Made by a program: the position numbers and the translations under genes. The notes under the pieces are model-generated. The model made no database searches. It had not been told where the DNA came from and worked only from the letters and a program-made list of their open reading frames with translations. A stretch of DNA of 27,450 bases. It comes from a virus. Shown here piece by piece: positions 1 to 27,450 of the stretch (positions within the stretch are counted from its first letter, which is position 1; every line of letters starts with the position of its first letter). The stretch is taken from positions 1 to 27,450 of the IMG/VR virus record IMGVR_UViG_3300012920_000205; one strand, written 5' to 3'.

Positions 1-207
1 CGACCACCGCTCTCTTGGTCATTGGACAAGACGAAAGCGGAGTGGTTTGCAAGACGGTTCATGTCACGTCGACATGAAGACGGCAACCTTATCACCGCAG
101 AAATCGATAAGGAGGACATTTGTTTTTATACCGACGCGCGCAACGAGCAGGAAGTTGTCGTATCATCGGACGGACTTCGTATCGGTGACATAACCAAAGT
201 CACATGA
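1..207 (+). CDS. Hypothetical protein, 3' part of a gene cut by the window edge
   Basis: The frame is open from base 1 to the TGA at 205-207, with an in-frame TTG at 22, so this is probably the C-terminal part of a longer gene. About 68 residues are visible. The C-terminal half (ITAEIDKEDICFYTDARN, then VVVSSDGLRIGDI) looks like short alternating beta strands. I do not recognise a family. A strong intrinsic terminator follows 16 bases downstream, so this is the last gene of its transcription unit. Confidence 0.5.
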   Translation, partial: RPPLSWSLDKTKAEWFARRFMSRRHEDGNLITAEIDKEDICFYTDARNEQEVVVSSDGLRIGDITKVT

Positions 208-222
208 TGTGTGTGAGTGAAA

Positions 223-253
223 CCGCCCCCCTCTTCGGAGGGGGGTTTTTTTT
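223..253 (+). terminator. Strong intrinsic terminator
   Basis: The stem is CCCCCCTC (226-233) with GAGGGGGG (238-245), closed by a TTCG tetraloop at 234-237 and followed by eight T at 246-253. This is a textbook Rho-independent terminator separating the partial gene on the left from the next rightward unit. Confidence 0.95.
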
Positions 254-273
254 GTATAAGATTTTATAACTCA

Positions 274-291
274 GATATCTTTTTTGATATC
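274..291. promoter_or_regulatory. Inverted repeat GATATC-T6-GATATC
   Basis: A perfect 6-bp inverted repeat surrounds six T, about 40 bp upstream of the predicted -35 box at 329. It could be a regulator site or a small hairpin. No function can be assigned from sequence alone. Confidence 0.35.
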
Positions 292-328
292 CCGCGTGCG
301 CTAGATTTCTGTAGCGCGCTATTGACTG

Positions 329-356
329 TTGACACGACGCCGATTTTTGGTAAATT
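329..356 (+). promoter_or_regulatory. Predicted sigma70-type promoter
   Basis: A consensus -35 box TTGACA (329-334) is followed by a 16-bp spacer and a -10-like TAAATT (351-356, 4 of 6 matches). It lies between a terminator and the first ORF of a rightward gene series, which supports it. The -10 box is embedded in an 11-bp palindrome, so the promoter is likely regulated. Confidence 0.6.
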
Positions 357-375
357 GGTTGGTAAACCAATTTAC
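350..375. promoter_or_regulatory. Operator-like 11-bp perfect inverted repeat over the -10/+1 region
   Basis: GTAAATTGGTT (350-360) and AACCAATTTAC (365-375) are perfect inverted arms around GGTA. The palindrome covers the -10 box and the likely transcription start, 8 bases before the ATG at 383. This is the geometry of a repressor operator. It could also form an mRNA hairpin occluding the ribosome binding region. Confidence 0.6.
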
Positions 376-382
376 TTAAAAA

Positions 383-604
383 ATGACTGCTTACAAAAAG
401 AAATCTACTAGGAAGCCTGCCAAGAAAGTTGATAGTTCCAAGCGTAAGAAAGCCACAGGCAAGAAGCGCGGATTGTGGGACAACATTCACGCCAAGCGTA
501 AACGCATCAAAGCAGGGAGCGGAGAGCGTATGCGTAAGGTAGGTAGCAAAGGCGCTCCAACCGCCAAAGCGATCAAGCGGTCTCAATCTAAAAAGAAGAA
601 ATAG
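383..604 (+). CDS. Small Lys/Arg-rich phage protein
   Basis: This is a 73-aa protein with about 40% Lys plus Arg. The central GLWDNIHAKRKRIKAGSGE and C-terminal GSKGAPTAKA resemble a small basic protein I have seen repeatedly in marine phage genomes; its function is not established. The charge suggests nucleic acid or virion binding. It is the first gene after the promoter/operator at 329-375, with no clear Shine-Dalgarno. The start is the first ATG after the promoter, and the next gene begins 1 base after the stop. Confidence 0.75.
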   Translation: MTAYKKKSTRKPAKKVDSSKRKKATGKKRGLWDNIHAKRKRIKAGSGERMRKVGSKGAPTAKAIKRSQSKKKK

Positions 605-605
605 G

Positions 606-857
606 ATGCCCAAGAAAGCCACACCCAAAAAGAAGGCGCGTAACTACCGCAAGGAGTACGACACTTACCATTCCAAACCAAAGCAACGGAAGAATCGAAG
701 TTCTAGAAATCTAGCGCGTCGAAAGATGGTAAAAGCAGGAAGGGTGAAAAAGGGCGACGGCAAAGATGTTGACCACAAGGATCGCAACCCACGCAACAAC
801 TCGACCAAGAACCTCAGAGTTCAGTCGAAGAAAAAGAACCGTGGAAGAAACAAATAG
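606..857 (+). CDS. Small basic protein with HNH-like core
   Basis: This 83-aa protein is very basic. Residues about 52-72 read GKDVDHKDRNPRNNSTKNL, matching the D-H...N...N core of the HNH nuclease/treble-clef fold in phages. The CxxC zinc ribbons of larger HNH enzymes are absent, so activity is uncertain. It may be a nicking or homing-type endonuclease remnant or a small packaging-associated HNH protein. The ATG is 1 base after the previous stop, which suggests co-translation. Confidence 0.7.
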   Translation: MPKKATPKKKARNYRKEYDTYHSKPKQRKNRSSRNLARRKMVKAGRVKKGDGKDVDHKDRNPRNNSTKNLRVQSKKKNRGRNK

Positions 858-1059
858 CGTACCGCCTCCACTAGAAGATTTACTTTTAAAAAAGAAAATC
901 AGAGAGTTGGAACATAAATGCGATGAGTACCATGTGCTGATCGATACCCTGCAAACTAATTTAAGAAGCGCCGTAGCGCGGATACCCGAAGAGAAGCGTG
1001 GCGAAATTACAGAAGTCCAAAGCTATAAATGGTGCTCTACTTGGAAACGGGCCGAATAA
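841..1059 (+). CDS. Hypothetical short coiled-coil protein
   Basis: The predicted start is a GTG at 841, overlapping the end of the HNH-like gene by 17 bases. An earlier in-frame ATG at 766 would overlap by 92 bases and add residues that look like frame-shadow. The 72-aa product has a charged helix (residues about 14-45, LLLKKKIRELEHKCDEY onward) with heptad-like spacing, typical of small phage coiled coils. Function is unknown. Confidence 0.5.
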   Translation: MEETNSVPPPLEDLLLKKKIRELEHKCDEYHVLIDTLQTNLRSAVARIPEEKRGEITEVQSYKWCSTWKRAE

Positions 1060-1225
1060 TATAAAGGCGGAGGTTTCCGATTTTTCCGTAAAAAAAGTAA
1101 AAAAGTTTTTTACTAGCGCGGAAGCATTGCATACTGACGAGTATGCATTCGATTACTATTTAGTACTTGGTTGGATGTGGGACACGCAAGACGTGGTGTG
1201 CCCACCGCACAGGCATCCCGAATAA
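998..1225 (+). CDS. Hypothetical protein, uncertain
   Basis: The start is a GTG at 998 with a purine-rich GAAGAGAAG just upstream; it overlaps the preceding ORF by 62 bases. The 75-aa product has a plausible amphipathic middle (KKVKKFFTSAEALHTDEYAF) and a His/Pro tail ending HRHPE. An 8-bp inverted repeat lies inside at 1128-1147. I do not recognise it, and the large overlap makes it less certain than its neighbours. Confidence 0.35.
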   Translation: MAKLQKSKAINGALLGNGPNNIKAEVSDFSVKKVKKFFTSAEALHTDEYAFDYYLVLGWMWDTQDVVCPPHRHPE

Positions 1226-1269
1226 TTTTTTTAGAAAAAAGCGGAAAACGTAAAACTCACGCCCTTTGT

Positions 1270-1491
1270 ATGTATGTGAGTAAACAAGAAGATTACTTTA
1301 ACCAAGCGTTGAAACGTAAATTGGAGGGAATGGGTCTCTCTTCAAAAGAAGTGGAAAGGGCACTTCAAGAATCGGACGATTTCGTTGACGGTCTCGATGA
1401 GGTATTTGACTCGATGTTCCCTGTCGTACCGAAGCCCGATCCGATCGAGGATTCGGATGACGACATACCACCGCTAGGGGCGATCCTGTAG
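1270..1491 (+). CDS. Small acidic hypothetical protein
   Basis: I prefer the ATG at 1270 (or GTG at 1276) to the in-frame start at 1171, whose extra residues run through the preceding ORF. The 73-aa product begins MYVSKQEDYFNQALKRKLEG, has a short helical segment GLSSKEVERALQES and ends in an acidic, proline-containing tail (DPIEDSDDDIPPLG). The tail may be disordered or a DNA-mimic-like segment. It is the last gene before the terminator at 1501. Confidence 0.6.
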   Translation: MYVSKQEDYFNQALKRKLEGMGLSSKEVERALQESDDFVDGLDEVFDSMFPVVPKPDPIEDSDDDIPPLGAIL

Positions 1492-1766
1492 CAGGGTTGT
1501 GCAGGGTTGGGTTTTCAATTTCCCAACCCTGCAATTTTTTATTCGTTGATCGAAAACGATTTGCGAAAGAAAATGCAGGGTTGCAGGGTTTTCTCTAATA
1601 AAGCTTATGTGGGAAAAGAGAATATAGGTAAGCATTTCCGTATATAGCTTTACACGACTTTTTTAGCGTACATCCCTGCAACCCTGTTGTTTCGTGAATC
1701 TAAAGTCGTGATGCTCAACCACTTATCTAGGTGCAGGGTTCAAAAATCATGCCTGCAAACCCTGCA
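1491..1766. repeat. Iteron-like array of TGCAGGGTTG / CAACCCTGCA
   Basis: Forward copies lie at 1491-1499 (9 bp), 1500-1509, 1574-1583, 1582-1591 (last base differs) and 1732-1741 (one mismatch). Inverted copies lie at 1524-1533, 1671-1680 (one mismatch), 1679-1688 (two mismatches) and 1757-1766 (one mismatch). A 9-bp inverted repeat CACGACTTT/AAAGTCGTG (1653-1661, 1702-1710) brackets the third cluster. This occupies the gene-free stretch 1492-1913. Iterons of this size bind replication initiators, partition proteins or integrase arm domains; which applies here cannot be decided by eye. Confidence 0.7.
1501..1540 (+). terminator. Intrinsic terminator built from two inverted iterons
   Basis: GCAGGGTTGGG (1501-1511) pairs perfectly with CCCAACCCTGC (1522-1532) around a 10-nt loop, followed by AA and six T (1535-1540). 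The stem arms are themselves copies of the TGCAGGGTTG element repeated across the next 250 bases. Confidence 0.8.
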
Positions 1767-1814
1767 TATCTGCGCTACAATAGCAATAAATTGAAAACCC
1801 TAGAGTAGGGATGT

Positions 1815-1855
1815 CCGAATTTTTTCGGTTTTTTCTTAAAAAAAATTTAAAAGTG
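1815..1855. other. AT-rich segment with a weak hairpin and T-run
   Basis: CCGAA (1815-1819) pairs with TTCGG (1824-1828) and is followed by six T, which could act as a weak terminator. It continues into an almost pure A/T stretch to about 1853. Next to the iteron array this is also what a DNA-unwinding element looks like. No ORF of note lies here. Confidence 0.4.
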
Positions 1856-1883
1856 TAGCGAAACTAGTTTCATTTCTCTTGGG

Positions 1884-1910
1884 TATATATGTAAAACACT
1901 ATATACATAT
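1884..1910. promoter_or_regulatory. Operator-like palindrome before the RHH gene
   Basis: ATATGTA (1887-1893) and TACATAT (1904-1910) are perfect inverted arms separated by 10 bp, ending 3 bases before the ATG at 1914. The left arm overlaps a TATATAT that could serve as a -10 box. Ribbon-helix-helix proteins usually autoregulate through such short palindromes, so this is a good candidate autoregulatory site. Confidence 0.5.
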
Positions 1911-1913
1911 TGC

Positions 1914-2090
1914 ATGGACAATGAACTAACTATACAACTGAACCTCAGAATTAATCCCTGCTTGAAGGAGACCTTGGAATCCTTCGCCAAGAAACGGTTG
2001 ACCACCAAGTCGGCTCTCTTGCGTGAAGCTTTGCTAGACCTCTTTGAGAAACATAACGTCGAGTTGGTGCAACCCGAAAAGAGTGAGTGA
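1914..2090 (+). CDS. Ribbon-helix-helix DNA-binding protein
   Basis: This 58-aa protein begins MDNELTIQLNLRINPCLKE. A short beta strand with alternating polar residues (TIQLNLRI) is followed by helix 1 (CLKETLESFAKKR), a turn LTTKS and helix 2 (ALLREALLDLFEKH). That is the MetJ/Arc/CopG ribbon-helix-helix pattern; such proteins bind DNA as dimers with the strand in the major groove. It sits between the iteron/palindrome region and the methyltransferase gene, whose start it overlaps. Likely roles are transcriptional autoregulator or partition-like/origin-binding protein. Confidence 0.75.
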   Translation: MDNELTIQLNLRINPCLKETLESFAKKRLTTKSALLREALLDLFEKHNVELVQPEKSE

Positions 2091-3243
2091 TGTGGATACT
2101 CCCGACGACCTCAACGTTATCAGCGTTTGTACAGGATTGGGGGGTCTCGACATCGGAGCGCATATTGGCTTCGACCGACGAACTCGCCTCAAGTGTATTT
2201 GTGAACGAGAAAGCTATGCGATCTCAATCCTTCAAGCGCGTATGCAACAGGGACGCTTCCCTAGTGCGCCTTGTTGGACAGACCTTGCGACCTTCCCTTT
2301 CCAAGAGTTTCACGGCATACCTAACCTCGCACTATTCGGGGGGTTTCCATGCCAACCCTTCAGCGTATCGGGACTACGCAAAGCCGAAGACGATCCCCGA
2401 CACCTCTTCCCACATATCGCGCGTGGAATCGCGCAATGCGAACCACGGCTCGTGTTGTTGGAGAACGTCGACGGCATCGCTAGTTCCAAGCTCGCAGGCA
2501 AAGAAGAAACAAGTGTTCTCCGATATGTCTTGGAAAGCTTGGAAGGCATGGGTTACATCGCAGAGGCGACTTCGGTCAGCGCGCGAGAAGTTGGAGCAGG
2601 GCACAACCGACGCAGATGGTTCATCCTCGCAGTTTTGGGCGACACCGACGACTGCGGAGGATTACGGATATGCAGGCACGTGGCAGGGCTTTCTAGAACG
2701 GCAAGCCAAGTTCAAGAAGAAGGGAGTGAACCTTCAGAAGAAGTTGGACATTGCAGTACAAGACCCGAAGAACCTTGCAACGACTCATGGCATTTCCCTG
2801 CCCGACCCCACCAAGAACAATTCGCATGGGAGTGCGCTAGAATATTGGCCTACTCCGAGGGCGAACAAAATGGAGGGCTCGACGAACGAGGGCTACGGAG
2901 ATTGTCTCATGGAGAAAGTGATGAACCGCAAGGGAGCGACGAAGAACAAACTCTCGCCCCTGTGGGTAGCGCAACTGATGGGTCTGCCTGCGGATTGGGC
3001 GATACTGCCTCCCTCGTGGGAACAGAGTACCACGGCAAAAAGCTAGACTTTCTAATGAAGTACCGACAACGAGCGTTACGCTTGTTGGGTAATTCGGTTT
3101 GTCCACAACAGGCAACAAGAGCGGTTAGGATTCTTGCTCCGCGCATCGCGCTACGCGCTACAGAACTACTAAGCCCCCGCTGCGGAGATAATTTTTCGAC
3201 CATCGAGGGAATCATCCGACAGTCAACCGACAATCCGCTATGA
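2083..3243 (+). CDS. DNA (cytosine-5) methyltransferase, with frame-displaced target-recognition region
   Basis: This transfers methyl groups from SAM to cytosine C5. Visible motifs, numbered from GTG 2083: motif I VCTGLGGLDIG (about 15-25), motif IV GGFPCQPFS with catalytic Cys90, motif VI ENV (127-129), motif VIII NRRRWFIL (about 175-182), motif X LLGNSVCPQQ near 335. A GTG at 2092 is an alternative start, and both overlap or abut the RHH stop. The frame is open throughout. However, from about 2631 to 3046 the residues expected of the recognition domain (WATPT, WPTPR, LSPLWVAQLMGLPADW) are read in the +1 frame, as described separately. The stop overlaps the next ATG (ATGA), so the nuclease gene is coupled. 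Likely roles are protection from host restriction or part of a modification pair. Confidence 0.8.
   Translation: MSDVDTPDDLNVISVCTGLGGLDIGAHIGFDRRTRLKCICERESYAISILQARMQQGRFPSAPCWTDLATFPFQEFHGIPNLALFGGFPCQPFSVSGLRKAEDDPRHLFPHIARGIAQCEPRLVLLENVDGIASSKLAGKEETSVLRYVLESLEGMGYIAEATSVSAREVGAGHNRRRWFILAVLGDTDDCGGLRICRHVAGLSRTASQVQEEGSEPSEEVGHCSTRPEEPCNDSWHFPARPHQEQFAWECARILAYSEGEQNGGLDERGLRRLSHGESDEPQGSDEEQTLAPVGSATDGSACGLGDTASLVGTEYHGKKLDFLMKYRQRALRLLGNSVCPQQATRAVRILAPRIALRATELLSPRCGDNFSTIEGIIRQSTDNPL
2631..3046 (+). other. Alternative-frame coding segment inside the methyltransferase gene
   Basis: The +1 frame is open from 2087 to the TAG at 3044-3046. From about 2631 it reads like the target-recognition half of phage C5 methyltransferases: QFWATPTTAEDYG, a basic segment, YWPTPRANKMEG and LSPLWVAQLMGLPADW. 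The segment is bounded by T4 (2633-2636) and A5 (3037-3041). One base fewer in the first run and one more in the second would fuse motifs I-VIII, this segment and motif X into one conventional enzyme. It has no convincing start of its own. Explanations are compensating indels, ribosomal frameshifting or sequence error. Confidence 0.55.
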
Positions 3244-3677
3244 GAAATTCAAAACAAAAAGGCACATACTATGAGCAGGCGTTTATTTGCAAATGCTTGG
3301 AGCTAGGCTTGCATCCGCATCCGACCGTGGGAGATTATCTGCCACACGACATGATAGTGCAGAATCAAGTCGGGCGTACCCTGCGTGTGCAGATCAAGGG
3401 AACGGACGCGCTGATGAAGAAGCGTGAGAACGATCCCACTTCGTACACCAAGAAAGGCAGATACCGCATCACCGCCATGAGTGGAAACAAAGCGAACCAC
3501 AAACCCATCGATTGCAAGTTGGTTGATGTGTTGGCGATCTACGTGAGCGAGCACGATGTGATTTATAACATACCCTGTACCGAACTTACTAGCACTGCAA
3601 TTTGGATCGCGCCCCATGATCCGAAGAGCCGAGCAAAGTATGAAAAATATAAGGAGAATTGGGATGTCTATAGATAA
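3240..3677 (+). CDS. PD-(D/E)XK nuclease-like protein
   Basis: This 145-aa protein has a nuclease-type core: Glu12 in KGTYYEQAF, Asp37 in YLPHDMIVQ and Gln51-x-Lys53 in VQIKGTD, spaced as in the small PD-(D/E)XK family that includes group I intron-associated and Holliday-junction-resolvase-like enzymes. The ATG overlaps the methyltransferase stop by 4 bases, indicating coupled translation. The pairing could be a compact restriction-modification unit, or the protein could be a DNA-repair or host-DNA-degrading nuclease. A RuvC-like resolvase follows directly, so a second resolvase role is less needed. Confidence 0.65.
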   Translation: MRNSKQKGTYYEQAFICKCLELGLHPHPTVGDYLPHDMIVQNQVGRTLRVQIKGTDALMKKRENDPTSYTKKGRYRITAMSGNKANHKPIDCKLVDVLAIYVSEHDVIYNIPCTELTSTAIWIAPHDPKSRAKYEKYKENWDVYR

Positions 3678-4173
3678 ACAAAAACCTGTTGGCGGTATTG
3701 ACGTTGGGTTGAAGGGAGCGGTTGCGCTAGTAAGCGCGGACGGCTCGCACTACGAAGTCCACGACATACCGACGCTGAAGAACGGATCGAAGCAAGACTA
3801 CGATATGTGGCACTTGAACGATTTACTGAAATCGTTTGTCCTCAGTTACGGCAGTATTCTGTTCTACGTTGAAAAGGTGGGCGCTATGCCAAAGCAGGGT
3901 GTGACGAGCACCTTCCGATTCGGCATGGGATACGGCATTGCGCAGATGGCGGTCGTGTCGGCAGGACATCGGTTGGGCTTGGTGCGACCTCAGACATGGA
4001 AGGCATCGACGATGCGTGACTCAGCCAAGTCAAAGGGTGCTTCGTGTGCCGTGGCTCGTGCGCTATTTCCAAGAGCCAAGCTTGAAGGTTCACGGGGAGG
4101 GATAAAAGACGGGCGATGCGAGGCTCTGCTGATTGCGGAATACGCTAGGCGTGAAACTTATGGCTCGATATGA
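3664..4173 (+). CDS. RuvC-like Holliday junction resolvase
   Basis: I chose ATG 3664 because AAGGAG (3650-3655) precedes it at good spacing; the in-frame start at 3616 adds residues that shadow the previous gene. This 169-aa RNase H-fold protein has GIDVG with Asp13, YVEKV with Glu70 and a C-terminal KDGRCEALLIAEYA with Asp149 and Glu153, matching the acidic active site of phage and mitochondrial-type RuvC. It resolves branched DNA before packaging or during recombination. It overlaps the previous gene by 14 bases, and its stop overlaps the next ATG by 4. Confidence 0.85.
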   Translation: MSIDKQKPVGGIDVGLKGAVALVSADGSHYEVHDIPTLKNGSKQDYDMWHLNDLLKSFVLSYGSILFYVEKVGAMPKQGVTSTFRFGMGYGIAQMAVVSAGHRLGLVRPQTWKASTMRDSAKSKGASCAVARALFPRAKLEGSRGGIKDGRCEALLIAEYARRETYGSI

Positions 4174-4388
4174 AAACCTACATCCACGTTAACCAACACG
4201 TAGTTCGCAGAAACTCAAAGACAGGGGAGCGTGAACCTGTTCTCACGTGTAAGACTTATAAGTCAAACACCTACGCGCATGAGGTGAAGATCAATGATCA
4301 CACCAAAGTGATCTACAGTCCCGACAAACCGTTGTCCTGCGGTGCTAAAGTTTGGATTGAAACAACCGAAGAAGTTACCTGTGGGTGA
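4170..4388 (+). CDS. Conserved small phage protein of unknown function
   Basis: This 72-aa protein starts at an ATGA overlap with the resolvase gene. Its beta-rich sequence (MKTYIHVNQHVVRRN at the N-terminus and YSPDKPLSCGAKVWIET near the C-terminus) resembles a small protein that I recall next to phage resolvase or modification genes. No catalytic motif is visible. Its position suggests an accessory role in DNA modification or recombination. Confidence 0.7.
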   Translation: MKTYIHVNQHVVRRNSKTGEREPVLTCKTYKSNTYAHEVKINDHTKVIYSPDKPLSCGAKVWIETTEEVTCG

Positions 4389-5346
4389 TACGCAACTGAC
4401 TCTTTTCCCCGAAGCCACCAACTACGATGTGGTTGACCGCCTAGTTACCTACGACAAAGATCATTGTTGGCAGTACGACATTCGGCTCAAGAATCGCAAA
4501 GCCGATCTCGTGGCATCGGGGCTGACGGAAGCGGAAACGCGCTACATCAAAACATCCGACCTCGATTTCTGCGCAGTTCTGCGCACTGACAAAAAAGTCT
4601 GCCGTGAAATTGTAGACTTTATAGAGAGACACGAGTGGTTGGGCAAAATGCCTATGGCGGTGACGCACAGGTTCACGGCTCGCTACAAGGGAATACTTTG
4701 CGGAGTTGTGGTCATGGCAACACCGAACGCTTTTTCAAATTTGTTGGGTGCGGGCACACGGGATTATGAAAAACTTATAGCGCGCGGTGCGTGCATCAGT
4801 TGGTCTCCTGTCAACACGGCATCGTGGCTGATATCAAAGTCGATTGACTACATGGTAAAGAATACTGACTTCCGAGTATTTACCGCTTACTCCGATCCCG
4901 ATGCCAAGGAGTTGGGTACGATCTACCAAGCGTGCAACTTCTTTTATCTAGGTCAGCACTTCGGAGGCGTGAGACAGTTTCTTGATCCGCAAGACTTGAA
5001 GCGTGGTTGGTTTGGCGAGCATGGTTTCAACGACCGATCGCAGATAGTGCGCTATGCCAAAGAGTTGGGATTGGAGTGGCAGGACGAATGGTACAGGAGA
5101 GTTGGGGCTCGCAACCAATACCGAAAAGTAAATTGGGACGCCATTCCTGCCGACGCTGCGCAACTTTTGAAAGAGCTCCGTGTAGCGCACAAGGATCGTT
5201 GCCAAAAAAGAATTTCAACAAAGAAGCATAAGTACGCATACATCAAGGGGGTTGACAAGCGAGAGACCCGAAGCCTCTTGGCAAAGTTTCGCCTAGCCAA
5301 TCCCGATCTAAACGTATTTGATTATCCAAAGGAACGAGGCAAATGA
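4381..5346 (+). CDS. Mom-like DNA modification protein (GNAT-type fold)
   Basis: This is about 321 aa from GTG 4381, which overlaps the previous stop; the in-frame ATG 4342 is an alternative. The core has HRFTARYKGILCGVVVMATP, then ISWSPVNTASWLISKSIDYM and FTAYSDPDAKELGTIYQACN followed by FFYLGQ. The motif Y(A/S)DP...GTIYQAxxFxYxG is the hallmark I associate with phage Mu Mom and relatives, GNAT-like proteins that hypermodify adenine and protect phage DNA from restriction. A basic C-terminal part (residues about 255-320, KDRCQKRISTKKHKYAYIKG) is probably DNA-binding. With the C5 methyltransferase upstream this suggests layered DNA protection. The chemistry cannot be read from sequence. Confidence 0.65.
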   Translation: MGDTQLTLFPEATNYDVVDRLVTYDKDHCWQYDIRLKNRKADLVASGLTEAETRYIKTSDLDFCAVLRTDKKVCREIVDFIERHEWLGKMPMAVTHRFTARYKGILCGVVVMATPNAFSNLLGAGTRDYEKLIARGACISWSPVNTASWLISKSIDYMVKNTDFRVFTAYSDPDAKELGTIYQACNFFYLGQHFGGVRQFLDPQDLKRGWFGEHGFNDRSQIVRYAKELGLEWQDEWYRRVGARNQYRKVNWDAIPADAAQLLKELRVAHKDRCQKRISTKKHKYAYIKGVDKRETRSLLAKFRLANPDLNVFDYPKERGK

Positions 5347-5720
5347 GAAAACTAAGTGAAGCAGACATTCGGCTCTTGATGGAGAGCGGAGACGTTCACG
5401 AAGCCATTGAGGTTTTGAGGGACGGCATGAAAGCATCTCACTCCATTCGCGCAATGGGTGAGCAGGGGCAACGCATCTACAAAGAAGTGCCCGACCACAC
5501 CACACGCATTACGTGCGCGCGTCTGTTATTAGAGTGGGGATTCGGCAAGCCTGCCCAAACCACGAAGCTAGAAATTGACAAGAAAGAAACCGCCATCGAA
5601 ACCCCTGCGATGATTATCGAGAAAATGAAATTGGCAAACGTAGATGTTGAAGATGTTGCCAAAACTTATTTGGAGGTGAACGATGGATCAGAGCCATCCA
5701 ATAGTGAAAGTGGGGGGTGA
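5343..5720 (+). CDS. Helical protein, possibly small-terminase-like or regulatory
   Basis: This 125-aa protein starts at an ATGA overlap with the Mom-like gene. The N-terminal half is helical (LSEADIRLLMESGDVHEAIE). It is followed by DHTTRITCARLLLEWGFGKPAQ, a segment like that in phage helix-repeat proteins, some annotated as small terminase or DUF5681-like. The C-terminal 20 residues are acidic and probably disordered. No large terminase is in the window, so the terminase idea is only a suggestion. Confidence 0.55.
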   Translation: MRKLSEADIRLLMESGDVHEAIEVLRDGMKASHSIRAMGEQGQRIYKEVPDHTTRITCARLLLEWGFGKPAQTTKLEIDKKETAIETPAMIIEKMKLANVDVEDVAKTYLEVNDGSEPSNSESGG

Positions 5721-5904
5721 ACTTTACACCATCCCCACGGCAGAGGAGTGTCGCATGATCAACAAGGCGTGCGATGAGTTTTGGATAAAGCGTGGATTGC
5801 AACCGCAAAGCAGTGGTTTTCAGTTCTTAGATTTCAGAAAAAATTCTAGCACGAAGCCCGAAGAGTCGGAAAACGCTGACAAAGAACAGGATGCAAAAGA
5901 GTAA
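5683..5904 (+). CDS. Hypothetical protein with strong RBS
   Basis: This 73-aa ORF overlaps the end of the previous gene by 38 bases in another frame. It has an excellent Shine-Dalgarno (GGAGGTGA, from 5672) before the ATG, which makes it a real gene. The first half looks folded (VKVGGELYTIPTAEECRMI). The end is charged and disordered (TKPEESENADKEQDAKE). Family unknown. Confidence 0.65.
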   Translation: MDQSHPIVKVGGELYTIPTAEECRMINKACDEFWIKRGLQPQSSGFQFLDFRKNSSTKPEESENADKEQDAKE

Positions 5905-5931
5905 AAAGTTTAAATTATATTCGCTATGAGC

Positions 5932-5960
5932 TTGACTTGTGTGACAAATTACTTTACTCT
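5932..5960 (+). promoter_or_regulatory. Possible promoter
   Basis: TTGACT (5932-5937) is followed at 17 bp by TACTCT (5955-5960), a poor -10 with 3 of 6 matches. It sits in the 63-base gap before the small membrane protein at 5968, where a new transcript would be expected. The call rests mainly on the -35 box and position. Confidence 0.3.
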
Positions 5961-5967
5961 TCTATAC

Positions 5968-6093
5968 ATGATTGAAAAACTCTCCAACATTATTTTATGG
6001 GTGGCGATCGCACCGCTAGGCGTGGCGATCTTTCTCGCCACTTGCTACAACCTTTACTTGCTTTGGCAATACTGCATTGCTCCTTGGCTATGA
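5968..6093 (+). CDS. Small single-pass membrane protein
   Basis: A 41-aa ORF with ATG at 5968 encodes MIEKLSNIILWVAIAPLGVA followed by a further hydrophobic run and an aromatic C-terminus. Residues about 8-25 form one transmembrane helix. Such peptides in phage early regions include host-envelope effectors and holin-like proteins; no specific role can be assigned. The stop overlaps the next ATG by 4 bases, which supports its reality. Confidence 0.5.
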   Translation: MIEKLSNIILWVAIAPLGVAIFLATCYNLYLLWQYCIAPWL

Positions 6094-6197
6094 AAATCAG
6101 AAGCAAAGTAATTGCCCCACCGTCTACCCCACACCGTCGTCGAAACAAAATCCTCGACCGTAAACGTAAGCACAAAAAATTATGGACACAACACTAA
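6090..6197 (+). CDS. Tiny basic peptide
   Basis: A 35-aa ORF starts at an ATGA overlap and ends 16 bases inside the next gene. It is very basic (MKIRSKVIAPPSTPHRRRNK then KHKKLWTQH). It resembles the other small Lys/Arg-rich proteins in this genome in composition only. Coupling on both sides suggests that it is translated. Confidence 0.4.
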   Translation: MKIRSKVIAPPSTPHRRRNKILDRKRKHKKLWTQH

Positions 6198-6355
6198 CAC
6201 TAAGAAGAGAAGAGTTTGTGGACGACTTAACGTTCAACGCTCTACTAACCCAACTTGGAGTTCCTTCCAACACGATTTCCGCAGTTCAAACCGTTTCGGT
6301 AGTTGCCTGCGAAGTCGTCAAGATCAACGACGAACTGACGCCTAACAATGAGTGA
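6182..6355 (+). CDS. Small acidic hypothetical protein
   Basis: A 57-aa ORF begins MDTTLTLRREEFVDDL and continues with a hydrophobic segment (LGVPSNTISAVQTVSVVACE) that looks like a folded small domain. It overlaps the previous ORF by 16 bases and the next gene by 8. The frame fits the chain of overlapping starts better than a competing ORF at 6112-6345 in another frame, which has low-complexity Arg/Ser content. Function unknown. Confidence 0.5.
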   Translation: MDTTLTLRREEFVDDLTFNALLTQLGVPSNTISAVQTVSVVACEVVKINDELTPNNE

Positions 6356-6692
6356 TCGTAAAAAGTCAGCGTTCGTGATCGTTCAGAAAGACGATTACAT
6401 ACTAGGCGAAGAGGCGTGGGAAACCACCGTCCCATTGGGCGTCGTCAATGCCGTTCAAAGTCAAGGCGACCGCGCTTTATACTTCGTGGGTCACACTCAT
6501 TACGAGGGCAAGCTCCGTAGCGTTTTTGAAACGACAGACAAATCTATATTAGCCGACAACGACCTTGAGTTTCTGTCGGACAGACTTTCACCGTTGGGGC
6601 ACGTTAAGTATCCCTCAATAAAAGAGTACGAGATCGCGCTACAGAAGAACTTGGACTCTAAGACTTTCCCGAACAATGAGCGCTCATCATAG
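6348..6692 (+). CDS. Hypothetical protein
   Basis: This 114-aa protein starts at an ATG within the end of the preceding small ORF. It has a compact mixed alpha/beta look (SAFVIVQKDDYILGEEAWE, ALYFVGHTHYEGKL) and a helical end (YPSIKEYEIALQKNL). I do not recognise a family. It is the last gene before a 140-300-base stretch of doubtful coding content. Confidence 0.6.
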   Translation: MSDRKKSAFVIVQKDDYILGEEAWETTVPLGVVNAVQSQGDRALYFVGHTHYEGKLRSVFETTDKSILADNDLEFLSDRLSPLGHVKYPSIKEYEIALQKNLDSKTFPNNERSS

Positions 6693-6834
6693 GGAAACTG
6701 TACAGGGGGGTGACCCGATGAAGGCAGAGTGTATTCATGGCTCTGAAAGGCATAGCGCTTCTAGCGTAGCCTCGCCCCCACAACCCCGAACCCAACTGAC
6801 AGGCATGGTGCTTGGCGAGACGCCAAGACGAGGT
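6693..6834 (+). other. Stretch without a convincing gene; potential RNA structure
   Basis: An in-frame extension of the next ORF runs through here (ATG 6718 with GGGGGG upstream), but its Ser/Pro/Arg-rich residues do not look like a folded protein. Nested complementary segments are visible: GGGGG (6705-6709) with CCCCC (6775-6779), CAGAG (6725-6729) with CTCTG (6741-6745), AGGC (6748-6751) with GCCT (6769-6772), and a perfect 7-bp hairpin CTTGGCG/CGCCAAG (6811-6817, 6821-6827). It could be a leader structure for the lipoprotein candidate. I match it to no known riboswitch. Confidence 0.3.
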
Positions 6835-7014
6835 ATGTTCTGTGATCAAAACCTTCTGAAACACCTGTTGGTTGGGTTCACCTCTTTATTATTAACCTCG
6901 TGCAACCCTCTAAAGTGTTTTCACCACTTTCACGACCACTCGTGCCCCTCCGAAGGGCACGGGCCGTGCTACTTAAAATTGTGTTGCAATGGACATCCCG
7001 AAAATGGCAAATAA
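6835..7014 (+). CDS. Candidate small Cys/His-rich lipoprotein
   Basis: From ATG 6835 (alternatives 6805 and 6718 in frame) the ORF gives 59 aa. There is a short polar start, a hydrophobic core LLVGFTSLLL and the lipobox LTSC, which would make the Cys the lipidated N-terminus. The mature part of about 37 residues holds six Cys and six His (KCFHHFHDHSC, GHGPC, CCNGH), suggesting metal binding or disulfides. No good RBS is seen. Phage lipoproteins act in superinfection exclusion (Llp-like) or as spanin subunits; neither is shown here. Confidence 0.4.
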   Translation: MFCDQNLLKHLLVGFTSLLLTSCNPLKCFHHFHDHSCPSEGHGPCYLKLCCNGHPENGK

Positions 7015-7162
7015 ATCATCAACCGTAAAACGAGCAAATACTCGCCACCAAAAGCAACGACACCTGTACGACATGAGTCGTAGTTCGCACACCTCTAGTC
7101 AGCATCGTAATAAGAAATCTAAAGGACGTGGTACGAAAGGCGCGTTCGGAGGTAAGAAATGA
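7004..7162 (+). CDS. Small basic hypothetical protein
   Basis: A 52-aa ORF (in-frame ATG also at 6989) is rich in Lys, Arg, His and Ser and ends GRGTKGAFGGKK. It overlaps the lipoprotein candidate by 11 bases and the next tiny ORF by 4 (ATGA). Composition suggests a nucleic acid-binding or disordered peptide. No homology is recognised. Confidence 0.45.
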   Translation: MANKSSTVKRANTRHQKQRHLYDMSRSSHTSSQHRNKKSKGRGTKGAFGGKK

Positions 7163-7245
7163 AATGGGAAAACATGATCGATTGGGGATTCGTGCTCCTT
7201 ATGTTATTACTTACAATGGTGTGGGGATACCTAGCTAGTGGTTAG
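7159..7245 (+). CDS. 28-residue membrane peptide
   Basis: The sequence reads MKWENMIDWGFVLLMLLLTM and then VWGYLASG, so almost the whole peptide is one transmembrane helix. It starts at an ATGA overlap with the preceding ORF and ends 1 base before the helicase ATG. That tight packing is the main support for its being a gene. Confidence 0.4.
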   Translation: MKWENMIDWGFVLLMLLLTMVWGYLASG

Positions 7246-7246
7246 T

Positions 7247-8551
7247 ATGATTGAGCTTTACGATTACCAAAAAGACCACGCTGACAGGCTTGAAAAAGCT
7301 CTACTCTCTTACGGAGTTGTCAAGGACTCCTCCGACACAGGCACAGGTAAAACGTACACGGCTTGTGCCGTAGCCGATCGACTAGCCTACACTAGAGTCG
7401 TGGTCGTCTGCCCCAAAGCGGTGATCCCCGCTTGGCAAAAAGCTTTTGCGCTAACGCGCTACGACGAGAAGGAAGTCTTTGTCGTAAACTACGAAAAGCT
7501 CAAAACAGGTAACCACGCACTGCTCATTCGGAAGAACAAAAAATTTCGATGGAACACTCCCCGAACAACGTTGATCATTTTCGACGAAGACCATAAGTTG
7601 GCAGGACGGCTCACGCTTAACGCGCGTCTATTATATCAAGCACGCACTCAACGCTACGACTGTATGTTGTTGGGAGCTACCTCCTTTGCTACGCCATTGC
7701 AGATGGACGCAATTGGTTTTGCCTTGGGGCTTCACAAAGGTTACCGCAACTTCACCGCTTGGTTGGAACACGTAGGTTGCTACAAGGACATATGGGGAGC
7801 GTGGCAACCGCCCAAAAATTTGGAAGAAGTCTTGCAGAAGATTCACAACTACATTTATCCCAATAGAGGAGCGCGGATGTTGGTGGACGACATCCCCAAT
7901 TTCCCCGAAAACAACATCATCGTTGATAGTTATTCTGTGCCCGACCCTAGCGCGGTTGCTAAACTTTATGGGGAGATTGAGGAGAAGCTGACTAAACTGA
8001 AACAAACAATGGCAACGGATGGCGACTCTGCTTTAACGGAGATGCTACGCCAACGGCAACAGATCGAATTAGCTAAAGTCCCTAGCATATACGATCTAGC
8101 GCGTAGTGATTACGCTTCGGGTAAGCGAGTCGCCATCTTTGTCAATTTTCGTGACACGCAAGTCGTGCTTCGTGATAAGTTGAAAAGATACATCCCCTTT
8201 ATTGCTGAAATTCATGGAGACCAAACCGTGGAAGAACGTCAGCGCGCTATAGATTTGTTTCAATCCAATGACCACCCCGTCGTCATCTGCACCATCAGTT
8301 CGGGTGGCGTCGGGATTTCTTTACACGATGAAGATGGGAAATACCCACGATCTTCAATCATCTGTCCTAGCTTTTCAGCGGTGGACTTCAGACAGGCTCT
8401 AGGCAGAATTCACAGAGCCAACTCTAAGTCAAAAAGCGTTCAAAGAATTGTGTTCGCATCCGACACCATTGAAGAAAAAATTGCGTCTAAATTACGCAAA
8501 AAACTTAAAAACATTGACACTATTAATGACACTGATTTAACTCCGTTTTGA
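7247..8551 (+). CDS. SF2/SNF2-like DNA helicase
   Basis: This 434-aa ATPase starts at ATG 7247 (GTG 7238 is possible). N-terminal RecA-like domain: Q-motif YDYQK (5-9), Walker A SDTGTGKT (29-36, Lys35) and Walker B IIFDEDH with D113-E114-D115-H116, so the usual DEAH/DECH box reads DEDH. The C-terminal domain has AIFVNFRDTQ, ISSGGVGISLHD and motif VI QALGRIHRA (near 383). It probably unwinds or remodels DNA or clears proteins at replication or recombination intermediates. It leads the replication gene series that runs to 15724. Confidence 0.85.
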   Translation: MIELYDYQKDHADRLEKALLSYGVVKDSSDTGTGKTYTACAVADRLAYTRVVVVCPKAVIPAWQKAFALTRYDEKEVFVVNYEKLKTGNHALLIRKNKKFRWNTPRTTLIIFDEDHKLAGRLTLNARLLYQARTQRYDCMLLGATSFATPLQMDAIGFALGLHKGYRNFTAWLEHVGCYKDIWGAWQPPKNLEEVLQKIHNYIYPNRGARMLVDDIPNFPENNIIVDSYSVPDPSAVAKLYGEIEEKLTKLKQTMATDGDSALTEMLRQRQQIELAKVPSIYDLARSDYASGKRVAIFVNFRDTQVVLRDKLKRYIPFIAEIHGDQTVEERQRAIDLFQSNDHPVVICTISSGGVGISLHDEDGKYPRSSIICPSFSAVDFRQALGRIHRANSKSKSVQRIVFASDTIEEKIASKLRKKLKNIDTINDTDLTPF

Positions 8552-8553
8552 TT

Positions 8554-8931
8554 ATGGATATACCCGATACCACTACCACAGTTTCTTTAACAACTGACGC
8601 CTACATATACCCTCCGACCGAAGGTAAAGACTCCAACACTAAGATAATTCATTGTCCCGACTTTCCCAACGGTGCTCTAGTTGAGGTTGTAGTAGATGGC
8701 GGTTCTCCTGTGCAATGCAGGGTCGTAAATGACGACAGTATCGTGGGCGCTATATTAGCCATACCACACCAAATGTTTCCCGACTTTGACTCCACCTTGA
8801 CCGATGACATGATGAAAGAAGGCGCGTCCGTGCATACACACGTGAAGCTTTTGGAAAAGCGTGACCCCGAAGAACAACTTCAAATTGACTTTTATCTAGA
8901 AGGTAAGACTCATGCCGACGTTACATCATAA
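8554..8931 (+). CDS. Hypothetical protein in replication cluster
   Basis: ATG 8554 gives 125 aa; the frame also opens at a TTG (8548). After a Thr-rich N-terminus (MDIPDTTTTVSLTTD) the sequence is beta-rich and acidic (LVEVVVDGGSPVQCRVVNDD), ending QLQIDFYLEGKTHAD. It has no recognised motif. It is sandwiched between helicase and nuclease and overlaps the nuclease start by 20 bases, so a replication accessory role is likely by context only. Confidence 0.6.
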   Translation: MDIPDTTTTVSLTTDAYIYPPTEGKDSNTKIIHCPDFPNGALVEVVVDGGSPVQCRVVNDDSIVGAILAIPHQMFPDFDSTLTDDMMKEGASVHTHVKLLEKRDPEEQLQIDFYLEGKTHADVTS

Positions 8932-9991
8932 GTACGGGCCGTCGGGCTTGGCTTCCTACGAGCGTTGTCCGCGCTTCGTGAAGCGTGAAGAGGGAGAAGG
9001 AGGCGCTCATCCTGTTGCCGTCGAGGGCACAATGCTACACTCCAAGGTAGAGCTTCGTGATGTATCCAACTTGAATAAGGATCAGACTACAATGGTGGAG
9101 AATTCCTTGGCGTATATGGATCAATTGACCGCTACCGCAGATTCCATAGAGCAAGAGATCATGTTGGACATCTGCAAAAAGGAAGACGGCAGTTACGTCA
9201 GCTTCGGCACGACCGATCTCGTAGCGCATTGGTTTGACGACAAGAAAGCCATTATGATCGATTGGAAGTTTGGGTGGCACGGTGTTACGCATCCCAAAGA
9301 CAATTTGCAAGTTCTCTGCTATGTCGTCGGCTTTTTTGAAAAGTACGAGTACTGCGATGAAGTTGATGCTCACGTCTACATGGCTCGCTATGCCTACGGA
9401 GAAAACCATGTGTTCAAGCGTTCCGAGTTGAACGACATGAAGTTACGAATTTTGACGGTCGTGGATCGTGTGGAAGCGGAAGCTCCCCACACACCGTCCA
9501 CCGAAGCGTGCTTGTACTGCGCTATAAAGGGAACTTGTCCCGCCGTTGCGAGCCATGCGTTGGCTCTGACCAAACAAAAACCTTTCGACCTCACTGAGAT
9601 GGTGAACGAAATCACCGATCCACGGCAAATGTCAAAAGTCTTGGAAGCGGTCGAGCTTCTTGCGCCTTGGTGCGAAGAGGTGAAAAAGAAAGCCAAAGAC
9701 ATGGTGATGGCAGGAGAACAGATTGACGGCTACGATGTGCGTGAGCGCGCTAGTGCGCCTTCGATGGGGTCACCTTCCGCCATTTACGAGTCCATCCAAG
9801 ATCAAGTAACAATAGACGAATTTCAAGAAGTGTGCGACGTGAAGTTGACCAAGCTTAAAAAACTAGTGGGCGACAAAGCACCTAGAGGCAGTAAAAAGTT
9901 AGCCCAAGAAATATTGGTCGGAAAGCTAAAAGCCCAAGGACTGATAGTCGATGGAACTCCGACCAACACGTTGTACAAGAAGAAAGTTTAA
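8912..9991 (+). CDS. Cas4/RecB-like PD-(D/E)XK exonuclease with Fe-S cysteines
   Basis: This 359-aa protein has an AGAAGG Shine-Dalgarno upstream of ATG 8912. Near the N-terminus is SYERCPRF with Cys19; then FGTTDLVAHW and IMIDWKFG with Asp117 and Lys119 of the nuclease core; then ACLYCAIKGTCPA with Cys200, Cys203 and Cys209. One N-terminal plus three clustered Cys is the 4Fe-4S pattern of Cas4, AddB and RecB-family nucleases (phage members often called DUF2800). Likely role is 5'-3' or ssDNA resection for recombination-coupled replication. The C-terminal third is lysine-rich and may contact partners or DNA. Confidence 0.85.
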   Translation: MPTLHHKYGPSGLASYERCPRFVKREEGEGGAHPVAVEGTMLHSKVELRDVSNLNKDQTTMVENSLAYMDQLTATADSIEQEIMLDICKKEDGSYVSFGTTDLVAHWFDDKKAIMIDWKFGWHGVTHPKDNLQVLCYVVGFFEKYEYCDEVDAHVYMARYAYGENHVFKRSELNDMKLRILTVVDRVEAEAPHTPSTEACLYCAIKGTCPAVASHALALTKQKPFDLTEMVNEITDPRQMSKVLEAVELLAPWCEEVKKKAKDMVMAGEQIDGYDVRERASAPSMGSPSAIYESIQDQVTIDEFQEVCDVKLTKLKKLVGDKAPRGSKKLAQEILVGKLKAQGLIVDGTPTNTLYKKKV

Positions 9992-10012
9992 CCCAAAAAA
10001 CAAATACGAAAT

Positions 10013-10879
10013 ATGAGCAATAAAACTAGTAATGTCGCTGAACCCCTCGTGGTCAGCACCGAAGACGTCCAAGACGTCAAAACGTCATCCACTTCTCAAG
10101 TGGAACTTGTAACCGAAGAGGTTACGGAAGCTCCCCCTGTTGAAAAGGGTCGAAGCGCCGAAATCACTGCCGATGATGTCACCCTGCCTACCTTGCGTAT
10201 AGCGCACAAGACAGGCAAGTTGGGAGAAGCCTTTCAAGTCGGCTCTTATGTCATGGACGGAATGACCCAACTTACGGAGTTCTACCCCGATAAGAAAAAG
10301 TCCTCCACGCTTGAGATTACCATCCTTGAGATTCAAAAGAGTTTCGTGGAAAATGTTGAGTTCGGATCGGGGCAGATTCCCAATCGTTTGTATAGCGAGT
10401 TGGACGTGTTCAACCTAGGGAAGACTCTCAAGTACTACACGGACGACAGTGGGGATCGTAAAGAACCCGACTATTGGGTAACTTTTGACTGTCGCATCCT
10501 TGTGAAGCGTCCTACGGAAAAAGTTAAAACGAGACAACCCGACGGTGGTATGGTCGCTCAAGAGATTTCTTCTGACTTTTTCCCGATGCACCACGACGGT
10601 AACGACTATGCTATGCTCACATGGCAGTTGCAACGGTCGGGATACACTCGTGGAGCGAAGCGGATTATGAACGCATTCAATAGTGGCATTTTCCCATGCC
10701 TTAGTTGCGGTCGTTTTATAGTGGGCACTACTTCGGTGGAGTTCAAAAAGGACAACCCTACAATTGTTCCCGATGTTTCGTACGGCGCGAGGCATGACGA
10801 TTCTTTCGTTGATTTCGTCAAGCACATGACCGTAGACCTTCCAATGAGAGGGTCTCCCACACTCGAAAACAAATCTTAG
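10013..10879 (+). CDS. Possible ssDNA-binding/recombination protein
   Basis: This 288-aa protein has a disordered acidic, Thr/Val-rich N-terminus (about 1-50). A beta-rich domain begins ADDVTLPTLRIAHKTGKLGE with VGSYVMDG, the type of N-terminal motif (LPxLxIxQ...G) found in phage single-strand binding-like proteins. It also has a CLSCG Cys pair (about 237-240). Placement after the nuclease and before the polymerase fits an SSB or recombination mediator. No classic OB-fold motif can be proved by eye. It is followed at once by the tandem-hairpin terminator. Confidence 0.5.
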   Translation: MSNKTSNVAEPLVVSTEDVQDVKTSSTSQVELVTEEVTEAPPVEKGRSAEITADDVTLPTLRIAHKTGKLGEAFQVGSYVMDGMTQLTEFYPDKKKSSTLEITILEIQKSFVENVEFGSGQIPNRLYSELDVFNLGKTLKYYTDDSGDRKEPDYWVTFDCRILVKRPTEKVKTRQPDGGMVAQEISSDFFPMHHDGNDYAMLTWQLQRSGYTRGAKRIMNAFNSGIFPCLSCGRFIVGTTSVEFKKDNPTIVPDVSYGARHDDSFVDFVKHMTVDLPMRGSPTLENKS

Positions 10880-10957
10880 CCTGCGTTTTTAGGGGTAGGC
10901 GCAGGCGGGGGAGAGGGGATCATCGTATGGTGTGACCTCTCCCCCCATCCCCTTTTT
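10879..10957 (+). terminator. Tandem-hairpin terminator with competing stems
   Basis: Hairpin 1 is GCCTGCG (10879-10885) with CGCAGGC (10900-10906). Hairpin 2 follows directly: GGGGGAGAGG (10907-10916) with CCTCTCCCCC (10936-10945), extended by ATCAT/ATGGT inside its loop. An alternative stem GGGGAT (10915-10920) with ATCCCC (10947-10952) abuts the T5 run (10953-10957) and excludes part of hairpin 2. This ends the helicase-to-SSB unit before the HTH/polymerase unit. Confidence 0.75.
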
Positions 10958-10961
10958 ATTT

Positions 10962-11150
10962 ATGAAAAACTTTTTATGGGAGCACTGTGGTGCAACATAC
11001 CCAAAACCTACGAAAAACGGACGACCTAGAAAATCGCTACCTTCTAATTTAGTAAAACTAAAAGAAATGTTTGGCGTGGCAGGCGCGTGTCGGAGGTTGG
11101 GAATAGCCCGAACAACTTTTTACCGACACCTAGAATGGCACAAGCAGTAG
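10962..11150 (+). CDS. Small helix-turn-helix DNA-binding protein
   Basis: ATG 10962 gives 62 aa. The N-terminal half contains NGRPRK, an AT-hook-like GRP core. The C-terminal half is a Fis/resolvase-type helix-turn-helix, LKEMFGVAGACRRLGIARTT then FYRHLEW. It overlaps the polymerase start by 16 bases and follows the terminator by 4, so it may regulate the polymerase-primase unit. The minus-strand protein at 15705-16028 has a similar GRPF tail and HTH, perhaps a counterpart. Confidence 0.65.
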   Translation: MKNFLWEHCGATYPKPTKNGRPRKSLPSNLVKLKEMFGVAGACRRLGIARTTFYRHLEWHKQ

Positions 11151-13060
11151 CGATAGACTTTGAAACGTATTATGACAACGAATGTAGCGTCAAAGGCGCG
11201 ACCGCGCGGAATTACGCGCGTCACCCTAAATTCGATGCTTTCCTCGTGGCGATCTACGCACCTAATGAATTTACTTTTGTGGGCAAGCCTTCCGACTTTG
11301 ATTGGACTCAGCTTGATGGGCGAGACATTGTAGCGCACAATGCCTCGTTTGAAGAGGCGGTCATCACGCAGTTAATAGCTGACGAGATAATCCCTAAATT
11401 TGACTACCGCATTTTCTGTACGGCAGATATGTGCGTTTACCTACAATACCCACGCTCACTCAAAGGAGCAATATATGCGCACTTTAACGAAGAGTTATCC
11501 AAAGATGTTCGTGACAATCTGAAGGGTAAAAATTGGGACGACATACTAGCCGACGGAACTCGCAATGAAGTGTTGCGCTATGCGCTAGATGACGCCATGT
11601 GGTGTTGGAGGTTGTGGGATGAACTCAATGGTCAATGGAATACCAAGGAACGAGAACTTTCCGCACTCACCCGAAAAATGGGATACGAAGGTGTCAGCGT
11701 TGACATCCCTGCATTGGAACAGGGCATAGACGCTTTGAAAAAAACTGTTTTTGATTCGGAAACATCTATACCTTGGACGCAGGAGCATGATCCTAAATAC
11801 AAATCTAACTACCCACCCACATCAGTTAGAGGCTTGGCGGTTACGTGCGCTAAACATGGAATAGACCCACCCAAAAGCACTGCTGAAAATTCGGAAGAGC
11901 GGTTGGCTTGGGAAGAGGAGTATGGAGAGCGGTTTCCGTGGATTCAGCACATGGGTAATTTCCGAAAAGCCAACAAACACTTAAAGACCTTGGAGACAAT
12001 GGAAGGGCGTTTAATAGATGGTCGTATGCCCTATGGTCTCAAATACTACGGTGCGGAAGCTACAGGAAGGTGGTCGGGCGATAGCGGTTTCAACACTCAG
12101 AATATGCCACGAGAAGCTAACTTTGGAGTGAACATACGAAACCTCATAGTCCCCAAGGAAGGACACTCCTTTGTGATATGTGACCTTTCTCAGATTGAGC
12201 CTCGTTGTTTGGCTTACCTGTGCGGTGACACAGACTTCTTGGAGCAAGTCGGTAAAGGCGTGAGCCCTTACGAAGTACACGCACGCTTGTCGATGGGTTT
12301 CAACGGAACGTCTTTAAAGAAGGAAGACCCCGATATGTATCTGCTCGCAAAAGTCCGTGTACTTTCTCTTGGATACGGCGCTTCCTTTCAGTCGTTTATG
12401 CAAAGCGCGTCTGCATACGGCGCTAGTCATGTTCTTCAAAGCGAAGTTACCCAACAACAAGAAGAAGACTTTATTAAAGTTTTGCGGAAACGAGACAAGG
12501 TTGTCGGGGCTGACTACTTAGATTGGTGGGATCGGATGACCGCGCTAGAGCGCAAAGAAGCCGTCAACGCATGGCTACAGGTGGAAGACTTCCGAAACTC
12601 TAATCCTAAAATCAGAGACCTGTGGCGAAAGTTTGACAAACTGCTCAAGACCGCAAGTTCGGAGAAGCGACACAACTCTACTTTAGTGTACGAACTCCCT
12701 TGTGGCAGGCATATGCGGTACTTTAACATCACTCCTAGTGGCTACTCGTTCAAGTGCTTCACCCAACGAAAAGACAGTCCGCAATACAACCGCTTCCGCT
12801 ATATGTATGGATCACGTATGGTTGAGAATGCGTGTCAAGCAATGGCTAGGTCGGTGTTCTCAGAATGTCTTTTAGAAATCCAAAAAAGGGGTCACAAGAT
12901 CGTGCTACAGGTTCACGACGAAGTGGTCATAGAGACGCCTACCGACTCCGCAGAAACAGTCGCAAAAGAAGTCGAGTCCATCATGTCGCAGTCCCCGAAA
13001 TGGGCGGAGTCTCTACCTGTCTCTGCGGAATCCCAAATTGTAACGAGCTACAGAAAATGA
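11135..13060 (+). CDS. polA-like: Family A DNA polymerase with 3'-5' exonuclease, Leu at the 762 site
   Basis: ATG 11135 gives 641 aa starting MAQAVAIDFETYY; the longer frame from 11087 shadows the HTH gene. Exonuclease: D8-x-E10, VAHNASFEE, YALDDA. Polymerase motif A is ICDLSQIEPR with Asp350. The O-helix is LLAKVRVLSLGYG with Lys406, and Leu410 is at the E. coli Phe762 position. Motif C is QVHDE with His594-Asp-Glu. It replicates the phage genome. Leu762 has been linked in marine virus surveys to slower, temperate-type replication, agreeing with the integrase. It overlaps the dNMP kinase start by 4 bases. Confidence 0.92.
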   Translation: MAQAVAIDFETYYDNECSVKGATARNYARHPKFDAFLVAIYAPNEFTFVGKPSDFDWTQLDGRDIVAHNASFEEAVITQLIADEIIPKFDYRIFCTADMCVYLQYPRSLKGAIYAHFNEELSKDVRDNLKGKNWDDILADGTRNEVLRYALDDAMWCWRLWDELNGQWNTKERELSALTRKMGYEGVSVDIPALEQGIDALKKTVFDSETSIPWTQEHDPKYKSNYPPTSVRGLAVTCAKHGIDPPKSTAENSEERLAWEEEYGERFPWIQHMGNFRKANKHLKTLETMEGRLIDGRMPYGLKYYGAEATGRWSGDSGFNTQNMPREANFGVNIRNLIVPKEGHSFVICDLSQIEPRCLAYLCGDTDFLEQVGKGVSPYEVHARLSMGFNGTSLKKEDPDMYLLAKVRVLSLGYGASFQSFMQSASAYGASHVLQSEVTQQQEEDFIKVLRKRDKVVGADYLDWWDRMTALERKEAVNAWLQVEDFRNSNPKIRDLWRKFDKLLKTASSEKRHNSTLVYELPCGRHMRYFNITPSGYSFKCFTQRKDSPQYNRFRYMYGSRMVENACQAMARSVFSECLLEIQKRGHKIVLQVHDEVVIETPTDSAETVAKEVESIMSQSPKWAESLPVSAESQIVTSYRK

Positions 13061-13617
13061 CCGCCTTGTTTGAGAACAGTATTCCCGTTATAGGTTTTGC
13101 GGGCTACAAACAATCGGGGAAAACTACTAGCGCAAAAACTCTCAAGAACAGGGGATACAGAATTTACAGTTTTGCCGACCCTATCCGAAAGCTATGTCGA
13201 GCTTTAGGCATTACTAAAAAATACTACGGTGGCGACAAAGATGCTCCCATTCCGCATCTAGGCAACAAAACCGCTAGGTACATCATGCAGACGATTGGCA
13301 CGGATTGGGGGCGTGCTATGGTGTCTGAAACCATATGGCTAGACATGATGAAGCGTAGATTAGTTGACGCTTACGAAAAAAAATTTTTAATATGCATAGA
13401 CGACGTTCGCTTTGACAACGAAGCAAAATTGATTCGTGAATCGGGAGGCGTGGTTTTGAAAATAGTTAGGGGTGACACACGATTTGATTCCCACAAAAGC
13501 GAAGCAGGGGTATCGGATGATCTCATTGATGTAAACATAGAAAATACGGGTTCGGTCACGGACTTGTCTAAAACAGTAGAGGAATATACTAATGACCGAA
13601 GCCTATTGCTTAGATAA
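13057..13617 (+). CDS. Deoxynucleoside monophosphate kinase
   Basis: ATG 13057 overlaps the polymerase stop (ATGA); an open extension to 12865 only shadows the polymerase. The 186-aa P-loop protein has GFAGYKQSGKTT with Lys22, then YSFADPIRKL, a TARYIMQTIGTDWGR motif and CIDDVRFDNEA. This is the pattern of T4 gp1-like dNMP kinases, which phosphorylate dNMPs to supply dNTPs. Direct coupling to the polymerase fits precursor supply at replication. Confidence 0.85.
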   Translation: MTALFENSIPVIGFAGYKQSGKTTSAKTLKNRGYRIYSFADPIRKLCRALGITKKYYGGDKDAPIPHLGNKTARYIMQTIGTDWGRAMVSETIWLDMMKRRLVDAYEKKFLICIDDVRFDNEAKLIRESGGVVLKIVRGDTRFDSHKSEAGVSDDLIDVNIENTGSVTDLSKTVEEYTNDRSLLLR

Positions 13618-15724
13618 CCTATCCGAACACGCAGTATCAAAAAGACAACCTTGGAGTCTACCACCTACATCATTTAACTACCCTGCCAATGGCTTTAAAG
13701 CTCCCGCAGATTATAAGAAGTGGGCTTGCACACGTGGCACGAAGTACTGTGCATTTTCTTTAGTTGAGGGCGAGATACCGACACAGAGGATCGGGGAAAA
13801 CAATGACCCGAAAAGAATTTTTGGAATCGTAGCCGACTTTGACACCAACCAACCCTACAGCGATCAAGAAATACAAGATTTTGTAGCGCGCTCTTTGAGC
13901 AGTGATCACCCTATGGCGTACTTCAGTCGCTCTTATCGAGGAGGCGTTCATGCCGTTTGGTTTTTTGAAGAACCTATTGCCTGTTTGGGGAAAACGAGTG
14001 CTAGTCAATTTTTGAAAGAAGCCAACAAAGCTCTAGGCTTAAAACAACTCATGCGTGGGTGGGACGAGAAGTGCGCAGAGCAACCCGAACAATATTATTT
14101 ATATGGACGTGATTGGCAGACGGTCAGCAGTCACACGATACCGACGGCAGTGTGCCATTCTTGGATGCACCGCGCTACCAACAGTAATACATTTAAAGAA
14201 TACGGAACAAAAGTACCTCTTGATTTAGTTTTTGAGGAAGTTGAAAAAAAGTTCCCCGATCACGGATGGGTCGGAGAGTTTGCGGAGGGAAGCCGAGGAT
14301 GTACCTTTTTCGATCCCCACGGCGGTCACCAATCTACCAATAGCGCGATTGTCCGTGAGACGGGTATGCAAGTTTTCAACATGGAAAAAGGCTTTTACTC
14401 GTGGGCAGAGATTTTGGGCACAAGCTTCATCAAAAAGTTTCAGACGACTAGGATTGGTGGTGCGGTGTCGGAGATATTTTACGACGGCAAGAACTACTTT
14501 GAGCGTCTTTCAAACGGAGAGTTTTTCGCACGGTCTCGCAAGGACGTGGAGATCGTCTTAAAGACCAAGCACAAGCTCGACGCCAAAACCCCAAGAGGTG
14601 CGACCTCTTCGGAGGTTGAGGATGCATACAACACCATTCTCACGGAGAAGCTCGTTCACGGCGCGCTACCCTTTGTTTACGACAAGCGGGTGATAGTGCC
14701 GTTTCAAGGTAAGCGGTACTTGAACACTTCAATAAGAAAAGTTTGTGAGCCTGCCGACGACCCTCAACCGTGGTGCGACAACTTTCCATTCATGGGCAGT
14801 TTGCTAGATGGAGTTTTCGGGAACGAACAACTTCCATATTGGTTAGCGTGGGCGTCTCGTTTTTATACCGCGTGCTATAAGGGTAACCCGAACCAAGGAC
14901 ACGCAGTGTTTTTGATTGGAGACACGGGAGTCGGTAAAACCATGATTAACGAAAATGTGTTGGATGTGCTATTCAACGGCATAGGTTCTTGTGGTAGGTT
15001 TCTGATGGGTGAAGATAACGGTTTCAACTCACATCTTTTTGACTATGGGTTGTGGACTTGCGACGACCGAGTTCCTGCAAGCGACCGCAAAAAGCATCAG
15101 CACTACACTTCGACAGTTAAAAGCATTGTGGCAAACGGTGTGTTCAATATCGAAGAGAAGTACATGAAGACAGGGCAGTTGATATGGAACGGAAGACTCT
15201 CTGTTACCGCCAACCACACCACTGAAGACATTCGCATGATTCCCGAATTGAACGTGTCCATGCGAGATAAGGTATTACTGTTCAAAGCTCAAAAACATTC
15301 GGTAGTTTTTGCAGATCGAAAAACCAACCGAGAGCAATGCGAGAAAGAAGCTCCGTTTCTAGCGCGCTATTTACTAGACTACCAACCGCCTCCCGAAATT
15401 AAGTTTGATCAACGGTTTGGATTTAAGAGCTATATCCATCGGGGACTAGAGGCGTTTGCGCTAGATAACGGGCCTCATGCATATGTGTTGGAGTTGATTG
15501 AGTTGTTCAACGACATGATGTTTTCCAAAAACGGAGTGCCCGAATGGAAGGGCAACAGTACCGAGATTTTAAAAGAACTTGGCTCGCTAGACGGTAGCAA
15601 TCAGTTCCTAAAAGGAGTGGACGCAGTACGGTTGGGTTTGTCGCTCACACACTACAACAACAAGGGAGTTGATTGGGTGGAGAAGCGTGGGCGTAATTGG
15701 GTTATTAAGAATCCGTATCTTTAA
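13592..15724 (+). CDS. Primase-helicase (AEP-like primase fused to P-loop helicase)
   Basis: This 710-aa protein starts at ATG 13592, with AGAGG upstream, and overlaps the kinase by 26 bases. N-terminal domain: IVADFD with D82-x-D84 and GGVHAVWFF with His120, the hDhD and sxH motifs of archaeo-eukaryotic primases. Middle domain (about 230-430) is less recognisable. C-terminal ATPase: Walker A GDTGVGKT (Lys449), probable Walker B LWTCDD, and a sensor-like LSVTANHT, as in VirE/SF3-type phage helicases. It primes and unwinds DNA at the fork. Its 3' end overlaps the convergent minus-strand HTH gene by 20 bases. Confidence 0.82.
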   Translation: MTEAYCLDNLSEHAVSKRQPWSLPPTSFNYPANGFKAPADYKKWACTRGTKYCAFSLVEGEIPTQRIGENNDPKRIFGIVADFDTNQPYSDQEIQDFVARSLSSDHPMAYFSRSYRGGVHAVWFFEEPIACLGKTSASQFLKEANKALGLKQLMRGWDEKCAEQPEQYYLYGRDWQTVSSHTIPTAVCHSWMHRATNSNTFKEYGTKVPLDLVFEEVEKKFPDHGWVGEFAEGSRGCTFFDPHGGHQSTNSAIVRETGMQVFNMEKGFYSWAEILGTSFIKKFQTTRIGGAVSEIFYDGKNYFERLSNGEFFARSRKDVEIVLKTKHKLDAKTPRGATSSEVEDAYNTILTEKLVHGALPFVYDKRVIVPFQGKRYLNTSIRKVCEPADDPQPWCDNFPFMGSLLDGVFGNEQLPYWLAWASRFYTACYKGNPNQGHAVFLIGDTGVGKTMINENVLDVLFNGIGSCGRFLMGEDNGFNSHLFDYGLWTCDDRVPASDRKKHQHYTSTVKSIVANGVFNIEEKYMKTGQLIWNGRLSVTANHTTEDIRMIPELNVSMRDKVLLFKAQKHSVVFADRKTNREQCEKEAPFLARYLLDYQPPPEIKFDQRFGFKSYIHRGLEAFALDNGPHAYVLELIELFNDMMFSKNGVPEWKGNSTEILKELGSLDGSNQFLKGVDAVRLGLSLTHYNNKGVDWVEKRGRNWVIKNPYL

Positions 15725-16028
15725 ACGGTCTGCCTGCTTTGCCCTTACTGTTAAACAGTCCCCGACGCCTAAGTCTTTTGCGTATTGATTCTACGCTGAC
15801 ACCCACCATCAAGGCTATGAATTCGGGCTTCCGTTTCTTTATTAGGTATTGCGCTACAACCCAATTTTCACAGCAAGAAAGTCGCTGCGAGATTCTTTTT
15901 TGACACGGCCCGTACCAATAATTTGGATAGCTTTTGGGAACTTCGGAAACATTGGAAGGTTGTGGCGTATTCAATAAAGCGCGAACACGACCCGCAGATA
16001 ACCCGATTTTCTTCAGAACTTCCGACAT
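15705..16028 (-). CDS. HTH DNA-binding protein, possible lysogeny regulator
   Basis: This 107-aa basic protein reads leftward. Its C-terminal half has EFIALMVGVSVESIRKRLRR, a helix-turn-helix, followed by GKAGRPFKD, an AT-hook-like GRP tail. The N-terminus (EVLKKIGLSAGRVRALLNTP) could be a second HTH-like repeat. It is one of two minus-strand genes flanked by rightward replication genes and the integrase, a usual place for a lysogeny switch. It overlaps the upstream minus-strand gene by 16 bases. Confidence 0.6.
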   Translation of the reverse strand: MSEVLKKIGLSAGRVRALLNTPQPSNVSEVPKSYPNYWYGPCQKRISQRLSCCENWVVAQYLIKKRKPEFIALMVGVSVESIRKRLRRRGLFNSKGKAGRPFKDTDS

Positions 16029-16267
16029 TGCTCTATTATTGGAGGCACGTATGTTTCAGCGGTTACCTTTGGCTTTTTCTTCGTCAGATCAAACTTTAGA
16101 TGAACCACAAGATCGCTACTGTATCCGTTTTCCAAAGCTTTTTCCCTAATTTTGGGCATCATGTTGCTGACGGCATTATTACATAAATCGCTACACTCTG
16201 ATAATATCTCGTCTTCGCACGCTTGTTGTTCTGCAAGCCACAATTTTTCAGCCGTTTCTTTTGACAT
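16013..16267 (-). CDS. Small helical hypothetical protein
   Basis: This 84-aa protein begins MSKETAEKLWLAEQQACEDE. It has a long amphipathic helix with several Cys (C17, C25, C29) and a C-terminal beta-like VVHLKFDLTKKKPKVTAE. No family is recognised. It is the first gene of a two-gene leftward unit divergent from the integrase, with 40 bases between the two start codons. Its position suggests lysogeny control or an accessory to the HTH protein. Confidence 0.55.
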   Translation of the reverse strand: MSKETAEKLWLAEQQACEDEILSECSDLCNNAVSNMMPKIREKALENGYSSDLVVHLKFDLTKKKPKVTAETYVPPIIEQCRKF

Positions 16268-16307
16268 TTGACAAGCTTACTATTATGTGTTACATATTAT
16301 ATACAAC
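16268..16307. promoter_or_regulatory. Divergent promoter region between the leftward pair and the integrase
   Basis: Rightward: TTGACA (16268-16273), a 17-bp spacer and TACATA (16291-16296) with TATTAT just beyond. Leftward: the complement of 16295-16302 contains TATAAT, with a TTGAGG about 15 bp upstream inside the integrase 5' end. The two would overlap, a common arrangement for mutually exclusive lytic/lysogenic expression. Confidence 0.5.
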
Positions 16308-17483
16308 ATGAAAACACCTCAAAAAAAATCTGTTACTTTACGAACACGTAAAGGCACTCTTATATATAAAACACCCACGGGTTATAGATATAAGGTAATA
16401 CGTGCAGGACGGCAACATTATTTTCCACTAGGCATTGACGTAGAGCGTGCTAAGAAACGTGCCGACGACATACGAGATCATTTGGCTATCCATTCCGTAG
16501 ATGAAGTTCGGGCGAAATTTCATCCAAAACACATCAGCAAAGTTTCCGCAAAAAACGAAACTGTGGAGAACTTACTTATAGCGCACGAGGCTATTGCAAG
16601 CTCGTTGGGCATCCGAAAGCGGACTGCCAAAGATTATCGACGAGGGCTTCTTTTCGTGATTCGTGAGGCGTTTGACATAAGCAAAGCGCAAGCTCTTAAA
16701 CTAAATGTGTCCGCTCTGAATGAATCTTTAGTGTGGAAGGCGAAGCAAAATTATTTAAACAAGCGAAACATTTTTGACAACGCTTGTAAGCGAACTTTTA
16801 ACAGTCATTTACGAAATGCGCAGTCTGTGTTCACGAAAGACGCAATCAGCGCCTACAAAGGATACGAACCTACTTGGGATTTTTCTGCGGTTCGGGAGGC
16901 TTTTCAAAAAGCCGATCAATTTAAGCGTGTTAAGAAAAAGTGGAAATGTCCCTCAGAAGGCATGATAAACAACATTCATTGGAACTTGGAGAATGTGGCA
17001 GGCGGAGAGTTGTACACTATATTAGCTTTGGCTTTTTATGGCGGTTTGCGGTGCTCTGAAATTTCGGCAATGCAATGGTCATGGTGCAGTGACACGTCAC
17101 CGTCCTCGCCCGACGATGTGAAAATAGACGTAATAAGCGCAGGCAATTTTAATGCTAAAGGCAGGCAAGGTTACACGATTATGAAACGCACCCAATGGCA
17201 ACGAATCCTAGATCGCAAAACTGCTTTTGGCACGTGCCTCGTGCGCTACAACAGTCCTAGAGTCATCAGCCAAAAAGCTTCTGAGTTTTTGAGAAAAACC
17301 TGTAATTTAAATGTGCAAAAACCTTTACACGAACTTCGCAAGATTTGCGGAGCTTATTTCGCCTCCGTACATGGACTTTATGGGGCTCAACTTTACCTTC
17401 GACACGAAGACCCTAAAACAACCTTTGACCATTACAGTGGAGTTATTTTATCCGACACGTGCTTGACATTGTGGGACAATTAA
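16308..17483 (+). CDS. int: Tyrosine-type integrase
   Basis: ATG 16308 gives 391 aa; an upstream GTG in frame would run into the promoter. There is a basic N-terminal arm-binding-like domain (about 1-80, RTRKGTLIYKTPTGYRYKV) and a core-binding region (about 90-200). The catalytic domain has Arg248 in GGLRCSEI, Lys284, His341-x-x-Arg344 in HELRK, His366 in LRHED and Tyr376 in DHYSG. All six tyrosine-recombinase residues are in place, so the enzyme should be active. It integrates or excises the phage genome. The attP site cannot be identified from this window. Confidence 0.9.
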   Translation: MKTPQKKSVTLRTRKGTLIYKTPTGYRYKVIRAGRQHYFPLGIDVERAKKRADDIRDHLAIHSVDEVRAKFHPKHISKVSAKNETVENLLIAHEAIASSLGIRKRTAKDYRRGLLFVIREAFDISKAQALKLNVSALNESLVWKAKQNYLNKRNIFDNACKRTFNSHLRNAQSVFTKDAISAYKGYEPTWDFSAVREAFQKADQFKRVKKKWKCPSEGMINNIHWNLENVAGGELYTILALAFYGGLRCSEISAMQWSWCSDTSPSSPDDVKIDVISAGNFNAKGRQGYTIMKRTQWQRILDRKTAFGTCLVRYNSPRVISQKASEFLRKTCNLNVQKPLHELRKICGAYFASVHGLYGAQLYLRHEDPKTTFDHYSGVILSDTCLTLWDN

Positions 17484-17489
17484 TATACA
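17463..17489 (+). promoter_or_regulatory. Possible promoter in the integrase 3' end
   Basis: A consensus TTGACA (17463-17468) is followed at 15 bp by TATACA (17484-17489), a slightly short spacer. It lies just before the gene at 17500, which could therefore be expressed independently of the integrase. Confidence 0.3.
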
Positions 17490-17499
17490 AGATATATAC

Positions 17500-18078
17500 A
17501 TGAACATTTTCTACACTGACCCCGATCCATTAATTTGCGCCCAAAACCTGTGCGACAAACACGTGGTCAAGATGCCTTTAGAAACTGCTCAAATGCTTTC
17601 TACTGCGTGGCGTTACTACGCTGATCCAAACTTAGTAGACACAAAACTTTGGTGCGACCAACGAGGTTTTTATAAAACCGCAATGGTCAACCACCCTAGC
17701 ACCAAGTGGGCACGCACTTCCTGTGCTAACTACAAGTGGCTTTTTAAACATTTTGTAGCCCTGTGCGTAGAATATCAGTACAGATACCGCAAAGTACACA
17801 AGTCTTTTGAGCTTGTTGAGCACCTACAATACATACCGCATCTCCTACGAACTACTTGGGACAACCCGCCTGCTGATTTAACACCGCCACCCCTGTGTAT
17901 GCCCGACAAGTATAAAGGTAAAAGTGCAGTTCTTTCTTATCGTGATTACATATTCGGTGAAAAAAAATCTTTTGCCAAGTGGGACTACCGCCCACCTCCT
18001 GCGTGGTTTATCAAGCGAGTCCGCTCTTACAAACCGAATCCGTATTACAACAGTAAGGCGAACTGCTTACGCTTGTAG
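17500..18078 (+). CDS. Pyrimidine-dimer DNA glycosylase-like protein
   Basis: This 192-aa protein begins MNIFYTDPDPLICAQNLCDK, then HVVKMPLETAQMLSTAWRYY, and has a NHPSTKWARTSCANYKWLF segment and YRYRKVHKS. These are the conserved blocks of a phage and bacterial family related to T4 endonuclease V (Pyr_excise type), which starts repair of UV pyrimidine dimers. The family match is by memory of the motif pattern. It may protect phage DNA in sunlit water. Its 3' end overlaps the convergent methyltransferase gene by 34 bases. Confidence 0.7.
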   Translation: MNIFYTDPDPLICAQNLCDKHVVKMPLETAQMLSTAWRYYADPNLVDTKLWCDQRGFYKTAMVNHPSTKWARTSCANYKWLFKHFVALCVEYQYRYRKVHKSFELVEHLQYIPHLLRTTWDNPPADLTPPPLCMPDKYKGKSAVLSYRDYIFGEKKSFAKWDYRPPPAWFIKRVRSYKPNPYYNSKANCLRL

Positions 18079-18548
18079 ACTTTTAATTCTACCCCATGCT
18101 TTTCTGCAAACTCATCTATAGCGGGTTTAGGCCCTCTTTTGCAGTTTTCGTCAGTCCAACCATAGTCGTCGCCTGTTAAGTAACCGCCCTTTTTAACAAA
18201 GGGGGCTAGGTGCTCTAAATCTTTTTTGACGGCTTCGTAGCTATGATCTCCGTCTAGATATAGCCAATCGAAAAAACCTTCTTTAAAACTAACCTCTGTT
18301 GAGTACGCTCGGTGAATGGTGACTTCTTCTCGGTCTTTAAAATCTTTTTGCACTTGCCGATAGATTGCATCCATTTTCTCTTGGGCAACAGAGTACAATC
18401 GATTTTTGTAGTCTTGATGAACCCACGGGTCGATTAGATGTAGCGCGCTAGGCTTGCGGTTAAGGATGGCTTTCGCAAAAGCGCCTTTCCAAACACCAAC
18501 TTCTGCACAAACAAAACCTTCTTTGATTAAGCTAAGAGGTTTCCTCAT
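18045..18548 (-). CDS. Class I SAM-dependent methyltransferase
   Basis: I chose the ATG at 18546-18548, which overlaps the upstream stop (ATGA); the 217-aa frame from 18698 shadows the previous gene. The 167-aa protein has motif I VCAEVGVWKGAFA, the acidic LHLIDPW after strand 2, and DWLYLDGDHSYEAVKKDLE followed by KKGGYLTGDDYG. That is the Methyltransf_24 family, often sugar or small-molecule O-methyltransferases. As the last gene of an operon with glycosyl- and sulfotransferases, it probably methylates the same glycan; that is an inference. Confidence 0.8.
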   Translation of the reverse strand: MRKPLSLIKEGFVCAEVGVWKGAFAKAILNRKPSALHLIDPWVHQDYKNRLYSVAQEKMDAIYRQVQKDFKDREEVTIHRAYSTEVSFKEGFFDWLYLDGDHSYEAVKKDLEHLAPFVKKGGYLTGDDYGWTDENCKRGPKPAIDEFAEKHGVELKVYKRKQFALLL

Positions 18549-20380
18549 AAAGTGTTTTGTAAAATGTAGCCGATCTCTACATCTTTCAACAACCAAGAAG
18601 CATTGATCTGCGAGATTATGTAAATACGAAGCTTTAACTGCTTGCCCCTCATGTTGACGAACACTTTGACTTCGTCGTCTAAAATCTCGCCCAACCATCT
18701 ACCTGTTTCAAGACCGTCTTCGGTTTGAGCGTAGACTCCTAGATATCCTAAAGAACCTGTTTTGAATTTCAAGAAGACTTCCATGAAGTTTTTCATAGAT
18801 TCGGGAGCTCCCATGTCTTCGTAAGCGGTTTCAATCACGCTCAAGGTTGATTGCGAAAACTTTGTGTAGTCGTTTAAGTTTGCAGGCAGGGCAGTTTCTT
18901 CGGGTCTACTGAAAGCGCCTGCGTAGTTCATTGGGCTGACCGTACCCTCGCCTTCGTAAAAAAGGTTTAACTGATCGGAACTGACGCCTCCTAGTTGAAT
19001 GAACCCTTGGCGCGCTTGGAGAGGCACATTGTTATTGTTCGCAAGAACCTGTACGGATTGCGGTGCATTGGAGTATTTTAAATAAACGTTTGGGCGTTGC
19101 GCTAGGGGAGCGGATGGGAACGGCGAATTGAAAGATGCCGTTTCTCTCAAGTCAGACAAATCAGTGCTCCAAAAGTTCCCGTCTTGGTCGATGCCCAATA
19201 GCGCGCTAGTATCCTCCATTTTGGTCACAGCTTGAAACCTCGGATATAAATTAGGCCCGCTCAGTGCAAAAGTTTCACCGTTGTACAAGAACATGGGATA
19301 TCCTTTTTCAATCCCCGTTGACAGGTGCGGGACGCACGCTCCAAAGAATTCCGCGCTAGGCTCATAGGTTGTGAATGACCCCGTCAAATCCACATCCAAG
19401 TATCTGTTCCAAGCGTTGACGGCTTTCCACGAAATGATTTCGCCCACACGCCCTTCAGTCATGTGATCTTGTCCCGCTCGCGCTGCTTCATCCTTGTATA
19501 TCTGTCCGTCAGTTCCGAAATAGAAAGGACGAACTCCCATGTTTGCACTAGCGCTATTTGGATTCAAAGCACCGCTGAACGTGGGGCTCGCGGTTTGGCG
19601 GACGCGGTAGCCTGTACCCGCTTGATTCTTTTCCGTTCGATACAGTAGCGCAACTCCTTTGTCAGTGTGTACGACCACATAGTTTCTGTATGTTGATAGT
19701 GCCGTGATTCGTGTGGCTTCAGACATGATTATTGAAACGGTACTCAACACTCCACTAAAGATACCTTGGATAGCGTCCTCTACATCGGGATTAGCGATGG
19801 TGGCAGGCTCGGAAACATAGACATCCATCGGGTTATCCTTGTTTCCCGTGGCATAAATAGCTTTGTCAGGCCCGACTACAAAACTAGTGCAGGCGGGAAA
19901 AACCTCAAAGGCCTGGGCATAAAGTTTGTCGGGCTGTTGTTGTAGCGCGCTAAAACCGTAATTCGTCGCTGCGCCGAATCTTTGGTTAGGGTTCACCCCG
20001 TCCCCCAAAAACAGTTCACTCCCGACCTTGCTAATGAACGAGCCGTTTAAGGCGTCCACTGCCACGTCTACGCTTGCGTTGGTTGCGGGTGTTTTTTCAA
20101 CGCTAGTCGTATCGGAAATCCACGACATACCGTTAACTACGTTTGTAGCGGTGTCTTTACTGATTACCACTCTGTGTCCATTATCGTCCAACAATGTTAT
20201 CAAGCCGTTTGTAGGTAGCGTCACGCCTGTGTAAACACGCTTCCACAGGGGAGCGTTCCTCACGCAACCTTTAGGGTACGGCACTGCGTTTTCGCACAGT
20301 GTCAGCGAGCCCCTGTCTTGGTCAGTTTCTTCGGCTTGGTTTTGTATTCCGCTAAAATTTTTAACTCTAAAGTATCTCAT
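18545..20380 (-). CDS. Probable virion structural protein
   Basis: This 611-aa protein begins MRYFRVKNFSGIQNQAEETD, with LCENAVPYPKGCVRNAPLWK following. An NFSGI-type start followed by a listing of ENA/residues and then repeated beta strands (YRNYVVVHTDKGVALLYR, FYFGTDGQIYKDE, LLGIDQDGNFW) is what tail-tip or head-tail stabilisation proteins with a beta-propeller show. Gly/Asn/Ser-rich composition and the length fit. I cannot name the exact protein. SD AGAG precedes the start, which overlaps the glycosyltransferase end by 14 bases. Confidence 0.55.
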   Translation of the reverse strand: MRYFRVKNFSGIQNQAEETDQDRGSLTLCENAVPYPKGCVRNAPLWKRVYTGVTLPTNGLITLLDDNGHRVVISKDTATNVVNGMSWISDTTSVEKTPATNASVDVAVDALNGSFISKVGSELFLGDGVNPNQRFGAATNYGFSALQQQPDKLYAQAFEVFPACTSFVVGPDKAIYATGNKDNPMDVYVSEPATIANPDVEDAIQGIFSGVLSTVSIIMSEATRITALSTYRNYVVVHTDKGVALLYRTEKNQAGTGYRVRQTASPTFSGALNPNSASANMGVRPFYFGTDGQIYKDEAARAGQDHMTEGRVGEIISWKAVNAWNRYLDVDLTGSFTTYEPSAEFFGACVPHLSTGIEKGYPMFLYNGETFALSGPNLYPRFQAVTKMEDTSALLGIDQDGNFWSTDLSDLRETASFNSPFPSAPLAQRPNVYLKYSNAPQSVQVLANNNNVPLQARQGFIQLGGVSSDQLNLFYEGEGTVSPMNYAGAFSRPEETALPANLNDYTKFSQSTLSVIETAYEDMGAPESMKNFMEVFLKFKTGSLGYLGVYAQTEDGLETGRWLGEILDDEVKVFVNMRGKQLKLRIYIISQINASWLLKDVEIGYILQNTL

Positions 20381-21032
20381 TGTAGTTACTCTCTATGTCT
20401 TTGGTTAAGTATTTAAAATTAACATCTACTGATATTGTCGTACTGCAAACCGCGCATAGCGTTTTCCAAGCCCCTTGATCGTCGAACTTATCTTTCGCGC
20501 GCGTCAGCGTCGCGCGCAGCGCGTGCAGTCTAATTATAATATCACAGTACTCGTCAAAACGGTCTGTCCGCGCTACAAACAGTCCTGCACAAGGCCCGTC
20601 ATGCCCCAATATGTTTTTCATTTTTCCCCTAAACCATTTATATCTTGGAAATCCAAAGTTCGATCGTTGAAAAACTATATCGTTTTCTCCAAGTATTTTT
20701 TCACACATACTAGGTTTCGGCGCTTGCCATAAAAAACCGTCGTCGGAGTCTACATATATAAAGTGCTTATGCCCATCTGCTTTAAAACGCGCACACTGCT
20801 CTTTTGCGGAAAGTATTTTTTCAAACCACGACCATTTTGTGCGCCTGTCGCAAACAAAAAGGGGCTCACCATTTCCGATTATTTTTTCTAAAAGAGTTAT
20901 GGGGTAGTTTGTTGTGGTCAGCACAGGCACTTCAAATGGTTCTGAAGGAGCACGCACCTTACCCGAAATAACTGCTCTTTTTAAGTGTCTCTTACAAGCA
21001 GACTTGGTGTTATGATTTACAAGCTTTTCCAT
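20367..21032 (-). CDS. Putative GT-A-type glycosyltransferase
   Basis: This 221-aa protein has FEVPVLTTTNYPITLLEKI at the N-terminus. HKHFIYVDSDDGFLWQAP follows in the middle: hydrophobic strand plus DSDD, like the DxD metal/nucleotide-sugar site of GT-A enzymes. FGFPRYKWFRG and GPCAGLFVARTDRFDEY further resemble acceptor-site loops in sugar transferases. The assignment is structural guesswork from motifs and from the adjacent Stealth and sulfotransferase genes. It overlaps the upstream gene by 16 bases. Confidence 0.5.
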   Translation of the reverse strand: MEKLVNHNTKSACKRHLKRAVISGKVRAPSEPFEVPVLTTTNYPITLLEKIIGNGEPLFVCDRRTKWSWFEKILSAKEQCARFKADGHKHFIYVDSDDGFLWQAPKPSMCEKILGENDIVFQRSNFGFPRYKWFRGKMKNILGHDGPCAGLFVARTDRFDEYCDIIIRLHALRATLTRAKDKFDDQGAWKTLCAVCSTTISVDVNFKYLTKDIESNYNEIL

Positions 21033-21658
21033 AGCGCTAGGTCTTGAGCGTACACTTTGTTTATGACTTCGCGCGCTTCGCTAGTTACCTCTGTTTTAGG
21101 TTTGTTGATCGTTATGTTGGTTGGAGCTAGAACTAGTGAGATATTAACCATCTCTTCTAAATAACTAGTTATAGTTTTGTTCATATCTTCATATTTGAAG
21201 AGCTTTAGATACGGATATAGCTCCCACTTCTTCTCTTTTTTACGCTTTTTTCTAGTCCGTAACCAAAAACACTGCGGTTTGAGGTGAACTTGACTCATGT
21301 AAACATTTTGCAAACCCCTTAACACGAAGTCTTCAAAATCTTCATAGTCCCCTAACACGCGAGTCGCGTCGCGTGCATCTTTTGACGTGTGTCGTTGCCC
21401 ACCATTTTTAAGATACCAATACGCTGAAATTAGTCGCTCGGTCGGCTCTCTTATGACTGCGTGGACGGTGGGATCAGTGTTTAGGTGCATTCGCCCCACT
21501 CTCTCCAACAATGTTTTTTTACTAGCCCCCCTGTGTACGAGAATTTTTACATTCCGTATGTGCCTCTTTAACGCCCTACGAACCGATATCCCTCCTGTTT
21601 TGGGAATGTGTACAAACACCATAGGCTCTGCAAGCGATATGGGGACATGGAAACTCAT
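21017..21658 (-). CDS. Sulfotransferase
   Basis: This 213-aa protein has the PAPS 5'-phosphosulfate loop FVHIPKTGGISVRRAL (about 15-30) and the 3'-phosphate motif VIREPTERLISAYWY (about 67-81), diagnostic of the Sulfotransfer_2 family, whose members often sulfate carbohydrates. It moves sulfate from PAPS to an acceptor, probably the glycan made by the neighbouring transferases. A lysine/arginine run (RTRKKRKKEKKWE) lies near residue 135. The start is at an ATGA overlap with the Stealth-like gene. Confidence 0.85.
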   Translation of the reverse strand: MSFHVPISLAEPMVFVHIPKTGGISVRRALKRHIRNVKILVHRGASKKTLLERVGRMHLNTDPTVHAVIREPTERLISAYWYLKNGGQRHTSKDARDATRVLGDYEDFEDFVLRGLQNVYMSQVHLKPQCFWLRTRKKRKKEKKWELYPYLKLFKYEDMNKTITSYLEEMVNISLVLAPTNITINKPKTEVTSEAREVINKVYAQDLALWKSL

Positions 21659-22386
21659 TGCTCAAATCTTGATTTTTTTGGAAATAGGGACTCTACCGCT
21701 TGTTTCATCTCATCGGAGAAACTGTTGTCGTTAAAATTTAAGTACCGACTTTCAGATAGCCTTTTCTTCATCGACTCGACGGTGGGTTGTTTTCCATAAA
21801 AACCCGCCCGCACTTTGCCGTCATTTATGTGCGCTATTTCGGGCGTGTCCACTGTGTTAAAATACAGTGAAAACACGCAGTAACCGATGTCGTGACCGTA
21901 GTCAAAATTTAAGTATGTCCATAGCTTAGACTTTTCTAGCACATACGGAATGTGTCCTTCGTAGTCTCGTTGAGGATGTCCGTTCTTTTTTAACACCTCC
22001 TTAGTTCGCCAAAGGCGCTGCGCCCATTTGTTGTTGGCGAAGTCCTTCTTTTCCATGTTCTTCATGTCCTTGTTGTAGTACGGCTTTATATCACTGTCCC
22101 ACGTAGGCTGAAGAAAGAAGTGGTCGTCGCTCATCATAATGAACTTTTCAGTCAAAGCAGGCTCATACCCCAATCTAACTATTTTGGCTATTAAGTTAGC
22201 GTCTTTGTTTCGTTTGTACGGGTCGCCTTGCTTGATGTGCGTAATAGCTTTAGTCCAAGGAGGGTTGTGCCCGATAATCCACACTCTTTCCAAATTACGG
22301 TAGTGTGTTTCGAGGGATCGTAAACTATAGCGCAGTTCCCAATCGTTTAGAGTGGACTCGGACGAAACCATATAAACTGCATCCAT
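21655..22386 (-). CDS. Stealth-type sugar-phosphate/glycosyl transferase
   Basis: This 243-aa protein has WELRYSLRSLETHYRNLERV followed by WIIGHNPPW at the N-terminus and KFIMMSDDHFFLQP in the middle. These match conserved regions 1-2 of the Stealth family (hexose-1-phosphate transferases of capsule synthesis and the GlcNAc-phosphotransferase of lysosomal targeting). The acidic DDHF is the probable catalytic/metal site. Its acceptor is likely a glycan or protein decorated by the nearby sulfotransferases. It is translationally coupled to the CxxC gene by TAATG. Confidence 0.75.
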   Translation of the reverse strand: MDAVYMVSSESTLNDWELRYSLRSLETHYRNLERVWIIGHNPPWTKAITHIKQGDPYKRNKDANLIAKIVRLGYEPALTEKFIMMSDDHFFLQPTWDSDIKPYYNKDMKNMEKKDFANNKWAQRLWRTKEVLKKNGHPQRDYEGHIPYVLEKSKLWTYLNFDYGHDIGYCVFSLYFNTVDTPEIAHINDGKVRAGFYGKQPTVESMKKRLSESRYLNFNDNSFSDEMKQAVESLFPKKSRFEQ

Positions 22387-22604
22387 TATAGACCTCTTCT
22401 TATTTTGTTGAGCAACTCCGTTTGCTTACGCTTGTTCTCAGCAACTTGCTCTTCGTGCGTTTGCTTGTGTTGCGCGCTTTTGTAGGGAAACATTTTGTTT
22501 AGTTTCTCCTGTCGCTTTTTACACGCACCACATTGTTTGATACCCATTGCATTGGTGACTTTTTTAATGGTGTCTCCCAACCCTTTGCTTTTATTATCCG
22601 CCAT
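22386..22604 (-). CDS. Small CxxC phage protein
   Basis: This 72-aa protein begins KGLGDTIKKVTNAMGIKQCG and has CGACKKRQEKLNKMFPY then a charged helix. A Cys-x-x-Cys followed by a RQxKLNxMFPY motif recurs in a small phage family I recognise without known function. AGGAGGTAATT directly precedes the ATG, one of the best Shine-Dalgarno sites in the window. It separates the long modular protein from the Stealth gene. Confidence 0.7.
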   Translation of the reverse strand: MADNKSKGLGDTIKKVTNAMGIKQCGACKKRQEKLNKMFPYKSAQHKQTHEEQVAENKRKQTELLNKIRRGL

Positions 22605-22613
22605 AATTACCTC

Positions 22614-24551
22614 CTATGAACAGTATGTTGTTTTAACTCCGCAACTGTTGTCGCACACACAGCTACAAATTACTTGCCAATTGGGCACGTTCTGCTGAAC
22701 ACTCGTTGTTGTTGGCTTTACCCAAATAGTGTCTCCCGCATTTACCGTAAAGCGCGCAGCGTCTTCCGCATTTGCAATTTTACTGTATTCGTTGGCTACG
22801 CCCTGCGAGTAAAGTCCAACCCACTCGTAAAGATACTGACATTCGCTACAACCCGAATCAGTGTACAGTGCTGACGTGCATTGCGCTTCATAACAATCCT
22901 CGCCTGCGGGGCATCCTGCACACGTGGTTACTGCAACAGGATTCCAAGGTTCAACGTTGAAAGAAGTTCCTTGCGTAAGTCGATATTTGGCAAAGCCTCC
23001 GCCTGCGCCTGCTTGTGCCCAAACTTCCGCTCCTGCTTGATAAGTAGTGCCCGAATTGTACATATTCAAACCGCCACCCGAAGAGCCCGTAATAGGTGAG
23101 CACATATTGTCGTAAAACTGATCGCAGTCATGTGTTTGGGGATCGTTTTCTATTATGCAACACCTACAACTTGTGTTTGACGATCCTTGGTACTTACTCC
23201 ATTCACTATAGTAGCCTTCGGGAACTCCTTCGTCCTTTAAAGCATCCGCTTCACAAGCCGTAATAGATGACGGAGAACCTATTTCGTAGCACACCCCGCC
23301 GTTTGTTACTGTGCCATACACGCCGTTGTCAAAAAAGTTGTCCGCCGAAACAAATCCATTGGGATACGGACTCGTAGCTATGTTTCCGTTTGCATCTGTT
23401 TGAGCAGGGAGGTCGGGATCACTACATACGGTTGGAGATGGATAATGCCACCACTCCGTTGAGTCAGAACAGGAGCTAGGACAATCAGAAATTAGTTGTT
23501 CGTTGATCTCATCACTTTGGTTTGTGTAGCGCCCTCTGTTTAATGTAGTGCCGTCAGCGAGCTCTAGTACGCATTTTGATTCAAAAGCAAAACCGTTTGT
23601 TTGCGGAATTTCCGCACAGTCCGTTATTTCCACTCCATTGTAACATTGACCAACAACTTCCGCACAATCGGGGCAACCTTCTCTTTCGCAGGCATGACTG
23701 TAAATGAGGTTGCCGTTCAGTTTAGTAGCGCCTGCTCTTGTAACATCAATAGTTCCTTTGTCAGTTGTAAGTGTACAAATAACGGCATCACTAGCAGTGA
23801 GGTTTTCACAACCGTCAACGGGGTCTACCGAAGTTACGGTGTGTAGCATGGTGGGATCGCACGGAGAAGAATTGCCTTCACAAAAACAGTCGCCTACCTC
23901 ATATTGACAATCGCACGGAAGCGAGCTTGAGGATGAGGAAGCGGATGGAGATGATGGAGATGATGGAGATGATGTGGCTGAAGACGGGGACGAAGTCGAA
24001 CCGCAAGGGGGCGACTGCGCGCTAGAGCACGGTATAGAGACTCCCGCGTTATTGTTGTTAGGGTCGGAAGCGGGGTTTGCGTTTAAAGTTATGCCGTAGC
24101 CGTAATCTGATACGGATTGTACTATATAAATTTCACTGCCGTAACACACTTCATCGCCCGCACTGAAATTGCAAGATTCGCTAGACGATGAAGATGGAGA
24201 GGGGGCTGAAGATGTCGAGGACGGTGAGGGAGAAGAAGACGGGGACGGTGAAGACGAAGGAGAGGGAGAGGGAGAGGGAGAGGGAGAGGGTGAAGGGGAA
24301 GAGGAAGCGGGTGACATCGATGGCGAAGGGGACGGCGAACCCGAAAAAGAAGGTGTGCTAGGGGGCACGGAGCTCCCGCTTGGCTGAGAACCGCCGTCAC
24401 ATTCTTCGCAATCAGCATACTCTGTACCCGATAATTCGCTATAGTTTCCGACATTCGCTGCGGAAATGGCAGTGCCCGCAGTTACTGTAGCGCAATCACC
24501 GTCTACTTTCATAACTGCATTTAAATTAGGGTCTTTTGTTTTGTATGGCAT
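22614..24551 (-). CDS. Ser/Pro-rich, Cys-rich modular protein (possible fibre)
   Basis: This 645-aa protein has GAGGAGG before ATG. After an N-terminal 60 residues comes a linker of SPSP/SSPS repeats (about 60-125). Two small Cys-containing modules follow, CNFSAGDEVCYGSEIYIVQ and CQYEVGDCFCEGNSS, separated by another Ser/Pro linker. A long Cys-rich beta-type region (about 230-645) has more than 30 Cys, many as CxC or CxxC pairs (CRCC, CSCVCDNSC). No signal peptide is seen. The beads-on-linker layout suggests a surface fibre or appendage stabilised by disulfides or metal; the linkers would suit O-glycosylation. Confidence 0.6.
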   Translation of the reverse strand: MPYKTKDPNLNAVMKVDGDCATVTAGTAISAANVGNYSELSGTEYADCEECDGGSQPSGSSVPPSTPSFSGSPSPSPSMSPASSSPSPSPSPSPSPSPSSSPSPSSSPSPSSTSSAPSPSSSSSESCNFSAGDEVCYGSEIYIVQSVSDYGYGITLNANPASDPNNNNAGVSIPCSSAQSPPCGSTSSPSSATSSPSSPSSPSASSSSSSLPCDCQYEVGDCFCEGNSSPCDPTMLHTVTSVDPVDGCENLTASDAVICTLTTDKGTIDVTRAGATKLNGNLIYSHACEREGCPDCAEVVGQCYNGVEITDCAEIPQTNGFAFESKCVLELADGTTLNRGRYTNQSDEINEQLISDCPSSCSDSTEWWHYPSPTVCSDPDLPAQTDANGNIATSPYPNGFVSADNFFDNGVYGTVTNGGVCYEIGSPSSITACEADALKDEGVPEGYYSEWSKYQGSSNTSCRCCIIENDPQTHDCDQFYDNMCSPITGSSGGGLNMYNSGTTYQAGAEVWAQAGAGGGFAKYRLTQGTSFNVEPWNPVAVTTCAGCPAGEDCYEAQCTSALYTDSGCSECQYLYEWVGLYSQGVANEYSKIANAEDAARFTVNAGDTIWVKPTTTSVQQNVPNWQVICSCVCDNSCGVKTTYCS

Positions 24552-24607
24552 TGTTCTTCCTCCTCAATATGATATGCGCCTAGTTTTCTTCTGTCGAGAT
24601 TATTGCG

Positions 24608-25297
24608 CTACGCGCTATAGCTAAAGTTTTCAAAATCTAATTTATTGTAATTGTAAACAATCTCTCTCATCTCAGTAGTATAAACATTCTCCCAAGGTTC
24701 GTGTTTCGTAGCCCCGTGTTTTGGTAAAGGGATGAATCTACTGATTCCAATTTCTCTTAAAATGTGAGCCCACGATTCTTCTAAGTTTTCATAGCGCCCC
24801 ACATAGTCCACCAAAGGGTCTTTCTTGTCATCGAAACGCCAATATAAAAATTTTGTTTGTATGCATCTGTGATGCTCCCACAAGTCTTCTAACTTATCTT
24901 TATCAGTGCCCGTGTATGTACCACGCCCCATACTCAACACAAAGTGCTCAAAATTCTCAAAAGCGTTCCAAGGGTGGTACAAATCAGCGTGAACTGTCGG
25001 GTTAGTATATTGAGGATATTGAGTGTACATCGAGTACAACGACAGGAGCATATCATAAGGATTGCGAACTATTGAAAAAACAAAGCTCTCGTCCCAACGA
25101 CTTTCTCCCAAACTTTTTTTCAAACCTCTCGCCCACGAATGCTTCCACCATTCGCCCGTGTCGGGGTTCTTTTTCGTTAGCTCAAAGTCTATGTTAAATT
25201 TGTCGCACAGAGCCAACTCTATGGAAGTGCCTGCCGTCTTACCAATGTGTACAAACACAAAAGGTTTCGTGAGCCGTGTTTTAGTATTCGTGATCAT
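24608..25297 (-). CDS. Sulfotransferase
   Basis: This 229-aa protein has the PAPS-binding loop FVFVHIGKTAGTSIELAL (about 13-30) and the 3'-phosphate motif FSIVRNPYDMLLSLYSMY (about 73-90), the carbohydrate sulfotransferase signature. It differs substantially from the second sulfotransferase of this operon, so two positions or acceptors may be sulfated. It starts at an ATGA overlap with the propeller gene upstream. Three conserved acidic/aromatic segments later (FLYWRFDD) are usual in the family. Confidence 0.85.
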   Translation of the reverse strand: MITNTKTRLTKPFVFVHIGKTAGTSIELALCDKFNIDFELTKKNPDTGEWWKHSWARGLKKSLGESRWDESFVFSIVRNPYDMLLSLYSMYTQYPQYTNPTVHADLYHPWNAFENFEHFVLSMGRGTYTGTDKDKLEDLWEHHRCIQTKFLYWRFDDKKDPLVDYVGRYENLEESWAHILREIGISRFIPLPKHGATKHEPWENVYTTEMREIVYNYNKLDFENFSYSA

Positions 25298-26298
25298 ATT
25301 GCTTGCAAGTTTTTAATTAAATCTGTTTTAGGTATGCAGTAACACGAACTGTGTGAGTCGCCCTCGCCCGCTGTCACTAAAATGTTGTCTTCGGTTTCTA
25401 GCGCACCCGAAAAGTACACGACTCCATCGTGCCTGCCCTCGGCTGACCCTCCACCCGTTATCGGTTTTGGGGTAAACGCCACGGGTTCGTGACCGTACTT
25501 TGAAAACAATAGCGCGTGTTGATAGTAAACTCTGTTGCGTGACTTGCCTAGAGGTGTGCAAAACTGATGGACGAACATCAAGTACACTTCGCCATACCCG
25601 TCCAAGTTAACTAGAATTGGGTTTGTGGAGTTTGCTACAAACTTGTGGTTTCTCCTAGGCAATCCTTTAAAAGTTTCTTTTTTGTTCAGAACTTTACCCA
25701 AAGCATCGCAGTGCAGTACGACAAACGGTTCGATGGAGTAAACGCAAAACAACTCGTCTTCTTCGCTAAAAAAGCACCAATTCTTTTCTTCCCTACCCAT
25801 CTCAAGGTGGTCACTAGCGTCCATCTCCCGTATATACGAAATTCTACCTTCCTCTAAAGTTCCTAGCGCGGTTCGACTCCTAGCTATTTTCTGAGGCCAT
25901 CCGTTATTAAAATAAAAGTAGTTCGTAAAATTTACATAGGTTTTCTGTCTGTGCCGAAATATTCGCCAATCTTCGGGACGACACGCCATAGGCATACCCG
26001 ACTCTATTGGATGTGGTTCGCTATGCAGGCTAATTGAATCGTTGTTCACGAAACCCGTCGCAATCATGGGGACTGCTTTTTCTTCTAAAAAATGCCCCTT
26101 CCAAGTGTTGTTGGTAGGTTCTGCCCTAAATATTAGTGTAGCTTCGTTGCCTGTAGCGCAGACGGACGGGTTAAAAATACCCTCTTCGCTGTGCGGGACT
26201 GCTCCCGCTTTTATCAAAGGGCGTTTGGATATGTTGGCGGTACTACACAAGTCCAACCGTTCTTTGTTTAGTTCTGTTACTAGCTCTGCTTGTTCCAT
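25294..26298 (-). CDS. Glycosidase/phosphorylase-like beta-propeller protein
   Basis: This 334-aa protein shows the repeated blade pattern of five-bladed GH43/GH130-type propellers: GIFNPSVCATGNEATLIFRA near the N-terminus, MACRPEDWRIFRHR, MGREEKNWCFFSEEDELFC, VYSIEPF and GGGSAEGRHDGVVYFSGALE. The FNPSV, RPEDWRIF and EKNWxxF...YSIEP motifs resemble GH130-like mannoside phosphorylases and related transferases. It could trim, transfer or bind sugar on the modular fibre or host surface. A TAATG overlap couples it to the upstream modular protein. Confidence 0.6.
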   Translation of the reverse strand: MEQAELVTELNKERLDLCSTANISKRPLIKAGAVPHSEEGIFNPSVCATGNEATLIFRAEPTNNTWKGHFLEEKAVPMIATGFVNNDSISLHSEPHPIESGMPMACRPEDWRIFRHRQKTYVNFTNYFYFNNGWPQKIARSRTALGTLEEGRISYIREMDASDHLEMGREEKNWCFFSEEDELFCVYSIEPFVVLHCDALGKVLNKKETFKGLPRRNHKFVANSTNPILVNLDGYGEVYLMFVHQFCTPLGKSRNRVYYQHALLFSKYGHEPVAFTPKPITGGGSAEGRHDGVVYFSGALETEDNILVTAGEGDSHSSCYCIPKTDLIKNLQAI

Positions 26299-27450
26299 TA
26301 GTATAAACCACTACTCGACGGAGATGATGAATAAGAGGGGGTCGAGGGCGAAGATGGGGAGGAGTGTGAGGGTGCGCTACTGCTAGGCGAAGGGCTCGGC
26401 GAAGGGGACGGCGAAGGGCTAGAACTCGGCGAACTTACGGATGCACATGGGTCTACCGTTACCGTATACCAAATTTCAGATGAGCTTGAACTGCTACTAG
26501 GCGAGGGGCTAGGACTTGGACTAGGACTTGGGCTAGGTGAAGGACTTGGACTTGGGCTAGGGCTAGGGCTAGGTGAAGGACTAGGCGAGGGACTCGGTGA
26601 AGGACTAGAACTTGGCGAACTTACGGATGCACATGGGTCTACCGTTACCGTATACCAAATTTCACTAGAAGAACTCGGCGAACTTGGGGAACTTGAACTC
26701 GGCGAACTTGAACTCGGCGAACTTGGGGAACTTGAACTCGGCGAACTTGGGGAACTAGAGCTCGGCGAACTTGCGCTAGAACTTGGTGAACTAGAACTTG
26801 GGGAACTAGGTGAACTAGGTGAACTAGGTGAACTAGGTGAACTAGGTGAACTTGGGGAACTAGGTGAACTAGAACTTGGAGAACTTGCGCTAGAACTTGG
26901 TGAACTAGAACTTGGAGAACTTGGAGAGCTAGAACTTGGAGAACTTGGAGAACTTGGAGAACTTGGAGAACTTGGAGAACTAGAACTTGAGCTAGAACTT
27001 GGTGAACTTGGGCAGTTATCGTAATCGCCACAATTAACAGTTATAACTTCAGCACCTCCCCCGTATTCAAGCTCTACTTGATTCCCCGTCACAGACAAAA
27101 CTGTGTATGTTTTACATATACCTTCGGCTTCGTCGTAGCGCTCATACACATCACCCACTTGTGCGTCACAAGAACTAGAACTAGAGCTAGAACTTGGTGA
27201 GCTAGGAGAACTAGAACTTGGTGAGGAGGGGCTAGGCGGTGAGCTTGAAGAACTAGGGCAACTGCAACACTTGCAACAATGGCACGGATCGGGGCAATCA
27301 AAATCGTGAGTGTGGGGGTGAGAATGATCGTCGTCGTGATCGTGGTCGTGGTCGTGATCGTGAGAATGGTCGGGGAGAGAGTGCGAGTGGGGGTGTGAGT
27401 GAGGGTGTGAGTGAGGGTGTGAGTGAGGGTGTGAGTGAGGGTGTGAGTGA
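26298..27450 (-). CDS. His-rich, Cys-cluster, Ser/Pro-linker modular protein, N-terminus beyond the window
   Basis: The frame is open from the right edge to the stop at 26298-26300, giving at least 383 residues. It does not need to start at the GTG at 27156-27158. The visible order is: a His-rich stretch (27306-27449, HPHS repeats then DHDHDHDHDDD; 22 His in 48 residues), CPDPCHCCKCCSC (27258-27296, 7 Cys in 13), a Ser/Pro linker, a module CDAQVGDVYERYDEAEGICK with YTVLSV, a long SSP-repeat linker, and two copies of an EIWYTVTVDPCASV module. The HxH arrays can bind Fe, Zn or Ni; iron-binding HxH motifs are known at phage fibre and spike tips. Confidence 0.75.
   Translation of the reverse strand, partial: HSHPHSHPHSHPHSHPHSHPHSHSLPDHSHDHDHDHDHDDDHSHPHTHDFDCPDPCHCCKCCSCPSSSSSPPSPSSPSSSSPSSPSSSSSSSSCDAQVGDVYERYDEAEGICKTYTVLSVTGNQVELEYGGGAEVITVNCGDYDNCPSSPSSSSSSSSPSSPSSPSSPSSPSSSSPSSPSSSSPSSSASSPSSSSPSSPSSPSSPSSPSSPSSPSSPSSSSPSSSASSPSSSSPSSPSSSSPSSPSSSSPSSSSPSSPSSSSEIWYTVTVDPCASVSSPSSSPSPSPSPSPSPSPSPSPSPSPSPSPSPSPSPSPSPSSSSSSSEIWYTVTVDPCASVSSPSSSPSPSPSPSPSPSSSAPSHSSPSSPSTPSYSSSPSSSGLY
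26428..26664 (-). repeat. 51-bp perfect direct repeat inside the modular protein gene
   Basis: Bases 26428-26478 and 26614-26664 appear identical over 51 bp, 186 bp apart. They encode the two EIWYTVTVDPCASV modules. Identity at DNA level, including third codon positions, indicates recent duplication or recombinational homogenisation. Confidence 0.85.
26670..27006 (-). repeat. Degenerate short tandem repeat coding SSP linker
   Basis: Units of 9 bp (such as GAACTTGGA, GAACTAGGT and GAACTCGGC on the plus strand) repeat in higher-order blocks of about 18-120 bp. On the minus strand they encode Ser-Ser-Pro. Long identical blocks suggest replication slippage or unequal recombination; the linker length may vary between relatives. 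Confidence 0.8.
27391..27450 (-). repeat. Five perfect copies of a 12-bp tandem repeat
   Basis: The unit GGGTGTGAGTGA is repeated exactly at 27391, 27403, 27415, 27427 and 27439 and runs off the right edge. On the minus strand it encodes the four-residue repeat HSHP. The full array length is not visible. Confidence 0.95.

What the first reader, a model, noticed from the sequence alone, without database searches (positions are those of the whole stretch)
2083..3243. C5 methyltransferase whose recognition-domain motifs lie in a second frame, bounded by homopolymers
Motifs I, IV, VI, VIII and X are in one continuous frame, yet the WPTP-type and LxPxWVxxLMGxPxxW motifs expected between VIII and X are in the +1 frame, from a T4 run (2633-2636) to an A5 run (3037-3041). 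The catalytic frame also stays open, reading DTDD, LAYSEGEQ and LGDT segments like those of other methyltransferases. I notice that WPTPT-type codons read in the neighbouring frame give LADxD/LAYSE-type strings, so the two family variants may be frame-switched versions. Two products with different specificities could come from one gene by slippage.
Basis: partly seen in the sequence, partly recalled or inferred. Interest (0 to 1): 0.65.

Follow-up and report, generated by a model that had tools for sequence, protein, structure and literature searches.

The report
Two-subunit DNA methyltransferase, fully overlapping genes
One phage DNA stretch of about 950 bases is read in two frames from start codons that overlap or nearly touch, apparently making the two complementary halves of one DNA-methylating enzyme; the same layout recurs in about a hundred other viral sequences and in many bacterial genomes.

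Summary
Frame 1 (alpha, 2092-3243) carries C5-methyltransferase motifs I, IV, VI, VIII and X. The +1 frame (beta, 2090-3046) carries the WPTP-type recognition region and motif IX (LSPLWVAQLMGLPADW). The closest relative (L007) has the same layout, and codon-position constraint switches frame at ~2633 and back at ~3044. This is therefore not a sequencing error.

Of 70 distinct best alpha relatives in IMG/VR, 64 have the nested layout. Under synonymous shuffling of beta, alpha stays open across the recognition region in 108/117 loci (2.5 expected). Under shuffling of alpha, beta stays open across the catalytic region in 107/109 (5.6 expected).

The homopolymers are not conserved. In 79/109 loci both frames appear to start at one ATGTGG: ATG for beta, GTG for alpha. 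The window has GTGATGTGG.

Best explanation: a naturally split, two-subunit C5 methyltransferase, alpha catalytic plus motif X, beta recognition plus motif IX, working like M.EcoHK31I. Here beta spans nearly all of alpha and the two are probably co-initiated. I found no description of this co-start, full-overlap variant in the open-access papers searched. No expression or enzyme data exist here.

The parts
2092..3243 (+). alpha ORF (frame 1): C5-cytosine methyltransferase catalytic subunit, 383 aa from GTG 2092 (or 386 aa from GTG 2083)
   Evidence: PF00145 E 8e-25 over residues 8-186; Foldseek best matches M.HhaI/M.HaeIII
2090..3046 (+). beta ORF (+1 frame): 318 aa from ATG 2090, recognition region plus motif IX
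   Evidence: open frame; phrog_1008 E 1.1e-6; 84% identical over the recognition region in L007
2083..2095 (+). dual start: alpha GTG 2083 or GTG 2092, beta ATG 2090 (GTGAGTGATGTGG); the upstream RHH ORF stop TGA (2088-2090) overlaps the beta ATG
   Evidence: ATGTGG at the same place in 79 of 109 nested loci
2122..2151 (+). motif I (SVCTGLGGLD), alpha frame
   Evidence: alignment A7
2338..2364 (+). motif IV with catalytic PC (GGFPCQPFS), alpha frame
2461..2469 (+). motif VI (ENV), alpha frame
2602..2631 (+). motif VIII (HNRRRWFILA), alpha frame
2633..3043 (+). recognition region and motif IX selected in the beta frame; alpha reads a poorly conserved, mostly low-confidence linker here, with one conserved island FPARPHQEQFAWECAR (2791-2838)
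   Evidence: codon-phase switch; alpha pLDDT below 50 at residues 204-230 and 252-313
2951..2998 (+). motif IX (LSPLWVAQLMGLPADW), beta frame
   Evidence: near-invariant in 36 aligned beta proteins
3070..3114 (+). motif X (RALRLLGNSVCPQQA), alpha frame
   Evidence: confident helices at alpha residues 318-360
1914..2090 (+). upstream ribbon-helix-helix-like ORF, stop overlaps beta start (possible translational coupling)
   Evidence: Pfam RHH hits below the curated cut-off, E 6e-4 to 0.04; conserved in L007
3240..3677 (+). downstream PD-(D/E)XK nuclease gene overlapping the alpha stop (ATGA); conserved in L007 but found in only one other fetched locus
   Evidence: PF11645 E 6.9e-11

Best explanation
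The locus encodes a naturally split, heteromeric C5-cytosine DNA methyltransferase whose two subunits are read from the same ~950 bases in two frames. Alpha (frame 1) folds the catalytic, AdoMet-binding large domain (motifs I-VIII) and, after a weakly constrained linker where the recognition domain would be, supplies motif X. Beta (+1 frame) supplies the recognition region and motif IX. The two chains assemble into one enzyme; each alone should be inactive. Both are probably initiated at one translation start region with adjacent or overlapping start codons (AUG for beta, GUG for alpha), not by slippage. Shown by sequence: both frames open, conserved and selected, with constraint alternating between frames. 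Inferred: the co-initiation mechanism, assembly, activity and site specificity.
For: (1) Motif partition. (2) Relative L007: gap-free alignment over 2092-3043; differences at frame-1 codon positions 1/2/3 are 20/17/38 of 98 over 2339-2632, 58/14/18 of 137 over 2633-3043 (frame-2 third positions vary), 8/8/38 of ~66 over 3044-3243. (3) Nested layout in 54 + 10 of 70 distinct best alpha relatives in IMG/VR and 48 of 80 bacterial genome loci. (4) Alpha open through the recognition region in 108/117 viral loci versus 2.5 expected under beta-synonymous shuffles, third frame 0 versus 0.02; bacterial loci 58/59 versus 7.5. (5) Beta open over the catalytic region in 107/109 versus 5.6 expected, with stops absent back to the alpha start. 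(6) ATGTGG start in 79/109; in 48 of these no alpha-frame start codon within 60 nt upstream, leaving the GTG inside ATGTGG. (7) Alpha model: confident 1-203 and 318-360, mostly low in between. (8) Precedent: M.EcoHK31I has motifs I-VIII and X in one chain and IX in the other (PMC3404938).
Against: No expression, binding or methylation data. Beta alone was predicted with low confidence (mean pLDDT 55.8), which fits a partner-dependent chain but does not prove it. In the window the alpha start is ambiguous (GTG 2083 or GTG 2092). Evidence that the beta N-terminal 80 residues are functional is modest (beta identity 0.72 versus 0.66 for the third frame in 35 pairs). The loci are related, so counts are not independent. 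PMC3404938 places the predicted recognition domain of M.EcoHK31I in the larger subunit, unlike here.
Confidence: 0.87

Rival explanations
1. Programmed frameshifting or slippage: the ribosome or polymerase shifts +1 near 2633 and back near 3040, giving one full-length methyltransferase (or two isoforms of different specificity).
For: Constraint switches frames near both runs, and a single chain would hold all motifs in order.
Against: T4 absent in L007; TTTT near the first junction in only 8/109 and AAAAA near the second in 5/109 relatives. Needs two opposite shifts. Does not explain why alpha stays open through the recognition region (108/117) or why beta stays open over the whole catalytic region (107/109) with a conserved start codon.
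Confidence: 0.05
2. Sequencing or assembly error (a missing or extra base at each homopolymer) in an ordinary single-frame methyltransferase.
For: Errors at homopolymers are common; the window is a single viral metagenome record.
Against: An independent contig (L007, ~79% identical) has the same two frames without indels; about a hundred more distinct viral loci and 48 bacterial loci from other assemblies share the layout.
Confidence: 0.01
3. Only beta-with-fragments or only alpha is functional; the other frame is open through base composition, or is a decaying remnant.
For: Alpha identity over the recognition region is at the background of the third frame (0.508 versus 0.497).
Against: Synonymous shuffles exclude composition for both frames; motif X is conserved downstream in the alpha frame (C region identity 0.79), and motif IX is among the most conserved parts of beta.
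Confidence: 0.04
4. Alpha and beta are both real, but beta starts internally (as in the Paenibacillus phage Bloom pair and, from memory, M.EcoHK31I) rather than at ATG 2090.
For: Firmicute members have beta 5' limits at about -56 relative to motif IV; Bloom beta starts just upstream of motif IV.
Against: In the window's group beta-frame stops are absent back to about -240 relative to motif IV, MWILP is conserved at ATG 2090, and alpha synonymous divergence is reduced over the first 80 codons.
Confidence: 0.12

Closest known systems
M.EcoHK31I (YGGCCR), two-polypeptide C5 methyltransferase; M.EaeI is its relative from memory
   Same: Motifs I-VIII and X in the larger chain, motif IX in the smaller (PMC3404938); from memory, the small chain is encoded inside the large one's gene in another frame and both are needed in vitro.
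   Different: From memory its beta is ~176 aa with an internal start; here beta is 318 aa, starts next to the alpha start and overlaps nearly all of alpha. The recognition region is clearly in beta here, whereas PMC3404938 puts the predicted one in alpha for M.EcoHK31I. Site specificity unknown here.
M.AquI (CYCGRG), two-subunit C5 methyltransferase
   Same: Catalytic motifs I-VIII in one chain, motif IX with part of the recognition region in the other.
   Different: In M.AquI motif X is in the small subunit (PMC3404938). Mycobacteriophage Zaka gp91/gp90 and Streptomyces phage Samora gp34/gp35 look like this split type.
Paenibacillus larvae phage Bloom BLOOM_56/BLOOM_57
   Same: Annotated nested pair, both called DNA cytosine methyltransferase; motif IX in the +1 frame and motif X in the outer ORF.
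   Different: Beta starts internally (235 codons with stop). The 2018 genome paper lists two methyltransferase genes; no comment on the overlap turned up in a term search of it.
Synechococcus phage Ssp-JY39 / Yong-M2-251
   Same: Co-start nested pair with ATGTGG; beta MWLYVP..., motif IX LNPLFVEWLMGWP.
   Different: Only one product is listed at the place in each record: a hypothetical protein in the beta frame in JY39, a cytosine methyltransferase in M2-251.
ShiLan-type hidden HNH endonucleases in actinophage methylases (PMC11855218)
   Same: A second frame hidden inside a phage methylase gene.
   Different: There the second frame is a homing endonuclease in an insertion, not a subunit of the enzyme.

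Membership tests
C5-cytosine DNA methyltransferase (Pfam PF00145) | Motifs I, IV (PCQ), VI (ENV), VIII in order in one chain | tested here: met
   Foldseek E 3e-13 to M.HhaI
C5-cytosine DNA methyltransferase (Pfam PF00145) | Recognition domain and motifs IX and X in the same chain (single-chain members) | tested here: not met
   Recognition region and IX are in the +1 frame, X in frame 1
M.EcoHK31I-type split methyltransferase | Motifs I-VIII and X in the large chain, motif IX in a separate chain | tested here: met
   definition from PMC3404938
M.EcoHK31I-type split methyltransferase | Small chain encoded inside the large one's gene in another frame (feature from memory) | tested here: met
   beta 2090-3046 inside 2083-3243; both frames under selection
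M.EcoHK31I-type split methyltransferase | Predicted recognition domain in the large chain | tested here: not met
   Over 2633-3043 selection acts on beta; alpha identity equals the third frame
M.EcoHK31I-type split methyltransferase | Both polypeptides required for activity; YGGCCR specificity | not testable with these tools
   needs expression and a methylation assay
M.AquI-type split methyltransferase | Motif X in the small subunit | tested here: not met
   Motif X is in the alpha frame
Programmed frameshift gene | Conserved slippery sequence at the frame junctions | tested here: not met
   T4 in 8/109, A5 in 5/109 relatives
PHROG 1008 (phage DNA methyltransferase) | Profile match of the +1 frame product | tested here: met
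   37 of 37 beta proteins match

The most novel reading that the evidence does not exclude
A widespread phage and prophage enzyme class in which two complementary subunits of one methyltransferase are encoded over ~1.1 kb of fully overlapping, co-initiated frames (overlapping start codons AUGUG on one ribosome-binding site), each chain carrying poorly conserved linker where the other carries conserved domain. Subunit ratio would then be set by AUG/GUG competition.
Probability: 0.7. Interest if true: 0.75.

Novelty: new variant of a known kind. Interest (0 to 1): 0.62.

Why it matters
Long same-strand dual coding of two full-size proteins is rare in prokaryotes, and here it seems to be the rule for a whole clade of methyltransferases. 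Gene callers often keep one frame, so many annotated 'DNA cytosine methyltransferases' are probably half an enzyme and their partners are missing or 'hypothetical'; neither Pfam nor NCBIfam gave a meaningful hit for beta. It gives a compact system for testing how one ribosome-binding site serves two frames, and a source of naturally split methyltransferases such as those used for targeted methylation.

Tried and rejected
Slippage at the homopolymers: runs not conserved. Sequencing error: excluded by L007 and many other loci. Chance openness from composition: excluded by synonymous shuffles with a third-frame control. A restriction-modification pair with the downstream PD-(D/E)XK gene: conserved next to the enzyme only in L007 and found (minus strand) in one other fetched locus, so not pursued. 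Structure of beta alone: low confidence, not searched further. Curated families for beta: none meaningful in Pfam or NCBIfam; no solved-structure relative by sequence. The primary M.EcoHK31I paper is not held. Promoter scan upstream: nothing. A further beta scan of viral contigs was fetched but not analysed.

Full report
OBSERVATION. Frame 1 is open from 2038 to 3243 and reads the C5-methyltransferase motifs I, IV, VI, VIII and X; the +1 frame is open from 2087 to 3046 and reads WATPT (2636), WPTPR (2846) and the motif IX string LSPLWVAQLMGLPADW (2951). Pfam PF00145 matches frame 1 only over residues 8-186. PHROG 1008 matches the +1 product over residues 84-304, and its last positions (motif X) match frame 1. 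The window is a whole 27,450-base virus record.

NOT AN ERROR. The closest relative, L007 (IMG/VR 3300046103_002699), encodes frame 1 at 70% and the +1 recognition region at 84% identity, with no indels over 2092-3043. Substitutions by frame-1 codon position 1/2/3 are 20/17/38 of 98 over 2339-2632 (frame 1 selected), 58/14/18 of 137 over 2633-3043 (the position that is third in the +1 frame varies), and 8/8/38 of about 66 over 3044-3243 (frame 1 again). Over 2633-3043 frame 1 is 51-57% identical, the same as the unused third frame (50-55%), while the +1 frame is 83-86%. Over 2092-2338 both frames are about equally conserved (81% and 77%, third frame 61%).

HOW WIDESPREAD. A sample chosen by alpha similarity alone gave 70 distinct viral loci: 54 nested by motif search, 10 more whose motif IX was missed by the first pattern but is present in the +1 frame, 4 split, 1 with an early alpha stop and 1 cut by the contig end. 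Of 80 bacterial genome loci, 48 are nested, in Verrucomicrobia, Alphaproteobacteria, Firmicutes and others. In the viral survey motif IX lies in the +1 frame in 118 of 121 loci.

TESTS OF DUAL CODING. Shuffling synonymous codons of beta over the recognition region leaves alpha open in 2.5 of 117 loci on average; observed 108; third frame 0 observed, 0.02 expected. In bacterial loci 58 of 59 observed, 7.5 expected. Shuffling synonymous codons of alpha over -219..+288 around motif IV leaves beta open in 5.6 of 109; observed 107; third frame 2 observed, 0.13 expected. Beta-frame stops are nearly absent back to about -240 relative to motif IV, i.e. to the start of alpha. For the window alone the probabilities are 0.005 (alpha over the recognition region) and 0.014 (beta over the catalytic region). 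The loci are related, so these counts are not independent trials. In 35 disjoint pairs, alpha third-position divergence is 0.18-0.25 in the first 80 codons, 0.16-0.36 over motifs IV-VIII, and 0.46 in the C-terminal stretch after motif IX; alpha identity in the recognition region (0.508) equals the third frame (0.497). Alpha keeps one conserved island there, WPxRPxExQxxWExPR (window FPARPHQEQFAWECAR).

STARTS. In 79 of 109 nested viral loci the alpha/beta start is ATGTGG: ATG TGG (beta, MW[IL]LP) and, two bases on, GTG GAT (alpha, MDT). In 48 of those 79 no alpha-frame ATG, GTG or TTG lies within the 60 nt upstream; 61 of 79 have an SD-like string in the 18 nt upstream by a loose definition. 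Seven others read ATGACATGG, two ATGs five bases apart in the two frames. In 86 loci with a dual start beta has a median of 368 aa, alpha 383.5, and the overlap is 1,101 nt. In the window, alpha may start at GTG 2083 (aligned to ATG in L007) or GTG 2092; beta at ATG 2090, overlapping the stop of the upstream RHH ORF (TGATG). Firmicute members instead have beta limits near -56, hence internal starts.

STRUCTURE. The alpha model (AlphaFold2, 36-sequence alignment) is confident over residues 1-203 and 318-360 and mostly below pLDDT 50 over 204-313, i.e. where beta carries the recognition region; its best Foldseek matches are M.HhaI and M.HaeIII. Beta alone is low confidence. No heterodimer prediction was possible.

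MECHANISM. Shown: two frames, both open and selected, with complementary motif sets. Inferred: the products are the two subunits of one C5 methyltransferase, alpha giving catalysis and motif X, beta giving recognition and motif IX; both are made from one start region by initiation at adjacent or overlapping start codons. The slippage idea needs two opposite shifts at runs that are not conserved and leaves the openness of both frames unexplained.

COMPARISON. M.EcoHK31I has the same motif partition (PMC3404938) and is called naturally split (PMC3439449). From memory its beta is a shorter nested product with an internal start; the primary paper is not held. M.AquI differs in having motif X in the small subunit. 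Literature searches found no description of the co-start full-overlap layout or its spread; the library covers only part of the literature. Annotated phages show the practical effect: Bloom lists both frames, Ssp-JY39 only beta as hypothetical.

VERDICT. A real dual-coding locus; new variant of a known kind; interest 0.62.

Noticed in passing
4342-5343 (+): A Mom-like DNA modification gene (PF25680 E 1e-11; phrog_1384) two genes downstream of the PD-(D/E)XK gene, so this virus may modify its DNA in two ways; conserved in L007.
   Followed up: partly
3240-3677 (+): PD-(D/E)XK nuclease gene overlapping the alpha stop codon; conserved in L007 but found in only one other fetched locus.
   Followed up: partly
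16287-17483 (+): Weak integrase-like match (phrog_1 E 3e-9), with the following genes on the minus strand: possibly a temperate virus.
   Followed up: no
18545-27450 (-): Minus-strand block with a sulfotransferase (24608-25297) and a Stealth-CR2-like protein (21655-22386, below the curated cut-off), unusual for a phage; the other large proteins tested there have no Pfam match, and the two tested have no PHROG match.
   Followed up: no
L002 1522-2521, L004 1507-2563: Mycobacteriophage Zaka gp91/gp90 and Streptomyces phage Samora gp34/gp35 are M.AquI-like split C5 methyltransferases with overlapping ends, annotated as two methyltransferases.
   Followed up: partly
PHROG 1008 and PHROG 363/116: Beta-type and alpha-type products of such loci sit in different PHROGs; phrog_1008 seems to mix beta products with chains that also carry motif X in the same frame.
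   Followed up: no

Follow-up and report, generated by a model that had tools for sequence, protein, structure and literature searches.

A late-operon phage gene cassette that may glycosylate and sulfate Ser-rich fiber-like proteins

The window, i.e., the whole analyzed stretch of 27,450 nucleotides from the viral record IMGVR_UViG_3300012920_000205, contains ten leftward (minus-strand) genes at positions 18045-27450, in which two Ser/Pro-linked Cys-rich proteins are combined with predicted sulfotransferases, other putative transferases, a protein of the GH130/GT108 fold, and a methyltransferase. We propose that this is a swappable late-operon cassette whose products attach O-glycans and sulfate to Ser-rich fiber-like proteins of the phage itself, a proposal for and against which we see the chances as even. 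It is supported by the pairing with Ser-repeat proteins in three phage backgrounds, by the location in the late operon, and by the lack of transmembrane segments in all enzymes of the cassette (19-residue hydropathy window; the best value of 1.40 is below the transmembrane level).

From the 5' end, the gene order is SP1, GH130-like, ST1, SP2, 72-aa, Stealth-like, ST2, GT-like, virion, and MT (Table 1), with overlaps at most junctions. The junctions SP1/GH130-like and 72-aa/Stealth-like are TAATG, the junctions GH130-like/ST1, Stealth-like/ST2, and virion/MT are ATGA, and the GT-like gene overlaps with ST2 by 16 nt and with the virion gene by 14 nt. Between ST1 and SP2 there are 56 nt, including a strong AGGAGG, and the 72-aa gene follows SP2 after 9 nt, also with AGGAGG. 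Strong ribosome sites are thus found at SP2 and the 72-aa gene, and the enzymes are translationally coupled. All this agrees with the initial annotation, which had described a leftward, nearly gap-free operon with coupling overlaps and two Ser/Pro-linked Cys-rich proteins; all genes are present. Based on the ATGA overlap and a 167-aa relative in the related contig L002, 18548 rather than 18698 is the most likely start of the MT gene. The number of sites in promoter and terminator scans did not exceed that in shuffled sequence, and there was no Rfam match.

Table 1. Genes of the operon in their order from the 5' end
Feature	Position	Strand	Properties
SP1	26298..27449	-	C-terminal 383 aa; 5' end lost at contig end
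GH130/GT108-fold five-bladed propeller, putative enzyme	25294..26298	-	334 aa; structure model, conserved PEDWR
ST1, Sulfotransfer_2	24608..25297	-	229 aa; PF03567 E 1.9e-13, 51.5 bits (cut-off 22)
SP2	22614..24551	-	645 aa with 41 Cys; Cys-rich modules; strong ribosome site (AGGAGG)
72-aa conserved phage protein (phrog_32048)	22386..22604	-	strong AGGAGG; not mentioned in initial annotation
Stealth-like putative hexose-1-phosphoryl transferase	21655..22386	-	243 aa; Stealth_CR2 E 8.4e-7; phrog_7999 E 6e-25
ST2, Sulfotransfer_2	21017..21658	-	213 aa; PF03567 E 4.8e-6, 27.3 bits (cut-off 22)
Putative GT-A-like transferase	20367..21032	-	221 aa; motifs YVDSDDGFLW, DDQG only
Virion-type protein	18545..20380	-	611 aa; end of late operon, conserved in family
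SAM methyltransferase (Methyltransf_24)	18045..18548	-	167 aa; PF13578 E 3.8e-15, 57.1 bits (cut-off 26.3)

Both sulfotransferases and the SAM methyltransferase had already been named in the initial annotation, and all three score above their Pfam cut-offs. ST1 contains the PAPS motifs HIGKTAGT (5'-PSB) and IVRNPYDMLLS (3'-PB), and ST2 contains HIPKTGG and VIREPTERLIS at the respective positions; the 5'-PSB motifs were read in the sequence and the 3'-PB motifs were found by pattern. We regard ST1 and ST2 as predicted PAPS sulfotransferases that would transfer sulfate to a glycan. A sequence search of ST1 against the PDB gave no match.

The Stealth-type transferase of the initial annotation matches phrog_7999, and its Stealth_CR2 score of 29.6 bits is below the curated cut-off of 39.4 for this region of about 100 residues. 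The CR1 motif of Stealth proteins is IDVVYTF or similar (PMC10668966), and a CR1-like MDAVYMV can be read by eye at the N-terminus. With the profile of CR3, the region of the essential Arg, there was no match, and a candidate CR4-like region is formed by NFND followed by FPKKSRFE. The protein resembles the Stealth hexose-1-phosphoryl transferases CpsY and GNPTAB in a CR1-like motif, a possible CR2, and a CR4-like ND...FP..S.FE end, but it differs from them by its small size with short spacers, by the sub-cut-off CR2, and by NFND in place of CLND or CIND, in which ND is kept and CL is not. Mycobacteriophage relatives of this gene are located beside terminase genes (Eponine) or adjoin a methyltransferase gene (Gaia). 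The label "GT-A-like" of the initial annotation could not be confirmed, as the protein matched nothing in Pfam or PHROG and had no meaningful match in the PDB; its structure model (pLDDT 38 from a two-sequence alignment) was not used. In the related contig G001, this slot is occupied by a Pfam Nucleotid_trans protein. The 72-aa gene has relatives in >570 phage loci, few of which, among those fetched, have a sulfotransferase, and it was therefore rejected as a marker of glycan cassettes.

The propeller protein clearly matches GH130 enzymes in its predicted structure, as previously annotated, albeit without a Pfam match: with Glyco_hydro_130, the window protein gave none, and its G001 relative reached 14.1 bits, below the cut-off of 26, which is why we call it GH130-like and not GH130. 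The AlphaFold2 model (pLDDT 76.8) aligned with 5ay9 at Z 25.3 and an rmsd of 3.2 Å over 288 residues (VIA-align). GH130 entries ranked first in the structure comparison, with the GT108 enzyme MPT-2 at Z 18.8, the Foldseek match was 4e-10, and a profile match to 7fip had an E of 0.005. The PEDWR motif, which is conserved across the aligned phage proteins, resembles the xDPR catalytic motif of GH130/GT108 and may itself be catalytic. The five-bladed propeller is common to GH130 mannoside phosphorylases, GT108 mannosyltransferase-phosphorylases, and the window protein, but the latter is only 12-20% identical to these enzymes, and its neighbors are biosynthetic, not catabolic. A catabolic GH130 role in the breakdown of host mannan was set aside, as all phage and most cellular neighbors are biosynthetic. 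Since the cellular homologues are found in polysaccharide-synthesis loci, the family is probably biosynthetic.

SP1 contains His-rich repeats, a Cys cluster, a Cys module of ~55 aa, and two 'SSEIWYTVTVDPCASV' motifs, and the linkers between these motifs and modules are (SSP)n and (SP)n. In SP2, Ser/Pro linkers span residues 68-123 and 190-208. For Ser, the linkers use all six codons in SP1 and four in SP2, and for Pro all four, indicating that they are kept as protein sequence and not by slippage of a single DNA repeat. In G001, the SP1 relative has 857 aa and is encoded downstream of the tail genes; relatives of the SP2 modules were found in G001 only, with 32% identity in the C-terminal part. 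As the window contig and G001 both end inside their Ser-repeat genes, such genes are probably often missed in short-read assemblies.

Conserved synteny in relatives, which the initial annotation had suggested as a test, was found. The GH130-like gene occurs in three phage backgrounds, the window type and two others, which are all that are known from fragmentary contigs. In 7 of 7 phage loci, a Ser-repeat protein with (SP)n, (GSG)n, or (QGSGP)n is encoded at most two genes upstream of it, compared to 14/1889 for Ser-repeat type ORFs overall and 0/200 around cellular GH130-like homologues. A sulfotransferase and a glycosyltransferase accompany the pair in two of the three backgrounds. In L138/L139, which represent a different phage, the order is Cys-rich GSG protein, GH130-like, 72-aa, sulfotransferase, and GT34; the tail protein of these phages found no relatives beyond L138-L140 when used as query. 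In L121/L122, the GH130-like gene lies beside a Ser-repeat protein without a nearby sulfotransferase or glycosyltransferase, which we count against fiber decoration, as we do the late-operon sulfotransferases that occur without a Ser-repeat protein in several relatives. The cellular homologues belong to surface-polysaccharide loci, beside GT34-like and pyruvyl transferases and in some cases with Sulfotransfer_2 nearby, a context that fits modification of the host surface equally well. A Planctomycete protein has Methyltransf_24 fused to the GH130-like domain.

In G001, a 67.8-kb relative with an SU10-type portal, genes for terminase, portal, capsid, and tail precede the cassette within the late structural operon. 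The virion-type protein has relatives in 32 contigs, and its gene comes after capsid, adaptor, and fiber genes both in relatives and in Verrucomicrobiota-borne copies. Sulfotransferase genes recur elsewhere in late operons of this phage family (L005, L006, L015, L029, and L042). L002 and G001 are 94% identical in DNA, yet their sulfotransferase/glycosyltransferase pairs between the Stealth and virion genes are non-homologous, and the breakpoints of this exchange fall at gene boundaries. None of 50,697 isolate phage records contained a relative of SP2, the GH130-like protein, or the virion protein, and the capsid profile found no prophage relatives in 345 Bacteroidota and 398 Pseudomonadota genomes. 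The host of this tailed phage is probably a member of the Verrucomicrobiota.

The sulfated-fiber pathway of the initial annotation thus gained support from synteny, late-operon position, and soluble enzymes, but not in its GT-A component. We infer its acceptor, the order of steps, the sugars, and the presence of the product in the virion as follows. SP1 and SP2 would be modular fiber- or appendage-like proteins with small Cys-rich modules on Ser/Pro linkers, and the soluble enzymes would act on them in the cytoplasm late in infection. A glycan on linker serines might be begun or extended by the Stealth-like or GT-like protein, acting as a hexose-1-phosphoryl or glycosyl transferase, although no cassette gene can be named with certainty as a dedicated Ser O-glycan-initiating enzyme. 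The GH130/GT108-type enzyme could then add or edit beta-linked, perhaps mannosyl, sugars, the two sulfotransferases would add sulfate from PAPS, the methyltransferase would cap the glycan, and the finished anionic glycoprotein would become part of the particle. When near-identical phages swap the transferase pair, their surface chemistry would change, as one would expect of a trait that is selected through receptors or immunity.

The main rival is that the enzymes modify host surface polysaccharide in late infection or lysogeny and thereby mask receptors (superinfection exclusion, seroconversion), with the SP proteins being unmodified neighboring fibers. This we consider unlikely. In its favor are the cellular relatives in surface-polysaccharide loci, some with sulfotransferases, the tyrosine recombinase-like protein of the phage family and its occurrence in bacterial chromosomes, the sulfated exopolymers produced by Verrucomicrobiota such as Pontiella (PMC7356697), and the transferase exchange, which fits receptor masking as well. 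However, the Ser-repeat pairing recurs in unrelated phages and is absent around cellular homologues, the genes are interleaved with structural genes of the late operon and not placed in a lysogeny module, and the cassette has neither the membrane flippase nor the membrane transferases (GtrA/B/C) of a Gtr-type seroconversion cluster.

The capsid or another virion protein could also be decorated, as in Che8-type mycobacteriophages, with the Ser/Pro runs acting as flexible spacers only. Some relatives have (ES)n or (DP)n linkers but no cassette, suggesting that these fiber genes generally tend to encode low-complexity spacers, and in L029/L042 a sulfotransferase and a transferase-like gene are located upstream of scaffold and capsid. 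This reading is quite improbable; against it, all phage loci found have specifically Ser-rich repeats ahead of the GH130-like gene. Even less credible are unrelated metabolic or moron genes that share no pathway and were collected at a permissive site, with tail genes on one side and the virion gene on the other. This site varies within the family, and in the L154 prophage the virion gene comes directly after the adaptor gene, but the same gene set recurs in the same order in a different phage (L138/L139), and the genes are start/stop-coupled and exchanged as a block.

If decoration of the phage's own fibers is correct, some phages carry sulfated anionic glycans on fiber-like proteins and can swap their chemistry by a two-gene exchange. 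This would bear on adsorption to hosts with sulfated exopolymers (some Verrucomicrobiota) and on grazing and recognition of particles, and the cassettes would provide native combinations of acceptor and enzymes for sulfated phage glycoproteins. Further examples can be searched for as gene series in which a Ser-repeat Cys-rich gene comes first and genes of the GH130-like, phrog_32048, sulfotransferase, and GT types come next. More tentatively, one may think of proteoglycan-like phage fibers, i.e., sulfated and possibly phosphodiester-linked and methylated Ser-Pro/Ser-Gly proteins made by a Stealth/GH130-GT108/GT set and dedicated sulfotransferases, with enzyme pairs swapped as cassettes to alter the surface chemistry of the particle; bacterial viruses would then have sulfated virion glycoproteins.

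Phage particles are usually regarded as undecorated protein. In eukaryotic proteoglycans and proteophosphoglycans, Ser-Gly- or Ser-Pro-rich linkers are the acceptors, sulfotransferases take part, and some of these systems include a Stealth-type enzyme; the likeness to the SP proteins is an analogy only, and we claim no homology of acceptors. In surface-polysaccharide loci of Flavobacteriaceae, Roseobacteraceae, and Phycisphaerae, the GH130-like gene adjoins a GT34-type transferase gene; unlike the phage cassettes, these loci are chromosomal, include PS_pyruv_trans, and have no Ser-repeat proteins near. Phage sulfotransferases as such have already been annotated, e.g., in Synechococcus phages, and for mycobacteriophages, glycosylation of virions by phage-encoded enzymes is established (Freeman et al., 2023, as cited in PMC11256854). 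No report of sulfated phage virions was found in the papers searched. In the Che8 and Rita mycobacteriophages, the presumed target of the glycosyltransferases is the particle of the phage itself, as proposed here; the acceptor is the capsid protein, and the text on these phages describes neither a sulfotransferase nor a Ser-repeat Cys-rich acceptor (PMC11256854). In contrast, the cassette in the window adjoins fiber-like genes and encodes predicted sulfotransferases along with a GH130-like enzyme.

The ten minus-strand genes of the cassette operon (18045-27450) occupy the right 9.4 kb of the window, which is a complete IMG/VR record and itself a fragment of 27,450 bases. The operon is as tightly packed as the initial annotation had described, with TAATG or ATGA at five junctions. 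The gene for the 221-aa GT-like protein overlaps its flanks by 14-16 nt, and the sole real intergenic gap (56 nt) lies just before SP2, one of the two Ser/Pro-linked Cys-rich proteins. SP2 and the 72-aa gene each have a perfect AGGAGG site. The ribosome sites of most enzyme genes are weak, and these genes depend on translational coupling. The methyltransferase gene (MT) most likely starts at 18548, judging by its ATGA overlap with the virion gene, in favour of which a start at 18698 was set aside.

G001, a 67.8-kb relative, is nearly circular, its ends sharing an overlap of about 134 bases inside SP2. It encodes on one strand, in this order, terminase, a 688-aa protein, a 3763-aa protein, an SU10-type portal, a scaffold-like protein, the major capsid protein (Phage_capsid_3, phrog_334), an adaptor/tail protein, a 2217-aa repeat protein, SP1 (857 aa), the GH130-like protein, a sulfotransferase (Sulfotransfer_3), SP2, the 72-aa protein, the Stealth-like protein, a transferase, a Sulfotransfer_2 protein, and the virion protein. 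By this gene order, the cassette belongs to the late structural operon. About 30 more distant relatives keep the order of capsid, adaptor, and virion genes and carry other fibre-like proteins in the same interval; (ES)n or (DP)n linkers occur in some of these proteins. Several relatives have a late-operon sulfotransferase at another site, either downstream of the virion gene (L005, L006) or, with a transferase-like gene, ahead of scaffold and capsid (L029/L042). In this group, contig breaks fall within or near Ser-repeat genes (right end of the window, both ends of G001, left end of its near-identical relative L002), and such genes are therefore probably under-represented in short-read assemblies.

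Coordinates of individual features in the window and in other loci
Feature	Locus and position	Observation
3763-aa protein	G001 19746-31037 (-); also L037/L038	Late operon, between portal and 688-aa gene
Fibre-slot proteins of the family	L020 10001-12694; L007 8770-9861	Low-complexity linkers, (DP)n and (ES)n
Fibre-slot protein, Verrucomicrobiota-borne relative	L156 5200-8814	GCTDPxAxNYDPxATxDDGSC repeats
72-aa protein (phrog_32048)	Window 22386-22604 (-); L042-L119	Near-invariant core KGLGDTIKKVTNAxGIKQCGxCKKRQxKLN; type in >570 phage loci, often close to late structural genes
SP1	Window 27307-27449 (-); L037 1982-4555	His-rich repeats (HSHPHSHP..., GDHSHSGGDHSH) beside Cys clusters; may bind metal
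Mom-like protein	Window 4342-5346 (+)	Pfam Mom match, E 1.1e-11
C5 cytosine methylase	Window 2044-3243	With the Mom-like protein, may form an unusual DNA modification set
Planctomycetaceae protein, 598 aa	L124 2-1798 (+)	Methyltransf_24 fused to GH130-like domain
Mycobacteriophage Eponine gp6	L145 1279-1965	Stealth-like, annotated only hypothetical; directly ahead of terminase
Mycobacteriophage Gaia gp170	L146 5884-7235	Stealth-like, annotated only hypothetical; adjoins methyltransferase gene, tail protein gene near

G001 and L002 share 94% DNA identity across Stealth, virion, and replication genes, but have unrelated blocks from the Stealth stop to the virion gene start (Nucleotid_trans and sulfotransferase in G001, sulfotransferase and GT-like in L002). 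After the virion gene, a second block differs, with MT in L002 and other genes in G001. Between G001 and the window, identity is 66-86% for backbone genes, 79% for Stealth, 57% for the GH130-like protein, 32% for the C-terminal part of SP2, and 21-32% for the sulfotransferases. Judged by sequence, the fast-changing parts are the acceptor candidates and the transferases.

The expected co-occurrence in relatives was borne out by GH130-like scans, which gave two further, unrelated phage backgrounds. In tape-measure phages (L138-L140), a Cys-rich protein with GSG repeats is encoded behind distal tail genes and upstream of the GH130-like gene, with an esterase-like gene (L138), a 73-aa gene (L139), or nothing (L140) in between. 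Downstream in L138 and L139 follow a 72-aa type gene, a sulfotransferase, and GT34; the operon also encodes a Methyltransf_24 protein further upstream. In L121/L122, the GH130-like gene is immediately behind a protein with terminal QGSGP repeats. All seven phage GH130-like loci, which represent three backgrounds and thus three events at most, have a Ser-repeat protein no more than two genes upstream. Overall, a simple repeat rule found such proteins in 14 of 1889 ORFs, a background figure that is indicative only, as the rule was defined after the repeats had been noticed; near cellular GH130-like genes, it found none in 200 ORFs. The pairing across phages is clear.

An AlphaFold2 model of the GH130-like protein from four phage sequences (pLDDT 76.8), also compared by Foldseek, supported the proposed propeller, with GH130 mannoside phosphorylases as top matches (5ay9, Z 25.3, 3.2 A, 288 residues). 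Leishmania GT108 mannosyltransferases and other propeller families came next, at Z 18-19. GT108 enzymes have the GH130 fold and both transferase and phosphorylase activity (PMC8950772). Cellular relatives (Planctomycetota, Verrucomicrobiota, Flavobacteriaceae, Roseobacteraceae, and others; identity mostly 22-26%) sit, in most cases where the flank is long, within surface-polysaccharide loci beside a GT34-like/Nucleotid_trans gene and a polysaccharide pyruvyl transferase, and in two loci near Sulfotransfer_2 genes. These neighbours, together with the Planctomycete fusion to Methyltransf_24, make biosynthesis a likelier function than degradation. In the tree, the phage proteins form one group (87/92) whose closest neighbours are Planctomycetaceae and Verrucomicrobiales sequences, albeit on long branches.

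Both predicted PAPS sulfotransferases exceed the Pfam Sulfotransfer_2 cut-off and contain both PAPS motifs, and MT exceeds that of Methyltransf_24, in agreement with its annotation as a SAM methyltransferase. For the Stealth-like protein, the match to CR2 (8e-7) lies under the curated cut-off and that to phrog_7999 is at 6e-25; its N-terminal start is CR1-like and its C-terminal end CR4-like (regions as defined in PMC10668966). The GT-A-like label of the 221-aa protein is backed by the motifs DSDD and DDQG, but not by any family or meaningful PDB match, and the structure model was unusable; it is an unconfirmed, putative GT-A-like transferase. The equivalent slot of G001 encodes a Pfam Nucleotid_trans protein.

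The host is probably a member of the Verrucomicrobiota. Of the four phyla scanned with a capsid profile, Verrucomicrobiota gave hits in 4 of 388 genomes (among them one at 6e-109 and one at 2e-85) and Planctomycetota in 1 of 392, whereas the 345 Bacteroidota and 398 Pseudomonadota genomes gave none (Fisher p about 0.015). One copy (L154) lies in a 633-kb contig, where ordinary bacterial genes follow the virion gene; in this prophage, the virion gene directly follows the adaptor gene, without cassette insertion. Sulfated glycosaminoglycan-like exopolymers are known from some Verrucomicrobiota species (PMC7356697).

The position of the cassette, its recurrence alongside Ser-repeat proteins, its exchangeability, and the absence of membrane transferases together give an even chance that the cassette decorates the phage's own fibre-like proteins. 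Modification of the host surface would accord with the polysaccharide loci of the relatives, the temperate nature of the family, and sister phages that have sulfotransferases without Ser-repeat proteins; this reading is rather unlikely. That another virion protein is the target seems improbable. Hydropathy revealed no transmembrane segment in any cassette enzyme; all were read as soluble, in keeping with enzymes that modify phage proteins in the cytoplasm prior to assembly.

If the fibre-like proteins are decorated, the natural acceptors would be the serines of their linkers, whether (SP)n, (SSP)n, or (GSG)n. Stealth enzymes move sugar-1-phosphate, and the Stealth-like enzyme could yield phosphodiester-linked sugars on Ser, while the sulfotransferases would draw on host PAPS. 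Glycosylation of the virion is known from mycobacteriophages (PMC11256854), and phage sulfotransferases are already known as annotations. As far as the literature searched shows, the combination of Ser-repeat Cys-rich candidate acceptors with such enzymes in an exchangeable late cassette is undescribed.
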